Positions 1 through 64,000 of a DNA stretch of 64,000 bases are shown here, piece by piece. Under the pieces are notes generated by a model. The model worked only from the letters and a program-made list of their open reading frames with translations. It did no database searches and was not told the origin of the DNA. Position 1 is the first letter of the stretch. Every line of letters starts with the position of its first letter. The translations under genes and the position numbers were made by a program. This DNA comes from Fictibacillus marinisediminis. Lineage in GTDB: Bacteria > Bacillota > Bacilli > Bacillales > Fictibacillaceae. The DNA is taken from the NCBI RefSeq assembly GCF_023149135.1, contig NZ_JAIWJX010000002.1, forward strand, positions 186,001 to 250,000. Direction: 5' to 3'.

Positions 1-399
1 AATACGGCTGAGCGCATAACCTTGTCCAAACGCTAGGACAAGAATGGAACTTACAGACACCTGAGAGACCACCTGAGCCGGCATCCGGAAGGCTGTGGTT
101 ACTGCCATGCCGACCAATACGACTAGAAGGATAGATCCTGCGTTCAATTTCAGCCAGTGCCCGATCAGCATGCTGATAATAACTCCGCCAATGACCCCGC
201 TCACTCTATAGATCGCCTTTTCCATCGATCCAGCAATAGTGACCTGCATCGTCAGCACAGCTGCCAGCGGAGCAAAGAACGGATAGTCATTTTGAGAGAG
301 ATGGGAGGAAACCATCCAGCCAAGGGCTGCGGCGATTGCTGTTTTCAATACTTGTAACGTCAGACCGAGACGTAAAAAGACTTCCAATCCTTTTCTCAA
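1..399 (-). CDS. FUSC/aromatic acid exporter family membrane protein, 3' part missing
   Basis: The N-terminal 133 residues of an integral membrane protein run off the left edge of the window. Hydrophobic helices alternate with short loops, and the stretch YPFFAPLAAVLTMQ followed by a glycine-rich second helix (VSGVIGGVIISMLIG) is typical of the FUSC/ArAE family (YgaE- and YqjA-like proteins of Bacillus), thought to export aromatic carboxylates. The start is a TTG at 399 with AAGGA eight bases upstream; no in-frame ATG lies nearby. The family is well supported; the substrate is unknown. Confidence 0.8.
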   Translation of the reverse strand, partial: MRKGLEVFLRLGLTLQVLKTAIAAALGWMVSSHLSQNDYPFFAPLAAVLTMQVTIAGSMEKAIYRVSGVIGGVIISMLIGHWLKLNAGSILLVVLVGMAVTTAFRMPAQVVSQVSVSSILVLAFGQGYALSRI

Positions 400-545
400 T
401 GGCGTTATCCTTTCTACATATAGTCTTGTAATTTGTCTTTTTCCAAAAGGGCTTGAGCTGAAACCTGTTCAGCAGCCTTACCTGTTTACAGTATAACCTT
501 GTTTCTTAGTAATTGATGCAGCTCTATATTCTCTGCAAACGGTTC

Positions 546-574
546 TTGACTTTTTCCAGAAAAATGAATATATT
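546..574 (+). promoter_or_regulatory. Sigma-A promoter of the proS leader
   Basis: TTGACT (546-551), a 17-bp spacer and TATATT (569-574). It lies just upstream of the T-box leader and would start RNA near 581. Confidence 0.6.
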
Positions 575-639
575 ATTTCTTAATCTAATATAAAAGAAGC
601 GTTGAAAAGGATTAGTAGAATGTAGTGGTTTTTTTCCTT

Positions 640-860
640 CAGAAAAAAACTTCGTCTTTCCAAAGAGAGGAAACTTACAGCTGAAAGGTTTCCGGGAGAC
701 AGCATTCGAACCTGCCTTGGAGTTCGGCATCGTTCATAAGATGTCTGCGGGAAGTTCCGTTACCAAAATGAGTGTACAGAGTGAATTCGTCTGTAAATAA
801 GGGTGGTACCACCAATACCCCGGTCCCTTTTAAAGGATCGGGTTTTTTTGCGTTCTTTTT
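640..860 (+). promoter_or_regulatory. T-box riboswitch controlling proS
   Basis: The leader holds the T-box signature AAGGGTGGTACCACC (800-813), whose GGTACCACC part pairs with an uncharged tRNA acceptor end in the antiterminator. A stem-I-like hairpin with an AGAGAG element precedes it (663-693), and an intrinsic terminator follows. Because the next gene is a prolyl-tRNA synthetase, the tRNA should be tRNA-Pro. CCT triplets at 711-713 and 715-717 are candidate specifiers, but I could not fold the specifier loop with certainty. Confidence 0.9.
818..848 (+). terminator. T-box terminator hairpin
   Basis: A CCCGGTCC / GGATCGGG stem is followed by seven T. It is the OFF structure that competes with the T-box antiterminator. 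Confidence 0.8.
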
Positions 861-890
861 CACGGTTCTTACAATAGAAAGGAAGAGATA

Positions 891-2330
891 ATGATGCGAA
901 AAGAAAAAAAGCAGGTTGAAGAAATTACTGCCATGGAAGCTGATTTTGCACAATGGTACACTGACGTCGTCCGTAAAGCGGATCTCGTCGATTACGCAAG
1001 TGTGAGAGGATCCATGATCATCCGTCCATACGGATATGCGATCTGGGAACATATCCAAAAAGAACTCGACCGCCAGATTAAGGAGACCGGTCATGAGAAT
1101 GTCTATCTTCCATTGTTTATACCAGAGAGCCTCCTTCAAAAAGAGAAAGATCATATCGAAGGATTTGCTCCTGAAGTGGCATGGGTTACACACGGGGGAG
1201 AGGAGAAGCTTGCGGAGCGCCTCTGTGTCCGTCCGACTTCTGAAGTGCTTTTCTGCGAGCATTATGCGAACATCATTCATTCCTATCGTGACCTTCCAAA
1301 GCTGTATAACCAGTGGGGCAATGTTGTTCGCTGGGAGAAAACCACGCGTCCTTTCCTTCGCTCTCTTGAATTTCTTTGGCAGGAAGGCCACACGTGCCAT
1401 GCGACCGATGAGGAAGCGGGAGAGGAAACCCGAAGGATGCTTGAAGTTTATGCGGATGTATGTGAAGACTATTTAGCGGTGCCTGTCCTTCGTGGCCGGA
1501 AAACAGACAAAGAAAAGTTTGCCGGAGCGAAGTTCACACTGACGATTGAAAGCTTGATGCATGACGGAAAAGCATTGCAGACAGGGACATCTCATCACCT
1601 GGGAAGCGGATTTGCTGAAGCATTTGGCATTCAATACACCGACAAGCAAGGGAAACTTCAGCACGTACACCAAACATCCTGGGGAATCACGACTCGCCTG
1701 ATCGGTGCTTTGATCATGGTGCACGGAGACAACCGAGGGCTTGTTCTTCCACCAAAAATCGCTCCAGTCCAAGTGATGGTCATCCCGATTGCTCAGCATA
1801 AAGAAGGGGTGCTCGACAAGGCGTATGAGCTTAAAGAGCAGCTGAACAAAACGGTCCGGGCGGGGATTGATGCATCCGATAAGTCACCGGGTTGGAAATT
1901 CAGCGAGCATGAGATGAAAGGTGTACCGATTCGCATTGAGATTGGCCCGAAGGATATCGAAAAGCATCAGGCTGTTGCGGTCCGCAGGGATACAGGAGAA
2001 AAAATCTTCCTTTCTCTTGATGAACTGGAAACACGTATTCCGCTTCTGCTGGAAGAAATCCAAAAAGGTCTGCTGCAAAAAGCAAAGGCACACCGCGAAG
2101 AGAAAACGAACATCGCCCTCAGCATGGACGAATTCAAAGCGGTACTGGAATCTAATCCTGGTTTCATTAAAGCCATGTGGTGCGGAGACCGTGAGTGTGA
2201 GGATCAAATAAAAGAAGAGACAGGCGCGACTTCCCGCTGTATGCCATTTGAGCAGGAGGTTATTTCGAAAACGTGTGTTTGCTGCGGACAAGAAGCGGAA
2301 GAGCTTGTCTATTGGGCAAAAGCTTATTGA
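891..2330 (+). CDS. proS: Proline--tRNA ligase, archaeal/eukaryotic-like (ProS type 3)
   Basis: A cytoplasmic class II aminoacyl-tRNA synthetase that charges tRNA-Pro. At 479 residues it has the short architecture of ProS type 3, without the long editing insertion of the bacterial ProS of about 565 residues. Visible marks are the class II motif RPTSE (residues 114-118), an anticodon-binding domain around 285-390, and a C-terminal zinc-type domain with WCGDREC and CVCCG cysteines. ATG 891 is preceded by GGAAGAG; ATG 894 is an alternative. A T-box leader implies induction on proline starvation. This form often exists beside a housekeeping ProS, which is not in this window. Confidence 0.95.
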
Positions 2331-2461
2331 TCGATTCCTATATAGTTTTGATATAAAACAAAAAGGGAATGTACCGAATTACAGTTAAGAATTTTGCTTC
2401 TAGAAACCATGGAAGCACAATAAACTACAGTTATCCATTAAAAAAAACTTCACAAAATTTT

Positions 2462-2490
2462 TTGACTACTCAGGCAACAGGCGTTATAAT
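2462..2490 (+). promoter_or_regulatory. Sigma-A promoter
   Basis: TTGACT (2462-2467), a 17-bp spacer and a perfect TATAAT (2485-2490). It drives the small membrane protein that starts at 2513. Confidence 0.8.
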
Positions 2491-2512
2491 CATTGAAAAG
2501 GAAGTGAGAACA

Positions 2513-2659
2513 ATGAATACTTTAAAAAAGATAGTTGTTCGCGTAATAGGATCTAATCTTCTAGTGCTTTTCGCCATTTTACTTCTTCCGGTGTTCCTGT
2601 TGACTGACAATGTCAATGTGTTTCAGGATCTTGTAGACTATATTTTCAAGCCAGATTAA
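2513..2659 (+). CDS. Small membrane protein, 48 aa, unknown function
   Basis: The 48-residue product has a basic N-terminus (MNTLKKIVVRVIGSN), one hydrophobic segment (about residues 14-30) and an acidic C-terminus. I do not recognise a family. The gene is credible because it has its own near-consensus sigma-A promoter at 2462-2490, a Shine-Dalgarno AAGGAAG at proper distance from ATG 2513, and a strong terminator right after the stop. The longer in-frame reading from 2369 begins upstream of the promoter and is unlikely. It is a monocistronic unit between proS and the YdcZ-type gene. Confidence 0.65.
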   Translation: MNTLKKIVVRVIGSNLLVLFAILLLPVFLLTDNVNVFQDLVDYIFKPD

Positions 2660-2666
2660 TAATTAA

Positions 2667-2692
2667 ACACCACCAACTGTGTGGTGTTTTTT
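2667..2692 (+). terminator. Intrinsic terminator
   Basis: ACACCAC / GTGGTGT stem with a seven-base loop and a T-run. It ends the small membrane protein transcript. Confidence 0.85.
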
Positions 2693-2742
2693 GTTGAGTA
2701 AAAGTACATAGTTGAAAAAACAAAGAGTAAGGAGAGAACGCA

Positions 2743-3186
2743 ATGGCAAAAGTCATCGTGCTGCTGCTTGCTTTGTTTTCCGGAATGGGGCAAAGCATGC
2801 AGGCAGCTGTAAACGGAACGCTTGGAAAGAAGATTGGTTCTATCGAAGGTGCTTTCGTTTCCTTTTTTACGGGAACCGTGATGCTCCTTATTTTAATGCT
2901 GATATGGGGGAACGGCAGTCTCAGTACAGTGTGGAACGTCCCGAAATGGAACCTTATCGGGGGTGTACTGGGGGCCATTTATGTATTTATTGTTATCATG
3001 GCTGTTCCGAAGATTGGAGTAACAAGTGCCATTACGGCAGTCATCATTGGCCAGCTGATCATGAGTGTTGTCATTGATCATTTTGGATGGTTTGGCAATG
3101 AACCATTCCATTTTACGTATAAAAGGATGATCGGGCTCGTTCTGATGTTTGCCGGCCTCTATTTTGTTTTCTCGGACAAGCATTAA
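2743..3186 (+). CDS. DMT family transporter, YdcZ (DUF606) type
   Basis: This 147-residue protein has four to five predicted hydrophobic helices and a QAAVNGTLGKKIGSIEGAF segment typical of the YdcZ/DUF606 branch of the drug/metabolite transporter superfamily. Such proteins are half-size and often act as pairs; only one is present here. ATG 2743 follows AAGGAGAG. The substrate is unknown. It sits alone between two terminator-bounded units and does not appear co-transcribed with putP, since a promoter-like region with a cre site intervenes. Confidence 0.85.
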   Translation: MAKVIVLLLALFSGMGQSMQAAVNGTLGKKIGSIEGAFVSFFTGTVMLLILMLIWGNGSLSTVWNVPKWNLIGGVLGAIYVFIVIMAVPKIGVTSAITAVIIGQLIMSVVIDHFGWFGNEPFHFTYKRMIGLVLMFAGLYFVFSDKH

Positions 3187-3315
3187 GCACAAATAGTTTC
3201 TAAATAAAAGCATTGTTTAAAAAAATTTGCTGTGATAAATTTTTAAATAGAGCTACTTTTCAGTTATTTAAGCATTGGTAAGATAGCCGGGGAGCAGCAT
3301 TTTTTCTGTTCAATC

Positions 3316-3329
3316 TGAAAGCGTTAACA
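3316..3329 (+). promoter_or_regulatory. Catabolite-responsive element (cre) upstream of putP
   Basis: TGAAAGCGTTAACA matches the CcpA consensus TGWAARCGYTWNCW at every position. It lies 39 bases before the putP start, so carbon-catabolite repression of proline uptake is expected. Confidence 0.75.
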
Positions 3330-3367
3330 AAGAGAAAAGTATCGAAAGGGAAAAAGGGGGAGAAACA

Positions 3368-4834
3368 ATGGAATATGGGGTAATAGTGTCCATCGGCATT
3401 TATATGGCCGGGATGCTGCTGATCGGCTGGTTTGCGTACCGAAGAACAGCGAACTTGACTGATTATATGCTGGGAGGCAGAGATTTGGGGCCTGCAGTCA
3501 CAGCACTGAGTGCGGGGGCATCGGATATGAGCGGCTGGCTGCTCATGGGTCTGCCGGGAGCAATGTATGTTTCCGGTTTAAGTGCGGGGTGGATCGTTGT
3601 TGGTCTGACAGCGGGTGCCTATCTAAACTGGTTATTTGTGGCACCGCGTCTTCGTACGTATACGGAAATAGCAAATAATTCTATTACTATTCCGGATTAC
3701 TTTGAAAATCGATTCAAGGATACATCCCGAATTCTAAGAATTACATCAGCAATTGTTATTTTGATTTTCTTTACGTTTTATACTTCATCTGGAATGGTTT
3801 CAGGCGGCGAACTTTTTAAGACGGCATTCAATCTCGATTACACATGGGGAATTTGGCTGACCGCCAGTGTCGTGGTTCTGTATACGCTGTTTGGCGGTTT
3901 TCTTGCCGTCAGCTGGACGGATTTTGTTCAAGGGACGATCATGTTTATTGCGTTAATCCTCGTTCCGGTCGTAACAATCTTTCAACTCGGCGGCACAGGT
4001 TCGACTTTTACAGAAATTCAATCCATCGATCCGAAATTGCTTGACGCCTTTAAAGGAACAAGCTTGATCGGAATTGTTTCTCTCTTGGCATGGGGACTTG
4101 GTTATTTTGGACAGCCTCATATCATCGTCCGTTTTATGGCCATTTCTTCTGTCAAACAGATGAAAAATGCCAGAAGAATCGGAATGGGCTGGATGATTTT
4201 CTCCATTGTTGGAGCAATGTTTACAGGTTTGGTTGGTATTGCATATTTCAATCTTAACGGCGGAGGGCTTGGTGAGAAAAAGGCTGAAACCGTATTTATC
4301 GTTTTATCCGACGTACTTTTTCATCCGCTGATTACGGGATTCCTGCTAGCCGCTATTTTAGCAGCGGTTATGAGTACGATTTCATCACAGCTGCTTGTCA
4401 CATCGAGTGCTGTTACAGAGGATTTTTATAAAGCGTTCTTTAAGCGATCCGCTTCAGACAAAGAACTTGTATTGGTCGGACGCCTTTCTGTATTGGCGAT
4501 CTCAGTGATCGCTTTAGTTCTTGCTCTTAATCCGAATAAAACCATCCTTAACCTTGTTGGCTATGCGTGGGCAGGATTTGGAGCGGCGTTTGGGCCGGTC
4601 GTTCTTCTAAGTTTATACTGGAAACGAATGACGAAATGGGGAGCCTTTTATGGGATGCTTTCGGGTACACTGACCGTTATTATCTGGGAGCAAATTAAAG
4701 CGTTTGAAGCAGTGTACGAGATTATTCCAGGATTTATCGTTTGCTCCGTCGTTATTGTGGCGGTCAGCATGATGACAGCAAAACCATCTGCTGAGATCGA
4801 ATCAGAATTTGAAGAAGCACAAAAGATTGCGTAA
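3368..4834 (+). CDS. putP: Sodium/proline symporter
   Basis: This 488-residue sodium:solute symporter family protein couples Na+ entry to proline uptake across the membrane. It has about 13 hydrophobic helices, the N-terminal YMLGGRDLGP motif, the SAGASDMSGWLLMGLPG stretch that holds sodium-site residues in PutP/OpuE, and a short polar C-terminus. Its length is usual for the family. ATG 3368 follows AAAGGGGGAG. A perfect cre site lies in the leader. OpuE of B. subtilis is the same family, so a role in osmoprotection rather than catabolism is possible; CcpA control favours catabolic use. Confidence 0.92.
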   Translation: MEYGVIVSIGIYMAGMLLIGWFAYRRTANLTDYMLGGRDLGPAVTALSAGASDMSGWLLMGLPGAMYVSGLSAGWIVVGLTAGAYLNWLFVAPRLRTYTEIANNSITIPDYFENRFKDTSRILRITSAIVILIFFTFYTSSGMVSGGELFKTAFNLDYTWGIWLTASVVVLYTLFGGFLAVSWTDFVQGTIMFIALILVPVVTIFQLGGTGSTFTEIQSIDPKLLDAFKGTSLIGIVSLLAWGLGYFGQPHIIVRFMAISSVKQMKNARRIGMGWMIFSIVGAMFTGLVGIAYFNLNGGGLGEKKAETVFIVLSDVLFHPLITGFLLAAILAAVMSTISSQLLVTSSAVTEDFYKAFFKRSASDKELVLVGRLSVLAISVIALVLALNPNKTILNLVGYAWAGFGAAFGPVVLLSLYWKRMTKWGAFYGMLSGTLTVIIWEQIKAFEAVYEIIPGFIVCSVVIVAVSMMTAKPSAEIESEFEEAQKIA

Positions 4835-4843
4835 GACGTAGGA

Positions 4844-4875
4844 AAGGCCGTCCTGTTTGACAGGGCGGCTTTTTT
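4844..4875 (+). terminator. Intrinsic terminator of putP
   Basis: GCCG-T-CCTG / CAGG-G-CGGC stem with a TTTGA loop and a run of six T. Confidence 0.85.
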
Positions 4876-4896
4876 AAATTTCTGGAAAATTCAATC

Positions 4897-4926
4897 TTGA
4901 CCGGGACCGCCATTCTGTCATATAGT
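4897..4926 (+). promoter_or_regulatory. Sigma-A promoter of the marR-MMPL operon
   Basis: TTGACC (4897-4902), an 18-bp spacer and TATAGT (4921-4926). Transcription would begin near 4933, just before the palindrome at 4940-4956. Confidence 0.6.
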
Positions 4927-4939
4927 TATCATCGTGAAC

Positions 4940-4956
4940 AGTTCAATTCTTGAACT
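4940..4956. promoter_or_regulatory. Probable MarR operator
   Basis: A perfect 7-bp inverted repeat, AGTTCAA-TTC-TTGAACT, lies directly downstream of the promoter and before the MarR gene. This is a usual position for autorepression. Confidence 0.65.
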
Positions 4957-4981
4957 AGTTATAGTCTAAGTAGGAAAATGG

Positions 4982-5431
4982 GTGAATACAATGGATGTTG
5001 GGAAATGGCAAAGCATACTTGGCCGGTATGAAGCGGCTTCCTTTACAGTGAATAAAAGGTTCGGTGCCCTGATCAAGGAGCAGCTTCAGGATGTGCTGAC
5101 GAATGACCAGCACATGACGTTAAGCTATATTAAAAGATTCGGATCCTGCACGACGACAGAGCTGGCAGAGGCGTTTTGTGTACAAAAGAGCGCCATTACA
5201 GCCATTGTTACGCGGCTGGCAGAGAAAGGATATATCGATCGGATCAGAGACCAAAAGGATAGAAGAATTGTGTACTTGTCTTTGACAGAAGAAGGGTTAA
5301 AGGTCTTTCAATGGGCAGATGAGAAAGTTTTTGAGGTGGTTGCTCCTTTTCTTAAGGTGTTCAGTGAAGAAGAGATTGATTCGTTCTTGAACCTGTACGA
5401 GAAACTGGCATCTGTACTGAATGAGGAGTAG
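4982..5431 (+). CDS. MarR family transcriptional regulator
   Basis: A 149-residue winged-helix regulator. The recognition region TTELAEAFCVQKSAITAIVTRLAEKGYIDRIRDQKDRRIVYLSLTEEG (about residues 57-103, quoted in pieces: HTH, then the DxRxxxLxLT wing) is diagnostic for MarR. The start is GTG 4982 with AGG seven bases upstream; ATG 4991 is an alternative. It lies 15 bp before the MMPL transporter gene in one operon, the same layout as ydgG-ydgH of B. subtilis, so it most likely represses its own operon through the palindrome at 4940-4956 and is released by a toxic ligand. Confidence 0.9.
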   Translation: MNTMDVGKWQSILGRYEAASFTVNKRFGALIKEQLQDVLTNDQHMTLSYIKRFGSCTTTELAEAFCVQKSAITAIVTRLAEKGYIDRIRDQKDRRIVYLSLTEEGLKVFQWADEKVFEVVAPFLKVFSEEEIDSFLNLYEKLASVLNEE

Positions 5432-5446
5432 GGGAGGAGAGAAAGA

Positions 5447-8400
5447 ATGAGAGCGGTGTTAAAAGGAAAGTGGATCATTGCAGCAGTCTGGCTAGCACTT
5501 GTCATTGTGCTGGCGCTGCTCGCACCTAATATGGCAGACCTGGTGAGGGAAAAGGGGCAGATTAATGTTCCAGATGGATATTCGTCGAGCTATGCCCAAA
5601 AAATGCTGAATGATTTGGATAAAAAAGAAAAGTCGGCAGATGAATCGCAGGTTGCCCTTGTGTTTCACAGCAGTAAAAAACTGACTGAAAGCGAAAAAAA
5701 CGAGGTCAAAAGCGCTGTAGCGAAACTGGAACAGGATAAGAACGACCTTGGGATCAGCGAAGTGCTATCACATTTCAAGGAAAAAGAGCTGAAAGACCAG
5801 CTTGCGTCAAAGGACGGAAAGACCATCCTTTCCTTAGTCACGGTAAAAATAGGCGACAAGGAGCCGGCTGACATTTCAAAATCACTCTACAGTGAATTAA
5901 AAGACGTAAAAGTACCGCATTATTACACAAGCAGCTGGATGATTGACGAGGATGTGGTCGCAAGTTCTCAGGAAGGGCTCAAAAAAACCGAATACATAAC
6001 GGTTGTCTTCATTCTTGCCGTTCTGTTCGTTGTTTTCCGCTCGTTTATTGCACCGCTTGTCCCGCTTGTTACCGTTGGGATCAGCTATGTTGCGGCACAA
6101 TCGATCGTAGCCTTTTTAGTGGATAAATGGAACTTCCCGCTGTCCACGTTTACCCAGATCTTTCTTGTCGCGGTCCTATTCGGAATCGGAACAGATTATT
6201 GCATCCTGCTTCTCAGCCGCTTTAAAGAAGAGATGGGCCGGAATGAGAGTCTACTGGATGCGATTATCACCACTTACAAGACGGCGGGAAGAACCGTATT
6301 TTTCAGCGGCCTTGCCGTGATGATCGGCTTTGCGGCCATCGGTTTCTCAACCTTTAAACTCTATCAGTCTGCTGCAGCTGTTGCAATTGGAGTCGCGGTG
6401 CTGCTGCTGGCATTATTAACGCTCGTTCCGTTTTTCATGGCGGTGCTCGGCACCAAGCTGTTCTGGCCATCAAAAGCGGCAATGGAGCATAAACAAAGCA
6501 GGATTTGGGGAGCTGCAGGGTCGTTCTCCTTTAAACGCCCGCTCGTTACGCTTCTTATCGTAGCCGCCATCGTCACTCCTTTTCTTGCAACTTATGATGG
6601 AGATTTGTCCTTTAACTCTTTGGATGAGATTGGCGATAAATATAACTCGGTAAAAGCGTTTAATGTTATCTCTGACAGCTTTGGTCCAGGAGAATCCCTT
6701 CCTGCCAAAATTGTCGTAAAAAATGATGAGCCAATGGACCGCTCGGAGTATTTGGCAACCATTGAGAAAATCAGCCGTGAAGTCGAACAGATCAAAGGTG
6801 TGGACCGGGTGCGCAGTGCCACACGGCCGGTAGGCGAGGAGCTGAAAGATCTCCAGGTCGCTCATCAGGCAGATTCTCTGGATAATGGATTAGAAAAAGG
6901 CAACAAGGGATTGAAAAAAATCAGCGGAGGATTGGCTGAAGCAAGCACGCAGCTTAGCAATTCCCAGCCCAAGATGAAGCAGACGACAGACGGAATCGGT
7001 GAGCTGGTGACTGGCACCAACAAACTTAAAACAGGAATCGGTGACCTGTCCGGCGCGCTTTCCCAGATCGAAAAAGGTATGCGTGACGGCTCCAAAGGCG
7101 CAGGGGACCTGAAAGAGGGCGTGCAGCAGGCGAAGTCGAGTGCAGACCTGCTATACCAAAGTAATCAGAAGCTTCTTTCCGGCTATAAAGAAATGGAAAG
7201 CGGTCTGGGACAGCTGCAAGGCGGCTATGCCAAAACAGCACAGCAGCTGAGTACCACCTCAAAAAGTCTTGCGCAACTAAAGGGAAACTTCACTCATTTA
7301 GAAAAAAAATACGCGAGTACAGTTAAAAGCAAAGACATTAACAGCGATTCTGATTACCAGGCCATCAAAGGCACGTTTACTCAGCTTCAAGGCGGCCTAG
7401 GCCAGCTGGCAGCTGGTTTGGATAAATTGAATGGAAACCTGAATAGAGTAAAAACCAACATGGGAAAAGCCAATGACGGCTTGAGTAAAGTAGTCGGCGG
7501 CCAAAAACAGCTGGCTGACGGACTCAGCTCGATTTCAGCGGGGCTTGGCCAGTTAGAAACAGGAATCAATAAGGCTGCAGACGGACAGCAGCAAGTTATC
7601 GGAAAGCTGCCAGAAGTACAGGGCGGTTTAGCTAAAATCGCCGGTGGACAGGAGCAGCTGAAGAGCGGTTTTTCACAGATGGACCGCCAGCTTTCAGAGC
7701 TCTCTGACGGGCTTGGGCAAAGCGCGGCAGGCATTAAAAAGGTTTCAGGCGGAATCGATTCTGCCAACGATTACCTTCACTCTCTGTCTTCATCACCTGA
7801 CCCGGAGATGGCGGGCTGGTTCCTGCCTGAAGATGTACTGAACAACAAGGATTTTCAGCAGGTGTTCGATAACTATATGCCGGGTGACCGCAAACTGACA
7901 ACGCTTGATGTCATCTTTAAAGAAAACCCTTATTCACAGCAAGCACTCGGACAGGTGGATGAAATCAAGCAAGCGGTTAAGCGTGCAACAGCCGGTACCA
8001 ACCTTGAGAATGCACAGGTTGGGATCAGCGGAGTAACAAGCATCTACTCTGATCTGAACGATATCTCGGCTTCTGATTATTCGAGAACGGTTGTTTTAAT
8101 GTTAGTAGGGATTGCGATTATTCTCATCATCATGCTGCGATCCTTTATTATGCCGCTTTATATTATCGCTTCCCTGGTCTTAACGTATTATACAGCGATG
8201 GCTTTTACAGAAACCATTTTTGTCAATGTACTGGGTTATTCCGGCATCAACTGGGCGGTACCGTTTTTTGCCTTTGTTATCTTGGTGGCGCTTGGAGTAG
8301 ATTACAGTATCTTCCTTATGGACCGGTTTAACGAATACAAGTCACTGTCCGTAAAAGAGGCGATGCTTTCTTCCATGAAGAATATGGGGACCGTCATTAT

Positions 8401-8599
8401 CTCAGCGGTTGTCATTCTCGGAGGCACATTTGCGGCGATGTATCCTTCAGGGGTTCTGTCGCTGCTGCAAATCGCCACAATTATTTTAAGTGGTCTCTTG
8501 CTCTATGCGTTTGTCATTTTACCGCTGTTTGTTCCGGTTATGGTGAGAACGTTCGGAAAAGCAAACTGGTGGCCATTTATGGATTCAAAAAAAGAATAA
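5447..8599 (+). CDS. MMPL family (RND-type) transporter, YdgH-like
   Basis: A 1050-residue membrane transporter. Two halves each carry a large extracellular domain followed by five to six helices, with the MMPL motifs GTDYCILLLSRFKEE near residue 265 and GVDYSIFLMDRF near 950. Between them, residues about 475-780 form a long glutamine- and glycine-rich coiled coil with repeated GL..L..G units, like the YhgE/Pip-type extracellular linker. It probably exports a lipid or hydrophobic toxin using the proton gradient. It is longer than B. subtilis YdgH (about 885), mainly through this linker. It is co-transcribed with the MarR gene and followed by a terminator. Confidence 0.9.
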   Translation: MRAVLKGKWIIAAVWLALVIVLALLAPNMADLVREKGQINVPDGYSSSYAQKMLNDLDKKEKSADESQVALVFHSSKKLTESEKNEVKSAVAKLEQDKNDLGISEVLSHFKEKELKDQLASKDGKTILSLVTVKIGDKEPADISKSLYSELKDVKVPHYYTSSWMIDEDVVASSQEGLKKTEYITVVFILAVLFVVFRSFIAPLVPLVTVGISYVAAQSIVAFLVDKWNFPLSTFTQIFLVAVLFGIGTDYCILLLSRFKEEMGRNESLLDAIITTYKTAGRTVFFSGLAVMIGFAAIGFSTFKLYQSAAAVAIGVAVLLLALLTLVPFFMAVLGTKLFWPSKAAMEHKQSRIWGAAGSFSFKRPLVTLLIVAAIVTPFLATYDGDLSFNSLDEIGDKYNSVKAFNVISDSFGPGESLPAKIVVKNDEPMDRSEYLATIEKISREVEQIKGVDRVRSATRPVGEELKDLQVAHQADSLDNGLEKGNKGLKKISGGLAEASTQLSNSQPKMKQTTDGIGELVTGTNKLKTGIGDLSGALSQIEKGMRDGSKGAGDLKEGVQQAKSSADLLYQSNQKLLSGYKEMESGLGQLQGGYAKTAQQLSTTSKSLAQLKGNFTHLEKKYASTVKSKDINSDSDYQAIKGTFTQLQGGLGQLAAGLDKLNGNLNRVKTNMGKANDGLSKVVGGQKQLADGLSSISAGLGQLETGINKAADGQQQVIGKLPEVQGGLAKIAGGQEQLKSGFSQMDRQLSELSDGLGQSAAGIKKVSGGIDSANDYLHSLSSSPDPEMAGWFLPEDVLNNKDFQQVFDNYMPGDRKLTTLDVIFKENPYSQQALGQVDEIKQAVKRATAGTNLENAQVGISGVTSIYSDLNDISASDYSRTVVLMLVGIAIILIIMLRSFIMPLYIIASLVLTYYTAMAFTETIFVNVLGYSGINWAVPFFAFVILVALGVDYSIFLMDRFNEYKSLSVKEAMLSSMKNMGTVIISAVVILGGTFAAMYPSGVLSLLQIATIILSGLLLYAFVILPLFVPVMVRTFGKANWWPFMDSKKE

Positions 8600-8607
8600 G
8601 ATACAAG

Positions 8608-8638
8608 CAGCGTACACACGGTGTACGCTGTTTTTTTT
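8608..8638 (+). terminator. Intrinsic terminator
   Basis: A perfect 10-bp stem CAGCGTACAC / GTGTACGCTG with a 3-nt loop and eight T. It ends the marR-MMPL operon. Confidence 0.92.
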
Positions 8639-8640
8639 AC

Positions 8641-8671
8641 AAAAAAAGAGACAAGATCTAGATCTTGTCTC
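8641..8671 (-). terminator. Intrinsic terminator of the glycine-rich gene
   Basis: A perfect self-complementary stem (GAGACAAGATCT and its complement, 8648-8671) is followed on the minus strand by seven T. It ends the minus-strand gene at 8682-9011. Confidence 0.8.
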
Positions 8672-8681
8672 CAAGGGTTTG

Positions 8682-9011
8682 TTAGCAGCAGCCTTTACTG
8701 CAGCCGCTGATGAAGCCATCATGATGACCGCCAAAGCCAATTGAGCAGCCGATGATAATTAATAGGATGAACAGGACGACAACGATAGCAAATCCGCCAC
8801 CGCCATACCCGCAGCCACCGAACCCAGGATAACCGTATCCATAGCCGTAACCGCCACCGCCACCGAATCCACCAACTGCGCCTGGGTAACCGTAGCCACC
8901 ATAACCGCCTCCGAATCCACCAACTGCGCCTGGGTAACCGTAGCCACCAGAACCGCCGCCGTAGCCGTATCCATAACCAAATCCTTGACGCTTATTTCTA
9001 ATTCCAGACAA
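8682..9011 (-). CDS. Glycine/tyrosine-rich protein with YjcZ-type C-terminus, likely sporulation
   Basis: A 109-residue protein. Residues 10-75 are almost only G, Y, F, P, A and V in GYGYPGAVGGFGGG-type repeats. Residues 75-92 form a single hydrophobic helix (FAIVVVLFILLIIIGCS) that matches the tiny YjcZ family of Bacillus sporulation membrane proteins, and the tail is Cys/His-containing (GCSKGCC). TTG 9011 is preceded by AAAGGAG; no ATG is available. A sigma-K-like promoter lies upstream, so mother-cell expression and a spore-surface place are inferred. The glycine-rich extension is much longer than in ordinary YjcZ proteins. Confidence 0.75.
   Translation of the reverse strand: MSGIRNKRQGFGYGYGYGGGSGGYGYPGAVGGFGGGYGGYGYPGAVGGFGGGGGYGYGYGYPGFGGCGYGGGGFAIVVVLFILLIIIGCSIGFGGHHDGFISGCSKGCC
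8863..8958. repeat. Two tandem copies of a 48-bp coding repeat
   Basis: The blocks starting at 8863 and 8911 are nearly identical over 39 bases and encode a 16-residue unit with GYPGAVGGFGGG. This suggests recent duplication in a low-complexity gene. Confidence 0.8.
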
Positions 9012-9057
9012 TGTGTAGATCTCCTTTCTTCCAACAATTTAAAAGTTACTTGCCCTA

Positions 9058-9084
9058 TAGAGTATGTAAAAACGGAAGAAGGGT
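9058..9084 (-). promoter_or_regulatory. Candidate sigma-K promoter
   Basis: On the minus strand, AC (9084-9083), 16 bases, then CATACTCTA (9066-9058) fits the sigma-K pattern AC-N16-CATANNNTA, about 45 bases upstream of the glycine-rich gene. Confidence 0.5.
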
Positions 9085-9168
9085 TTGGACAATTGTCGGG
9101 GCAATGGCGGAATTTGTTATATAATAAGGGGGCTGTAAGTTTTTTGGAAATTCAAATGAGGTGAGATC

Positions 9169-10254
9169 ATGCTTGAAAAGGTCAATCAAATTCTGCGGCA
9201 TAGCGGCCTTCCTGCGTTAAAAGATTCTTCGGATTATTACTTTCTTGGTGAGGGTGCCTGGCACGCCGCTTATCGTGCCGTTCTTTCTGAAGGGGATTAT
9301 GTCATACGGATTCCTAAGCCTGTCGCCTATGATCGAAGTATTGAATTTCATGAAGAGAGCTTACTGGCTGAATATGAGGGAGCAAAGTGGTATTACAGAA
9401 CAGCCAACAGGGCAGTAAAGGGAATCTGCCCGGAATTCTACCATTATCATGTATCCCCGGAACTGACTTACACGATTGAAAGTTACATGGGAGAAACTCT
9501 TAACCTTTCAGCAGCAACAAAACAGCAGATGTATGACTATGGGTTTCAGTTAGGCTCATTTTATAAAAAGATGGACAGCCTTCCTTTAGAGCGCCAGGGC
9601 TTTGGGTATTTAAAATGGAATGGAACAGAAGCGTCGGGTGAACTGGAGGAAGACCCTATTCAATATCTGATTCATGAAAAGGCGGAATATCAGCAGGAGC
9701 TTGATAATCTGTTGAGATCTGATCTTCCTTTTTGCAAGAATCTCGTAAAACAAAAAGCAGAAGAACTTCTGAACCTCAGACAAATCGAAAAATATGGAAT
9801 TACGCTCTCCAATCAGGATACATCGCCGGAGAACCTCATTATAAACGATCAGCTTCCAAAGCTGATCGATCCGGTACCGATCATCTACAGTGGGGTCAGC
9901 CTTGCTGCTAATCATATACATAACTACGAAGTTACTTTTCCTCTTTATTGGAATGCACCAAGGTACAAGAGACACGAGTTTCATTTATATAAAGATCAGC
10001 TGTTGGCAAACAGCCAGGGATTTAGAGAGGGATACGCGGATCAATCCGAAGAGATGGGGTTGGCCTTGGGAATTGAGCGGATGCTAAAGCTGTTGTCAAT
10101 GGCTCACGATCATTATCAAAAGATTGTTAGCCCTGCATTGAGCCAAGAACAGCAAATTCGGATGGGGAGCCTGAGTGAGGTGAAAGAACGGCTTATGCTG
10201 CTCCTTGGCTTGCTCGAAAACTATGAAGTAAGAGATAAAGGAGGCGTACGATGA
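9169..10254 (+). CDS. Aminoglycoside phosphotransferase (APH)-family kinase
   Basis: This 361-residue protein has the APH/choline-kinase fold marks: a nucleotide-binding start (FLGEGAWHAAYRA, residues 25-37), a lysine-containing strand YVIRIPKP, a catalytic-loop motif NQDTSPENLII near residue 215 and a metal-binding LIDPVPI (DFG equivalent). The usual catalytic loop is HxDxxxxN; here the histidine is asparagine, though the aspartate and final asparagine remain. It probably phosphorylates a small hydroxylated metabolite or antibiotic; the substrate is unknown. It overlaps the next gene by four bases (ATGA), so the two are co-translated. Confidence 0.75.
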   Translation: MLEKVNQILRHSGLPALKDSSDYYFLGEGAWHAAYRAVLSEGDYVIRIPKPVAYDRSIEFHEESLLAEYEGAKWYYRTANRAVKGICPEFYHYHVSPELTYTIESYMGETLNLSAATKQQMYDYGFQLGSFYKKMDSLPLERQGFGYLKWNGTEASGELEEDPIQYLIHEKAEYQQELDNLLRSDLPFCKNLVKQKAEELLNLRQIEKYGITLSNQDTSPENLIINDQLPKLIDPVPIIYSGVSLAANHIHNYEVTFPLYWNAPRYKRHEFHLYKDQLLANSQGFREGYADQSEEMGLALGIERMLKLLSMAHDHYQKIVSPALSQEQQIRMGSLSEVKERLMLLLGLLENYEVRDKGGVR

Positions 10255-10736
10255 GTCTTTTGAAGTCATTTGCTGAACAAATAGAATGGCTGGAGGAATT
10301 AAGGACGGTGAAAGAGGAATTGTGGCTTGAGCCTATTTCAAGCGGGAAATGGTCAATAGGTGAAGTTGTTTCTCATTTTAAAGTATGGGACTTATTCGTG
10401 ATCCACCAACGTCTTCCTTATTTTTTAGAACATCAAACTTTCCCGGAGAATGAGATCGATGCGGAGAAGATCAATCAGGACGCCGCTCTTTATGCCAAGT
10501 CGGATATTTCCAAATCTCAATTGCTTCAGGAAACGATTGAAACAAGGGCCAGTCTGGTTCAGCAGCTGCATACGATTCCAGAAGAATGGTGGATTCAGCC
10601 TTTTGCCTATAAAACAAAGACATTGACGCTCGCTTCCTATATTCAAGGATTGTCAGAGCATGACAAGCACCATCAGGATCAGATCAGCCTCTATCTGCAA
10701 AAGTCAGCCAATCATGCAGGGAATGGATTGCCATGA
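10251..10736 (+). CDS. DinB-like domain protein
   Basis: A 161-residue four-helix-bundle protein of the DinB/YfiT superfamily. A metal-site pattern of spaced histidines is visible: SHFKVWD near residue 42 and HDKHHQDQI near 137-145. The family includes thiol transferases (bacillithiol-dependent) and proteins of unknown role. The gene begins inside the stop of the APH-type kinase, and the C-terminal tail is short. No specific reaction can be assigned. Confidence 0.8.
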   Translation: MSLLKSFAEQIEWLEELRTVKEELWLEPISSGKWSIGEVVSHFKVWDLFVIHQRLPYFLEHQTFPENEIDAEKINQDAALYAKSDISKSQLLQETIETRASLVQQLHTIPEEWWIQPFAYKTKTLTLASYIQGLSEHDKHHQDQISLYLQKSANHAGNGLP

Positions 10737-10810
10737 TGGGGAAAGATGGCGCAGGAAATCGAATTTCCCCGGAAATGATCGACAGAATCAGGAGGAATGA
10801 GAAAACGAAA

Positions 10811-10835
10811 CACCCTGTTTTAGAGAAACAGGGTG
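10811..10835. terminator. Bidirectional terminator
   Basis: A perfect CACCCTGTTT / AAACAGGGTG stem lies between the convergent DinB-like gene and DUF962 gene. The minus-strand side follows the DUF962 stop immediately and has a T-rich tail. Confidence 0.8.
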
Positions 10836-11177
10836 CTAAAGGGACAACCTTTTCAATTCTTGCTCGAGCCTTCCTGTCAGGGTAAAGAAAAACATCTTAA
10901 AGTCTGCGCGTAATGACCAAAGGGGATGCCCGAATGTAGCCGGCTTGTTGCCTTCGATAAAGAAATGACTATACCACGCAAGCCCATAGGCTGTAACGGG
11001 AGCCGCCAGTAAAAACCAGGCATTGACCGAAGCACCAAGTGCCAAGAAGATAAATACAAGGGAGGTTCCAAGAAAATGCCAGGCCCTTGTGCTTTTCTTG
11101 GAATGCTGAGTTAAATAGAATACCCAAAATTCATCAAATGTTTTTAGTTTGTTATCCTGTGGAATACCTGGTTGCAT
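10836..11177 (-). CDS. DUF962/Mpo1-like membrane protein
   Basis: A 113-residue protein with a DEFWVFYLTQHSKKSTRAWHFLGT start and two hydrophobic hairpins, then WYSHFFIEGNKPATFGHPLWSLRADF, as in the DUF962/Mpo1-like family (the yeast member is a 2-hydroxy fatty acid dioxygenase; the bacterial role is not established). The histidines of the Q-H, H and E-x-N motifs are present. I place the start at ATG 11177, because AGGAGG lies nine bases upstream; the longer frame from 11198 would include that Shine-Dalgarno in its own coding part. Confidence 0.8.
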   Translation of the reverse strand: MQPGIPQDNKLKTFDEFWVFYLTQHSKKSTRAWHFLGTSLVFIFLALGASVNAWFLLAAPVTAYGLAWYSHFFIEGNKPATFGHPLWSLRADFKMFFFTLTGRLEQELKRLSL

Positions 11178-11241
11178 AAAAATCAGCCTCCTAATCATCT
11201 TTTCTTTATGTACTTCGGTATAGGTTAAGTTTTTCCTTTAA

Positions 11242-11279
11242 TAAGAGCTTCGTCACTTCATCAGGTGATGGAGCTCTTA
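11242..11279 (+). other. Long hairpin in a divergent intergenic region
   Basis: TAAGAGCT (11242-11249) pairs with AGCTCTTA (11272-11279), and the stem continues inward to about 15 bp with two G.T pairs and an 8-nt loop. There is no T-run on the plus strand, so it is not an obvious terminator. Its function is unknown. Confidence 0.5.
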
Positions 11280-11365
11280 GCTGTTGTTAAACGCAAGGTT
11301 AGTATTTTGTCAGACGGGTAAATTAAATAAGACATGCGTAACAGACAAAAAGGAAGGTGCCAAAA

Positions 11366-11659
11366 ATGTTAAAAACACAAACAGCCGAACGCGTAAATAT
11401 GCTGTTTTCACTATTAGGGCAGCAGCTTGAAGAGAAGGAATATAACAAAGATCGTCTGCAAAAAATAACCGAACTTTGCCAGCTGTTAAAGGAAGACGTT
11501 GAAGTCGGCGAACAAACTTCTGAAGTTTTTAATGACATTGTGGCCGTTGGGCAGGACGCTCTCGAAACCCAAGGGGATAAAAAAAGTTTCCTTCATTCAA
11601 AGGAAAAAGAGTTAAACGAGTATTACGAGCATCTCAAAAAACTGTTGGAGGAGCAGTAA
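11366..11659 (+). CDS. Hypothetical helical protein, 97 aa
   Basis: I do not recognise a family. The product is small, charged and predicted all-helical, with the ends rich in Glu and Lys (KSFLHSKEKELNEYYEHLKKLLEEQ). ATG 11366 follows AAGGAAGG with eight bases between; the GTG nine bases upstream overlaps that ribosome site. A possible sigma-B promoter (GGTTAG, about 13 bases, GGGTAA at 11316-11321) precedes it. The next gene is a general stress protein with a clear sigma-B promoter, so stress expression is plausible. Confidence 0.6.
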   Translation: MLKTQTAERVNMLFSLLGQQLEEKEYNKDRLQKITELCQLLKEDVEVGEQTSEVFNDIVAVGQDALETQGDKKSFLHSKEKELNEYYEHLKKLLEEQ

Positions 11660-11660
11660 C

Positions 11661-11686
11661 GTTTTAGGCGCATTGAATAAGGGTAC
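11661..11686 (+). promoter_or_regulatory. Sigma-B promoter
   Basis: GTTTTA (11661-11666), exactly 14 bases, then GGGTAC (11681-11686). The sigma-B consensus is GTTTAA-N14-GGGTAT. It starts two bases after the previous stop codon and serves the general stress gene at 11727. Confidence 0.75.
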
Positions 11687-11726
11687 ATGCTCAATAGAGC
11701 TTTATTAAAAACTTGGAGGGATTACG

Positions 11727-12266
11727 ATGGATCAAAAAAAAGTCATTGGTGTTTTTTCGACAGAAGAAGAAGCCGTATCAGCGATTAATTCTTTACGGGA
11801 AAGAGGCTATGATGAAGGGGACATCTCAGTAATCGCCCAGGATAAAGAAGAACGGAGACACATTGAAGACGAAACAGGAACAAAAGCTGGTGAAGGAGCA
11901 GCAGCGGGTGCTGCGACCGGCGGTGTGCTAGGCGGTGTAGGAGGCTTGCTCGCAGGTATTGGCGCACTTGCTATTCCCGGGATTGGTCCGATTGTTGCTG
12001 CCGGTCCGATCGCAGCTACCCTAGGCGGAGCAGCCATCGGTGCAGGTGCAGGTGGACTTGTGGGTGCATTGGTTGGTATGGGTATTCCTGAAGAGGAAGC
12101 AGAAGAATACCGGAACTACGTAGAAAATGGGAAAATTTTAGTTTTGGTGGATGCTGATGCAGAACGCAGGGAACACGTGTATGACACATTCCGGAACAAC
12201 AATACGCTGAACTCCCGCTATTATGAAAGAAACTTGCCCGGAGGAGACAGCGGTAGAATCTATTAA
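11727..12266 (+). CDS. General stress protein 17M-like (YflT family)
   Basis: A 179-residue protein. Residues 1-45 form the GSP-17M-type domain (VIGVFSTEEEAVSAINSLRERGYDEGDISVIA), residues 60-125 are a glycine- and alanine-rich hydrophobic hairpin of the kind that inserts in membranes, and the C-terminus repeats a ferredoxin-like strand (NGKILVLVDAD). In B. subtilis, YflT is a sigma-B-dependent heat and general stress protein, and the sigma-B promoter at 11661-11686 agrees. The biochemical role is unknown. A terminator follows at 12311. Confidence 0.8.
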   Translation: MDQKKVIGVFSTEEEAVSAINSLRERGYDEGDISVIAQDKEERRHIEDETGTKAGEGAAAGAATGGVLGGVGGLLAGIGALAIPGIGPIVAAGPIAATLGGAAIGAGAGGLVGALVGMGIPEEEAEEYRNYVENGKILVLVDADAERREHVYDTFRNNNTLNSRYYERNLPGGDSGRIY

Positions 12267-12310
12267 CAAGTAGCACGCGGTAAGGCAACAGTATAAAAAG
12301 TTTAGGTTGG

Positions 12311-12341
12311 AGCTAAAGCTGGAATGCTTTAGCTTCTTTTT
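12311..12341 (+). terminator. Intrinsic terminator
   Basis: AGCTAAAGC / GCTTTAGCT stem with a six-base loop followed by TCTTTTT. Confidence 0.85.
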
Positions 12342-12410
12342 GTTTGTTCATCGGTCTATTTGTCGAAGGATTATAGTTGAAGAGGGTGGGAAGTTATGTA
12401 AAAATAAAAT

Positions 12411-12428
12411 AAAACGACTAGTCATTTT
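12411..12428. promoter_or_regulatory. Candidate TetR-type operator
   Basis: AAAA-C-GACTAGTC-A-TTTT is an 18-bp palindrome with one mismatched pair, about 20 bases before the GNAT gene that precedes a TetR regulator gene. A Spo0A-box-like TTTGTCGAA is at 12359-12367. Confidence 0.4.
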
Positions 12429-12446
12429 TATTGGAGGGATAAGATT

Positions 12447-13364
12447 ATGGTTTCCATTAAAAGGTTGAACACACTCAGTTTTCAAGAGGCTGCTGATTTA
12501 TTTAATGAAGGTTTCAAACATTATTTTACAGATATCACGTTAACTGTCGATTCGCTGATTAAAAAACTGGCCAATGAAGATCTCTCACCTGAAAAATCAG
12601 TGGTCGCCTTTGATCAGGAAAAACCGGTTGGCTTTGTCATCAACGGATTCAGAACTGTCAATGGCCAAAAGATTTCCTGGAATGGCGGAACGGGTATCAT
12701 ACCTGAATACCGGGGCAAGGGTATAGGCAAAGAGATGATAACCGCTTGTATGGATATTTATGAAGAAGAAGGAGCAGAACTGCTGCTTCTTGAAGCAATT
12801 TCTGAAAATACAAGAGCCATCAAGTTGTATGAGAGCATGGGTTACAGCATATTTGATGAACTTACTTTCCTCGTAAATAATGAGCCTCTCTCTGAGGGCG
12901 CCTTTTACTTTGAAGGTGATTATGACTTGATTCATGGAATCCCGCAGGATGTAAGGGATATTGAATTTTATCAGCATATGACAGCATGGCAGACACAGTA
13001 TCAGAGCCTTAAAGACAGTGAATCGCTCATTGTAAAATGTGGCCAGGAAACGGTTGGCTATGCTGTATTCAAACGGACGAAAAATGCGGAAGGAAAAATT
13101 GAGGGCATCGCACTTTATCAGTGTGAAGCAAAACCAGGATATGAGAAAGCGCATGATGTTATTCAATTTATGCTTCGTTCCGTTTATAGTCCTGCAGAAC
13201 CAGCCTGCCGCCGTATGACCGTAAACTTTTCAAAGAGCAATAAGCTGGTTTGTGATGCCCTTTCTAAAGAAGGTTTTACAGTGATGATCGAGCAGGTCCA
13301 TATGTCCAAAGCGGTACGTACACCGTCGAGCAGCGAAACAGAAACAAAAGCTGTACAATCATAA
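12447..13364 (+). CDS. GNAT family N-acetyltransferase, two-domain
   Basis: A 305-residue protein. The N-terminal half is a complete GNAT domain: acceptor strands, then the acetyl-CoA motif GIIPEYRGKGIGKEM (about residues 84-98) and the helix ENTRAIKLYESMGY. The C-terminal half (about 155-290) resembles a second, degenerate GNAT repeat without a clear acetyl-CoA loop. The substrate is unknown. ATG 12447 follows GGAGGG. The TetR gene begins 85 bases after it, so the two may form a regulator-enzyme pair. Confidence 0.8.
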   Translation: MVSIKRLNTLSFQEAADLFNEGFKHYFTDITLTVDSLIKKLANEDLSPEKSVVAFDQEKPVGFVINGFRTVNGQKISWNGGTGIIPEYRGKGIGKEMITACMDIYEEEGAELLLLEAISENTRAIKLYESMGYSIFDELTFLVNNEPLSEGAFYFEGDYDLIHGIPQDVRDIEFYQHMTAWQTQYQSLKDSESLIVKCGQETVGYAVFKRTKNAEGKIEGIALYQCEAKPGYEKAHDVIQFMLRSVYSPAEPACRRMTVNFSKSNKLVCDALSKEGFTVMIEQVHMSKAVRTPSSSETETKAVQS

Positions 13365-13448
13365 ATAAAAGTAAATAAAGGGTTTCGTAATTTCATGCAG
13401 AAAAAGGTGTGCATACAACCACGAGATCAAAACATTGGGGGAAAGAGC

Positions 13449-14072
13449 ATGCCAAAGGTTTCAGAAGAATACAAAGAAGAGAAGAAGAACAGGATTCTGG
13501 AGAGTGCCCTCCGCTGTTTTGGCGAAAAAGGGTACGAAGCGACGATTATTGATGATATTGTGAGAGAATCCAATTTGAGCAAGGGCGCCATCTACAATTA
13601 CTTTAACAGTAAGGAAGAAATTTATCTTCAGCTCCTTCAGGGGCGAACGAAGGATTTCTTCTCAGAGGTAGAGAGTGAATATCATAAGCGATCAAGTGCA
13701 ACAGATAAACTGCGTTTTTTATTTGAAAGGTTCCAGAATCAGCCGTTGACTGATGAACGCAGGAAATCCATGAGGTTATATACGGAATTCTGGCTGTACA
13801 GCGCCCGTCAGGAAGATCTAAAGAAACTGATGGAAGAAAGGTACCTGCGATTTACAGGGTTTCTAAAAGACATTATTAAAGAAGGACAAGAGACTGGAGA
13901 GTTCAACGAACAGGTCGATTCTGGATTTATTTCTCAAATTTTTTGGGCGCTCAGGGACGGCAACGTTCTTCATTACTCTCTGCTTGGAGAAGAAGAACAG
14001 TATAAAAAAACGTGGGAAATGATTGAGGAGTTTTTTATTGGCTGCTTAACCACACCAAAGAATCGGGAGTAG
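13449..14072 (+). CDS. TetR/AcrR family transcriptional regulator
   Basis: A 207-residue repressor. The N-terminal HTH is classical: RILESALRCFGEKGYEATIIDDIVRESNLSKGAIYNYFNSKEEIY (about residues 14-58, described in two parts), followed by an all-helical ligand domain. I start it at ATG 13449, six bases after GGGGGAAAG; the frame continues upstream to 13395 without a ribosome site. The palindrome at 12411-12428 upstream of the GNAT gene is a candidate target. A terminator overlaps its stop codon. Confidence 0.88.
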   Translation: MPKVSEEYKEEKKNRILESALRCFGEKGYEATIIDDIVRESNLSKGAIYNYFNSKEEIYLQLLQGRTKDFFSEVESEYHKRSSATDKLRFLFERFQNQPLTDERRKSMRLYTEFWLYSARQEDLKKLMEERYLRFTGFLKDIIKEGQETGEFNEQVDSGFISQIFWALRDGNVLHYSLLGEEEQYKKTWEMIEEFFIGCLTTPKNRE

Positions 14073-14088
14073 AATCCCGATTTTTTTT
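14061..14088 (+). terminator. Intrinsic terminator overlapping the tetR stop
   Basis: ATCGGGA / TCCCGAT stem with a six-base loop and eight T. Confidence 0.88.
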
Positions 14089-14127
14089 GTGGAGAAAAAG
14101 AGAATGATTTCCCGGGATATAAAAGAT

Positions 14128-14136
14128 TTTGTCGAA
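14128..14136 (+). promoter_or_regulatory. Spo0A-box-like site in the 14089-14329 intergenic region
   Basis: TTTGTCGAA matches the Spo0A binding consensus. The rest of this roughly 240-base gap holds the ECF promoter at 14272 and no credible gene. Confidence 0.35.
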
Positions 14137-14271
14137 TGGAGGCAGGGTCAACCCGCGAGGATAGGCCAGAACGGAGAGCATGTCAAAATACCCCGATATT
14201 TCTATATTAATAGCGACTGGTTATGCATTGTAATTTACAAAAATTGGAGTACACTTAAGTTTGGGTTTTTT

Positions 14272-14298
14272 TGAAACCTTTTACTTCAAAACAACGAC
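14272..14298 (+). promoter_or_regulatory. ECF-sigma promoter of the sigX operon
   Basis: TGAAAC (14272-14277), 17 bases and CGAC (14295-14298) fit the SigX-type ECF promoter pattern. It lies 32 bases before the sigX start, as expected for autoregulation. Confidence 0.7.
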
Positions 14299-14329
14299 TA
14301 AAAAAATAGATAGATAGGGGGGCAACGCA

Positions 14330-14875
14330 GTGAAAGACTCGTTTGACCGGCTATATGAGGAATACCATCATTCCTTGTTTCAGTTTGTTTTCTATATGGT
14401 CAGAAACAGGGAGGCGGCAGAAGATATTGTACAGGAAGTGTATATAAAAGTTCTCAAAGCCTATGAAACATTTGAAGGTAAAAGCTCTGAAAAGACATGG
14501 CTTTATTCAATAGCAAGGCATGTCACCATTGACTGGATCCGCAAGCAGAACCGCCGGAAGAAGAAACTCCTGTTTTTTACTTTATCGGAGAACGAGAACC
14601 AGCTTGCTGATCTCCAGCCCCTGCCGGATGAATTTGTCACCCAGAAGGAATCGGTCAAAGAGTTATATCACGCGTTAAAAAAATGTACGATACAGCAGCA
14701 GCAAGTGCTAATCCTCCGCTATATCCAATCGCTCTCCATCGCGGAAACTGCTGCAGTGCTCGGTTGGACAGAAAGCAAAGTGAAAACAACACAACACCGG
14801 GCGATCAAGGGACTAAAAGGTCTTTTGGATCAGACGTCAGGCTTGGAGGAGGAACGGAAAGATGGAATCGTCTAA
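14330..14875 (+). CDS. sigX: ECF RNA polymerase sigma factor, SigX type
   Basis: A 181-residue ECF sigma-70 factor that directs RNA polymerase to cell-envelope stress genes. Region 2 (YEEYHHSLFQFVFYMVRNREAAEDIVQEVY... continuing to KTWLYSIARH) and region 4 (VLILRYIQSLSIAETAAVLGWTESKVKTTQHRA) closely follow B. subtilis SigX, including the FEGKSSEKTWL segment. GTG 14330 has AGGGGGG seven bases upstream. It overlaps the rsiX-like gene by 14 bases, the usual coupling of sigma factor and anti-sigma. An ECF promoter with CGAC lies upstream. SigX in Bacillus controls genes for cell-surface charge. Confidence 0.85.
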   Translation: MKDSFDRLYEEYHHSLFQFVFYMVRNREAAEDIVQEVYIKVLKAYETFEGKSSEKTWLYSIARHVTIDWIRKQNRRKKKLLFFTLSENENQLADLQPLPDEFVTQKESVKELYHALKKCTIQQQQVLILRYIQSLSIAETAAVLGWTESKVKTTQHRAIKGLKGLLDQTSGLEEERKDGIV

Positions 14876-16193
14876 ATGGACGGAAGAAGAAATACAAAAG
14901 CAGCTTGAAAAGATGCCCCCTGTTAAAGACAAGCGCTCCCGTGAATTAATATTTCACGAAATAGAAGGAAGACTGGAAGAATCCAAGCATAGTAAGAAGA
15001 ACACAAGGACCTGGATTATGCCGGGGCTCGCCGCCGCCTGCTTGCTGGCCATCATCATGATCCTGGTGCCAGGCACCTTGTTTAAAAAAGAAGTCTCGGC
15101 GCCATCATTGCATGAGAATTCCATGGATAACAAAATGGCCGGAAAAGCAAAAGATCATGTCAAAGAACCCAGTCCGGCGGCCCAGCCGAAGCAGTCAGTG
15201 AAAACAGCCCGTTTGGAAGAACAAAAGAAGCCTGCGGCTCCTCAGGGACGGGTAAAGCCTTCAGGCCCAGCAAAGCCTGAAACAAGTGCTGATACTCCTG
15301 TCCAGCGAAGCAAGGTCAAGGTTGCTGCACCTCCAACCGTTTCCATTACGGCTGCTGTTGAAAGCGGAAAATACCATCCTCCGATGACAATGAAAGCTCT
15401 CAAGCAGCAGCTGTCTTCAGGAAAATCGGTGGTGACGGTAGCCTATAGTGACGAACAGGCGCAGTTCGTTGTGCCGGTATCTTTCCTTGTAAATGAAAAG
15501 GGAACATACGTGGATAAAGTGGAGAATGTGCTAGGAACCTTTAACCCAGAGAGAGTGGGGCTTCAGCCGACCATGCTGAACAAGGCGAAGCTTACTGAAA
15601 AAGAGGGATCGGTAGTTGTGGATCTGCCCCCAGGTTCAGTTTCTTCTGCAGAAGAAGCACTGCTTCCAAAGATTTTAAGCTATACCTTTGCGTACAACAA
15701 GGAATACTCCAACGTGAAATTTATGACAGGCGATAAGCCAGGCTATGAATTTTCCAACCTTGGACCAAAAGAGGATATGGACATTAATAGGAGCATTGGA
15801 GGAGCAAGCTATCTCTATACTTCTCCATCAGGTGATGAGTTTCTGGTGGAAAGCAATGCGACGAGCTTTGCAGATTCTGCCGGAAGCCTGCAGGGAGCAT
15901 TGGAGCAGCTGAGCAAGGGTTATAAGGATCAGAAACTTATGCCGGCAGTTCCCGATGGTATTAAGCTTACAGCTTCCAGGTCGGGAACATTGGCCGCGAT
16001 CCGGGTGGATGGAAGTGATTTGAAAAATGATGAGGAAACAAGAAAAATGATGGATGCCATCTTAGTGACGGCTAAGAACTATGGAAGCCAGTCTGTTTCG
16101 GTGACCAATACTAACCTTGAAGCTGTCGGACCCTATGACCTTGAACAGCCAATTGATTATGTGGCTGGTGTTAATTTTATGAACGTTAAATAA
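14862..16193 (+). CDS. rsiX: Anti-sigma factor, RsiX-like
   Basis: A 443-residue type II membrane protein. The cytoplasmic N-terminus (SSKWTEEEIQKQLEKMPPVKDKRS) resembles the sigma-binding part of RsiX; a single transmembrane helix lies at about residues 50-68; a Pro/Lys/Ala-rich linker spans about 90-165; and a folded extracytoplasmic domain follows (about 170-443). It should hold SigX at the membrane until an envelope signal arrives. It is longer than B. subtilis RsiX (about 368), mostly in the linker. The gene starts inside the end of sigX. Confidence 0.8.
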   Translation: MESSKWTEEEIQKQLEKMPPVKDKRSRELIFHEIEGRLEESKHSKKNTRTWIMPGLAAACLLAIIMILVPGTLFKKEVSAPSLHENSMDNKMAGKAKDHVKEPSPAAQPKQSVKTARLEEQKKPAAPQGRVKPSGPAKPETSADTPVQRSKVKVAAPPTVSITAAVESGKYHPPMTMKALKQQLSSGKSVVTVAYSDEQAQFVVPVSFLVNEKGTYVDKVENVLGTFNPERVGLQPTMLNKAKLTEKEGSVVVDLPPGSVSSAEEALLPKILSYTFAYNKEYSNVKFMTGDKPGYEFSNLGPKEDMDINRSIGGASYLYTSPSGDEFLVESNATSFADSAGSLQGALEQLSKGYKDQKLMPAVPDGIKLTASRSGTLAAIRVDGSDLKNDEETRKMMDAILVTAKNYGSQSVSVTNTNLEAVGPYDLEQPIDYVAGVNFMNVK

Positions 16194-16293
16194 TTTTCCA
16201 ATATATGTAACCTTTTGATCGGCAGGGCGTCTAATACGTTGGAGCGAGGAAAAGAAAACATGGCTTCGTCTTCCAATCCATTTCAGGAGGTAA

Positions 16294-16758
16294 ATGATGA
16301 TGAAACGAGTAATAATGTCACTTGTATCGTTGGGAACGGCTATAGGAATTTTATTGGGAGGAACCCATATTGCCAATGCTTCGCCTTCCTATGATCAGGA
16401 GGTAACCGCAACAGCAAAACACTTTGTGGGATCTCCTTTTAAATGGGGAGGTACGACACCAAAAGGCTTTGATGCGTCTGGGTATACTCAATATGTTTAT
16501 AAGCATTCTGCAGTTAACATGAATTTGCCAAGGACTTCTGCTGAGCAGTATAAAACAGGTACAGCAGTCAAAAAAGAAAATTTAAAACAGGGAGACATTG
16601 TTTTCTTTAAAACAGATGGCAAAAAAGTATCCTTTTCAGGCATATACCTTGGAAACAGTGAATTTGTCGGGGCAACCTCCAAAGGGGTAAGAATCCAGTC
16701 TCTTAAAACAAAGTACTGGAAAGACGCGTATGCAGGAGCTAAACGGGTATTAAAATAA
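16294..16758 (+). CDS. Secreted NlpC/P60-family protein lacking catalytic Cys and His
   Basis: This 154-residue protein has a signal peptide (to about residue 29, ANA-S) and a single NlpC/P60 domain: VGSPFKWGGTTPKGFDASGYTQYVY, NLPRTS.EQY, LKQGDIVFF and GIYLGNSEFVGA. The active-site Cys of the normal DCSG motif is Ala61 (DASG) and the His of SHVGIYLG is Phe114 (SFSGIYLG), so peptidase activity should be lost; it may bind peptidoglycan peptides. AGGAGG precedes three consecutive ATG codons (16294, 16297, 16300); the last two have the better spacing. It follows the sigX-rsiX pair by 100 bases. Confidence 0.85.
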   Translation: MMMKRVIMSLVSLGTAIGILLGGTHIANASPSYDQEVTATAKHFVGSPFKWGGTTPKGFDASGYTQYVYKHSAVNMNLPRTSAEQYKTGTAVKKENLKQGDIVFFKTDGKKVSFSGIYLGNSEFVGATSKGVRIQSLKTKYWKDAYAGAKRVLK

Positions 16759-16765
16759 AAAGGAT

Positions 16766-16803
16766 AAATAATCAGGCTGAAAAATAGTCCTGATTATTTT
16801 TTT
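16766..16803 (+). terminator. Intrinsic terminator
   Basis: AAATAATCAGG / CCTGATTATTT stem followed by a T-run. It ends the NlpC/P60-like gene. Confidence 0.85.
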
Positions 16804-16813
16804 GTTTAGTACC

Positions 16814-16852
16814 TTGTAATGTACAGTAGTGGATGATACTCTATAGTGAGTA
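16814..16852 (+). promoter_or_regulatory. Promoter with overlapping palindrome for the padR operon
   Basis: TTGTAA (16814-16819), a 17-bp spacer and TACTCT (16837-16842). The inverted repeat TACTC-N6-GAGTA (16837-16852) overlaps the -10 element and is a likely PadR operator. A second dyad, AATTGG-N8-CCAATT, lies at 16861-16880. Confidence 0.5.
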
Positions 16853-16940
16853 AAGCAAGTAATTGGAAAATAAGCCAATTATCTTCCATGGATAGAAAAC
16901 AGAAAAAGATGGAGACAGATTGGAAGGCGGCGGGAAACAA

Positions 16941-17270
16941 ATGAATGCCCAGTTTAAAAAAGGAATATTAGAGTTATGTGTTTTAGTGCTTACTGCCAAA
17001 AGCGACAAATATGGATATGAACTCGTACAGATGATTTCTGAGAAATTTCATATTGCCGAAGGAACGGTCTATCCCCTTCTTAGGAGACTGACGAAAGAAG
17101 GCTACTTTTCCACCTATTTAAAGGAATCTTCAGGCGGTCCTCCACGTAAATATTACACGCTGACAGAAGAAGGAAACCGTTATATGGAGTCCTTGGTAGG
17201 CGAATGGAAGATGTTTTATGAAGGGGTTAATCAAATTATTGAGGAGGGGTTAGCGGATGGTGCAAAATAA
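16941..17270 (+). CDS. PadR family transcriptional regulator
   Basis: A 109-residue winged-helix regulator with the PadR signature [12 protein letters not shown], then [20 protein letters not shown] and [14 protein letters not shown]. The start is ATG 16941 after a GGCGGG-type ribosome site; an in-frame TTG lies at 16920. It overlaps the HAAS gene by 14 bases and heads a three-gene operon (PadR, HAAS/DUF1700, DUF4097). In such operons PadR usually represses its own transcription in response to envelope-active compounds. Confidence 0.88.
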
Positions 17271-17808
17271 ATTTTTGTCACAGCTGAAGGATCAATTGAA
17301 GGAATTGCCTGAAGCAGACCGCCAGGACATTTTATATGACTATGAGGAGCACTTCAGGCTGGGCTTGGAAGAAGGAAAAACAGAAGAGGAAATCGCAGCT
17401 TCGCTCGGCCAGCCAAAAGCGATTGCGAAAGAAGTGAAAGCAGAATTTCGTGTGAAGGAAGCAAAATCTAAGCCATCGTTTGAATCCGTAGTAAAAGCGG
17501 TTCTATCTACCGTCAGTCTTGGTTTCTTTAATCTTATCTTTATATTGGGGCCGTTCTTTGCGGTTGTGGGTGTACTTCTTTCCATTTATGCGGTATCTAT
17601 TGGCCTGCTGCTGTCCCCAATCGCCGTCTTATTTGGATGGGAGCAACTAGGAGGTTCTGCGAATTGGCTGATGGGGTTGTTCTCCATCGTCGCCTTGCTT
17701 AGTGCAGGGGTTTTGTTAGGAGTAGCATCCATTGTCCTGACACGATGGTTTGTGAGAGTTCTTATTAAGTATCTGCAATTCAATGTCAATATTATTAAGG
17801 GGCGATAG
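17257..17808 (+). CDS. HAAS-domain (DUF1700) membrane protein
   Basis: A 183-residue protein. Residues 1-55 form the HAAS domain ([20 protein letters not shown], then [22 protein letters not shown]), which is regularly found next to PadR regulators. About residues 85-165 hold two or three long hydrophobic helices. It overlaps padR and is followed two bases later by the DUF4097 gene. The accepted idea for the family is a membrane signalling or anti-regulator role; the exact reaction is unknown. Confidence 0.85.
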
Positions 17809-17810
17809 GG

Positions 17811-18737
17811 ATGAATTCAGTGTTGAAAAAAATTACGGTCATTGCAGCAATCGGTTTGGCAGCCGGGTTGATTGGAACCTACAGCATTTATGCTTCAACC
17901 AGTCATTCTGTTTTCTCTTCCTTTAACAAAAGCAAAGAAACCGTGCTTTATACTGAAAAAACCTTCAGCAGCGATTCACTTAAATCGGTAGAGCTCACCT
18001 CAGATACGGCTGATATTACCGTAAAGATATCTAACGGACCGATAACCAGAGTGGTTCTTGAAGGCCAAAAGGGCGACAAGAAAGACTACAGCATTCAGGC
18101 TGAGCAGAATGGCGGCGTTCTGGATGTGGAGGTTATTGGAAAAAATAAGTTCTTTAACATGGGCTTTCACTGGAGTCCGAAGCTGACGGTGTATGTACCT
18201 GATAAAAAGTATGGCCATTTTAATATTTCAGCTGACACAGGAGATGTAAGTATTAAAGATTTGAAGTCCGATAGGGCAAACATCGAGACGGATACAGGTG
18301 ACATTGAAGCTTCAGGGAAATTTACAGTAAGCAAGCTGAATGCAGAGAGCGATACAGGAGATTTGTCGTTCAATGACTATCGTGGAACATCTATAGATCT
18401 ATCAACTGACACAGGTGATATACAAGCCGGCCGCATTTCAAAGAATGCGAAGGTGATGATCAGGACCTCTACCGGAGATATTCAAGACCTTTCGATGGAA
18501 AGTGCCAGCAAGGATGTTCACATTGAATCGGATACAGGAAATGTTGAAATGCAAATGGATCAGGCTCCATCTGATTTTAAGCTGCGTGCATCCTCTGACA
18601 CTGGCGATGTTGAAGTTTCCCCGGACTGGAAAGTGAACTATGAAGAAAAAAGCGATCACGAGGCTAAAGGAAAAGCGGGTCAGGGAGGATTCAGCGTTAC
18701 TGTAAAAACGGATACGGGAGATATTTACCTAAAGTAA
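17811..18737 (+). CDS. DUF4097 family beta-repeat protein (YvlB-like)
   Basis: This 308-residue protein has an N-terminal membrane anchor or signal segment (residues 7-30) and a repetitive beta domain. The motif (S/T)DTGD or a near variant recurs about eight times at intervals of roughly 20-25 residues (SADTGDVSI, ETDTGDIEA, ESDTGDLSF, STDTGDIQA, RTSTGDIQD, ESDTGNVEM, SDTGDVEVS, KTDTGDIYL), as in DUF4097 proteins, which probably form a beta-solenoid outside the membrane. Third gene of the padR operon; a terminator follows. Confidence 0.85.
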   Translation: MNSVLKKITVIAAIGLAAGLIGTYSIYASTSHSVFSSFNKSKETVLYTEKTFSSDSLKSVELTSDTADITVKISNGPITRVVLEGQKGDKKDYSIQAEQNGGVLDVEVIGKNKFFNMGFHWSPKLTVYVPDKKYGHFNISADTGDVSIKDLKSDRANIETDTGDIEASGKFTVSKLNAESDTGDLSFNDYRGTSIDLSTDTGDIQAGRISKNAKVMIRTSTGDIQDLSMESASKDVHIESDTGNVEMQMDQAPSDFKLRASSDTGDVEVSPDWKVNYEEKSDHEAKGKAGQGGFSVTVKTDTGDIYLK

Positions 18738-18741
18738 CATA

Positions 18742-18773
18742 AAAAAGCTCCAGACCGGGTCTGGAGCCTTTTT
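18742..18773. terminator. Bidirectional terminator
   Basis: Perfect GCTCCAGAC / GTCTGGAGC stem with a 3-nt loop and T-runs on both strands. It serves the DUF4097 gene and the convergent EamA gene. Confidence 0.9.
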
Positions 18774-18776
18774 GTG

Positions 18777-19706
18777 CTAGATTGCTTTATTTATGTTCAC
18801 TTTCTTGGAACGAGTACTTTCTTTTTTTCGCGCAAGACCGAGGTAAATGCCTGCCACAATCAGGAGAAGGGCAAGCGCGTGGTACCAGTGAATCGTTTCA
18901 TTCAAAAAGAGTGAAGCAAAAAATAGGGAGCTGATCGGCATGACGTTTAAGAACAGGGTGGTTTTACTTGGACCAATTTCTGAGATGGCCATGTTCCACC
19001 ATGATGTACATAGAGCCGTTGCGATACAGCCAGAGAAGGCCATGACACCAAATGAGAACCAGTGAACGTGATAGACGGCAGGCTGAACAGGATGAACGGC
19101 CCACATGATCATCAGCAGCAGGGCACCAAACAAATGGCTGAATGCTGTTACCTGATAAACACTGGCTTGTTTGACCGCCTGTTTGATCAGCAAGCCTCCC
19201 GCCACGTAGGCGAGCATGGATAGGAATACGAATAGGTTTCCTTTTATCGCATCTGTACCTGTTGCCCCTGGATGGCCAACGACAAGAATGACGCCAATAA
19301 ACCCCATACCGATCCCGATGAACCGCTTGAGTTCGAACTTATCACCGAGAAACAGCATAGCAAGAAGAGCGGTTGTAAGAGGATTAAGCCCCAAAATGAG
19401 CGATCCGGCAGAGCCAGTCGTATAGCGCAGGCCCTGGGAGATTAATAGCTGATGCAAAAAGATCGACGTAAACCCGACAAGGAAAATGAGGAACCAGGCA
19501 GATTTAGAAAGCTGTTTAATCCCAAGTTTCCACTTCCCGTATGTAAAGAGCATAAGACCCAAAGCTGCCATGGAAATCCTCCAGGCAGAAAGCTGAACCA
19601 CAGGGAAAATACCCGACAGATACTTGATCATAATGACATTTAATCCCCAAATAACCGTAACTAGACTTAATAAAACAAGCAACAGATAATACCGTTTTTT
19701 CTCCAT
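18777..19706 (-). CDS. DMT family transporter (EamA)
   Basis: A 309-residue inner-membrane protein with ten hydrophobic helices in two EamA repeats (first LVTVIWGLNVIMIKYLSG..., second from about residue 155, FVFLSMLAYVAGGLLIK). It belongs to the drug/metabolite exporter group; the substrate is unknown. I place the start at ATG 19706, eight bases after GAGGG, rather than at the TTG six bases upstream. It is transcribed convergently to the padR operon and divergently from uvsE. Confidence 0.88.
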   Translation of the reverse strand: MEKKRYYLLLVLLSLVTVIWGLNVIMIKYLSGIFPVVQLSAWRISMAALGLMLFTYGKWKLGIKQLSKSAWFLIFLVGFTSIFLHQLLISQGLRYTTGSAGSLILGLNPLTTALLAMLFLGDKFELKRFIGIGMGFIGVILVVGHPGATGTDAIKGNLFVFLSMLAYVAGGLLIKQAVKQASVYQVTAFSHLFGALLLMIMWAVHPVQPAVYHVHWFSFGVMAFSGCIATALCTSWWNMAISEIGPSKTTLFLNVMPISSLFFASLFLNETIHWYHALALLLIVAGIYLGLARKKESTRSKKVNINKAI

Positions 19707-19841
19707 AGTCAAATCCCTCTGTGTTGGTTAGTGAGCTGCTAACCGAATATTAAACCCATTTCAAATATTTGTCTATAACCTGGGAGATGATCGAAGAAAA
19801 TATTTTTTGGGAATACTGTTAGTAGAATTGAGGTGAACGGT

Positions 19842-20807
19842 ATGACCATTATACGTCTCGGGTATGTGGCGATGAGCATGGAGCTTCAAAATTCCTCTCC
19901 GTCGCAAACGATGACTTATGCCCGTTTTTCGCAGATTGAGGACAGGGCAGCAGCGTTAAGAAAACTGGAGCGGATTGCAAATTCCAACCTGAAAAACACG
20001 CTAAGGCTACTTATGCACAATGCAGCCAACGATATCCAATTTTACCGGATGACATCAAGGCTTATTCCACTGGCCAACCATAAAGAACTGCTGGATTGGA
20101 AGTACATGCTTCCACTAAAAGAGGCGCTGCAGGCAATCGGATCTTTTGCAAAAAAACATCAGATGAGACTGGACTTCCATCCGGATCATTTTGTACTGAT
20201 CAATTCGACCAAAGATGAGATACTTAAGAATTCCATACAAACGCTGAATCTTCATTATAAGATCTTACGAGGGATGGAGATTGATCCTGTCCACCGATGT
20301 ATCATGCATGTTGGAGGCAATTACAAAGAAACCGATGTCGCACTTGAACGTTTCATACATAACTGGATGTATGTTCCGCATCATATTCAGCAAATGATGA
20401 TGCTTGAGAATGATGATTCCTCATTTACGATGGATGATACCCTTTATCTGTGTGAGAAGCTGGGTATACCGCTCGTTTTTGACTACCATCATCACTTGGC
20501 CCATCATCAGAACATCCATTGGGAAGAGAACTGGGATCGTGTCGTTCAGTCATGGGAATATTCGCCCCTTCCGCTGAAAATGCATATTTCCAGTCCGAAA
20601 AGCGAGAAAGAATACCGGCATCATGCTGATTTTGTGGATCCTGAAATGTTCTTCCGATTCCTTCAGGGCATAAAGGGAAGCGTGGGGCAGGTCGATTGCA
20701 TGATTGAAGCCAAGCGAAAGGATGGCGCGCTGTTTCAGCTGATGGAGGATATAAAGAAAAGAAACGATATAGAGATCATAAACGGAGCCTCTTTTTATTT
20801 AAAATAA
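19842..20807 (+). CDS. uvsE: UV DNA damage endonuclease UvsE
   Basis: A 321-residue TIM-barrel metal-dependent endonuclease that nicks DNA 5' of UV photoproducts. It shows the family marks LGYVAMSMEL at the N-terminus, RLDFHPDHF, RCIMHVGGNYKET, MMLENDDSSFTMDDTL, VFDYHHHLAHH and LKMHISSPK, which carry the metal-binding His, Glu and Asp residues. The start is ATG 19842, six bases after GAGGTG; an in-frame GTG at 19833 overlaps that site. No LexA box was seen upstream. A terminator follows. Confidence 0.92.
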   Translation: MTIIRLGYVAMSMELQNSSPSQTMTYARFSQIEDRAAALRKLERIANSNLKNTLRLLMHNAANDIQFYRMTSRLIPLANHKELLDWKYMLPLKEALQAIGSFAKKHQMRLDFHPDHFVLINSTKDEILKNSIQTLNLHYKILRGMEIDPVHRCIMHVGGNYKETDVALERFIHNWMYVPHHIQQMMMLENDDSSFTMDDTLYLCEKLGIPLVFDYHHHLAHHQNIHWEENWDRVVQSWEYSPLPLKMHISSPKSEKEYRHHADFVDPEMFFRFLQGIKGSVGQVDCMIEAKRKDGALFQLMEDIKKRNDIEIINGASFYLK

Positions 20808-20815
20808 CCAGCCAA

Positions 20816-20841
20816 AAACCTCTTGCTGCAAGGGGTTTTTT
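20816..20841 (+). terminator. Intrinsic terminator of uvsE
   Basis: AAACC-T-CTTG / CAAG-G-GGTTT stem with a 3-nt loop and a T-run. Confidence 0.8.
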
Positions 20842-20843
20842 CA

Positions 20844-20901
20844 TTTGTCGAAAATTATCGGGCGAAAGACATTGACGTTTGAAATTTCATACAATTATAA
20901 T
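20844..20901 (+). promoter_or_regulatory. Promoter of the SDR operon with an upstream Spo0A-like box
   Basis: TTGACG (20872-20877), an 18-bp spacer and TATAAT (20896-20901). TTTGTCGAAAA (20844-20854) matches the Spo0A box and lies about 55-65 bases before the likely start point. Confidence 0.6.
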
Positions 20902-20958
20902 AAAGATACTTACTAAACAAAAATATATAAAAAGTATAAAAACTAAGGAGGAATAAAA

Positions 20959-21684
20959 ATGAAGAAAGTAGTGATGATTACCGGAGCCTCAAGAGGATTA
21001 GGAAAGGCCCTTACTCTTTACTTTGCAAAGGAAGGATTTAACCTAGCGATCTGTGCCAGAACAGAAGGTGAACTGCTCAGCGTAAAGGAGGAAGCAGAAG
21101 CATATGGTGCTGACGTTCTCGCGGTAACGGCGGATGCCTCCCAGGCGAGAGATGTGGAACGTTTCGTTGCGCTGACAGAAGACTACTTCGGACATATTGA
21201 TGTGCTCATTAACAATGCCTCCATGCTCGGACCAAGCCCGATGCCTTATTTGCTGGATTATCCGGAAGAGGATTTTGCTGAAGTGCTCCGCGTCAATTCC
21301 ATCGGACCGTTCCTGGTGACACGCAGAGTACTGCCGGCCATGCTGCAGCGGAACAAAGGAAGCATCATCAATGTAACGTCCGAGGCTGGAAACGTAGGAT
21401 ACGCAGGCTGGGGAGCATATGGAATTTCGAAGTTTGCACTTGAAGGGATGACTGAAACGTGGGCAGACGAAGTGGCAGAGACTGGTGTAAGGGTGAACAT
21501 GGTGGACCCTGGTGAAATGGATACCGAAATGCATGCCCTTGCTGTACCGAATTGTGATTATGAACTGGCTGATCCGAATGATCTTGTTCATGTCTTCGGA
21601 TACCTTGCTTCCGAAGAATCTTCTGAAGAGAACGGCAAACGGTTCAGTGCGCAGGAATTTACGGTGGAAGGGAGAGAAAGCTGA
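20959..21684 (+). CDS. SDR family NAD(P)-dependent oxidoreductase
   Basis: This 241-residue short-chain dehydrogenase has the Rossmann motif TGASRGLG (residues 8-15), NNASM, a catalytic serine in NVTSEAGN, YGISK (Tyr-x-x-x-Lys) and the VNMVDPGEM segment. It probably oxidises or reduces a small hydroxyl/keto substrate with NAD(P)H; the substrate is unknown. ATG 20959 follows AAGGAGG. Its stop overlaps the start of the QueA-like gene, so the two are translationally coupled. Confidence 0.88.
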   Translation: MKKVVMITGASRGLGKALTLYFAKEGFNLAICARTEGELLSVKEEAEAYGADVLAVTADASQARDVERFVALTEDYFGHIDVLINNASMLGPSPMPYLLDYPEEDFAEVLRVNSIGPFLVTRRVLPAMLQRNKGSIINVTSEAGNVGYAGWGAYGISKFALEGMTETWADEVAETGVRVNMVDPGEMDTEMHALAVPNCDYELADPNDLVHVFGYLASEESSEENGKRFSAQEFTVEGRES

Positions 21685-22709
21685 TGAGTGCAGAAGCCAT
21701 TTCCTTTTTCCTGCCCGAGGAGTTAAATGCCAGCATGCCTCCTGAACGGAGAGGATTGCGCAGAGATTATGTAAAAATGATGGTCATTGACAGAGTAAAC
21801 GGCCATACTTCTCATACGCAGTTTTATCAGCTGGACCACTTTTTGAAAGCCGGAGATGTTCTTGTGCTGAACGCAAGCAGAACGATTCCTGCCGTATTGC
21901 AGGGACAGCTTGAGGATGGAACCGTGGTAGAAGTCAGGCTCGCTCACAGGAAAAGCGAGAGGATTTGGGAGGCATTGATCCTTTCCAATACCGTGAAAGC
22001 AGGGGACAAAATCATGTTTTCCCCACTCTTAACCGCTTCTATCTTTACAACGGAAACAGACAATCCATTTGCTGTACTTGAGTTTAATCTCTGCTGCTCG
22101 GAACTGTATGATCAAATCTATCAGATCGGACAGCCGGTACGTTATGAATATATTAAGACACCGTGGGAACTTGATTACTATCAGACTGTTTTTGCGACCT
22201 CTCCAGGCTCTGTTGAAATGCCGTCAGCCGGGCGGGCATTTAGCTGGGAACTGCTTTTCCGCCTTCAGAAAAAAGGAGTGAAAATTGCCTATATCCAGCT
22301 GCATACGGGCTTAAGTTATTTAATGGATGATAAATGGCATGTAGAGCCGCGCGAGAATATGGAGGAATACACGATACCTGAAGAAACTGCGCAGGCGGTT
22401 CAAAAGGCCAAGGAGAGCGGAAATAAAGTAATTGCTGTTGGAACGACGGTGGTCCGTGCCCTGGAGTCGGGTGCCGACCATGAAGGCCGCATCAGGGCGG
22501 CAAACGGATGGACGAATTTATATATTACCGCCGAAACCAAACTTCAAGTTGCAGACGGATTGATCACCGGACTTCATGAGCCTGAGGCCAGCCATCTTGA
22601 TCTGCTGTCAGCCTTTGTTTCTCCAGAACTTTTAAAAGTTTCATACGAAGAGGCGATCACCCAAAAGTACTTTTGGCATGAGTTCGGTGACATGAACCTG
22701 ATCCTATAA
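21684..22709 (+). CDS. QueA-like S-adenosylmethionine:tRNA ribosyltransferase-isomerase family protein
   Basis: A 341-residue member of the QueA family, which normally transfers and isomerises the ribosyl group of SAM onto preQ1-tRNA. The length and order of blocks fit: FLPEELNASMPPERR, DVLVLNASRTIPA, PTP-like TPWELDYYQTVFATSPGSVEMPSAGRAFS, IAYIQLHTGLSYL, GNKVIAVGTTVVRALES and GWTNLYITAETKL. It diverges clearly from canonical QueA (for example VVLNDTRV is VLVLNASRT) and is not beside ruvB or tgt, so it is likely a paralogue with a different acceptor. It is coupled to the SDR gene and followed by a VOC gene. Confidence 0.85.
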   Translation: MSAEAISFFLPEELNASMPPERRGLRRDYVKMMVIDRVNGHTSHTQFYQLDHFLKAGDVLVLNASRTIPAVLQGQLEDGTVVEVRLAHRKSERIWEALILSNTVKAGDKIMFSPLLTASIFTTETDNPFAVLEFNLCCSELYDQIYQIGQPVRYEYIKTPWELDYYQTVFATSPGSVEMPSAGRAFSWELLFRLQKKGVKIAYIQLHTGLSYLMDDKWHVEPRENMEEYTIPEETAQAVQKAKESGNKVIAVGTTVVRALESGADHEGRIRAANGWTNLYITAETKLQVADGLITGLHEPEASHLDLLSAFVSPELLKVSYEEAITQKYFWHEFGDMNLIL

Positions 22710-22720
22710 GGATGGAATAC

Positions 22721-23068
22721 ATGAAGGTCCATCATTACGGGATTGCAGTGAAAGACTTGGATGCGGCAGCGGAATTTTATATAAAGGCATTAAACATGAA
22801 GGAACTGTTTCGGACCCGCTGGATGGGGGAGAATCTCTTGTTCTTGGAGAGCGGAAGCATGAAGATCGAACTGATTGCACAAACGGGTACGATAGGTGAA
22901 GCAGCCCATGTTGCTTATCAAACGAACGATTTAGAATATTTGGCTGGCAGACTTCAGCAGGAAGGAATCGTTCCGTCAGAAGGACCGTATGTTTTGGAAA
23001 ACGGCTGGCGTACTGTCTTTTATGAAGGGCCATCAGGTGAGATGATAGAGTTTGTGGAAGAACAATAG
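22721..23068 (+). CDS. VOC (glyoxalase/bleomycin resistance) family protein
   Basis: A 115-residue vicinal-oxygen-chelate protein with two beta-alpha-beta-beta-beta repeats: MKVHHYGIAVKDLDAAAEFY at the start and GPSGEMIEFVEE at the end. Metal ligands are likely His5, Glu (IELIAQ region) and the C-terminal Glu. I use ATG 22721, nine bases after AAGG; the ATG at 22712 has no room for a ribosome site. It lies 11 bases after the QueA-like gene as the third gene of the operon. The reaction is unknown. Confidence 0.8.
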   Translation: MKVHHYGIAVKDLDAAAEFYIKALNMKELFRTRWMGENLLFLESGSMKIELIAQTGTIGEAAHVAYQTNDLEYLAGRLQQEGIVPSEGPYVLENGWRTVFYEGPSGEMIEFVEEQ

Positions 23069-23077
23069 ATGAAGGAT

Positions 23078-23108
23078 GGCTGGAGGTCAAGGGACCTCTG
23101 GCTTTTTT
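23078..23108 (+). terminator. Intrinsic terminator
   Basis: GCTGGAGGTC / GACCTCTGGC stem (with two G.T pairs), a four-base loop and six T. Confidence 0.85.
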
Positions 23109-23207
23109 AATGAGTGTTTCTTGACATTATAAACAATTACCAAGTAACACTTTTAAATAACTTTGTAAATTTTTTCAAAAGTGTTTTGTCATTCGCTGTT
23201 TTTGCTA

Positions 23208-23415
23208 CAATAAAAGACAGTGGGCTAAAATACCCGAGGTGAAGCTCTTGATCCGATAAAGAAATCTTCGTAATTAGCGAAATACGCGCCAAACTGTATA
23301 CCTGTCAGCCCGGAGCGGGACAGCAATAATTTACGTGACCGCAGAGATATACATACGGTACAATAAAAAGAGAAATGGGTGACTAGTTCACCTGACTAAG
23401 AAAGGTGTGAACATT
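23208..23415 (+). promoter_or_regulatory. Structured leader of the signal peptidase gene, possible riboswitch
   Basis: An extended -10 (TGC-TACAAT ending at 23213) starts a roughly 190-nt untranslated leader. Visible helices are ACAGT near 23218 with ACTGT near 23294, a CTGTC/GACAG arm enclosing CCC/GGG (about 23302-23324), and GGTGA-CTAGT-TCACC (23378-23392). The TTCACC arm can instead pair with the Shine-Dalgarno GGTG (23404-23407), which would be mutually exclusive. I could not match it to a known riboswitch class. Confidence 0.5.
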
Positions 23416-23964
23416 ATGGAGCAAAAAGCTAAAAAAGGGAATGAACTCTTCAGCTGGATCAAGTCCATCGTATTTGCTCTCGTCCTTGTTTATATTATCA
23501 AAACCTTTTTCTTCGCACCATACATGGTAGAAGGAGCATCCATGTCTCCAACCTTGCATAACCATGATAAATTATATGTAAATAAAATTATCTATTCGGT
23601 GTCTGAACCGAAAATAGGGGATATCGTGATTATCAAAGGCACGGACAAACGGTATGTTAAACGTGTAATTGGAGTGGAAGGTGACACTATCCAAGTTCAC
23701 AGTGACAAGCTTTTGGTAAACGGCAAGCCAATAAAAGAACCCTATTTGTCTAAAAACAAAAAGCAGGCGCGAAGCCTCGGTGTTTATTTAACAGAAGACT
23801 TCGGGCCGATTAAAATTCCAAAAGGAAAAATCTTCGTAATGGGTGACAACCGATTGAACAGCATGGATTCAAGAAACGGCCTGGGCCTTATTAACATCAG
23901 CTCAGTTGAAGGCCGCTCCGAAGTGGTCATCTATCCGTTCAAAGACATCCGACAAACAAAGTAA
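23416..23964 (+). CDS. Type I signal peptidase
   Basis: A 182-residue membrane-bound serine protease that cleaves signal peptides. A single N-terminal helix (about residues 14-34) precedes the catalytic block EGASMSPTLHNHDKL (catalytic Ser42), the lysine block RYVKRVIGVEGD (Lys82) and the MGDNRLNSMDSR box. This is the short Gram-positive Sip type (SipS/T/U/V); I cannot tell which. The start is ATG 23416 after AAAGG; GTG 23407 overlaps the ribosome site. A structured leader and possible masking of the ribosome site lie upstream. Confidence 0.92.
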   Translation: MEQKAKKGNELFSWIKSIVFALVLVYIIKTFFFAPYMVEGASMSPTLHNHDKLYVNKIIYSVSEPKIGDIVIIKGTDKRYVKRVIGVEGDTIQVHSDKLLVNGKPIKEPYLSKNKKQARSLGVYLTEDFGPIKIPKGKIFVMGDNRLNSMDSRNGLGLINISSVEGRSEVVIYPFKDIRQTK

Positions 23965-23969
23965 GCCAA

Positions 23970-23999
23970 AAAACCTGACCACACTGGCCAGGTTTTTAT
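23970..23999 (+). terminator. Intrinsic terminator
   Basis: AAAACCTG-A-CC / GG-C-CAGGTTTT stem with an ACACT loop and T-run. Confidence 0.85.
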
Positions 24000-24018
24000 T
24001 TTAGAGATGCTATTTAGA

Positions 24019-24069
24019 GGTGCCAGGCACCGGTTTTACACAAGTATGTAATTGGCGGTGCCAGGCACC
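24019..24069. repeat. Pair of GGTGCCAGGCACC palindromes
   Basis: The 13-bp palindrome occurs at 24019-24031 and again at 24057-24069, two bases before the tag Shine-Dalgarno. A close variant sits at 60648-60660. It looks like a dispersed short palindromic repeat. Confidence 0.75.
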
Positions 24070-24084
24070 AAGGAGGTTAAAGAA

Positions 24085-24612
24085 ATGGAAGAGACAGTGA
24101 GATGCAAGTGGAGCCGTGACAGTGAACTTCTGACGGCATATCACGATGAAGAGTGGGGGAAACAGGTTAAAGAAGACACTAAATTATTTGAGTGTCTAGC
24201 TTTAGAGATGTTCCAAGCGGGCCTCAGCTGGAGGACGATCCTGCACAAACGTGAGAATTTCAGAGAAGCATTCTGTCAGTTTGATATCAAAAAAGTTATG
24301 AATTTCACTGAGGACGATATTGAACGGCTGTTAAGTAATGAAGGCATTGTCAGACACCGAAGAAAGATTGAAGCAACCATTGAGAATGCAAGAAGATGTG
24401 ATGTGCTGATTAAAGAGCACGGGGGCCTTATTACTTTTTTTGAGCAGCTGCCAGCGGATCATCTGGAGAAGCAAAAGGCCATCAAGCAGACATTCAGACA
24501 TATCGGACTGACAACTGCGGAAAGCTTTTTAATGGCAACGGGAATGATGCAGCCGCAGCATGAGGAAGGCTGCCATCTCCATTCACAGGCAATAAAGGAA
24601 AAGGCCAGATAA
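24085..24612 (+). CDS. tag: DNA-3-methyladenine glycosylase I
   Basis: A 175-residue base-excision enzyme that removes 3-methyladenine from alkylated DNA. It has the Tag start RCKWS...YHDEEWG, the GLSW motif region MFQAGLSWRTIL, and the zinc-snap ligands Cys7, His20 and the C-terminal H-x3-C (QHEEGC). The start is ATG 24085, eight bases after AGGAGG; the longer frame from 24052 would translate the palindromic repeat. The 46-base gap to the L,D-transpeptidase gene contains a hairpin and no T-run, so the two may share a transcript. Confidence 0.92.
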   Translation: MEETVRCKWSRDSELLTAYHDEEWGKQVKEDTKLFECLALEMFQAGLSWRTILHKRENFREAFCQFDIKKVMNFTEDDIERLLSNEGIVRHRRKIEATIENARRCDVLIKEHGGLITFFEQLPADHLEKQKAIKQTFRHIGLTTAESFLMATGMMQPQHEEGCHLHSQAIKEKAR

Positions 24613-24617
24613 CAGAA

Positions 24618-24652
24618 CCACCTCCACTTACATACTGTAAGAGTGGAGGTGG
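24618..24652 (+). promoter_or_regulatory. Hairpin masking the L,D-transpeptidase ribosome-binding site
   Basis: CCACCTCCA (24618-24626) pairs with TGGAGGTGG (24644-24652), with an inner CTTAC/GTAAG stem. The 3' arm contains the GGAGG Shine-Dalgarno of the gene that starts at 24658. No T-run follows, so translational control is more likely than termination. Confidence 0.6.
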
Positions 24653-24657
24653 CTCAA

Positions 24658-24993
24658 TTGGCGTATGAAATTTTAATATCGGTTGGCCGCAGGAGACTTG
24701 CTTTAATGCAAAACGGAAGGACAATCAAGCGATATCCTATAGCAGTGGGTAAAATGCTGACCCCGACCCCAGTGGGTACGTATCGAATTATTAATAAACA
24801 GCCTAATCCAGGCGGTCCCTATGGAGCCATGTGGATGGGCCTCTCAGCGCCCCATTATGGGATTCATGGGACCAACAACCCGTCATCCATCGGAAAAAGG
24901 GTATCAAAAGGATGCATCAGAATGTTTAACAGAGATGTGCTCGAATTGTCCAGAATTCTTCCGGTTGGTACGAAAGTTTATATTGGGAGATGA
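24658..24993 (+). CDS. L,D-transpeptidase (YkuD domain)
   Basis: A 111-residue protein that is nearly all YkuD catalytic domain. The active-site motif [20 protein letters not shown] holds His70, Cys86 and Arg88, which forms 3-3 cross-links or links proteins to peptidoglycan. There is no signal peptide and no LysM domain, as in minimal YkuD proteins found in spores or anchored by partners. I choose TTG 24658 because GGAGG lies eight bases upstream and the protein then begins like family members (MAYEILISV); a GTG at 24643 is in frame. Confidence 0.88.
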
Positions 24994-25014
24994 AAAAAAG
25001 AGCCTAAGCGGCTC
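24993..25014 (-). terminator. Terminator of the peptide-receptor operon
   Basis: On the minus strand, a GAGCC / GGCTC stem with a five-base loop is followed by seven T. It lies 12 bases beyond the propeptide stop. Confidence 0.75.
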
Positions 25015-25025
25015 AAAATATATAA

Positions 25026-25256
25026 TCAGCAACTGCTAGAACCCAAGTCAGGTAACTCATCAAAAGCTACAAGTTTAGGGCTTGTTTTAGGAAGTTCATC
25101 AAAGGCAGTAAGCTTAAAGGTTTTAGGAAGTTCATCAAAGGCAGTAAGCTTCACGATTGTTTTAGGAAGCTCATCAAATGCGCTGTTTTTAAAAATAGGG
25201 AAAGCTAAAGCCATCATAAATGTTAGGATCAAAAAACCAGTAATAACTCTTTTCAT
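25026..25256 (-). CDS. Secreted signalling propeptide with four AFDELP repeats
   Basis: This 76-residue pre-propeptide has a short Phr-like secretion signal (MKRVITGFLILTFMMALAFP) followed by four copies of an octapeptide: AFDELPKT at residues 26-33, 39-46 and 51-58, and AFDELPDL at 64-71. The repeats are separated by K/T/L/V-rich linkers of 5 residues and end in GSSSC. The start is ATG 25256, eight bases after GGAGG; the ATG at 25271 overlaps the receptor stop and is less likely. It lies immediately downstream of, and is probably co-transcribed with, an HTH-TPR receptor. By analogy to Phr, PapR and NprX, mature AFDELP-type peptides would be re-imported and bind the receptor. Confidence 0.8.
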   Translation of the reverse strand: MKRVITGFLILTFMMALAFPIFKNSAFDELPKTIVKLTAFDELPKTFKLTAFDELPKTSPKLVAFDELPDLGSSSC

Positions 25257-25270
25257 GAAAAATTCCTCCA

Positions 25271-26542
25271 TTAAAATATCTTTTTTCTACTATTATTTGA
25301 TATTCTATAGAACAAACTTGCCTTTTTATATTGGCTTTGATCAAAATATGAATCAGCAAGCAGTTCAGAATAAAGCGAAACATATTCCCACATATTTCTT
25401 TTTTCAAAATGAGGTATAGCTTCTTTACTAACAAATGTTTCAAACTCTGACCAGGTATATTCCGAACCTTCAACTCTATAATTTAATATTTGCAAATGGT
25501 AATAAAAATCACTAGTCGTATTATTACCCAAGTTATCAAAGCTTTTTTTTATCCACTGTCGGGCCTGTTCAAAATCCTGAAGTTCAAAAAATTCTTGAGC
25601 CAGCATATAACTGGTTCCAGCTATACGTTCAGGGTCCCCATCTTTCTCTTTAAAAAAAAGACTTTTTTTAAAAAATTCTACAGCTTTAAGATGTTCTTTT
25701 TTACAAGAAAAAACATAGCCGAGGTTATGATAAATAACACCTGAGGTGAAATTATCATGAAACGATCTAGAATATTTTAAAGCTTGATTAAGGTGATATT
25801 CTGCTTGATCGTAATTTTGAACTCTTCTGTAGCTAATAGCTAGCAATATTTGACAATCCGCACTTCTACTATAATTATATTCTTTATCAAAAATTCCTAT
25901 CGCTTTAAAGGCATAAGAATTGACTGCGCTTATACGCATCAAGTAACCATAGGCAAGAGCGGTTAAATAGTATAATACTGCAACATCACTCTCGTTAATA
26001 TTACTGTTTGTTGTATTGTAAATGTCTTCAGCTTTTTTGAAAAATTGTATTGAAAGTTTATGATTATTTTGATTAATATTAAGGCTGCCCGAAACAATAT
26101 TAAAATAGAATATAAGTTCAGGCGTAAGTTGCTCTTTTAGATTATTAACTTTTAATAAAAGATTGCTGGCTGCATTTATGTTTGGGTTTGCCGTAACAAT
26201 ATAATACCTCGCCAAAAACAACTCATATCTCAAAATAAGCTCAGGCTCATTTACGATTTGCATTTTTTCCTGAACTTTCTCAAAAAAATCATCAGCTTCC
26301 TCAAACCGACGATTCACCATCATCATATTCCACTCATTGAGCAGTTCGAGGATCTCGTTGCTGTCGACTTCCTCGGGCGAAATACCTAAACGTTCACATA
26401 GGAGATTAATGACTTCCTCGCTGGACTTCGCATCCCCTTTCTCAATCTTACTCAAGTAGGAAACAGAACAGATTCCCTGAGCCAGTTCTTCCTGGGTTAG
26501 GCCTTTGGTTTTCCTATAATATCTTATTCTTTGACCGACCAT
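25271..26542 (-). CDS. HTH-TPR transcriptional regulator, RNPP family (NprR/PlcR-like)
   Basis: A 423-residue protein. Residues 1-62 are an XRE-type HTH (RIRYYRKTKGLTQEELAQGI, SYLSKIEKGDAKSSEEV); the rest is a TPR superhelix with repeats such as AEYHLNQALKYS, GVIYHNLGYVFSCKKEHLKAVEFFKKSL and AGTSYMLAQEFFELQDFEQARQW. This layout and length match NprR and related RNPP peptide receptors that bind re-imported oligopeptides. The gene is clearly more AT-rich than its neighbours, suggesting transfer or diversifying selection. GGGGGA precedes ATG 26542. The propeptide gene begins 15 bases past its stop. A perfect inverted repeat lies in the divergent promoter region. Confidence 0.88.
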   Translation of the reverse strand: MVGQRIRYYRKTKGLTQEELAQGICSVSYLSKIEKGDAKSSEEVINLLCERLGISPEEVDSNEILELLNEWNMMMVNRRFEEADDFFEKVQEKMQIVNEPELILRYELFLARYYIVTANPNINAASNLLLKVNNLKEQLTPELIFYFNIVSGSLNINQNNHKLSIQFFKKAEDIYNTTNSNINESDVAVLYYLTALAYGYLMRISAVNSYAFKAIGIFDKEYNYSRSADCQILLAISYRRVQNYDQAEYHLNQALKYSRSFHDNFTSGVIYHNLGYVFSCKKEHLKAVEFFKKSLFFKEKDGDPERIAGTSYMLAQEFFELQDFEQARQWIKKSFDNLGNNTTSDFYYHLQILNYRVEGSEYTWSEFETFVSKEAIPHFEKRNMWEYVSLYSELLADSYFDQSQYKKASLFYRISNNSRKKIF

Positions 26543-26640
26543 AAAATCCCCCTTTCCGAACTTGGGAAAATTGTCATGCTAACCCCCTGCTCATCACGTA
26601 CCAATACTACTACTTTTCCCAATACATACCTACAGAATAG

Positions 26641-26663
26641 TCTGTTAAGATAAATATAACAGA
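26641..26663. promoter_or_regulatory. Candidate operator between the receptor and a divergent gene
   Basis: TCTGTTA-N9-TAACAGA is a perfect 7-bp dyad. It lies about 100 bases upstream of the receptor gene and about 105 bases before the divergent gene. A weak promoter TTGCTA-N17-TAATTT (26677-26705) points toward the divergent gene. Confidence 0.5.
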
Positions 26664-26767
26664 AAATAATCAGTTTTTGCTAGAATTACACAATTAAAAT
26701 AATTTCAAAGACTTGTCCGGATGGTAAGAAAGTTATAACCGGCAATAAAGAAATGGAGGAGAACATA

Positions 26768-27655
26768 ATGGCGAAAATGTATACATTATCAGCACAAGAA
26801 TCGGACATCCAGGAGCTGCTATATGTCTCAAATGATCCAGGTTCAGCCGGAAAGCCTTCAGCCAGCGAACTTGATGACTCTACTCCATATACTGATGTGT
26901 TCATGGATAATAAAAAAAATTACTGGTTTGCCAAAGCCGAGGATACCAAAAACAAACGGCACACCATCTATATCTTTGACCATAAAAATGGCAGGCTCAT
27001 CTCACATAAAGTCAACGGCCGACCGAATTTTTATGAGTTTGATGACAGTGTTGTCATCGCTTGTGAAGGTGATGGGTCTAAAGGCTCGCTTCTTATTTTC
27101 TCAAAGGAACAGCCGAAGCTTATAAAAGAATGGAAAGTGAACGGTTACCTGTGGGAAGTCGAGAAGAATCAAGGAGCCATTTATGTTTCCTGTTATATTG
27201 TAGAGGAAGATCAAGCGGTCCTCTACGTCATTAAAGACAATAAGAAAAAAAGGGTGAACCTGGGAAAGAATATGGCACCTACCGATATCCTTTGCATTAA
27301 GGATGAGGTTTACATTTCAGCGGCTCCCATTCTAAATGGCGATCCCAAGAAAATCATTGTCCTGAACAGTAAAGAGAAAGTGGTAAGAGAATATCCGCTA
27401 AGCATATCACCGAGAACACTCTATCATGTAGAGGATGAGATCATGGTGTATGAATTGGATCTTGCCACAGGGAAAACGGAAAAGATTGTATATGTAAATC
27501 TGAATACAGGTGAACAGTTCACACATGCGATTCCAAATTCGCAAGTGGTGGAATGTACGAGCCGCTCGCTTTCTCTCCTGCAGCAAGACAGCAAAACCTT
27601 GTTTACGTGGGACCATACGAATCGGAAAATCGTTGAAAGCCGAAAGATTTCTTAA
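26768..27655 (+). CDS. Hypothetical protein, beta-propeller-like
   Basis: I do not recognise a named family. The 295-residue product has no signal peptide and shows repeated short beta-strand pairs with aromatic-Asp turns (IYIFDHKNGRLISHKV, GSLLIFSKEQPKLI, ICIKDEVYISAAP-type, EIMVYELDLATGKTEKIVYV), as expected for a cytosolic beta-propeller. The start is ATG 26768, seven bases after GGAGG. It is transcribed divergently from the RNPP receptor across a perfect dyad, so it is a candidate target of the peptide system. A terminator follows. Confidence 0.65.
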   Translation: MAKMYTLSAQESDIQELLYVSNDPGSAGKPSASELDDSTPYTDVFMDNKKNYWFAKAEDTKNKRHTIYIFDHKNGRLISHKVNGRPNFYEFDDSVVIACEGDGSKGSLLIFSKEQPKLIKEWKVNGYLWEVEKNQGAIYVSCYIVEEDQAVLYVIKDNKKKRVNLGKNMAPTDILCIKDEVYISAAPILNGDPKKIIVLNSKEKVVREYPLSISPRTLYHVEDEIMVYELDLATGKTEKIVYVNLNTGEQFTHAIPNSQVVECTSRSLSLLQQDSKTLFTWDHTNRKIVESRKIS

Positions 27656-27674
27656 ATCAATACACATAATGTTC

Positions 27675-27706
27675 AATCCTGCGGTGGTGATACTGCAGGA
27701 TTTTTT
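27675..27706 (+). terminator. Intrinsic terminator
   Basis: AATCCTGC / GCAGGATT stem followed by a T-run. Confidence 0.85.
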
Positions 27707-27765
27707 CTTATTCGGAAGAAGAGGTTATCTAATGAAAGAACGTCCTTTTGAAAGGAGGGAGATGC

Positions 27766-28158
27766 GTGAAAGAAAGAGAATGGATCCCTGGAATCAACCA
27801 TATTGAATTCTGGGTGAACTCGATGGAAGAGTCTATGAAATTTTATGAAACGCTGTTTGCTTTGATCGGGTGGAAGGAGATTAGGAAAGGCATGTTCAGT
27901 TCTGGACATATCGAGATCTATTTAAAGGAGGCCGGTGTTCTGCGGACTGATTCTGCAGGGCCAAGGCACATTTGCTTTCAGGCAGTCTCACGCGATGTGG
28001 TTGATCGTGTCGGCAGCTATCTGCAGGAAACCGGTGCAGAGATGATCAGGGGCCCTGTTGAAGTACCCCGCTATTCAAAGGGATATTATACGGTAGACTT
28101 CAGAGATCCTGACGGATATGTGCTGGAAGTTGCACATACTCCACACATGAAGCTCTAA
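27766..28158 (+). CDS. VOC family (glyoxalase-like) protein
   Basis: This 130-residue protein has the two VOC repeats: GINHIEFWVNSMEESMKFYETLF at the start and, later, PRHICFQAVSRDVVDRV...YTVDFRDPDGYVLEVAH. Likely metal ligands are His in NHIEF, His in RHICF and Glu in LEVAH. The start is GTG 27766, six bases after GGAGGG. The function (dioxygenase, lyase or resistance) cannot be told. A decayed Nudix gene follows 20 bases later. Confidence 0.8.
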   Translation: MKEREWIPGINHIEFWVNSMEESMKFYETLFALIGWKEIRKGMFSSGHIEIYLKEAGVLRTDSAGPRHICFQAVSRDVVDRVGSYLQETGAEMIRGPVEVPRYSKGYYTVDFRDPDGYVLEVAHTPHMKL

Positions 28159-28178
28159 TAAAGGAGAAATGATAAAGG

Positions 28179-28494
28179 ATGGACGCAGTCTGGAATGGAG
28201 CGGCGGGAATTTGCAGAAACGATGAAAACAAAATTGTCATGGTGCTGCAGGGTCAGATGGGGGAAGAAAAGAGATGGGGCGTACCATCAGGGCAGGTTGA
28301 ATCCGTGGAAACGTTTCAAGGATGCTGTGCCCGGGAATTTTGGGAGGAAACAGGTTATCGGTAAATGTGGGCAGCCCGACCAGCTGATCCATGAAATCTC
28401 CTGGATAACGGCAGAAGAAATTGGCCGGTTAATTCTCTCTTTTCCGGAAGACCATCCTGTTTTAGTTGAAATGGATGAACCGCTCTCTGTTTAG
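28179..28494 (+). pseudogene. Nudix hydrolase, broken by internal deletion and frameshift
   Basis: The first frame (28179-28364) encodes 61 residues that end just after an intact Nudix box (G-x5-E-x7-REFWEETG, residues about 38-60) with a stop. The C-terminal part of a Nudix domain (DQLIHEISWITAEEIGRLI...HPVLVEMDE) continues in another frame to 28494. Compared with a normal domain of about 130-150 residues, roughly 30 residues between the Nudix box and this tail are missing. A deletion with a frame change explains both. The first 61 residues could still be translated. Confidence 0.75.
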
Positions 28495-28518
28495 AAAAAA
28501 TGTTAGGGGAGGAGAAAA

Positions 28519-28860
28519 ATGAGCAGATATATTCGAAAGGGCACGGCGGCTGACTTTCAAAATATGAAAGAATTAGTAGGAAATCCGGATAATTTAATGG
28601 ATGAATGGTCAAAAGAACAATGGGTCTCCGCGTTGGAACGTGAAGATGTCGGGGTGTTTGCTGCGGAGGAAGAGGGAGTTCTTCATGGTTATGCGGTTGT
28701 CCGGCTCAACAAGAAGGATCCCGTTTCCTTAACAGAAAAGCCCAGGGCTCTCATCACCCATTTATGTACCATGTCCGGGGAGGGCCAGTTGCGCCAAATG
28801 CTTGTGCAGCACTGTTTGGCCTGGGCGAGGAAAAAAGGAGCCAGAGATTTTGAGATGTAG
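28519..28860 (+). pseudogene. GNAT acetyltransferase, C-terminally truncated
   Basis: This 113-residue frame begins like a GNAT protein (YIRKGTAADFQNMKEL), contains the acceptor strands (GVFAAEEEGVLHGYAVVRL, RALITHLCTM) and a weak acetyl-CoA loop (SGEGQLRQMLVQHCLAWARKKGARDFEM), then stops. The canonical C-terminal part (N..A..fYek.GF) is absent, and the downstream bases do not encode it in any frame. GGGGAGG precedes ATG 28519, so a short product may be made, but normal activity is doubtful. Right beside it is the broken Nudix gene. Confidence 0.55.
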
Positions 28861-28886
28861 CAGCGGTCAGGAAAGGGAGTGATCTT

Positions 28887-29831
28887 GTGAACCATCAATT
28901 TTTAGCGAAGTGGAAATGGTATGAAATAGAGTCAGCAGGACAAAAGGCACAATACCTCAAGAACATGGTTCACGAGCTGCCGGATAGTTCTCACTGGATC
29001 AACAATATAAAAGAAGAAACAAGCAATTATTTACGAATAGAGCACGACGGCAGCCCCGTCCTGAACGGCTGCCTTATCTATGAAAAAGAGGATCTGGGAG
29101 AAGATGAATATAACAATGATTTCTTCCATTTCTACGTAACAAAAAATTATTTTGTTACAGTAGGGCTGGATGTTACGAAGCTGATCCGGACAGAGAAAAA
29201 AGGCATGCTTGAACAGATGCATCAATGCGAAACAGCGGCAGAAGGCTTTTTTATCCTCCTTGGCGAAGTGCTGAACAACTATCTCGACGGAATCGATAAA
29301 TTCGAGCACAGGCTGAAAACCCTTCAGCATGATATGAAGAAAAATAATAATCAAAACCTGCTGGAACGCATTTATGATCTGCGCCAGGAATTATTAATTT
29401 GGACAGACCTGACCATACCAGTTGACGAAATTAAGCTGGCAGCGGCAGAAGCATTTTTAGATGGCATTACAGAAACAAGAGAATACAGGAGGACGAGCGT
29501 CAGGATCGAACGTACACTGAATCTGATCAGCCATTACAAACAAGATATAGATACAATGATCAACCTTGAAGAAGTTCTTTCTTCACATCGAGGAAACGAA
29601 ATTATGAAGACACTCACGGTTATGACCGTTATCTTCACTCCGGGTATGATGCTCGGCTCAATCTGGGGTATGAATTTCAAGAACATGCCCGAGCTCGATT
29701 GGAAAACGGGATATGCTTGGGCACTGGGTCTCATCGGTTTATCTATCATCAGTATCTACATATGGCTCAGGATGAAAGGGTGGACAGGAGACCTTTTAAA
29801 AAGCCGCAGAAAAAAACACCGGTTCAAATAA
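28887..29831 (+). CDS. CorA-like Mg2+ transporter family protein
   Basis: A 314-residue CorA-type protein: an N-terminal cytoplasmic alpha/beta domain, a long stalk helix (about 150-240) with KTLQHDMKKN and LRQELLIW, then two C-terminal helices with the pore signature GMN in SIWGMNFKNMPEL. The lysine-rich tail is typical. The start is GTG 28887 after GGGAG. It probably carries divalent cations; the divergent N-terminus makes the exact ion uncertain. Confidence 0.85.
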   Translation: MNHQFLAKWKWYEIESAGQKAQYLKNMVHELPDSSHWINNIKEETSNYLRIEHDGSPVLNGCLIYEKEDLGEDEYNNDFFHFYVTKNYFVTVGLDVTKLIRTEKKGMLEQMHQCETAAEGFFILLGEVLNNYLDGIDKFEHRLKTLQHDMKKNNNQNLLERIYDLRQELLIWTDLTIPVDEIKLAAAEAFLDGITETREYRRTSVRIERTLNLISHYKQDIDTMINLEEVLSSHRGNEIMKTLTVMTVIFTPGMMLGSIWGMNFKNMPELDWKTGYAWALGLIGLSIISIYIWLRMKGWTGDLLKSRRKKHRFK

Positions 29832-30026
29832 ATACACACTTCCGTGAAAAAAAATATAAACATTTGCCGCAAAAATCCGATAGAAAAAAAGATTTGACTA
29901 CTTTTGTCGAATCCTAAAACTATTGGGAAAAAATTTTAATTAAAAACCAACCAACTTACCATTAATAGCAGGATATTTCGTTCGAAATGTTATAGGGAGT
30001 ATGTAGACGGGAGTTGTCAGCGGCGA
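29832..30026 (+). promoter_or_regulatory. Intergenic region with Spo0A-like box before dac
   Basis: No gene seen. TTGACT (29894-29899) and a TTTGTCGAA box (29903-29911) lie about 120 bases before the carboxypeptidase start, with only a poor -10 match downstream. The D,D-carboxypeptidase may be under Spo0A influence. Confidence 0.3.
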
Positions 30027-31247
30027 ATGAAGAAAATTTTTCAAACCATCATGTCCTTATGTTTATTATCTGGAATTCTGGCACCAACTGTACCGGTGCA
30101 CGCCAGCACAAGTGAAGCACCGAAAGTAAAAAGCCAGAGTGCCATCCTGATTGATCAGAAAACCGGGAACGTTCTTTATAATAAAAAGGACAGCAAGAAG
30201 ATGTATCCTGCAAGTATCACTAAAATTGTAACGGCAATCCTTGCCATCGAGTCCGGTAAAATGGATGAAATGGTAACCATCAGTAAAAACGCGACCCTGA
30301 CAGACGGAACAAGGGTCTATTTATCTGAGGGAGAACAGCTTCCTTTAAAGAAGCTTGTTGAGGGAATGATCGTGAACTCGGGAAATGACGCAGCTGTAGC
30401 AATTGCGGAATATCTTGCAGGAGATGTGCCTTCATTTGCCGATAAAATGAATGAATTTGCGAAAAAGGCAGGAGCCACGCATACCCATTTTGTGACGCCG
30501 AACGGATTGTTTAATCCTGATCATTATACAACAGCAGAAGATATGGCCAAGATCACTCAAGTCGCCATGAAAAATAAAGAATTCCAAAGAATTGTGAGTA
30601 TAAAAGATCTCCCTTGGCACGTAAAGGGCTGGAATACAACCCTTGTGAATCATCATCGTCTGCTCTGGGACTACCCGGGCACGACAGGGGTCAAAAACGG
30701 CTATGTCAGTCAGGCGAAACACACGCTTGTTACCTCGGTGTCCAGAAATGGAATGGATTTTATTGCGGTGGTCTTAAAAGCTCCGACGGCTAAGGCGTCT
30801 TACAGAGATACCATTTCACTTTTCGAATACGGGTTTAACCATTTTCAGAGGCAGAAACTTTCCAAAGGAACCATGATTGAGGATTCTGCCGGAAAAGAAC
30901 ATGCTTTGAAAAAGGACCTTGAATTTACACTCCCTATGGGGGAGAATTATACGAAGAATGTTTCTTCAAACGGGGAATTAACGGTGCAGGACAGCAAAGG
31001 AAATGAGCTGGCCGCAGTTCAGCTGTTTCATCCAAGCCCCAAAAAAGCAGCCAGCAAAATGGCTTCAAGCACGGCAGAAAAGGTAAAAGAAATAACGCCG
31101 CTGCAGTTAACCACAAGGACGGCAGTCTTCTTCTACAGCCTGTTTCTGCTGCTTGTCTCCTGCATGGTGATCGTCCGCATGAAAAAGAAAAAGAGAAAAG
31201 AACAGCGGATGAAAAGGCTGGCGAAGAACTATACGTTTATTAAATAA
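30027..31247 (+). CDS. D-alanyl-D-alanine carboxypeptidase (S11 family, DacF/DacA-like)
   Basis: This 406-residue penicillin-binding protein trims the terminal D-Ala from peptidoglycan stem peptides. It has a signal peptide to about Ala26, the SxxK motif SITK (Ser63, Lys66), SGN at 118-120 and KNG at 223-225 in place of the common KTG, then a beta-rich C-terminal domain (about 270-350) and a C-terminal membrane anchor (about 365-385) with a lysine-rich tail. The ribosome site is weak (GGGAG 13 bases before ATG 30027). I cannot separate DacA from DacF by sequence alone. Confidence 0.88.
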   Translation: MKKIFQTIMSLCLLSGILAPTVPVHASTSEAPKVKSQSAILIDQKTGNVLYNKKDSKKMYPASITKIVTAILAIESGKMDEMVTISKNATLTDGTRVYLSEGEQLPLKKLVEGMIVNSGNDAAVAIAEYLAGDVPSFADKMNEFAKKAGATHTHFVTPNGLFNPDHYTTAEDMAKITQVAMKNKEFQRIVSIKDLPWHVKGWNTTLVNHHRLLWDYPGTTGVKNGYVSQAKHTLVTSVSRNGMDFIAVVLKAPTAKASYRDTISLFEYGFNHFQRQKLSKGTMIEDSAGKEHALKKDLEFTLPMGENYTKNVSSNGELTVQDSKGNELAAVQLFHPSPKKAASKMASSTAEKVKEITPLQLTTRTAVFFYSLFLLLVSCMVIVRMKKKKRKEQRMKRLAKNYTFIK

Positions 31248-31270
31248 CACCTTCTTGGAGGGTGTTTTCT
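31246..31270 (+). terminator. Intrinsic terminator of the carboxypeptidase gene
   Basis: AACACCTTC / GGAGGGTGTT stem, then TTTTCTTC. The stem starts inside the stop codon. Confidence 0.7.
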
Positions 31271-31288
31271 TCTGAAATCATCATAAAT

Positions 31289-31316
31289 TTGGCAAGTGAA
31301 TCGAAAGAAATATAGT
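31289..31316 (+). promoter_or_regulatory. Sigma-A promoter of a small membrane protein
   Basis: TTGGCA (31289-31294), a 16-bp spacer and TATAGT (31311-31316), 37 bases before ATG 31353. Confidence 0.6.
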
Positions 31317-31352
31317 AGAAGTATAAATAAGGGTGCTGATAGGTGGGTTTTT

Positions 31353-31439
31353 ATGGATATTAATACGAAAATCAGGATACTTGTAGTGACAGTGTTTATT
31401 TTAATGATGATGACCGCGATCATGTCGCTGACCAATTAA
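31353..31439 (+). CDS. 28-residue membrane protein, unknown function
   Basis: The 28-residue product (MDINTKIRILVV... ending in MSLTN) is one hydrophobic helix with a charged N-terminus. It has a ribosome site AGGTGG seven bases before ATG 31353, a sigma-A promoter and a strong terminator immediately downstream, so it is probably a real small gene. No family recognised. It lies just upstream of the B12/STAS operon; the gap 31484-31690 after it contains no clear gene or promoter that I can define. Confidence 0.55.
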   Translation: MDINTKIRILVVTVFILMMMTAIMSLTN

Positions 31440-31457
31440 AAAAGTGTATTTAAACGT

Positions 31458-31483
31458 AAAGAGAGGATCTCCTCTCTTTTTTT
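31458..31483 (+). terminator. Intrinsic terminator
   Basis: AAAGAGAGG / CCTCTCTTT stem with a four-base loop and T-run. Confidence 0.88.
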
Positions 31484-31690
31484 ATGCCGCAGTACTCACA
31501 TAATTCCCTTTTAATATCCAAATAATGGGTATAACTGGATGAAGCTGCAGTGTTTTGTTATACTTGCACGAACGCTCAGGTCGCATAGTGGTTTAGTCCA
31601 TTTGAGTAAAATAGGGAAGGAAAACGTGCCCTGCTGGTTGAACAATGTATTGTAGCTAATGATGACTATCATGAGAAATGGGGTATTACA

Positions 31691-31996
31691 TTGTATATTG
31701 TCCATTCAACTTTTGCCGTCCCGGAACAAAAGGCGGGAGAAGTAATCAACATATATAAAAACAGATCGCGTCTAGTAGACAAAGCAAAAGGATTTAAGGA
31801 TTTTCTGCTGCTTCAAAACGAAAAACGCCCAGGGGAAATTACGGTTCAGTTAACGTTTGAGACCAAAGAACATTATCTGGAATGGGTAAGAAGCACGCAG
31901 TTCAAAGAAATTCACGATATGGAGAAAAAATACCCTGATCAGGAGCTTGCAGCAATCGTTCCTACTGTCAGACAATATAAGGTGGTTGCCACATGA
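31691..31996 (+). CDS. ABM-domain (antibiotic biosynthesis monooxygenase / IsdG-like) protein
   Basis: This 101-residue ferredoxin-like protein resembles IsdG/HmoA heme monooxygenases. The W-x9-H pair of the IsdG active site is present (YLEWVRSTQFKEIHDM, with Trp near 64 and His near 74), but the N-terminal Asn of IsdG appears replaced (MYIVHSTF), so heme cleavage is uncertain. The start is TTG 31691 after a GGGG site. Its stop overlaps the next start (ATGA), and it opens a four-gene operon with a helical protein, a B12-binding protein and a STAS protein. Confidence 0.75.
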   Translation: MYIVHSTFAVPEQKAGEVINIYKNRSRLVDKAKGFKDFLLLQNEKRPGEITVQLTFETKEHYLEWVRSTQFKEIHDMEKKYPDQELAAIVPTVRQYKVVAT

Positions 31997-32349
31997 CACA
32001 AGTCCCTGTAGATGATATTGTAAATAGTGTAGTGAAAAAGATGTATGAGGATTATCCCGAACTTCTTGACAAATACGGTGAAAAAGGGAAAAGAAAAGCC
32101 ATTGAAGACAATCACCACCATATGAAGCATTTGGAGACCGCCTACGAGCTGGAAAATCCGGTTTTTTTCACGGATTATGCGAGCTGGCTTAATGGTATCC
32201 TCGAAAAGTTCGGCATGTCTGCTGACCTTTTAATTTATAATTTTGATGAAATTGATAAAATTTTAGGCGATATGAATCCCGATGACAGGATAACTGCTTA
32301 CCGCACCTATCTTGATGAGGGAATAAAGGTCTTAAGAAAGAAGGCATAA
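31993..32349 (+). CDS. All-helical sensor-like protein (RsbR-N/globin-like), hypothetical
   Basis: This 118-residue protein is predicted entirely helical, with a histidine-rich stretch DNHHHMKHLETA (residues 37-48) and the pattern ..FTDYASWLNGILEKFGMSADLL..., which recalls the N-terminal globin-like dimer domains of RsbR co-antagonists and of some bilin- or heme-binding proteins. No DNA-binding or enzymatic motif is seen. It is translationally coupled to the ABM gene and lies 12 bases before the B12-binding gene. The assignment to a sensor role is inference from fold pattern and context. Confidence 0.55.
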   Translation: MTQVPVDDIVNSVVKKMYEDYPELLDKYGEKGKRKAIEDNHHHMKHLETAYELENPVFFTDYASWLNGILEKFGMSADLLIYNFDEIDKILGDMNPDDRITAYRTYLDEGIKVLRKKA

Positions 32350-32361
32350 GGGGGGATTCAA

Positions 32362-33033
32362 GTGCAACACCAGTTACCGCAGCAATTCGCTGAGTATCTT
32401 TTAGCAGGTGATCAGCAGAATGCGATCCAGCTTTTGCGTGTGACCGCTAAGGACACTGCGAGGTATCAGCTGTATTATGAACTGTTGACTCCTGCTATGC
32501 GCTATATCGGAGAATTATGGGAACGAAACGAAATTACTGTTGCTGAGGAACATCTGGCCACCGCCGTTTGTGATTTTGTGCTGGCGCAATACCATTACAC
32601 TCCAGACCGGCAGAAGCTCTTAAACCAGCACGGCCATAATCATAAAGCTATGTTTTCCTGCCTTGAAGGAGAGCAGCATGCCCTTGGGCTTAAAATGGTA
32701 TCCTCCCTGTTTGAGGAAGACGGATGGCACTCGAGGTATATGGGAGCGGATCTTCCATTGGAATATACAGTTCACACAGCAGAAAAATGGCTTCCGGATG
32801 TTATTGGCCTATCGGTTTCCATCGCATATAATCTGCCAAACTTAAAAAGGTATGTGGAAGCTCTGGAGAGTTTAAATTACGGCCCTACTGTCGTAATCGG
32901 CGGCCGCTTGGCAGAAAAGTATGACCTCAGGCCGTATTGTTCAGACAAGACCGTTATTATAAAGGATGTCGCTGAGCTTCAAAACTGGCTGGAAGTGTAT
33001 AGTGCAGGAGAGAAGCAGAATGTCCGTTATTGA
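32362..33033 (+). CDS. CarH-like cobalamin-binding protein without DNA-binding domain
   Basis: A 223-residue protein with two parts: a four-helix bundle (about residues 5-90) holding the W-x9-EH motif of adenosylcobalamin photoreceptors (Trp53, Glu63, His64), and a Rossmann B12-binding domain (about 92-215) with E-x-H-x-x-G (Glu104, His106, Gly109), where His106 is the expected cobalt ligand. This is the light-sensing module of CarH/LitR, but the N-terminal MerR HTH is missing. The start is GTG 32362 after GGGGGG. It overlaps the STAS gene by 14 bases, so the two proteins should be made together and may interact. Confidence 0.85.
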   Translation: MQHQLPQQFAEYLLAGDQQNAIQLLRVTAKDTARYQLYYELLTPAMRYIGELWERNEITVAEEHLATAVCDFVLAQYHYTPDRQKLLNQHGHNHKAMFSCLEGEQHALGLKMVSSLFEEDGWHSRYMGADLPLEYTVHTAEKWLPDVIGLSVSIAYNLPNLKRYVEALESLNYGPTVVIGGRLAEKYDLRPYCSDKTVIIKDVAELQNWLEVYSAGEKQNVRY

Positions 33034-33775
33034 TTATGTGTTACCCGTTCCATATATTAAAATCAACAATGACTTTGAAATTATAAATTACTCTAAGGAA
33101 GCGGAAAATATTTTTCAATTCAGCAGTAATTTATCTTCCATTGTAGATGAAGAAAATGTAGCCAAGCTGAAAAACTTTTTGAAGACATCTGATAACAGCA
33201 AGCCGGTGGAGATCAGTTTGAGAACGAAAACCCGCCCTCTCGAACTATTTGACCTTTACGTGTCGTGGGATCATTATCTCAACGGGCATGTAGTTTGCAT
33301 AAAAAAGGATCAGAACAATAAATTTCTTGAAGACATGGTATTAAACCTTCAGAACCGACTTTCAAGCACGGACTTTGAGCTGTTTGAAAAAAAGGAAGAA
33401 CTTGAAAAGGCGTTTATGGAGATTGACAAGCTCTCAGGCCCTTTTATTACATTGTCCGCTGAGGTTGCTTTAATCCCCATGTTCGGTGATATTACGCCCC
33501 GGAAAATAAATGCCATTAAAGAAAATACGCTGAAAAGCGCGTATAAGCATGACCTGGATACGATGCTGTTCGATTTTACCGGTGTAGGCTCTATTACACG
33601 TGAAGGGCTGCAGGAGATGGAAAGCTTGTTCACTGCCTTATCCTATATGGGCGGGATTGAAGCAGTCATCGTCGGAGTAAAGCCTGAACATGCGAAACAA
33701 ATGAACGCGCTGAATGCAGATGAGGAATTTTCCTTTTTATCGACGCTGCAGGAGGCCATGAGAAAGTACCTATAA
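33020..33775 (+). CDS. PAS-like/STAS domain protein, stressosome RsbR-like
   Basis: This 251-residue protein has an N-terminal PAS-like fold (about residues 8-98), a linker helix (105-140) and a C-terminal STAS domain (about 141-251) clearly related to RsbR proteins (PMFGDITPRK, MLFDFTGVGSITREGL, EAVIVGVKPEHAKQM). Aligned to RsbRA of this window, the two phospho-threonines (Thr169 and Thr203) fall on Pro160 and Arg194; each is preceded by a Thr (159, 193). Start ATG 33020 lies inside the B12-protein gene. It likely joins stressosomes, like the LOV-STAS protein YtvA, with the B12 protein as input. A terminator follows. Confidence 0.82.
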   Translation: MSVIDYVLPVPYIKINNDFEIINYSKEAENIFQFSSNLSSIVDEENVAKLKNFLKTSDNSKPVEISLRTKTRPLELFDLYVSWDHYLNGHVVCIKKDQNNKFLEDMVLNLQNRLSSTDFELFEKKEELEKAFMEIDKLSGPFITLSAEVALIPMFGDITPRKINAIKENTLKSAYKHDLDTMLFDFTGVGSITREGLQEMESLFTALSYMGGIEAVIVGVKPEHAKQMNALNADEEFSFLSTLQEAMRKYL

Positions 33776-33803
33776 AAAGACACCAGAGAGCTTGGTGTCT
33801 TTT
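33775..33803. terminator. Bidirectional terminator
   Basis: AAAAGACACCA / TGGTGTCTTTT stem with a seven-base loop, between the STAS gene and the convergent rhomboid gene. Confidence 0.85.
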
Positions 33804-33810
33804 CGCTGTT

Positions 33811-34416
33811 TTACCGGAATTTCTGCCTTGGCACAAACGCCATTAAGACGGGTGCCAGGGCAGCGCCGGCAATGAGCCCGAATAAATGGCCGTAAATATT
33901 AATTCCTTCGGTGGTAAACGTGGTGATTAAGCTGAAGACCAGAACGACAAGCAATATCTGTTTGTTGCCTGCCCCTGCTAAATATTCTTTGCGTGCATAC
34001 ATCAAATAAAGATAGATGCCGAACAGCCCAAAAATAGCACCTGATGCTCCGATATGGGCAAAGTTAAGGGGAAGAATAAAATAGGTTGCGATATCTGCAA
34101 TAATGCCGGCGCCAAAATATCCGATCAGAAATTTGCCTTTGCCAAGAATTCTCTCAAGGGCAGGCCCGAAAATAACGAGTGAAAATGAATTGAAGAGCAC
34201 GTGCGTAAGGCTGACATGTGTAATGATCGGTGTGACGAGCCGCCAATATTCTCCCTGGGAGATGTAATAGTTAGAGCCGGCAAAATAATAGTAAAGAAAG
34301 TCCGCCTGCGGTCCAATATTAAGCAGGAGAAAAACGATCAAATGAAGAGCTGTCAGGATCGAAATGACAGGGTAAAGCCTGATAAAAGTCTTGAAATTTT
34401 CCTCCCTTACAAACAA
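33811..34416 (-). CDS. Rhomboid family intramembrane serine protease (YdcA-like)
   Basis: A 201-residue membrane protein with six helices and the rhomboid catalytic dyad: GASGAIFG (catalytic Ser) and GHLFGLIAG (His). The helix-2 HVLFNSFSL pattern is also present. The start is TTG 34416 after AGGTGGTG. It sits divergently next to acpS, the position of ydcA in B. subtilis. Substrates are unknown. Confidence 0.9.
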   Translation of the reverse strand: MFVREENFKTFIRLYPVISILTALHLIVFLLLNIGPQADFLYYYFAGSNYYISQGEYWRLVTPIITHVSLTHVLFNSFSLVIFGPALERILGKGKFLIGYFGAGIIADIATYFILPLNFAHIGASGAIFGLFGIYLYLMYARKEYLAGAGNKQILLVVLVFSLITTFTTEGINIYGHLFGLIAGAALAPVLMAFVPRQKFR

Positions 34417-34504
34417 CCAGCATCACCACCTGTATGTAGTATATTTATCTTAGCACAACGGCAATACAAATAAGAAATACGAAAGCCGTAGAAAGGAAGC
34501 ACTG

Positions 34505-34864
34505 ATGATTATTGGCACAGGAATTGACATTGTGGAGATTGCAAGGATAGAAGAGGTCTGCCAGAAGCAAGTTCGTTTTCCCGATCGGATCCTCACTGAA
34601 AAAGAGCTTGAGGCGTACGGCGTTTTAAAGGGAAGACGGCAGGCTGAATTTCTTGCGGGGCGTTTTGCTGCCAAGGAAGCCTATGCAAAGGCAGTGGGAA
34701 CGGGAATCGGGAAGCATCTGTCTTGGCAGGATATCGAGATTACGAAAAATGATAACGGGAAGCCTGTCATATTCGGCGGAACGGATAAGATCGCCCATCT
34801 CTCCATTTCACATTCCAAAGAATTTGCTGTGGCGCAAGTCGTGCTGGAAGCTGCTCCGGAATAA
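34505..34864 (+). CDS. acpS: Holo-[acyl-carrier-protein] synthase
   Basis: A 119-residue phosphopantetheinyl transferase that moves 4'-phosphopantetheine from CoA to a serine of acyl carrier protein, for fatty-acid synthesis. It carries GTGIDIVEIARIE at the N-terminus (Mg2+ Asp8), RFAAKEAYAKA (catalytic Glu) and HLSISHSKEFAVAQV. ATG 34505 follows AAAGGA. It begins the acpS-ydcC-alr block conserved with B. subtilis. Confidence 0.96.
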   Translation: MIIGTGIDIVEIARIEEVCQKQVRFPDRILTEKELEAYGVLKGRRQAEFLAGRFAAKEAYAKAVGTGIGKHLSWQDIEITKNDNGKPVIFGGTDKIAHLSISHSKEFAVAQVVLEAAPE

Positions 34865-35021
34865 GCTTCGATTTTCAGAGCTCGTCATGCTAGTCTGCAT
34901 ATTGTCCCATTTGCCCACATATATTGTAATGCGGTCAGGAAGGACATCCTGTTTGCGTGGTTGAGAGCGTAAATACAGGGTGCCCTTCCTTTGTAAAATA
35001 AAGGGCAAAGGGGATAAGAAC

Positions 35022-36056
35022 ATGAAGAAGACACTGTCAATAACCTTGATGGCGTTTCTATTCATATTCGGATTGGCGGGCTGCGGAGCGAAAAGCCAGG
35101 AAGATGTAGTAACGTCGCTGGATAGGAAGATGGAGGAAATGACGGGATACAAAGCAGATGCCGTCATGACACTGAATACGGGCGAGAAACCAATTCAGTA
35201 TCAGCTGGAAGTGTGGCATAAGAAACCAAACTTCTATCGTGTGAATCTAAAAAACGCCAAGAAGGATCAAAGCCAGATGATCCTAAGGAATAAAGAAGGT
35301 GTTTTTGTTTTAACGCCTGCTCTCAATAAAAGCTTCAGATTCCAAAGCGACTGGCCGGAAAATAACAGTCAGGTCTATTTGTTCGAGTCTCTGGCAGCAG
35401 ACATACTGAATGATACGGACCGAGGATTTAAAGCGAAGGAGAATTCGTATGTTTTCCATACAAAAACCAACTATCAAAATAAAAACCTGTACCAGCAGGA
35501 GATAACGCTGAATAAAGATCTGGCTCCGAAATCAGTAAGAGTTATGGATAAGGATGCAAAGGAACTGGTGAAGCTGCAATTCTCCAATGTGAAGTTCGAT
35601 GCTAAATTTGATAAGGGCGCTTTTGACATGGAGACCAACATGACAGGAGCACAGCTTGAACTGCCGGCGATGAGCCAGAAAAGTAACCAAAAGGCAATGG
35701 AAGTATTGTATCCGAAGTACAGCGGGCCTGGGAATATCGAATTGACCAATGAAAAGGAAGTTAGCGTGGATGACGGCAAACAAGTTGTTCTCAGTTTCTC
35801 GGATGAAAATAATAAAAAAACATTTACATTGATTGAAAGAAAAAATGAAGCCGTTCAGACAACTGCCGGAAAACCAGAAAGGCTGACCATGCCTGGCGGA
35901 GAACCCGTTGATCTGGGCTATACCGTTGGAGCGATGAATGATAAGTCGATTTCATGGACGTATAAGGGAGTGGATTTTTTCCTTGCATCCAATTCGCTTG
36001 ATCAGGAGGAACTGATGGCCATTGCGCGTTCGGTTTCCGCTCAAGGCTCAAAATAA
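35022..36056 (+). CDS. ydcC: LolA-like lipoprotein, YdcC
   Basis: This 344-residue exported lipoprotein has a lipobox LAGC at residues 18-21, so it is anchored by a diacylglyceryl Cys21 on the outer face of the membrane. The body resembles the LolA-fold outer-membrane-lipoprotein carrier family (LNTGEKPIQYQLEVWHKKPNFYRV, QEITLNKDLAPKSVRVMD), and its position between acpS and alr matches B. subtilis YdcC, which is linked to sporulation. ATG 35022 follows GGGGAT; the frame extends upstream without signal. A GCCCTT/AAGGGC hairpin lies in the leader (34983-35006). Confidence 0.88.
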   Translation: MKKTLSITLMAFLFIFGLAGCGAKSQEDVVTSLDRKMEEMTGYKADAVMTLNTGEKPIQYQLEVWHKKPNFYRVNLKNAKKDQSQMILRNKEGVFVLTPALNKSFRFQSDWPENNSQVYLFESLAADILNDTDRGFKAKENSYVFHTKTNYQNKNLYQQEITLNKDLAPKSVRVMDKDAKELVKLQFSNVKFDAKFDKGAFDMETNMTGAQLELPAMSQKSNQKAMEVLYPKYSGPGNIELTNEKEVSVDDGKQVVLSFSDENNKKTFTLIERKNEAVQTTAGKPERLTMPGGEPVDLGYTVGAMNDKSISWTYKGVDFFLASNSLDQEELMAIARSVSAQGSK

Positions 36057-36073
36057 TAAAGTTAAAAGGATTT

Positions 36074-36107
36074 GGCTGATTTCGCATTTTGTGAATCAGC
36101 CTTTTTT
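36074..36107 (+). terminator. Intrinsic terminator of ydcC
   Basis: GGCTGATT / AATCAGCC stem followed by six T. Confidence 0.88.
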
Positions 36108-36122
36108 ATTCTGCATTTGCCC

Positions 36123-36151
36123 TTACGGAAATGGGATGAATGTTGTAGAAT
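36123..36151 (+). promoter_or_regulatory. Sigma-A promoter of alr
   Basis: TTACGG (36123-36128), a 17-bp spacer and TAGAAT (36146-36151). Confidence 0.6.
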
Positions 36152-36191
36152 AACGAATAGACGAATTTCTATAAGAAGAAGATATAGATAG

Positions 36192-37337
36192 ATGGGACGG
36201 ATAAGTTTGGATACTCGGGAGTTTTACAGAGACACTTGGGCAGAGGTTGATTTGTCCAGCATCGAAGAGAATATTCGCTCATTCCGCGGCCTGCTTCCAG
36301 ACCGAACGGAAATTATGGCCGTAGTGAAAGCGGATGGATACGGACACGGAGCGCTGCCTGTCGCAAAAACGGCACTTGAAGCAGGGGCAGCCTATCTTGC
36401 AGTCGCATTATTGGATGAAGCACTGTCTCTTCGAAAACAAGGGATACAGGCACCAATTCTTGTACTGGGCCGGACCAGGCCGGAAGATGCGGCACTTGCA
36501 GCGGAAAACGATATTTCACTTACCGTTTTTCAAGCGGACTGGGTCGATGAGGCTTCAGTTCATCTTAAAGGAGAGAAGAGGGTCAGCCTCCACCTTAAAA
36601 TTGACACAGGTATGGGACGGATTGGAACGAGAGAAGCAGAGGAAACCAAGAATCTTGCCTTGAAAATAGAGGAGGTTCCCCAATTTTGCCTGGAGGGCGT
36701 GTTTACCCACTTTGCAACGGCAGATGAACTGGAATCTGATCTGGTGGACAAACAATTTGAAAGGTTTGCGCGAAGTTTGGAATGGATCCGTGAAACGGGT
36801 GCAGCACCGCTCTTTATCCATTGCGGAAACAGTGCGGCCTCTCTAAGGTTCCCTGACAAAGTCTTTAATATTGCAAGAATCGGAATCTCGATGTACGGAC
36901 TCGCTCCTTCAGAGGAAGTGAAGAGCGTACTTCCTATTCCGTTAAAAGAAGCCTTTTCCCTGCATACCCGGCTTGTTCATGTGAAAAAAGTTCAACGGGG
37001 AGATACGGTAAGCTATGGCGCCACCTATACCGCCAAGGAGGAAGAGTGGATCGGCACGCTTCCGATCGGCTATGCCGATGGCTGGATGAGACGCTATGCT
37101 GAAAAAGGTCACGCACTGGCCGGGGGCAGGAAAGTTCCGTTCGCAGGAAGGATCTGTATGGACCAATGCATGGTCCGCCTTCCCCATGAGATGAAGGTCG
37201 GTGATCTTGTTACGTTAATCGGCTGCCAGGGGGACGAAAAGATCTCTATTGATGATCTTGCCGCTCAAATCGGTACGATAAACTACGAAATTCCGTGTTT
37301 AATTACATCTCGTGTCCCCCGTGTTTACAAAAAGTAA
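36192..37337 (+). CDS. alr: Alanine racemase
   Basis: A 381-residue PLP enzyme that interconverts L- and D-alanine for cell-wall synthesis. The PLP lysine is in AVVKADGYGHGA (Lys46), and the catalytic tyrosine and arginine lie in VSYGATYTAKEE and RICMDQCMVRL. ATG 36192 has only a weak AGAAG site; an in-frame TTG at 36207 would give MDTREFYRDTW, closer to family N-termini, and is a real alternative. It stands just upstream of the EndoA toxin-antitoxin genes, as in B. subtilis. Confidence 0.95.
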   Translation: MGRISLDTREFYRDTWAEVDLSSIEENIRSFRGLLPDRTEIMAVVKADGYGHGALPVAKTALEAGAAYLAVALLDEALSLRKQGIQAPILVLGRTRPEDAALAAENDISLTVFQADWVDEASVHLKGEKRVSLHLKIDTGMGRIGTREAEETKNLALKIEEVPQFCLEGVFTHFATADELESDLVDKQFERFARSLEWIRETGAAPLFIHCGNSAASLRFPDKVFNIARIGISMYGLAPSEEVKSVLPIPLKEAFSLHTRLVHVKKVQRGDTVSYGATYTAKEEEWIGTLPIGYADGWMRRYAEKGHALAGGRKVPFAGRICMDQCMVRLPHEMKVGDLVTLIGCQGDEKISIDDLAAQIGTINYEIPCLITSRVPRVYKK

Positions 37338-37434
37338 GGTCGAATTTTAGAAAAAATGAATGTAATTTTAAATTTTTAGCAGAATATTAGCAGGACTATT
37401 AAAAATCTTGAAGAATATTTACTTTGAAATCGTT

Positions 37435-37463
37435 TTGCAAACCCTTATCTTAAGTGATAAGAT
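37435..37463 (+). promoter_or_regulatory. Promoter and dyad of the ndoAI-ndoA operon
   Basis: TTGCAA (37435-37440), a 17-bp spacer and TAAGAT (37458-37463). CTTATC-N6-GATAAG (37444-37461) forms a dyad overlapping the -10, a likely site for antitoxin autorepression. Confidence 0.6.
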
Positions 37464-37524
37464 TATATTTGGTTAAGAATGATCGTAGCAAATCGTAGAT
37501 AAGCTTTGCTCTGGAGGTGTAGGT

Positions 37525-37806
37525 GTGTCCGAATTGGCTAACACAAAGAGGATCGTAATTAGTCTTCCTCAACAGATTATCAATGAGGTAGACCGGATGA
37601 TTAAGAATGAGAATTTGGACCGCAGCGAATTTATACATCAGGCGACTAAGATGTATATCCGCGAGAAGAAGAAACGTCACATTCGTGAATCTATGAGACA
37701 GGGTTATATGGAAATGGCAAAAATCAATTTGAACATTGCATCAGAAGCCTTTCTTTTAGAGGAGGAAGCTGAAATTACCTTAGACCGCTTAGTTAGCGGG
37801 GTGTAG
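37525..37806 (+). CDS. ndoAI: Antitoxin EndoAI (MazE type)
   Basis: A 93-residue ribbon-helix-helix antitoxin that binds DNA with its N-terminus ([18 protein letters not shown]) and neutralises EndoA with its C-terminus. The segment [25 protein letters not shown] closely follows B. subtilis NdoAI. The start is GTG 37525 after GGAGGTG. It ends four bases before the toxin start. It should repress its own promoter. Confidence 0.93.
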
Positions 37807-37810
37807 CCCT

Positions 37811-38161
37811 TTGATCGTAAAACGCGGAGACGTTTACTTTGCAGACCTTTCCCCTGTTGTTGGATCGGAACAAGGGGGAATCAGACCGGTTTTGATTATT
37901 CAAAATGATATCGGTAACCGATTTAGTCCTACTGTTATTGTCGCAGCCATAACCGCTCAAATCCAAAAGGCAAAACTGCCGACGCATGTTGAGATCAATG
38001 CGAAGAAGTATGGATTCGAACGGGATTCTGTTATCTTGCTGGAGCAAATACGTACGATTGATAAACAAAGGCTGACCGACAAAATCACGCATCTTGATGA
38101 TGAGATGATGCGTCGCGTTGATGAAGCGTTGCAAATCAGTCTCGGTCTTATAGACTTTTAA
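37811..38161 (+). CDS. ndoA: Endoribonuclease EndoA (MazF-type toxin)
   Basis: A 116-residue ribosome-independent mRNA interferase of the MazF family (B. subtilis EndoA cuts UACAU). It shows the fold marks [30 protein letters not shown] and VIVAAITAQ. The start is TTG 37811, as in B. subtilis. In that species the ndo genes lie directly upstream of the rsb-sigB operon, and the same order is kept here. A terminator follows at 38164. Confidence 0.95.
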
Positions 38162-38163
38162 AC

Positions 38164-38200
38164 AAACTGCCGTTTCTCCCTGGGAATTGGCAGTTTTTTT
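38164..38200 (+). terminator. Intrinsic terminator of ndoA
   Basis: AAACTGCC / GGCAGTTT stem followed by T-run. It separates the toxin operon from rsbRA. Confidence 0.82.
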
Positions 38201-38333
38201 AATTGGAAACTATTTACTAATGTAAATAAGCACAGCTTTTGGGAATTGCCGGCGAACTATATAGCAAAAGATTGCAAGAATGAGTGAGAAATGGAATAAT
38301 AAATATAGTGTACCGATCGTAAGGGGGTATAGA

Positions 38334-39149
38334 ATGAACGCGGCCATCATCGATATTATCTTAAGTAAACGCAACGAAATAGATGAGCTTTGGTCCAGGG
38401 AGCTTAATGCTTTCAAAAGTGAGACAAGCGTTATGACACCCCACATGTACAATCAGCTGAACAAGGAATTTTTATCATTGCTGATTCACCATATCAGCCA
38501 GGGTGATATTTCAGCTGATGGGACATTGGAACGTTTTTTCGATAAAGTATTGCGGACGAACATGCCGCTTGAATATTTAACACAAGGTCTTCAGACGTTT
38601 CGAAGGATTGTTTTGGAGATTATTATTGAGGAAGATATTCAAAAGGATACAGCAATAGATATCTACAGGGAAGTAGACCGCTGGATGGATCCTATTTTAA
38701 ATTCAGTAGTTCAAAATTCTTCTCAGATTTGGGAACGTACCGTTTCTATTCAAAAGTCAGCGTTGCTTGAATTATCAGCACCGCTTATTCCGGTATTTCA
38801 GCATATTAGTGTTATGCCGCTGATTGGAACCATCGATACAGAACGCGCAAAGCTGATTATGGAGAACCTGCTCGAGGGAGTGATTCAATACCGTTCTCAA
38901 GTCGTTCTTATTGATATTACAGGTGTTCCCGTTGTCGATACAATGGTTGCTCACCATATAATCCAGGCTGCTGATGCAGTCAGGCTGCTTGGCTCCACTT
39001 GTATTCTGGTCGGAATCAGGCCGGAAATCGCCCAGACCATTGTTAGTCTTGGCATTGATTTAAGCCTTTTTCCTACAAAAAGCACACTGCAAAAAGGGAT
39101 GGAAAGAGCTCTGGAAATTACAAACCAACAAATCGTTAAGGATAAATAG
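38334..39149 (+). CDS. rsbRA: Stressosome co-antagonist RsbRA
   Basis: A 271-residue protein with an N-terminal globin-like domain (about 1-130) and a C-terminal STAS domain (about 148-265). It forms the stressosome with RsbS and binds RsbT. The two threonines phosphorylated by RsbT are visible as Thr169 (IGTIDTERA) and Thr203 (VPVVDTMVAHH). ATG 38334 follows GGGGG; the frame continues to 38280 without a ribosome site. It is first of the rsb operon; no clear sigma-A promoter could be fixed upstream. Confidence 0.93.
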   Translation: MNAAIIDIILSKRNEIDELWSRELNAFKSETSVMTPHMYNQLNKEFLSLLIHHISQGDISADGTLERFFDKVLRTNMPLEYLTQGLQTFRRIVLEIIIEEDIQKDTAIDIYREVDRWMDPILNSVVQNSSQIWERTVSIQKSALLELSAPLIPVFQHISVMPLIGTIDTERAKLIMENLLEGVIQYRSQVVLIDITGVPVVDTMVAHHIIQAADAVRLLGSTCILVGIRPEIAQTIVSLGIDLSLFPTKSTLQKGMERALEITNQQIVKDK

Positions 39150-39161
39150 GGAGTGGGAAAA

Positions 39162-39518
39162 ATGAGGATTCCTATTTTGAAACTGCATGAGTATCTTCTT
39201 ATTACGATTCAAGTAGAGCTCGACGATCAGACAGCTCTGCAGTTTCAAGAAGATCTGCTTAATAAGATTCATGACACCGGCGCCAAAGGTGTGGTAATTG
39301 ACCTGACATCCGTAGATATGATCGACTCCTTCATCGCCAAAGTATTAGGTGATGTCGTCCGTATGTCAAAACTGATGGGAGCACAAGTTGTTTTGACTGG
39401 TATTCAGCCTGCAGTTGCAATTACACTGATTGATTTAGGGATTTCAATGAGAGAGGTTCCGACGGCGCTTGATCTTGAACAAGGGCTTGATAAATTGCGA
39501 CTGGAACTGGAGGGATGA
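39162..39518 (+). CDS. rsbS: Stressosome antagonist RsbS
   Basis: A 118-residue single STAS-domain protein that sequesters RsbT in the stressosome until phosphorylated. The phosphorylation site is Ser56 in [18 protein letters not shown] (Ser59 in B. subtilis). I use ATG 39162 after GGGAGTGGG, rather than the GTG at 39153 inside that site. It overlaps rsbT by four bases. Confidence 0.95.
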
Positions 39519-39922
39519 GTATGGACATCCAATCCTGTGTAGAAGTTTGCAATGAATGGGATATCGTCAGTGCCCGGCAGTTAGGCAGAAACATGGCAAA
39601 AGAACTGGGGTTCGGCAATGTGGATCAGGCGCGGATTACAACCGCCATTTCTGAGTTGGCACGTAACATCTACTTGTATGCCGGCAGCGGAAAAATTTGT
39701 CTGGAGCCGGTTGAACAAATGGGCAGGAAAGGACTCCGGATCATCGCCGTTGATAACGGTCCTGGGATTCGGGATATCCGAAAGGTTATGCAAGATGGAT
39801 ACACGACTTCTGGAGGACTAGGGGCGGGGCTGCCTGGAGTCAAGCGTTTAATGGACGAGTTTTCCATTGATTCAACGCTGGACAGCGGGACAGAGATCCT
39901 TGCTACGAAGTGGCTTCGTTAG
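39515..39922 (+). CDS. rsbT: Serine/threonine kinase RsbT
   Basis: A 135-residue GHKL-type switch kinase. It phosphorylates RsbRA and RsbS under stress, is released, and then activates the phosphatase RsbU. ATP-site boxes are visible: [16 protein letters not shown] (N box), [10 protein letters not shown] (G1) and [15 protein letters not shown] (G2). ATG 39515 overlaps the rsbS stop. Confidence 0.95.
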
Positions 39923-39932
39923 GAGGTGTTCA

Positions 39933-40940
39933 ATGAACGAAAGAGAAATGATTATAGATCGATATAAAGACTTGCTGACTACCTATCTTAAAGGCAAAAG
40001 CGAGACCGCCCTATATAAAGGGCAGCAATTCAGCAGGAAGCTGATTGAGCAGCAGATCTCTCCCGAAGATGTGATCAGCCATCACGTTAACGTGCTGAAT
40101 GAGCTTTTTCCCGACATGACGGATGGAATGAAGGACTCTTTTGATTTTCTTCTGGAAGTCATGATCGGGTATGGGTTTGCTTACCGTGAGCATCAGAGCT
40201 TAAGGACACGGCAGCGCCAGCTTGAAACTGAAATTGAAGTCGCTGCGAGCATGCAGCAGACACTTCTGATCAGTGATGTGCCAGAGGTGGATTCTCTGGA
40301 TATTGGAGTGATCAGTGTTCCGGCCAAGAAGATGAACGGAGATTACTTTAATTTTGTAAAAGACGATAAATCAATCAGCGTAGCAGTTGCTGATATCATC
40401 GGCAAGGGCATACCGGCTGCGCTATGTATGTCCATGATTAAATATGCCATGGACAGCTTGCCTGAACAGCGTATGCAGCCTAATCTCCTGCTTGAAAATT
40501 TAAATAGAGTCGTTGAACAGAATGTGCATCCGAACATGTTTATTACTATGCTTTATGGGCTGTATGACACAGATGTCCATAAGTTTTATTTTGCCGGTGC
40601 AGGACATGAGCCCGGTTTTTTTTATAAAGCGGAAAGCGACGAGTTTGAAGACATGTTTGCCAAGGGTCTCGTTTTGGGTGTTTCCCGAACAACCAAATAT
40701 ATGGAATATGAAAAACAGCTCGATCCGGGTGATATGATTATTCTTCTTTCCGATGGCGTGACCGAGTGCCGGACTAGCAAAGGGTTCATCGAAAGAGATG
40801 AGATTGTTTCTCTGATCCGTGAGAATATGCATAAACCGGCTCAGGAAATTGTCGATTGTGTGTTTACAGAGCTTGAGAGACTTCAGGAATTTGAACTAAG
40901 AGATGACTTTACACTTATTATTCTAAAAAGAATGGTTTAA
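39933..40940 (+). CDS. rsbU: PP2C-type phosphatase RsbU
   Basis: A 335-residue protein with an N-terminal RsbT-binding helical domain (about 1-85), a linker helix with EIEVAASMQQTLL, and a SpoIIE/PP2C phosphatase domain (about 120-335) with GDYFN, VAVADIIGKGIPAAL and ILLSDGVTE metal-ligand aspartates. It dephosphorylates RsbV-P on environmental stress. ATG 39933 lies six bases after AGGAGG. The sigma-B promoter of rsbV starts inside its last codons. Confidence 0.95.
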   Translation: MNEREMIIDRYKDLLTTYLKGKSETALYKGQQFSRKLIEQQISPEDVISHHVNVLNELFPDMTDGMKDSFDFLLEVMIGYGFAYREHQSLRTRQRQLETEIEVAASMQQTLLISDVPEVDSLDIGVISVPAKKMNGDYFNFVKDDKSISVAVADIIGKGIPAALCMSMIKYAMDSLPEQRMQPNLLLENLNRVVEQNVHPNMFITMLYGLYDTDVHKFYFAGAGHEPGFFYKAESDEFEDMFAKGLVLGVSRTTKYMEYEKQLDPGDMIILLSDGVTECRTSKGFIERDEIVSLIRENMHKPAQEIVDCVFTELERLQEFELRDDFTLIILKRMV

Positions 40941-40960
40941 CCGTTTTTGAAAAAGGGTAA
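40935..40960 (+). promoter_or_regulatory. Sigma-B autoregulatory promoter before rsbV
   Basis: GTTTAA (40935-40940), exactly 14 bases, GGGTAA (40955-40960). This matches the sigma-B consensus and the known internal promoter of the B. subtilis operon, giving positive feedback on rsbV-rsbW-sigB-rsbX. Confidence 0.9.
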
Positions 40961-41001
40961 ATCATTTTATGGGTTTATGATAATATCCTGGGGGGAAAAA
41001 A

Positions 41002-41334
41002 ATGAATCTGCAAATTAAACATGAAGAAACTAATGGAGTTCACTATTTAATATTAGCTGGAGAAGTAGACGCATACACTGCACCAAAACTTAAGGAAGTG
41101 CTGGTTCCTCTTACAGAGGAGAAAAATGTACAAATCATGATTGATCTTCAGCACATTGATTATATGGACAGTACAGGCCTTGGAATTTTTGTCGGAGCTT
41201 TGAAGTCAACCAAGAAGAATGACAGTTCGCTGAAGCTTCGCGGAATGACCGAAAGAGTTAAACGATTGTTTGAAATTACCGGCCTGACTGAGGTAATGGA
41301 TATAGACAATGAGGTAAAGGGGGAGGCCAGATGA
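41002..41334 (+). CDS. rsbV: Anti-anti-sigma factor RsbV
   Basis: This 110-residue STAS protein binds the anti-sigma RsbW when unphosphorylated and so frees sigma-B. The target serine is in IDLQHIDYMDSTGLGIFVG. ATG 41002 follows GGGGGG. It overlaps rsbW by four bases and is transcribed both from upstream and from the sigma-B promoter at 40935. Confidence 0.95.
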   Translation: MNLQIKHEETNGVHYLILAGEVDAYTAPKLKEVLVPLTEEKNVQIMIDLQHIDYMDSTGLGIFVGALKSTKKNDSSLKLRGMTERVKRLFEITGLTEVMDIDNEVKGEAR

Positions 41335-41813
41335 ATAAAGCCTCTGATTTTATCGAAATGACAGTACCTGCCAAACCCGACTATGTCGGTGTGGTGCGTC
41401 TGACGATATCTGGTATCGCCAACCGGATGGGTTTTGTTTTTGACGAAATTGAAGATATCAAAATTGCCGTTTCGGAAGCCTGTACGAATGCAGTTAATCA
41501 TGCATACACAGAAACGGAAAAAGGACAAATCCGGATTGGCTGTGGCGTATATGAAGACCGGCTCGAAATTATGGTTGTAGACCATGGCAAGAGCTTTGAT
41601 TATGATGATATGAACGAATCACTCGGACCTGTAGAAGGGAAATCCGTGGAACAATTGAATGAAGGAGGTCTGGGCCTCTTCCTAATTGAATCATTGATGG
41701 ATAAAGTGGAAATTAGCGGTGAAGCGGGTGTGATCGTAATGATGACGAAGTATCTTCACAGAGATGAGGTGGAGGAAAATGTCGACAGGACCTCACCAGC
41801 ACCTACGCAATAA
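41331..41813 (+). CDS. rsbW: Anti-sigma factor/serine kinase RsbW
   Basis: A 160-residue GHKL kinase that binds and holds sigma-B, and phosphorylates RsbV. The N box DIKIAVSEACTNAVNHAY and the glycine box NEGGLGLFLIESLMD are plain. Translation is coupled to rsbV (ATGA overlap) and its end overlaps sigB by 35 bases. Confidence 0.95.
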   Translation: MNKASDFIEMTVPAKPDYVGVVRLTISGIANRMGFVFDEIEDIKIAVSEACTNAVNHAYTETEKGQIRIGCGVYEDRLEIMVVDHGKSFDYDDMNESLGPVEGKSVEQLNEGGLGLFLIESLMDKVEISGEAGVIVMMTKYLHRDEVEENVDRTSPAPTQ

Positions 41814-42570
41814 GGAAGAAGTATATAAGTGGATCGATGAGCTTCAGAATGATCCGCAAAATGAAATTCTTCAAACCAAGCTTGTACATCAATACCAAGA
41901 TCTTGTCCATTCACTCGCCCGAAAGTTTTCGAAGGGCAAAAGCATTCATGATGATTTAGTGCAGGTAGGGATGATTGGACTGCTGGCTGCACTCCGCAGG
42001 TATGATCCTGAATTCGGCCGTTCATTCGAATCGTTTGCGGTTCCTACCATCATTGGTGAAATTAAACGCTTTATCCGGGATAAGACCTGGAGTGTCCATG
42101 TGCCGAGACGGATTAAGGAACTTGGGCCGCGTATAAAAAAAGCCGTAGAAGAACTGACGAACCAGCTTCAGCGTTCTCCGAAAATCCAGGAAATTGCCGA
42201 TTTCTTGGAGGTCACGGAGGAAGAAGTACTGGAGACGATGGAGATGGGCAAAAGTTATCAAGCTCTTTCTGTCGACAGTTCAATTGAAGCAGATCAAGAA
42301 GGAAGCACAGTAACATTGCTGGACCTTGTCGGATCTCAGGATGCCGGCTTTGACCAGATCGATAAAAGAATGCTGCTGCAGAAGGCGTTCTCTGTTCTTT
42401 CTGAAAGAGAACAAGAAATTTTGAAATGTACGTATTTTGAGAATCTAAGCCAGAAAGAAACAGGAGAACGGCTCGAAATTTCTCAAATGCATGTTTCTCG
42501 CTTGCAAAGGAGAGCACTTGAAAAACTTCGGGAAGCAATTCGCGTTGAACCATCGGAGGCTTTAAAATGA
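41779..42570 (+). CDS. sigB: RNA polymerase sigma factor SigB
   Basis: The 263-residue general stress sigma factor. Region 2 (VHQYQDLVHSLARKFSKGKSIHDDLVQVGMIGLL, then RFIRDKTWSVHVPRR), region 3 and region 4 (SVLSEREQEILKCTYFENLSQKETGERLEISQMHVSRLQRRALEKL) are complete. The start is ATG 41779 after GGAGG inside the end of rsbW. Sigma-B promoters in this window at 11661 and 40935 show local targets. Confidence 0.96.
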   Translation: MSTGPHQHLRNKEEVYKWIDELQNDPQNEILQTKLVHQYQDLVHSLARKFSKGKSIHDDLVQVGMIGLLAALRRYDPEFGRSFESFAVPTIIGEIKRFIRDKTWSVHVPRRIKELGPRIKKAVEELTNQLQRSPKIQEIADFLEVTEEEVLETMEMGKSYQALSVDSSIEADQEGSTVTLLDLVGSQDAGFDQIDKRMLLQKAFSVLSEREQEILKCTYFENLSQKETGERLEISQMHVSRLQRRALEKLREAIRVEPSEALK

Positions 42571-43175
42571 TCCAGGACTATTCCTATGACAAAATAGCTG
42601 TCTCTTCCTTTCAAAAGCCTAAGAATGGTAATGACCTATGCGGAGATAGTTTTTATGTCACGGAAACCCGTGATTATTTTATTTGTGCAGTAGCAGATGG
42701 GCTAGGAAGCGGGAGTATGGCAAGAACTGCTTCTCAGGCAGCTGTTAATGCAGTTGAGCAGAATCATCAATTAGATGTTGAGGAACTCATGAGGGTGTGT
42801 AATGAGGAGCTGAAAGGGACTCGCGGAGCGGTTCTTTCCATCTTTAAGATTTATTTCCGGCAGGAGGCAGTGATTTATGCTGGTGTTGGAAACATCCGCT
42901 TTATGATGGCCGGAAAAGACCGTAAGTTAATTTATCCCCTTCCGACTGTGGGATTTCTCTCTGGAAAACCCCAAAAATTTCGGATTCAGCAATTTCCTTT
43001 TGATAATCAGACTGCTTTTATTATTTATTCTGACGGAATGGAAATTCATACGCAAAGCCGCAGTATCTTGACAAATATGGTTTCGCCAAAGGAGTCTGCG
43101 GCTTACCTTGGAAACCTTTCTCAAAAATTAATTGATGATGCTACCTGTCTCGTAGGAAAAGTGTCGCATGCATAA
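42567..43175 (+). CDS. rsbX: PP2C-type phosphatase RsbX
   Basis: A 202-residue single PP2C domain (CGDSFYV, CAVADGLGSGSMA, IYSDGMEIH) that dephosphorylates RsbS and RsbR and resets the stressosome. The start overlaps the sigB stop by four bases. A terminator closes the operon at 43179. Confidence 0.92.
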   Translation: MIQDYSYDKIAVSSFQKPKNGNDLCGDSFYVTETRDYFICAVADGLGSGSMARTASQAAVNAVEQNHQLDVEELMRVCNEELKGTRGAVLSIFKIYFRQEAVIYAGVGNIRFMMAGKDRKLIYPLPTVGFLSGKPQKFRIQQFPFDNQTAFIIYSDGMEIHTQSRSILTNMVSPKESAAYLGNLSQKLIDDATCLVGKVSHA

Positions 43176-43178
43176 TAT

Positions 43179-43210
43179 AAGCCGGGCCGATTGAGCCCCG
43201 GCTTTTTTTT
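43179..43210 (+). terminator. Terminator of the sigB operon
   Basis: AAGCCGGG / CCCGGCTT stem followed by eight T. Confidence 0.9.
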
Positions 43211-43261
43211 GTGGTAATTATGAATGATCACCATATACTAATTGAAAAGGGGTGATGCGTT

Positions 43262-43438
43262 TTGAATCCTGGTTTTTGGATTTGGATTACCCTGGGTTTT
43301 ATTGCTTTTTACTATATTGTACGTTACGTCAGCCTTGCCAAAAGGACAGAAATTATTTTGGAAAGCCCGTCTGTTACTAAACATTATGCTTCCATTCACG
43401 GTTCCCGCATCAAGGAGGAGGAGGAGTGGCGGTATTGA
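43262..43438 (+). CDS. Small membrane protein, 58 aa, unknown function
   Basis: This 58-residue product starts with TTG 43262 after AAGGGGTG. It has one hydrophobic helix (NPGFWIWITLGFIAFYYIV, residues 2-20) followed by a charged tail ending in KEEEEWRY. No family recognised. Terminators lie just before it (43179) and directly after its stop (43439), so it is its own transcription unit between the sigB operon and tex. The overlapping frame 43302-43541 is not a gene. Confidence 0.6.
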   Translation: MNPGFWIWITLGFIAFYYIVRYVSLAKRTEIILESPSVTKHYASIHGSRIKEEEEWRY

Positions 43439-43463
43439 GCATCCGAACGTGGATGCTTTTTTT
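43439..43463 (+). terminator. Intrinsic terminator
   Basis: GCATCC / GGATGC stem with a six-base loop followed by seven T. It lies one base after the stop of the 58-residue gene. Confidence 0.85.
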
Positions 43464-43558
43464 ATTGCGCCGGCTCATGTTTTCTTAAAAGGTGGGGAAA
43501 GTGTTAAACTAGAAGAGTATATGATGTCATTTTTACAGTAACGAAAGGGGTACTTCTA

Positions 43559-45739
43559 TTGGAAGGAACAATCGAAAAAACGGATAATGGCTATTTGGAC
43601 ATTGCCAAAGAATTGGGTGTTAAACAAAAACAAGTAGTAAACGTTATCGATTTATTAAAAGACGGCAACACGGTCCCCTTTATCGCAAGGTACCGGAAAG
43701 AGCTGACAGGCGGACTGGATGAAGTTCAAATCAAAGAAATCATGGATAGATGGCATTATTCCGAAAACCTTAAAGAGCGTAAAGAGGAAGTTCTCAGGCT
43801 GATCGGGGAACAGGGGAAACTGACGGATGAGCTGGCTGCTGCCATTTCAAAGGCTAAAAAATTGCAAGTGATAGAAGATTTATACCGTCCCTACAAGCAA
43901 AAGCGAAGAACCAGGGCGACTGCAGCCAAGGAAAAAGGGCTTGAACCGTTCGCGGACTGGATGATGAGCCAGCCTGCACAAGGGGATGTCCTGCAAAAAG
44001 CTGCGGAATTTCTTTCTGAGGAAAAAGAAGTACATACAGTGGAAGACGCTGTTGCGGGCGCTCAAGACATCATTGCCGAACAGCTGTCAGATGATGCTTC
44101 CATCAGAACGTGGATCAGAGACCTGACGTTTAAAGAAGGAAAGCTGCAAACGTCATTGAAGAAAAATGGAGAGGACGAGAAAAAGGTATATGAAATGTAC
44201 TATGAGTACACTGAGCCTGTTCAGAAAATCGTTCCTCACCGTATTCTTGCTGTAAACCGGGGTGAAAAGGAAGACGTTCTAAAAGTGGATATTGAGGCTC
44301 CTTCGGAGAAAATCATTGAAAGACTCAATCGCACTGTAATTAAAAATTCCTCTTCACCGGTGGTATCATTCCTAAAAGAGACCATTGAAGACAGCTATAG
44401 AAGGCTGATTGCTTCTTCTATTGAACGCGATATCCGGAATGAACTAACGGATAAGGGTGAAGAGCAGGCAATCCACATTTTCTCTGAGAACTTAAGGAAC
44501 CTTCTTCTTCAGTCTCCATTAAAGGGAAGAATGGTACTCGGTGTGGATCCTGCTTACCGGACAGGCTGCAAACTTGGTGTGGTGGACGAGACCGGAAAGA
44601 TGCTCCATATCCAGACGATTTATCCTACACCGCCGAGGTCGGAAGTGCAAAAATCCGAATCAGTGGTCAAAGAACTGATCGCAAAGTATGGCATACATGT
44701 CATTGCCATCGGAAACGGAACAGCCTCAAGAGAAACGGAACAGTTCATTGTCAATACGATTAAAAGCATTGAGGAATCTGTTTCTTATATCATCGTAAAC
44801 GAGGCGGGCGCCAGTGTTTATTCAGCTTCTGCTATCGCAAGGGAAGAGTTTCCAGAACTGCAGGTCGAGGAACGCAGTGCGATATCCATCGCTCGGAGAC
44901 TGCAGGATCCGCTCGCTGAACTGGTGAAAATTGATCCAAAGTCTGTCGGTGTGGGACAGTATCAGCATGATGTCTCGCAAAAACGTCTGAACGAATCTTT
45001 AACCTTTGTCGTGGAAACAGCCGTGAACCAAGTGGGTGTTAATGTGAATACCGCTTCCTCGTCCCTTCTTCAATATGTAGCAGGCTTGTCCAAGACCGTG
45101 GCACAGAACATTGTAAAGGTAAGAGAGGAAAAGGGGAAATTCGTGAAGCGGGAAGAATTGAAAAAAATTCCGAGGCTCGGTGCGAAAACCTATGAGCAAT
45201 GTATCGGCTTCTTACGGATTCCTGACGGGAAAAACCCGCTTGACCAAACAGCCATTCACCCGGAGAGCTATAAAGAAACACTCCAGCTTTTGAAGGAAAT
45301 AGGCAGTGAACTTCAGGAGATTGGCTCAGAAGATTTAAAATCCAAGCTGAAAACCATTGATATAAAATCAATGGCAGCCAAATTAACGATTGGGGAACCG
45401 ACTCTTCAGGATATCATTGACGGCTTATTGCGGCCTAACCGGGATGTCCGGGAGGAATTATCAAAGCCGCTGCTGAAAACGGATGTGCTAAAGCTTGAAG
45501 ATCTGGAAAAAGGGATGGAGCTTGAAGGAACCGTCCGGAACGTTGTTGATTTTGGGGCTTTTGTAGATATTGGTGTGAAACAGGATGGCCTTGTTCATAT
45601 TTCTAAACTGGCCAAACGCTTTGTGAAGCACCCGATGGATGTCGTGAGTGTCGGCCAGGTTGTCACCGTATGGGTAGACAGTGTCGATCTGGCGAAAGGG
45701 AGAGTGGCGTTAACTATGCTGCCGCCAGATGCCCAGTAA
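43559..45739 (+). CDS. tex: Tex family RNA-binding transcription accessory protein (YdcI)
   Basis: A 726-residue protein with the Tex order: N-terminal helical region with VPFIARYRKELTGGLDE, a YqgF/RuvC-like domain (about 325-450, GVDPAYRTGCKLGVVD), a double helix-hairpin-helix (about 500-560) and a C-terminal S1 RNA-binding domain (about 645-720, GMELEGTVRNVVDFGAFVDIGVKQDGLVHIS). It binds nucleic acid and affects transcription or RNA turnover. The start is TTG 43559 after AAAGGGG. It occupies the ydcI position after rsbX. Confidence 0.93.
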   Translation: MEGTIEKTDNGYLDIAKELGVKQKQVVNVIDLLKDGNTVPFIARYRKELTGGLDEVQIKEIMDRWHYSENLKERKEEVLRLIGEQGKLTDELAAAISKAKKLQVIEDLYRPYKQKRRTRATAAKEKGLEPFADWMMSQPAQGDVLQKAAEFLSEEKEVHTVEDAVAGAQDIIAEQLSDDASIRTWIRDLTFKEGKLQTSLKKNGEDEKKVYEMYYEYTEPVQKIVPHRILAVNRGEKEDVLKVDIEAPSEKIIERLNRTVIKNSSSPVVSFLKETIEDSYRRLIASSIERDIRNELTDKGEEQAIHIFSENLRNLLLQSPLKGRMVLGVDPAYRTGCKLGVVDETGKMLHIQTIYPTPPRSEVQKSESVVKELIAKYGIHVIAIGNGTASRETEQFIVNTIKSIEESVSYIIVNEAGASVYSASAIAREEFPELQVEERSAISIARRLQDPLAELVKIDPKSVGVGQYQHDVSQKRLNESLTFVVETAVNQVGVNVNTASSSLLQYVAGLSKTVAQNIVKVREEKGKFVKREELKKIPRLGAKTYEQCIGFLRIPDGKNPLDQTAIHPESYKETLQLLKEIGSELQEIGSEDLKSKLKTIDIKSMAAKLTIGEPTLQDIIDGLLRPNRDVREELSKPLLKTDVLKLEDLEKGMELEGTVRNVVDFGAFVDIGVKQDGLVHISKLAKRFVKHPMDVVSVGQVVTVWVDSVDLAKGRVALTMLPPDAQ

Positions 45740-45751
45740 TCCTCGCTGAAT

Positions 45752-45886
45752 TTATGGCAGAGTGTTGCTTTCAGTCGTGCAGTTCTTTTGATTATAAAAA
45801 AACCAGCATTGATTTAAAAGACGGATCTGATAACGGTCTTTTTGATAGTAGGCTTTTCTAAGTTGCTTCTTAAACCATGTAGGCAT
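45752..45886 (-). CDS. cmpA: Cortex morphogenetic protein CmpA
   Basis: A 44-residue protein on the minus strand, too short for usual ORF cut-offs. MPTWFKKQLRKAYYQKDRY and IRLLNQCWFFYNQK match CmpA, a small Bacillus sporulation protein that, with ClpXP and SpoIVA, controls the start of spore cortex assembly. ATG 45886 lies eight bases after GGAGG. B. subtilis has cmpA at this same place beside ydcK. Its C-terminal tail (NCTTESNTLP) is a few residues longer than usual. CATAGACT near 45915 could be a sigma-E -10. Confidence 0.9.
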   Translation of the reverse strand: MPTWFKKQLRKAYYQKDRYQIRLLNQCWFFYNQKNCTTESNTLP

Positions 45887-45982
45887 AGACAAAACCTCCA
45901 CTTATTCAAGCGTGATTTAGTCTATGTCTCATGGCTTGTTGATGTGACCAACTTTTTGTTTTAGAAGGAGAAAGGAAAAGAA

Positions 45983-46432
45983 ATGGAACAAAAGGAACTA
46001 CAACATCTTGTTGAACATCTTTCACAGGATTATTTCCAAAAGCGCTTTCGGCATACCGCCCGCTTTAATGCCCGGTTGAGAACTACTGGAGGGCGATATT
46101 TGCTGAGGTCCCATGATATAGAGATCAATCCGAGGCAGCTGACTGAGTTCGGCTATGAAGCGCTCGTAGGCATCATTAAACATGAATTGTGCCATTACCA
46201 TCTCCACATAGAAGGCAGGGGCTATAAACATCGGGACCCGGAATTTAAGCAGCTTCTGAAGAAGGTTGGCGGGCTGCGCTATTGCGAAGCATTGCCTGGA
46301 GCCAGGACAACACAGCCGTATAAATATCTTTATATATGTTCAAACTGCAAGCAGCAATATAAGCGTAAGCGCAGGGTCAATACGGCTAAATATGTATGCG
46401 GAAAATGCAGAGGGAAATTGATTTTAACTTAA
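45983..46432 (+). CDS. sprT: SprT-like zinc metalloprotease-domain protein (YdcK)
   Basis: This 149-residue protein has the zincin motif HELCHYH (about residues 71-77) and a C-terminal zinc ribbon of two CxxC pairs (YICSNCKQQY and YVCGKCRGK), as in SprT/Spartan-like proteins. The bacterial role is unknown; eukaryotic relatives degrade DNA-protein cross-links. ATG 45983 follows AGAAGGAGAAAGG. It is divergent from cmpA, as in B. subtilis. Confidence 0.9.
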   Translation: MEQKELQHLVEHLSQDYFQKRFRHTARFNARLRTTGGRYLLRSHDIEINPRQLTEFGYEALVGIIKHELCHYHLHIEGRGYKHRDPEFKQLLKKVGGLRYCEALPGARTTQPYKYLYICSNCKQQYKRKRRVNTAKYVCGKCRGKLILT

Positions 46433-46445
46433 AGCTAAAAAAGTG

Positions 46446-46475
46446 TTGACTAGAAAGTCTGATCTGTGTTAGATT
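46446..46475 (+). promoter_or_regulatory. Promoter P1 of the tRNA cluster
   Basis: TTGACT (46446-46451), an 18-bp spacer and TAGATT (46470-46475). Confidence 0.5.
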
Positions 46476-46535
46476 AATAAAGTCGCTGAAAGGCATCTTG
46501 TCCTTACATAGACAAAATAAATTTCAAAAAACATA

Positions 46536-46564
46536 TTGACTTTTGAGGCTGAACAAAGTATGAT
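46536..46564 (+). promoter_or_regulatory. Promoter P2 of the tRNA cluster
   Basis: TTGACT (46536-46541), a 17-bp spacer and TATGAT (46559-46564), 22 bases before tRNA-Asn. Tandem promoters are normal for stable-RNA operons. Confidence 0.7.
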
Positions 46565-46586
46565 ATTAAATGTCTCAAAAACACAT

Positions 46587-46661
46587 TCCACAGTAGCTCA
46601 GTGGTAGAGCTATCGGCTGTTAACCGATCGGTCGTAGGTTCGAGTCCTACCTGTGGAGCCA
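46587..46661 (+). tRNA. tRNA-Asn (GTT)
   Basis: Acceptor TCCACAG/CTGTGGA, anticodon GTT in GGCTGTTAACC, TTCGAGT T-loop and encoded CCA. First gene of a 12-tRNA cluster. Confidence 0.96.
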
Positions 46662-46666
46662 ATTAC

Positions 46667-46757
46667 AGAGAAGTACCCAAGTGGCTCAAGGGGCGCCCCT
46701 GCTAAGGGTGTAGGTCGCTAACGCGGCGCGAGGGTTCGAATCCCTTCTTCTCTGCCA
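46667..46757 (+). tRNA. tRNA-Ser (GCT)
   Basis: Class II tRNA of 91 nt with a long variable arm; acceptor AGAGAAG/CTTCTCT, anticodon GCT, encoded CCA. Confidence 0.96.
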
Positions 46758-46762
46758 GTTGT

Positions 46763-46837
46763 GGCCCGTTGGTCAAGCGGTTAAGACACCGCCCTTTCAC
46801 GGCGGTAACACGGGTTCGAATCCCGTACGGGTCACCA
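46763..46837 (+). tRNA. tRNA-Glu (TTC)
   Basis: Acceptor GGCCCGT/ACGGGTC, anticodon TTC in CCCTTTCACG, encoded CCA. Confidence 0.96.
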
Positions 46838-46863
46838 AACGATTTTCTTACAAACATAAATAT

Positions 46864-46939
46864 GGACTCGTGGTGTAGTGGTTAACATGCCTGCCTGTCA
46901 CGCAGGAGATCGCCGGTTCGACCCCGGTCGGGTCCGCCA
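46864..46939 (+). tRNA. tRNA-Asp (GTC)
   Basis: Acceptor GGACTCG/CGGGTCC, anticodon GTC in GCCTGTCACG, encoded CCA. A second, nearly identical copy is at 56466; here a T.G pair replaces C-G in the acceptor stem. Confidence 0.96.
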
Positions 46940-46975
46940 TTTTTTCTCAAACAACATACATCAACATGAAATTAT

Positions 46976-47050
46976 TGGGCTATAGCCAAGTGGTAAGGCA
47001 ACGGACTTTGACTCCGTCACTCGTAGGTTCGAATCCTGCTAGCCCAGCCA
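46976..47050 (+). tRNA. tRNA-Gln (TTG)
   Basis: Acceptor TGGGCTA/TAGCCCA, anticodon TTG in GACTTTGACTC, encoded CCA. Confidence 0.96.
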
Positions 47051-47058
47051 TCTTTCAT

Positions 47059-47134
47059 GAGCCATTAGCTCAGTCGGTAGAGCATCTGACTTTTAATCAG
47101 AGGGTCGAAGGTTCGAGTCCTTCATGGCTCACCA
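47059..47134 (+). tRNA. tRNA-Lys (TTT)
   Basis: Acceptor GAGCCAT/ATGGCTC, anticodon TTT in GACTTTTAATC, encoded CCA. Confidence 0.96.
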
Positions 47135-47162
47135 TCTTAATAATAGCAGCACAAACACACAT

Positions 47163-47247
47163 GCGGGTGTGGCGGAATTGGCAGACGCGCTAGACTTAGG
47201 ATCTAGTGTCTTATGACGTGGGGGTTCGAGTCCCTTCACCCGCACCA
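47163..47247 (+). tRNA. tRNA-Leu (TAG)
   Basis: Class II tRNA with acceptor GCGGGTG/CACCCGC, anticodon TAG in GACTTAGGATC, long variable arm, encoded CCA. Confidence 0.96.
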
Positions 47248-47271
47248 TTTTTTTAAAACTTTAATTGCTTT

Positions 47272-47357
<86 letters not shown>

Positions 47358-47396
47358 AAGCTTCTCATATAACATTTAAATAAAGAAATAAAATAT

Positions 47397-47473
47397 GCGC
47401 CCTTAGCTCAGCTGGATAGAGTGTTTGACTACGAATCAAAAGGTCGGGAGTTCGAATCTCTCAGGGCGCGCCA
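47397..47473 (+). tRNA. tRNA-Arg (ACG)
   Basis: Acceptor GCGCCCT/AGGGCGC, anticodon ACG in GACTACGAATC, encoded CCA. Confidence 0.96.
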
Positions 47474-47476
47474 TAA

Positions 47477-47553
47477 CGGGAAGTGGCTCAGCTTGGTAGA
47501 GCACCTGGTTTGGGACCAGGGGGTCGCAGGTTCAAATCCTGTCTTCCCGACCA
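47477..47553 (+). tRNA. tRNA-Pro (TGG)
   Basis: Acceptor CGGGAAG/CTTCCCG, anticodon TGG in GGTTTGGGACC, encoded CCA. This is the tRNA type that would be read by the proS T-box. Confidence 0.96.
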
Positions 47554-47561
47554 TCTTTTTC

Positions 47562-47635
47562 GCGGGTGTAGTTTAGTGGTAAAACAAGAGCCTTCCAAGC
47601 TCTGGTCGTGAGTTCGATTCTCATCACCCGCTCCA
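47562..47635 (+). tRNA. tRNA-Gly (TCC)
   Basis: Acceptor GCGGGTG/CACCCGC, anticodon TCC in GCCTTCCAAGC, encoded CCA. Confidence 0.96.
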
Positions 47636-47645
47636 TTTAATTTTT

Positions 47646-47722
<77 letters not shown>

Positions 47723-47741
47723 TTTTTTAAGGGCAATGCAC

Positions 47742-47770
47742 TTGACATCCGCTCTTCTAATGGATATAAT
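47742..47770 (+). promoter_or_regulatory. rRNA operon promoter
   Basis: A fully consensus sigma-A promoter: TTGACA (47742-47747), 17-bp spacer, TATAAT (47765-47770). Confidence 0.9.
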
Positions 47771-47891
47771 AGTTAAGCTACACTAACAAGTAGCAAATGT
47801 TCTTTGAAAACCAAACAAAAGCCAGGTAAGTCAGGGATTTTACAATCCCATCAATTTCTTATTTTTAAACATTAAGAGCTATATCAAACAC

Positions 47892-52634
<4,743 letters not shown>

Positions 52635-52698
52635 TTAAAATAATCAGAAGTTTGGATGAAGAAGTTATCTAGTTTTGAGGGAATATACCTCAAAATAT

Positions 52699-52815
52699 GT
52701 CTGGTGGCGATAGCGAAGAGGTCACACCCGTTCCCATACCGAACACGGAAGTTAAGCTCTTCAGCGCCGATGGTAGTTGGGGGCTTCCCCCTGTAAGAGT
52801 AGGACGTTGCCGGGC
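52699..52815 (+). rRNA. 5S ribosomal RNA
   Basis: About 117 nt from TCTGGTGGCGATAGCG to GACGTTGCCGGGC, with the conserved CCCGTTCCCATACCGAACACGG loop region. The exact ends are estimated. Confidence 0.95.
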
Positions 52816-52822
52816 AAGAACG

Positions 52823-52857
52823 AAGCACTGCTGGAAAGATTCCAGCAGTGCTTTTTT
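52823..52857 (+). terminator. rRNA operon terminator
   Basis: A 13-bp stem AAGCACTGCTGGA / TCCAGCAGTGCTT with a T-run. Confidence 0.92.
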
Positions 52858-52889
52858 GTATGTTCTTTTTTGTGACAATGATGGGTTTG

Positions 52890-53002
52890 GCATGTAAAGG
52901 GTGAAAAGTCGCACGTAAAGTCTCCATTCCCGCATGTAAACATTTCAAAGTCGCACGTAAAAGGGCCGAAGCCGCATGTAAACCGTACAAACCCGCAAGT
53001 AA
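52890..53002. repeat. 21-bp periodic repeat array A (six units)
   Basis: The core GCA(T/C/A)GTAA starts at 52890, 52911, 52932, 52953, 52974 and 52995, that is every 21 bases exactly. Spacers of 13 bases vary but often end in C(G)AA-G/C-CC. The stretch 52858-53577 has no credible gene. Confidence 0.88.
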
Positions 53003-53171
53003 CGATCCCGAACCAACAAAGTAGAACCTTCAAATCCTTATCCATTAGCCACAAAAAGAGGATTTTTAAAGAGAACACGAAAGGATAAAGCCTATACAAA
53101 CTAATTACTTGTTCTATTTTTCATAAAACCATCGAGGGATCAACCCAATAAGTATGAAAATGACGTGATAT

Positions 53172-53305
53172 GCAAGTAAATCTTGTCGAATCGCAAGTAA
53201 CGGCTGTGAAATCGCAAGTAAACGCTGTCGAATCGCAAGTAAACAAGCCAACGCCGCAAGTAAACAAGCCGAAGCCGCAAGTAAACCCACCAAAGCCGCA
53301 AGTAA
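53172..53305. repeat. 21-bp periodic repeat array B (seven units)
   Basis: The core GCAAGTAA starts at 53172, 53193, 53214, 53235, 53256, 53277 and 53298, again every 21 bases exactly. Two spacers share GTCGAATC and others GCCGAAGCC or similar. It is out of phase with array A by nine bases, so the arrays are separate. Confidence 0.9.
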
Positions 53306-53577
53306 CGATCCAAATCGCCCAAGGAAGACCAAGAAAGATCGCCTAAATTACCCTCATTTGATCTCGAACCCTCAAAATTACATCAAAAAGAAGCCACCCC
53401 GTAAGGGAAACCCCACAAAATCTATAAAAAGACCCCCCAATTAGTTTTTTTCTTCACTAACCCCCTTTCCACACACCAGCCAACGCAGTATCTCTGCAAT
53501 TTTATTAAAAAACACACATAACTCTCTTACAGCAGATATGGTATGATAGGTGAAATTATGGCTGAAGAGGTGTTAGC

Positions 53578-54720
53578 ATGAAGGATAAAAAGTTTGATAC
53601 AAAAGCTGTTCATTTTAGTACAATCCGGGAGTCGGCAGTGGCAAGCAAGGTACAGCCTATTTACCAAACCACTGCCTATTCATTTAAAGACCTGGATGAC
53701 ATTGAAGAGTATTTCAGAGGAAACAAGCCGTACTTGTATTCACGGGTGGATAATCCGAACAATGATGATTTAGCTGCGGGAGTAGCACGGCTGGAGGAAG
53801 CACCATCAGGAGCAGCGACGTCTTCTGGGCTTTCAGCTATCTTATGTGCAGTGCTCGCTGTTGCGCAAAATGGTGATCATATAGTTGCCTGTGATGACTT
53901 ATATGGCGGTACATATCATCTGTTTGCTTCAGAATTGAAGACGTTTGGCATCGATGTAACTTTTGTTTCGTTTGCGGATCAGCAATCCATTCAGGAAGCT
54001 ATTCGGCCAAACACAAAGATCCTCTACTCTGAATCCATCACGAATCCATTACTAAGAGTAGAGGACATTACGGGAATGGTTGAGCTGGCCAAGAAAAATA
54101 ATATTGTCTCCATGATCGATAATACATTTGCGACACCATACTTAATCCAGCCGTACGTGCAGGGAGTTAACGTGGTGATACATAGTGCAACCAAGTATAT
54201 TGCAGGGCATAGTGATGTAACCGCAGGTATCATTGCAGGAGATCAAAATATTATAGCGAAGGCCAAAGAAAAGATGGCGAACCTGGGCTGCAACCTTGGA
54301 CCGTTTGATGCATGGCTGGCTGCCAGAGGACTAAAGACACTTAGTGTGAGGATGGAACGGCAAGTGAAAAATGCGGCTTCTCTGGCTCAGGTTTTAACAG
54401 AACATCAGGCCGTTAAAAAGGTTTATTATCCTCAGTCTGCAAACGAAAAGGGCAACGGAGCCATCGTTACCGCTGAACTGAGTGAAAAAGCTGATATCGA
54501 GGCGTTTTTTCAAAACTTATCGTGGATCAAAATAGTTGCAACATTGGCGGGTGTAGAAACGAGTGTGTCCTATCCACTGAGAACATCACACCGTTCCATG
54601 CCGGCAGAGCTTATAAAAAAGCTGGGCATTACGAAACATGTAGTGAGGATTTCTGTTGGCATTGAAGATATTGAGGACATTACATATGCTTTTACAAATG
54701 CCCTGGATCACTCTTTGTAA
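53578..54720 (+). CDS. Trans-sulfuration (Cys/Met metabolism) PLP-dependent enzyme
   Basis: A 380-residue enzyme of the cystathionine gamma-synthase/beta-lyase family. The PLP lysine is in HSATKYIAGHSDVTAG (about residue 209) and the cofactor loop is SGLSAILCAV; YSRVDNPNND and TLAGVETSVSYP are usual substrate-site segments. It may act as cystathionine gamma-synthase, beta- or gamma-lyase, or methionine gamma-lyase; sequence alone does not decide. ATG 53578 follows GAGGTG. No terminator or S-box leader was found upstream; the repeat array lies there. Confidence 0.9.
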   Translation: MKDKKFDTKAVHFSTIRESAVASKVQPIYQTTAYSFKDLDDIEEYFRGNKPYLYSRVDNPNNDDLAAGVARLEEAPSGAATSSGLSAILCAVLAVAQNGDHIVACDDLYGGTYHLFASELKTFGIDVTFVSFADQQSIQEAIRPNTKILYSESITNPLLRVEDITGMVELAKKNNIVSMIDNTFATPYLIQPYVQGVNVVIHSATKYIAGHSDVTAGIIAGDQNIIAKAKEKMANLGCNLGPFDAWLAARGLKTLSVRMERQVKNAASLAQVLTEHQAVKKVYYPQSANEKGNGAIVTAELSEKADIEAFFQNLSWIKIVATLAGVETSVSYPLRTSHRSMPAELIKKLGITKHVVRISVGIEDIEDITYAFTNALDHSL

Positions 54721-54745
54721 GGTAATTCATGGTAAATTATCTGAT

Positions 54746-54774
54746 TTGTCGAATTTGTGAAAATGTGATAGAAT
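54746..54774 (+). promoter_or_regulatory. Sigma-A promoter of the amino-acid permease
   Basis: TTGTCG (54746-54751), a 17-bp spacer and TAGAAT (54769-54774). A Spo0A-like TTTGTCGAA (54745-54753) overlaps the -35. Confidence 0.6.
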
Positions 54775-54779
54775 AACCA

Positions 54780-54794
54780 TGAAAGCGCTTTACA
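54780..54794 (+). promoter_or_regulatory. Candidate cre site
   Basis: TGAAAGCGCTTTACA has the CcpA core AAAGCGCTTT and one mismatch to the consensus, and sits at the expected transcription start, which suggests repression. Confidence 0.5.
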
Positions 54795-54821
54795 CAGAAA
54801 GCAAGGAGGACAACAAGATAT

Positions 54822-56204
54822 ATGAAGCAACAACAGGAATTACACCGTGGATTGGAATCAAGACATATTACATTAATGTCACTTGGTGCCGCAATTGGTG
54901 TCGGGTTATTTTTAGGTTCTGCGAATGCTATTAAGCTTGCTGGTCCTGCTATACTCGTTGCTTATACTATTGCGGGCGCCGTAATGTTTTTGATTATGAG
55001 GGCTCTTGGAGAAATGGCCATTCATAATCCGGTAGCTGGTTCGTTCAGCCGATATGCAAAAGACAACCTTGGTCCGCTTTCCGGTTATATCACAGGCTGG
55101 AACTACTGGTTTTTATGGGTGGTTACCTGTATGGCCGAAATTACAGCAGTCGGAATCTACATGAAAGAATGGTTTCCTACTGTGCCGGGCTGGATATGGG
55201 CACTGGCTGCATTGGTGATTATGGCTGCGGTTAACTTAATTACCGCAAAAGCCTATGGAGAATTTGAATTTTGGTTTGCTCTAATTAAGATTGTCGCTAT
55301 TATCGTTTTAATTGTTACAGGTTTAGGCATTATTCTATTCGGTTTTGGAAATCATGGAATCGCTACAGGGATCAGCAACCTCTGGAATCATGGAGGATTT
55401 GCCCCTCATGGAATCAAAGGTATTTTAATGTCCATGCAAATGGTCATGTTCGCCTTCTTGGGCATTGAGATGATAGGTGTTACGGCGGGAGAGGTTAAAA
55501 ACCCGAAAAAGGTACTTGCCCGTGCCATCGACACCGTGTTTTGGAGAATTTTGTTATTCTACGTAGGTGCTCTTTTTGTAATCATGTCCATTTATCCATG
55601 GAATGAAATTGGCCCTGATCGAAGCCCGTTTGTACTGACATTTGATAAGATTGGGATTGCTCAAGCAGCAGGTATCATCAACTTTGTTGTTTTGACGGCA
55701 GCACTTTCAAGCTGTAACAGCGGTATTTTCAGCACAGGACGTATGCTGTTTAACTTGGCTGAGCAGGAACAAGCGCCATCCGGTATGAAGAAAATCAGCC
55801 GAAACGGTGTGCCATCAAAAGCTATTCTCGTATCTGCAGGAGCGCTGTTGATTGGAGTCGTTCTTAACTATCTATTCCCTGGTTCTGAAGTATTTGTCTG
55901 GATTACAAGTATCTCTACATTTGGAGCCATCTGGACTTGGGGAACCATTCTCTTGTCCCAGATGAAATTCAGAAAATCATTATCACCTCAAGAACTGAAG
56001 GAACTAAAATACAAAACACCATTGTATCCGTATGGTTCTTATATTGCTTTAGCCTTTTTGCTGATGGTGGTAGGAATCATGGGGTACTTTAAAGAAACAC
56101 GAATCGCTCTTATCGTTGGACCGATCTGGATTTTAGGACTTGTTGCTTTTTATTATGGAAAAGGTCTTAATAAAAAGGATAATAAAGACGAGAAAGTGGC
56201 ATAA
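54822..56204 (+). CDS. Amino-acid permease (APC superfamily)
   Basis: A 460-residue transporter with 12 hydrophobic helices and the amino-acid transporter family motif in the first helix (LMSLGAAIGVGLFLGSANAI), followed by GEMAIHNPVAGSFSRYA and, near residue 235, GVTAGEVKNPKKVLARAI. These are typical of AAT-type permeases such as AlaP, RocE or YbxG; the substrate is not clear. ATG 54822 follows AAGGAGG. A cre site and a Spo0A-like box lie in its promoter region, so expression should follow carbon supply and growth phase. Confidence 0.9.
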   Translation: MKQQQELHRGLESRHITLMSLGAAIGVGLFLGSANAIKLAGPAILVAYTIAGAVMFLIMRALGEMAIHNPVAGSFSRYAKDNLGPLSGYITGWNYWFLWVVTCMAEITAVGIYMKEWFPTVPGWIWALAALVIMAAVNLITAKAYGEFEFWFALIKIVAIIVLIVTGLGIILFGFGNHGIATGISNLWNHGGFAPHGIKGILMSMQMVMFAFLGIEMIGVTAGEVKNPKKVLARAIDTVFWRILLFYVGALFVIMSIYPWNEIGPDRSPFVLTFDKIGIAQAAGIINFVVLTAALSSCNSGIFSTGRMLFNLAEQEQAPSGMKKISRNGVPSKAILVSAGALLIGVVLNYLFPGSEVFVWITSISTFGAIWTWGTILLSQMKFRKSLSPQELKELKYKTPLYPYGSYIALAFLLMVVGIMGYFKETRIALIVGPIWILGLVAFYYGKGLNKKDNKDEKVA

Positions 56205-56214
56205 TAATTTTAAG

Positions 56215-56250
56215 TTGCACGTCAGTAAAAATTTACTGGCGTGCAATTAT
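56215..56250 (+). terminator. Hairpin terminator of the permease gene
   Basis: TTGCACG-T-CAGTAAA / TTTACTG-G-CGTGCAA stem, followed by ATTATAC rather than a pure T-run. Confidence 0.6.
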
Positions 56251-56353
56251 ACAAAAAGGGTTGCGTGATTTCAAAATTCATGATATATTAATTATTGTCG
56301 ACTCAGACATAAATAAGTTCGGATGGCAAAGTCAGCCGAATACATCATATCAT

Positions 56354-56430
<77 letters not shown>

Positions 56431-56465
56431 ATTTAATTTATCTACTCCATGAGTAAATGATAAAT

Positions 56466-56541
56466 GGACCCGTGGTGTAGTGGTTAACATGCCTGCCTGT
56501 CACGCAGGAGATCGCCGGTTCGACCCCGGTCGGGTCCGCCA
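56466..56541 (+). tRNA. tRNA-Asp (GTC), second copy
   Basis: Acceptor GGACCCG/CGGGTCC, anticodon GTC, encoded CCA. It differs from the copy at 46864 by one base in the acceptor. Confidence 0.96.
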
Positions 56542-56558
56542 TTACTTTTAAAACGTAA

Positions 56559-56585
56559 ACGAAACAATTTGTTTCGTGTTTTTTT
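56559..56585 (+). terminator. Terminator of the tRNA pair
   Basis: ACGAAAC / GTTTCGT stem with a five-base loop and seven T. Confidence 0.88.
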
Positions 56586-56640
56586 ATGTAAAAATAGGTT
56601 TTTTTCATAAAATAAGATAAACTAATAAAAGACACATAAC

Positions 56641-56673
56641 CCTTAGGATCATTCGATGCCTAGGGCTTTTTTG
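56641..56673 (+). terminator. Second hairpin terminator
   Basis: CCCT-T-AGG / CCTAGGG imperfect stem followed by T-run. It lies before thiL. Confidence 0.5.
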
Positions 56674-56756
56674 TAAAAAAAAGCACAGGGATTATAGAAT
56701 AAAAAATCAAAGGGCTTTTTTGTAAAAACGATCGTGAAAGTGGAAGGGTACATACG

Positions 56757-57740
56757 ATGAAGGATGAATTTGAGTGGATTAAAACGATTAGTCCGGCCAG
56801 CCATAAACAGTCTTCGCTTATACAAGGAATTGGGGATGATGCGGCTCTCATAAAAGGTTCAGCGCTTGATCAGATTGTATGCCTTGATACGATGGTGGAG
56901 GGCGTTCATTTCACGCAAAGCACATTGACTCCGTTTCAGGTCGGCCATAAAGCGCTTGCCGCCAACATTAGCGATATTGCTGCAATGGGTGGTATCCCCC
57001 TCTTTTACTTGGTTTCCATTTCTATTCCGCCTTCATGGGAGGAAGGGGAGCTGTCCCAGATCTACAAGGGGATGGCTGCACTTGCTGAAGAATATGATAT
57101 GGATCTGATCGGCGGCGATACCGTTTCTACGAAAGGTCCTCTTGTTCTATCTGTGACTGTATTGGGCCAGGTAGAGCAAGGAAGGAAGCTTTTGAGAAGC
57201 AACGCTGAACCTGATGATGTTGTTTTTGTATCAGGCCCGGTCGGAGATTCAGCAGGTGGATTGTCCCTGCTTTTAGAACGGTCTCACCAAGGTGAATTCA
57301 GCACAGTGGAAGCTCTCCTTGTTAAAGAGCATCAGCTTCCTTTGCCGCATGTGGGGGCAGGGAGGATCTTGGCGAAGTCCAACAGACGAGTGGCACTGAA
57401 CGATATCAGTGATGGCATGGCCAGCGAAGCAAATGAGATCGCTGAAGCGAGCAGTGTTTCGATCACACTTTTTCATGATAAACTTCCAAAAAGTGCAGCC
57501 ATCCAGCACTATCCCAGCAAGATGCAGGATGAATGGATGCTGTTTGGCGGAGAAGATTACAAACTGATCGGGACAATGTCTCCGGATGCCTTTCCTGAAG
57601 TGCAGGCGGCATGCGAAAAAGCCGGGATTTGTTTAACGGTGATCGGACGGGTGACAAAAGGGACACCAGGTGTGCTGCTGGACAGAGGAACTTCGATTGA
57701 AAAACTGTCGAAAGCGGGATATAACCATTTTTCTGATTGA
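56757..57740 (+). CDS. thiL: Thiamine-monophosphate kinase
   Basis: A 327-residue ATP-dependent kinase that converts thiamine phosphate to thiamine diphosphate. It belongs to the PurM/ThiL fold: GIGDDAALI (residues 23-31), LDTMVEGVHF, ALAANISDIAAMGG, LIGGDTVS, and LNDISDGMASE. The length is usual. ATG 56757 has only a weak site upstream (GGAAGGG). It begins the thiL-tsaE-tsaB-rimI-tsaD operon, as in B. subtilis (ydiA-ydiE). Confidence 0.95.
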   Translation: MKDEFEWIKTISPASHKQSSLIQGIGDDAALIKGSALDQIVCLDTMVEGVHFTQSTLTPFQVGHKALAANISDIAAMGGIPLFYLVSISIPPSWEEGELSQIYKGMAALAEEYDMDLIGGDTVSTKGPLVLSVTVLGQVEQGRKLLRSNAEPDDVVFVSGPVGDSAGGLSLLLERSHQGEFSTVEALLVKEHQLPLPHVGAGRILAKSNRRVALNDISDGMASEANEIAEASSVSITLFHDKLPKSAAIQHYPSKMQDEWMLFGGEDYKLIGTMSPDAFPEVQAACEKAGICLTVIGRVTKGTPGVLLDRGTSIEKLSKAGYNHFSD

Positions 57741-57749
57741 GGTGCAGGT

Positions 57750-58205
57750 ATGGAACAACTTTTAATAACAACAGCCTCTCCTGAAGAAACGAGTGAGCTT
57801 GCTGAGAAGCTTGGAACCTTGCTTGGGCCGGGGGATGTGCTTACTCTTGAAGGAGATCTTGGTGCAGGTAAAACGACATTCACAAAAGGTCTTGCCAAGG
57901 GTCTGGGTGTAAAGCGGGTGGTCAATTCACCGACATTCACCATCATTAAAGAATATAAGGGGCGTCTGCCTTTTTATCATATGGATGTATATCGTTTAGA
58001 AGACAGCGATGAAGACTTGGGATTTGAGGAATATTTTGAAGGTGAGGGAGTAACGGTGGTGGAATGGGCACAGTTCATTGCTGACCGGCTTCCGGAAGAC
58101 CGGCTGAATATTGTGATCCGCCGCACGGGAGACGAAAAAAGGGAATTGAAATTTCACCCTGCAGGCGAACGATTTATTACGATATGTAAGGAGTTAGGGA
58201 AATGA
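57750..58205 (+). CDS. tsaE: tRNA t6A biosynthesis ATPase TsaE
   Basis: A 151-residue P-loop ATPase of the complex that makes threonylcarbamoyl-adenosine at position 37 of ANN-decoding tRNAs. Walker A is GDLGAGKTTFTKGL (about residues 33-46), and NSPTFTIIKEY and VVEWAQF are conserved. ATG 57750 follows GAGGTG nine bases after the thiL stop, and it overlaps tsaB by four bases. Confidence 0.95.
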   Translation: MEQLLITTASPEETSELAEKLGTLLGPGDVLTLEGDLGAGKTTFTKGLAKGLGVKRVVNSPTFTIIKEYKGRLPFYHMDVYRLEDSDEDLGFEEYFEGEGVTVVEWAQFIADRLPEDRLNIVIRRTGDEKRELKFHPAGERFITICKELGK

Positions 58206-58894
58206 AGGCCTTAGCCATAGATACATCGAACCTCGTCATGGGTATTGCTGTGGTTGATGGAGAGAAAGTCATTGGGGATTATACGACGAACCTGAAAAAG
58301 AATCACTCCATCCGGGTTATGCCGGCGATTCATGATTTATTGAAAGAAATGAATATGAAGCCAGCCGATCTGGACCGGATCATTACGGCGAAAGGGCCGG
58401 GATCGTATACAGGAGTAAGAATCGGGGTAACGGTCGCGAAAACGCTGGCCTGGGCGCTGAAAAAGGAGCTCGCAGGTGTTTCCAGTCTTGAGGTCTTGGC
58501 TCAGAACGGAAAATACTTCAATGGCTATGTCTGCCCGTTGTTTGACGCCAGGAGGACCCAGCTATATACAGGCTTGTATGGCTGTGAAGAGGGAAGCTTT
58601 CAAGCGGTAAAAGAGGACCGGCTTGCATTGAGGAGCAGCTGGCTCGAAGAATTGAAGCGCCTGGAGAAACCGGTTCTGTTTTTGGGGAATGATCTAGAGC
58701 TGCATAAAGAAAGTATTCTAGAAGAGCTCGGTGATCAAGCAGTGTTCGGCACGTCAGCTGATCATAACCCGCGCCCGTCTGAACTTGCACGAATCGGAAT
58801 GGGGAAAGAACCAGAATCTGTGCATCATTTTGTTCCCAGCTACCTTCAGCTTGCTGAAGCAGAAGTGAATTGGCTGGCGGCACAGAAGAAGTAG
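58202..58894 (+). CDS. tsaB: tRNA t6A biosynthesis protein TsaB
   Basis: A 230-residue ASKHA-fold partner of TsaD without its own metal-binding histidines. LAIDTSNLVMGIAVVD, AKGPGSYTGVRIGVTVAKTLAWAL and YVCPLFDARRTQLYTGLY are typical. It works as scaffold of the TsaBDE complex. ATG 58202 overlaps the tsaE stop. Confidence 0.95.
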   Translation: MKALAIDTSNLVMGIAVVDGEKVIGDYTTNLKKNHSIRVMPAIHDLLKEMNMKPADLDRIITAKGPGSYTGVRIGVTVAKTLAWALKKELAGVSSLEVLAQNGKYFNGYVCPLFDARRTQLYTGLYGCEEGSFQAVKEDRLALRSSWLEELKRLEKPVLFLGNDLELHKESILEELGDQAVFGTSADHNPRPSELARIGMGKEPESVHHFVPSYLQLAEAEVNWLAAQKK

Positions 58895-58903
58895 GTGCAG
58901 ACC

Positions 58904-59353
58904 ATGGAGGAGACATACACATACAGGTTGGCGACGGTCAATGACTTGCAGGATATCATTGAGATCGAACACGCTTCCTTTACCCTGCCTTGGACACAGG
59001 AAGCTTTTTATAATGAGATTGTCCATAATCAGTTTGCCTACTACCTTTTACTAGAGACGGATGGGAAAATTGTTGGGTACTGCGGTGTTTGGGTCATTAT
59101 AGATGATGCTCATATCACAAATGTGGCGATCCGCCCTGAATACAGGGGCAAGAAGCTTGGGGAAGCAATCATGAAGCAGGCGATGATACTGGCGAAGCGT
59201 TATGGTTCAGCAAGGCTCAGCCTTGAAGTCAGGGTCAGCAACTATGTAGCACAAAATTTATACCGCAAGCTTGGTTTTCAGGATGGCGGTATCAGAAAAA
59301 ATTATTACAGCGATAATGGTGAAGACGCTTTAGTGATGTGGGTGATGCTTTGA
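58904..59353 (+). CDS. rimI: Ribosomal protein S18-alanine N-acetyltransferase (RimI)
   Basis: A 149-residue GNAT enzyme. The acetyl-CoA motif is [16 protein letters not shown] (about residues 73-88), followed by [21 protein letters not shown] and [12 protein letters not shown], all characteristic of RimI. The start is ATG 58904 six bases after AGGTG; an in-frame GTG at 58895 overlaps that site. It is situated between tsaB and tsaD. Confidence 0.92.
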
Positions 59354-60369
59354 TGAAACAGGATGAAATTATACTGGCGATTGAAACGAGCTGTGATGAA
59401 ACAGCGGTCGCGCTCGTGAAAAATGGAACAGAAATTATGGCAAACGTAGTCGCTTCACAAATTGAAAGCCATAAGCGTTTTGGCGGAGTCGTGCCTGAAG
59501 TGGCATCACGCCATCATGTTGAACAGATTACGGTAGTGATGGAAGAAGCGCTTCAGAATGCGGGAATTACGATGGAAGACGTGACGGCGGTTGCCGTTAC
59601 AGAGGGACCAGGACTCGTGGGAGCGCTTTTGATCGGTGTGAATGCGGCGAAAGCCTTGGCATTTGCCCACGGTCTTCCGCTCGTACCGGTTCATCATATC
59701 GCCGGGCATATCTATGCCAACCGGCTGATCACTGAGATGAAATTCCCGCTGCTTGCTCTTGTTGTTTCAGGGGGCCATACTGAGCTCGTTCTGATGAAGG
59801 AGCATGGCTCGTTTGAAGTGATCGGTGAGACGAGAGATGACGCAGCTGGAGAGGCTTATGACAAAGTAGCGCGTACCTTGAACCTTCCGTATCCGGGAGG
59901 ACCGCACATTGATCAGCTTGCTCAGGACGGGGAACCCGTCCTTAACCTGCCCCGTGCCTGGCTGGAAGCAGACTCTTATGATTTTAGCTTCAGCGGCTTA
60001 AAGTCAGCTGTTATCAATACCGTCCACAATGCGGCGCAGCGTGGAGAGATCATTAAGCCTGAAGATCTGGCGGCGAGTTTTCAGGCATCGGTCATTGATG
60101 TGCTTGTAGAAAAAACCGCACGTGCTGCGCGTGAGCATCATGTGAAACAGGTGCTCTTAGCAGGCGGTGTAGCAGCGAATAAAGGATTAAGAGCGGCGCT
60201 GGAAGCTAAGTTCAGCGATCTTCCCTATGAGCTCATTATTCCTCCGCTCAACTTATGCACAGATAATGCTGCCATGATCGCAGCAGCCGGCAGTATTGCC
60301 TATCAAAAAGGGAAAAGAGCAGACTGGGCACTCAATGGTGTACCAGGTCTCGATTTAGAGGCACAATAA
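59353..60369 (+). CDS. tsaD: tRNA N6-adenosine threonylcarbamoyltransferase TsaD
   Basis: A 338-residue metalloprotein (Kae1/Gcp family) that transfers threonylcarbamoyl to A37 of tRNA. The metal-binding [11 protein letters not shown] (two His), the [10 protein letters not shown] phosphate loop and the C-terminal CTDNAAMIA aspartate are present. ATG 59353 overlaps the rimI stop by one base, so it depends on coupled translation; the ribosome site is weak. A terminator and a DnaA-box cluster follow. Confidence 0.95.
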
Positions 60370-60375
60370 CGTAAG

Positions 60376-60407
60376 AATCCCTTCTACATGTGAGAAGGGA
60401 TTTTTTT
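60376..60407 (+). terminator. Terminator of the thiL-tsaD operon
   Basis: AATCCCTTCT / AGAAGGGATT stem with a seven-base loop and seven T. Confidence 0.9.
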
Positions 60408-60435
60408 GTTGAGGCATTTTAGTGCTTTAGTGAGA

Positions 60436-60620
60436 TGTGGACAAAGTTATCCACAGGACAGGGGATAATGTGAATAAATGAAAAGAAAGCAATAAAACTG
60501 CTTTCTATGCCTGTGCATAAAATAATGTGGATAACATTTTATGAAACTGTGGATAATGTGTATAACTATGTTGATGAAAGAGTTATTATCTATAAAAGCT
60601 GTGTATAACCTTGTGGATAC
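60436..60620. other. DnaA-box cluster outside oriC
   Basis: Seven matches to TTATNCACA lie in 162 bases: one on the plus strand (60447-60455) and six on the minus strand (60469, 60512, 60526, 60548, 60557, 60600 as left ends). Four of the seven have the perfect or one-step TTATCCACA/TTATACACA forms. Near matches flank them at 60436 and 60612. A hairpin AGAAAGCA/TGCTTTCT is at 60484-60506. No gene is present. Confidence 0.88.
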
Positions 60621-60641
60621 TGTGAATTATAGCAAAATAAA

Positions 60642-60666
60642 AACAACGGTGCCTGACACCGTTGTT
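60642..60666 (-). terminator. Palindromic repeat acting as ydiF terminator
   Basis: A 10-bp stem AACAACGGTG / CACCGTTGTT with a five-base loop. Its core GGTGCCTGACACC is a variant of the repeat at 24019 and 24057. On the minus strand it follows the ydiF stop and leads into TTTTATTTT. Confidence 0.75.
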
Positions 60667-60671
60667 GGGGA

Positions 60672-62609
60672 TTATTCTTCCTCGAGCTGGAGCAGTTCCC
60701 ATTCTTCCATAAGATGCTCGGTTTCTGCTTTGATCTGTTCGATCTTTTCATTATGTTCCTGCGTTTTCTCATAATCCTGGTAAACGGCGGGATCACATAA
60801 CGCTTCTTCATGAACAGCCTGCTCGGTTTCAAGCTTCTCCAAGAGGGTCTCTATTTCTTCAATTCTCCTCTGCCGCTTGCGGTCTTCGCGTTTAGCCGCC
60901 TTGTCCTGTTTATACGCTCCGGCTGAGGCGGGTTCCTCCGCTTGCGGGGAGGAAGGGAGACTTTTGTTTTTTAATTCTTCACGTTCTCGCGTCTCGGTTT
61001 TTTTCGCAATATAATAATCATAGTCACCGAGATAGTTTGTAATTTTCGTCCGTGAAAGCTCAGCGACCTTGGTGGCAATCCGGTTGATGAAATAACGGTC
61101 ATGTGAAACGAAAACAATCGTTCCGGGATAATTGATGAGTGCCTGTTCGAGAACCTCTTTGCTGTCGAGATCCAGATGGTTTGTCGGTTCGTCCAATAAC
61201 AGCAGGTTGGCCTTTTGCATCATTAGTTTAGCCAGTGCAAGCCGGGCTTTTTGGCCGCCGCTCAGCTCGTTGACATACTTGAGTACGTCATCCCCGCTGA
61301 ACAGGAAGTTGCCTAGAACGGTTCGGATTTCTTTTTCCGTTTTGTCCGGATACTCGTCCCAGAGCTCGTTCAGCAATGTTTTATTGGAGCTGAGGTTCGC
61401 CTGCTCCTGTTCATAATGGCCGATCTTCACATTGGCGCCGTAAGCGATGTGTCCTTCCAATAAAGGCAGCTGTTTTAAGATGGCCTTTAAAAGAGTGGAC
61501 TTTCCTATGCCGTTCGGCCCGACAAGCGCAACGCTGTCCTGGCGGGAAACATGATAGTCAATGTTGGTGATGAGCGGCACACCGTCCTCATAACCGGTAG
61601 CGACCTGCTCAAGCTTTAATACGTCATTGCCGCTTTGGCGTTCTATATCGAACAAGAAGGATGCGGACTTTTCATCACCAAGCGGCTTGTCCATGACTTC
61701 CATTTTCTCAAGCTGCTTTCTGCGGCTCTGTGCACGTTTAGTGGTAGAGGCCCGGACGAGGTTTTTTTGAACAAAGTCCTGAAGCTTGGCGATCTCATCC
61801 TGTTGCTTCTCATAGGCTTTCATATCCAGTGCAAGGCGTTCTGCTTTTTGTTCCAGATACTGCGTGTAGTTACCTTTAAACTTGGAAGAGCGATGGCGGG
61901 AGATCTCATAGACCGTCGTCACGATTTTATCCAGGAAATAGCGGTCATGCGAGACGAGCAGGATCGCGCCGGGATAGGACTGCAAATATTGCTCAAGCCA
62001 TGAGAGTGTTTCAATGTCCAGGTGGTTGGTCGGCTCGTCCAGTATTAAAAGGTCTGGCTTTGTAAGGAGCAGTTTAGCCAGCGCTAGGCGTGTTTTCTGC
62101 CCTCCGCTTAATGTCTGCACGGGAGTTGACGGATCAAACCCGCTAAACTGAAAGCCGTGAAGCACCGTGCGGATGTCCGATTCGTATTGATAGCCGCCTG
62201 CTTCCTTGAACTGGATCTGCAGTTCGTCATACTCTTTTAGCAGTTTATTGTAGGCTGTGTCATCTGCGGTCAGCGCAGGATCACCCATTCGGCTCTCCAT
62301 GCTGCGCAGCTGCTTTTCCATCTTCCGAAGCGGCTCGAACACGCTGATCATCTCATCCCAGATGGACAGTTCGGATTCAAGGCCAGTGTCCTGGGCTAGA
62401 TAACCGACTCGGACGCCTTTTGGCATGATCAGCTGGCCTGAGTCGTAGGACATGTCACCGGTAATGATTTTTAAAAGCGTGGATTTGCCTGCTCCATTTC
62501 TTCCGACAAGCGCGATTCTGTCGCGGGTTTGGACTTCCAGCTTAATATTCGATAAAATAGGGTCAGCCCCAAATGATTTTGTTAAGTCATTCACCTGCAA
62601 AATAATCAA
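60672..62609 (-). CDS. ydiF: ABC-F family ATPase YdiF
   Basis: This 645-residue cytosolic protein has two ABC domains: Walker A GRNGAGKST (residues 36-44) and GPNGIGKST (about 365-373), with LSGGQKTRLALAKLLL and LSGGQKARLALAKLMM signatures. The linker between them is charged (about 230-310), and a C-terminal coiled coil is Glu/Lys-rich (about 540-645). ABC-F proteins act on the ribosome, often in translation rescue or antibiotic resistance. The start is TTG 62609 after GAGGTG. It occupies the ydiF position between tsaD and moaC. Confidence 0.95.
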   Translation of the reverse strand: MIILQVNDLTKSFGADPILSNIKLEVQTRDRIALVGRNGAGKSTLLKIITGDMSYDSGQLIMPKGVRVGYLAQDTGLESELSIWDEMISVFEPLRKMEKQLRSMESRMGDPALTADDTAYNKLLKEYDELQIQFKEAGGYQYESDIRTVLHGFQFSGFDPSTPVQTLSGGQKTRLALAKLLLTKPDLLILDEPTNHLDIETLSWLEQYLQSYPGAILLVSHDRYFLDKIVTTVYEISRHRSSKFKGNYTQYLEQKAERLALDMKAYEKQQDEIAKLQDFVQKNLVRASTTKRAQSRRKQLEKMEVMDKPLGDEKSASFLFDIERQSGNDVLKLEQVATGYEDGVPLITNIDYHVSRQDSVALVGPNGIGKSTLLKAILKQLPLLEGHIAYGANVKIGHYEQEQANLSSNKTLLNELWDEYPDKTEKEIRTVLGNFLFSGDDVLKYVNELSGGQKARLALAKLMMQKANLLLLDEPTNHLDLDSKEVLEQALINYPGTIVFVSHDRYFINRIATKVAELSRTKITNYLGDYDYYIAKKTETREREELKNKSLPSSPQAEEPASAGAYKQDKAAKREDRKRQRRIEEIETLLEKLETEQAVHEEALCDPAVYQDYEKTQEHNEKIEQIKAETEHLMEEWELLQLEEE

Positions 62610-62839
62610 TGTATAGTCACCTCAAATTCCTATCGACGAATAACAAGGTTCACAGACTGAATGCGAAATGAGATGCTGCTCGATTAGCCTGTATTGCTGA
62701 ATTCTGTCTACTCTTAGTGTAGCTTACATAAGCGAAGCGGAGCAACTAATCAATGTTCAACATTTCGTTAGAATTAACGTGCAAATCATCCGCCATAGAT
62801 TTCAAAGATAGTGTATATTCTAGGAAGAAGGAGAAGGTT

Positions 62840-63328
62840 ATGGAATCTTTTACGCATTTTAACGAACAAGGAAGAGCGAAAATGGTAGACATCTCCGATA
62901 AGGATGCGACGGTCCGTACAGCTGAAGCCAGAAGCTCAATCGCTGTTAACAAGGAAATCTACTCAAAAATAACAGAAGGCTCGTTTCGTAAAGGCGATGT
63001 CCTTGCCGTTGCGCAGGTCGCAGGCATTATGGCAGCGAAAAAAACATCCGACTGGATTCCAATGTGCCATCCTCTGTCCCTGACGGGTGTAGATATTACG
63101 TTTCAATGGGAAGAAGAAAATAAAGAAAAGTACAGGCTGCATATTGAAGCAGCCGTGAAAACAAAAGGCAATACCGGTGTTGAAATGGAAGCTTTGACTG
63201 CAGCGAGTGCCGCAGCGTTAACCGTTTATGACATGTGCAAGGCCGTGGATAAGGGAATGATCATTGGACCAACCTTTTTGCAGAGCAAAACCGGCGGAAA
63301 AAACGGGGATTTTCAACGTACCACTTAA
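62840..63328 (+). CDS. moaC: Cyclic pyranopterin monophosphate synthase MoaC
   Basis: A 162-residue enzyme of molybdenum cofactor synthesis that forms cyclic pyranopterin monophosphate from the MoaA product. [35 protein letters not shown] and [29 protein letters not shown] are conserved active-site blocks. The start is ATG 62840 after AAGGAGAAGG; the frame goes back to 62753 without support. It is divergent from ydiF and followed by rex. Confidence 0.95.
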
Positions 63329-63377
63329 AAAATATGGTAAACTGTAGATAAGCTTTCTGATAGTGGAGGGCTCTAAT

Positions 63378-64000
63378 ATGAATCAGGAACAGATAAAAAT
63401 ACCGCAGGCAACTGCCAAGAGGCTTCCGCTTTATTACCGTTTTCTAAAAAACCTTTCCATTTCAGGAAAGCAGCGGGTATCTTCTGCAGAGCTTAGCGAA
63501 GCAGTAAAAGTAGACTCAGCAACGATCAGAAGGGATTTTTCCTACTTCGGTGCTCTCGGGAAAAAGGGTTACGGCTACAACGTAAACTATTTATTATCTT
63601 TTTTCCGGAAAACGCTTAACCAGGATGAAGTAACAAAGGTTGCCTTGATTGGCGTTGGAAATTTAGGGACCGCTTTCCTGCACTATAACTTTATTAAAAA
63701 CAATAATACGGTCATCCAGGTCGCTTTTGACGTGGATCCGGCCAAGGTAGGAAAAGAAGTAGCGGGAGTTCCGATCCATTCCATCGACAACATTGTAGCG
63801 GAGCTTCAGGAAAGTGATGTAGAAGTCGCCATCCTGACCGTTCCAGTGGGCTCTGCCCAGTTTATTGCCGACCAGCTCGTTCAGGCTGGGATCAAAGGCA
63901 TCTTGAACTTTACACCTGCGCGCCTGACACTGCCGGCAGAGATCAGGGTGCATCATATTGATTTAGCAGTGGAATTGCAGTCTTTGATTTATTTTATGAA
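63378..64000 (+). CDS. rex: Redox-sensing transcriptional repressor Rex (3' end cut off)
   Basis: 207 codons of Rex, running off the right edge without a stop. The N-terminal winged helix ([50 protein letters not shown]..., residues 15-70) and the Rossmann domain ([19 protein letters not shown], residues about 88-106) are complete; perhaps only a few residues are missing. Rex represses fermentation and respiration genes when NADH/NAD+ is low. ATG 63378 follows GGAGGG. It lies at the B. subtilis ydiH position. Confidence 0.95.

Follow-up and report, generated by a model that had tools for sequence, protein, structure and literature searches.

Organization of the locus

The window, by which we mean the whole stretch of 64,000 nucleotides of Fictibacillus marinisediminis DNA that was analysed, contains the following features.

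25000..25014, minus strand: terminator-like hairpin 3' of the propeptide gene (1.1 such matches expected by chance in the scan)
25026..25256, minus strand: multi-pheromone propeptide, 76 aa, exported-looking, four copies
25044..25067, minus strand: pheromone copy 4, AFDELPDL
25083..25106, minus strand: pheromone copy 3, AFDELPKT
25119..25142, minus strand: pheromone copy 2, AFDELPKT
25158..25181, minus strand: pheromone copy 1, AFDELPKT
25265..25269, minus strand: GGAGG ribosome-binding motif of the propeptide gene, before its ATG
25271..26542, minus strand: NprR-like HTH-TPR receptor, 423 aa (HTH approximately residues 1-58, TPR sensor approximately 63-423)
26562..26622, no strand: 61-bp inverted repeat TTGGGAAAA-N43-TTTTCCCAA in the receptor leader, predicted operator of the receptor
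26643..26651, plus strand: predicted extended -10 element TGTTAAGAT of the divergent gene, 20 nt from the inverted repeat
26653..26661, minus strand: TGTTATATT, candidate extended -10 element of the receptor gene, present in all 33 loci and absent from the promoter scan
26768..27655, plus strand: divergent conserved gene, 295 aa, predicted direct target

An earlier note on this DNA had described the 423-residue HTH-TPR receptor, the 76-residue propeptide with three copies of AFDELPKT and one of AFDELPDL, and their receptor-first order, and we find all of these as described (receptor 26542..25271, propeptide 25256..25026, both on the minus strand). The overlap that it reported between the two genes holds for a longer, 81-residue reading of the propeptide from the ATG at 25271, the sole version that overlaps the receptor; the ATG of the 76-residue ORF lies 14 nt from the receptor stop. 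By eye, a ribosome-binding-site-like motif past the receptor stop is present in the 17 loci inspected, and the N terminus of the propeptide has K/R near its start followed by a hydrophobic stretch. The receptor gene had also been called AT-rich, which is true of the part encoding the TPR domain (31.4% GC) and not of that encoding the HTH (44.4%), which is close to the 44.7% of the window; the propeptide gene has 36.4%. The span given at that time, which ran to 26663, takes in the receptor leader with the inverted repeat.

An NprR-like receptor

The receptor gives Pfam matches to HTH_3 and TPR_12, while a match to RapH_N stays below the Pfam cut-off (19.2 versus 27 bits). NprR is its top PDB match by sequence (3e-16 with the single sequence, 7e-35 with a profile) and also its top Foldseek match. 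It displays the architecture of the NprR subfamily, an N-terminal HTH followed by a Rap-like TPR domain, and, as in RRNPPA systems generally, the TPR receptor is adjoined by a small, exported-looking propeptide, whose export signal was judged by eye. The suggestion of a quorum-sensing-like RNPP pair is supported. Orthologues were found in 7/7 genomes of the genus at 1e-60 and in 34/34 of the family at 1e-40, one of which (G016) is split by a contig end; that of Fictibacillus sp. FJAT-27399 is 100% identical after rounding.

Residue conservation was evaluated in a set of 30 receptors, in which that of the window is represented by the near-identical L016 from the same species, and which excludes L054, L060, and the contig-cut L033 and L061. 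Available parts of PMC4970707 name Y223 and F225 as tetramer-interface residues of NprR; the column equivalent to Y223 holds Y in all 30 receptors, and that of F225 holds Y or F in all 30. The columns of R126, N306, and D309, through which NprR contacts NprX, are variable across the 30 receptors, the columns being placed approximately from the alignment; these contacts are specific to the ligand and do not define the family, and their variation could be expected with another ligand. At the columns of the Rap-like Spo0F contacts, D107 is D or E in 25/30 receptors, Y118 is Y in 3/30, E188 is E in 25/30 (one column off), and Y223 is Y in 30/30.

A conserved inverted repeat upstream of the receptor

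In 33/33 receptor loci, the repeat TTGGGAAA(A)-N43-TTTTCCCAA lies between TGTTATATT and the start codon, always with a gap of 43, and with one mismatch in L015. When this genome was searched with gaps of N25-55, the half-sites paired in three places, all N43, and the control gave 0. Allowing at most one mismatch, we counted 182 sites in 34/34 family genomes, 2-8 in each, against 0 in the reversed control. Sites with two mismatches were not used because the reversed pattern also matches 0-2 times per genome at that level (19 genomes searched), and L118 and the seventh site of this genome, both with two mismatches, are accordingly left out of the counts. Exact half-sites at gaps of 13-42 and 44-73 occurred in 7 places versus 5 for the reversed pattern; six of the 7 have a gap of 42 (five places) or 44 (one place), and the seventh, with a gap of 58, has a half-site in common with a gap-42 place. 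Positions 30 and 32, which flank the centre of the repeat, were always A/T in 61 distinct non-receptor sites; since the centre lay outside the search pattern, this was not selected for. Positions 19-21, about one helical turn further out, lean to A/T in the same sites.

Among 299 genomes at the level of the order, the exact repeat is present in 11/11 family members and 9/288 others, with one match in the reversed control. Six of the nine outside genomes carry it near an NprR-like receptor, either upstream of the gene (approximately 19 nt in G316, 80 nt in G206, G231, and G182, and 355 nt in G041) or approximately 240 nt past its end (G293). Across receptor loci of other families, a repeat matching at least 16/18 positions, with gaps of 41-43 and above shuffles, was found upstream in 12/22, the remaining 10/22 being without a good upstream match; the exact repeat had guided the choice of genome for 8 of the 22, and the remaining 14 include 6 positives. 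In one locus of this set (L164), the ORF picked was unlike a propeptide and was left out.

From these data, we infer an NprR-type activator with the 61-bp repeat as its predicted operator. Alternatively, the receptor-pheromone pair might be genuine and the repeat be the site of a different conserved regulator, one acting on the receptor gene as well. Other HTH-TPR paralogues do exist in this genome, two of them intact, and the repeat also occurs at protease and rap genes. Moreover, a receptor relative at 1e-30 was present in 8/9 outside genomes with the exact repeat and also in 16/30 compared genomes without it; because receptor relatives are so frequent without the exact repeat, the operator reading is slightly weakened. 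Nonetheless, we consider a separate regulator unlikely in view of the fixed geometry at every family receptor locus, the proximity to NprR-like receptors in most of the few outside genomes that carry the repeat, the near-matching repeats upstream of 12/22 other-family receptors, 6 of them among the 14 from genomes not chosen for the exact repeat, and the finding that none of the 7 sites in this genome lies at either of the two intact HTH-TPR paralogues.

Promoter layout and predicted regulon

An extended -10 motif, TGnTAnnAT, starts 19-20 nt outside a half-site at 35/61 non-receptor sites, compared with 0.73 in flank shuffles, and is found on the divergent side of the receptor repeats in 32/33 cases; orthologous sites of related species were counted separately in these numbers and are not independent. 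It is missing at 17-24 nt from 26/61 distinct sites. Because the extended -10 element starts 19-20 nt away, the near half-site falls at the position expected of a -35 element, an arrangement suggestive of an activator. Towards the receptor gene, no -10 element was found from the repeat to the start codon, and the receptor gene may therefore be autorepressed from its leader.

The divergent gene is present in 17/17 loci. Its product has no Pfam or NCBIfam match, and an AlphaFold model (mean pLDDT 80.5) is all-beta and propeller-like.

The predicted regulon was read from 61 of the approximately 148 non-receptor sites (the 182 sites minus one receptor site per genome), taken from 14 genomes. Adjacent ORFs were clustered and Pfam was run on representatives; the resulting 63 rows stand for 61 distinct sites, as L120 and L135 overlap and two sites are counted twice. 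The adjoining ORFs encode DJ-1/PfpI proteins (13 rows), Rap proteins (13), S8 proteases (9), M4 proteases (6), PhoX-like proteins (4), and DUF2188 proteins (3). Two more clusters, of 5 and 3 rows, belong mostly to the opposite side of sites at rap and DJ-1/PfpI genes; two others have 2 rows each, and the rest are single cases. Six sites with at most one mismatch occur in this genome. Four of them have the extended -10 element: the one shared by the receptor and the divergent gene, and those at a DJ-1/PfpI gene (L072), at an M4 protease gene (L073), and at a Rap-Phr pair (L105, with the Phr-like ORF in L005). The other two, next to a gene for a secreted-looking protein of 289 residues (L103) and next to a DinB-like gene (L104), lack it. 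M4 protease genes are preceded by both the inverted repeat and an extended -10 element. The predicted targets comprise secreted proteases of the M4 and S8 families, Rap phosphatases, and DJ-1/PfpI proteins, together with the divergent gene.

Repeated putative pheromones and their variety in Fictibacillaceae

The 6-mer AFDELP occurs four times in the propeptide, a number reached by 0/20000 residue shuffles of its 52-residue mature region (maximum 2), so that a chance origin of the four copies is excluded. The window has 430 ORFs of 40 residues or more, and 3 of these contain some 6-mer at least three times, namely the propeptide, an ORF rich in Gly/Tyr, and a DUF4097 protein. The six core codons show 12 synonymous and 0 non-synonymous differences over the six pairs of copies, and the linkers differ in sequence, in agreement with the earlier description of AFDELP as a conserved core between degenerate linkers.

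Propeptides with 3-9 peptide copies accompany 29/32 distinct complete receptors, that is, 27/30 of the statistics set plus L054 (5 copies) and L060 (4 copies), both read by eye. Orthologues that keep the receptor and lose the repeats are therefore not the general case; the exceptions are L029 with one copy, L031 with one candidate (IEQTG), and L015 with none clear. A [DE]xxP core is common to 30/32 propeptides and the peptide varies by species, with at least 16 core forms (DELP, DDLP, DQNP, DDNP, DDSP, EDNP, DHTP, DNSP, DNNP, ENNP, DNGP, DSTP, DENP, DDRP, DDTP, and DQTP). AFDELPKT is accordingly one variant among many and not a fixed signal.

When copies within a gene were compared over 30 propeptides, the codons of the core tetrapeptide showed 525 synonymous versus 25 non-synonymous differences, while the neighbouring linker codons showed 176 versus 927; these counts are pairwise and hence not independent events. 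As the synonymous excess is found in the cores and not in the linkers, the copies are old enough to have diverged, and their residues are held by selection.

Probable joint exchange of sensor half and propeptide

Mean pairwise protein identity among the 30 receptors is 91% for the HTH (residues 1-58; minimum 75%) and 48% for the TPR domain (minimum 34%). At the nucleotide level, we compared 22 of the 32 loci (genera g1 and g2, minus L031 and L015), giving 231 pairs. Among the best 45 of the 231, 26 pairs have an upstream identity of 85-95%; the TPR identity is 58-66% in 21 of these and 81-92% in 5. Between F. enclensis (L017) and F. solisalsi (L032), identity amounts to 95% upstream, 99% in the leader, and 97% in the HTH, falls to 63% in the TPR part and 54% in the propeptide, and returns to 93% downstream. 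The pairs L023/L049 and L020/L028 show a like pattern, whereas L028 and L049, which have a common pheromone, are 89-98% identical in each segment. In all three divergent pairs scanned for breakpoints, identity drops at approximately nt 170-260 of the receptor gene, around the end of the HTH, and is restored within approximately 60 nt past the propeptide; L028/L049, the fourth scanned pair, shows no drop. The break in GC content in the window, from 44.4% to 31.4%, coincides with this boundary.

The simplest reading of this pattern is recombination of a sensor-plus-signal cassette. In closely related species of these soil bacteria, the pheromone and the sensor half of the receptor appear to have been swapped together, with no change in the DNA-binding half or in its predicted DNA target. 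It could be argued that the copies are a dose amplifier or a by-product of slippage, and that the peptides differ between species by drift, with no exchange of pherotypes: the copies are near-identical within a gene, their number varies where they are multiple, and such repeats are prone to slippage. We regard this as quite improbable, since drift at one locus would not be expected to leave near-identical flanks around TPR and propeptide cassettes that differ by about 40%, and since it sits poorly with the strong synonymous excess in the core codons.

An AlphaFold model was made of the L021 receptor tethered to its own propeptide by reading through the receptor stop (TAA as Q, in frame); no copy was docked, the pLDDT of the tail was approximately 23-31, and the HTH was also of low confidence (53-58). 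The absence of a docked peptide from this model would fit repeats that belong to a small secreted protein with an antimicrobial or structural role, whose gene is co-transcribed with that of an unrelated regulator. Such a role is very hard to credit, however, since RRNPPA pairs are matched in receptor class, gene order, ribosome-binding site, the export-signal-like character of the N terminus, and the joint swap with the TPR sensor, and since the equivalent position next to a Rap paralogue of this genome is taken by a Phr-like ORF with a single copy.

Proposed mechanism

Taken together, the results are best read as a chromosomal NprR-like quorum-sensing system in which the repeat is the operator through which the predicted targets are activated, and in which the TPR half and the propeptide are replaced together; we assign this joint reading a probability of about 0.8. 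The gene pair, the conserved repeats, the cassette pattern, the inverted repeat, its spacing from the -10 element, and the neighbouring genes can be read directly from the genomes, and the steps of export, processing, re-import, and peptide binding are drawn from what is established for RRNPPA systems. The propeptide would be exported and processed by proteases outside the cell, yielding several identical short peptides with D-E-L-P at their centre, which would be re-imported and bound in the TPR half of the receptor. The loaded receptor would form a tetramer whose HTHs act on two half-sites 52 bp apart (TTGGGAAAA-N43-TTTTCCCAA), activating promoters in which the near half-site occupies the -35 position, 19-20 nt before the extended -10 element; at the receptor's own gene, the repeat in the leader may repress. 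Signal specificity would evolve by joint replacement of the TPR half and the propeptide, with HTH, operator, and targets unchanged.

A more far-reaching version of this mechanism combines a modular pherotype cassette exchanged by homologous recombination, a tetramer-spanned operator that replaces the -35 element, and a positive loop through proteases; we propose it tentatively, at somewhat less than even odds. Swapping a cassette onto a near-invariant DNA-binding half would then create a new private signal without rewiring the regulon, and the receptor tetramer would span the 61-bp operator across five helical turns. Because the predicted regulon includes secreted proteases, these may in turn cut the propeptide, freeing several pheromones from each molecule and coupling output to signal maturation in a positive loop. 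There is a precedent in PapR, which, according to the available part of PMC4147580, is matured by a protease of the PlcR regulon.

Relation to known systems

AimR likewise combines HTH and TPR domains and contacts two inverted half-sites, which are separated by a long spacer (approximately 25 bp). The receptor described here resembles it in architecture and in the predicted use of two inverted half-sites with a long spacer, and differs from AimR-AimP in the length of that spacer (43 bp), in the predicted activation by peptide, and in its chromosomal locus.

With NprR-NprX of the B. cereus group, the system shares the HTH and TPR receptor, the propeptide gene just downstream, the tetramer-interface aromatics, and, as predicted here, control of M4 neutral protease. 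In contrast, the window receptor has approximately 24% identity to NprR in a structural alignment, the contacts R126, N306, and D309 are not kept, and the peptide is centred on [DE]xxP, usually in 3-9 copies, whereas NprX is SKPDIVG. A query with the NprR TPR domain gave no match at 1e-60 in 11 Fictibacillaceae genomes. A canonical NprR-NprX orthologue is ruled out by the low identity and the different peptide, and membership in the Rap-Phr family by the HTH domain of the receptor. The part of PMC4147580 available to us reports binding of NprR-NprX to nprA in a region that covers the -35 box, describes the DNA sequence it recognises, as of that 2014 review, as still to be determined, and lists seven NprR pherotypes for the B. 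cereus group. PMC4970707, in the portion available, takes the view that the NprR tetramer contacts two DNA sites. A half-site at the -35 position agrees with the reported binding over the -35 box and with this view.

The note had presented the multi-copy propeptide as unusual; it is already known and not new, multi-copy propeptides having been published for NprR, Rap, AimR, and PlcR. The accessible portions of the respective papers report NprR propeptides with up to six identical copies and repeats in 17/17 atypically long ones (PMC9765709), duplications within nprX genes (PMC5199041), and functional pheromone duplicates in the Rap systems of phi3T and phi105, with up to eight Phr copies cited (PMC11343458). 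Some of the published long NprR propeptides may come from the Fictibacillus clade itself. Like the duplicates of phi3T, phi105, and the B. subtilis group (PMC11343458 and PMC5199041, in the same portions), the propeptides described here hold tandem copies in one exported molecule and conserve the cores and not the linkers; unlike them, they serve a receptor with an HTH, which Rap does not have, and reach up to 9 copies, compared with two in phi3T and phi105 and cited numbers of 1-4 and up to 8. Fictibacillus is not mentioned in the main texts of PMC11343458, PMC9765709, PMC10075063, and PMC12700828. In the open-access literature, we found neither a description of an NprR box or half-site nor one of the Fictibacillus clade, its predicted regulon, the 61-bp repeat and the promoter layout that goes with it, or the exchange of TPR half and propeptide under a fixed HTH.

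For this NprR-like clade, the analysis offers a precise and testable candidate operator with a promoter layout and a predicted regulon. It also provides a naturally occurring set of pheromone cores, at least 16 in number, whose receptors have similar DNA-binding domains; with this set, it can be tested how receptor and pheromone specificity change jointly and why propeptides hold many copies.

A phage or plasmid origin of the locus was rejected: the receptor had no match at 1e-20 in 50,697 phage records, and there was just one weak plasmid match, with 27% identity, at 1e-30. Viral contigs gave 3 matches of approximately 40 aa. One exact repeat was also present in a viral contig, where it is probably due to chance because it lies inside a coding ORF that, by eye, is DNA methylase-like.

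Occurrence of the inverted repeat at other loci

The receptor loci of other families include four (L160, L161, L162 and L163) at which the same inverted repeat as that of the window receptor is found, with a gap of 42 or 43. The propeptides of these NprR-like receptors carry two to six repeats, the core of which is unlike that of the Fictibacillus family, being of the AGxAEHPDPTS or AHESHPDPQS type.

In the genome of the window itself, the following genes are associated with the element:

L105:351-1442 (-), Rap gene
L005:1349-1474 (-), single-copy Phr-like ORF of 41 aa, paired with the Rap gene
L073:1-1428 (-), gene for an M4 neutral protease, preceded by the inverted repeat

The inverted repeat of the Rap/Phr-like pair has one mismatch, and the extended -10 is likewise present, which suggests that one quorum-sensing system may control another. 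In the F. marinisediminis assembly used, two reading frames share the coding sequence of the M4 gene, a split that may represent a sequencing error or a real frameshift; in G001, G002, G003 and G005, the gene is open over the extent of these genomes' stretches.

HTH-TPR paralogues, and further genes in the window

Four HTH-TPR paralogues, 30-35% identical to the window receptor, form a tandem array at L062 (G024:C1:529706-534956). A further, interrupted paralogue at L004 and L007 (G000:C2:3939032-3939920) has its halves in two frames. In the window itself lie:

23407-23964 (+), type I signal peptidase (Peptidase_S26)
17811-18734 (+), secreted-looking DUF4097 (toastrack) protein
8685-9038 (-), Gly/Tyr-rich low-complexity ORF

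The peptidase gene lies less than 2 kb from the four-copy propeptide, and its product might help in processing the latter. A TDTGDI motif recurs periodically in the DUF4097 protein, and the Gly/Tyr-rich ORF has a hydrophobic stretch and a Cys-rich end.
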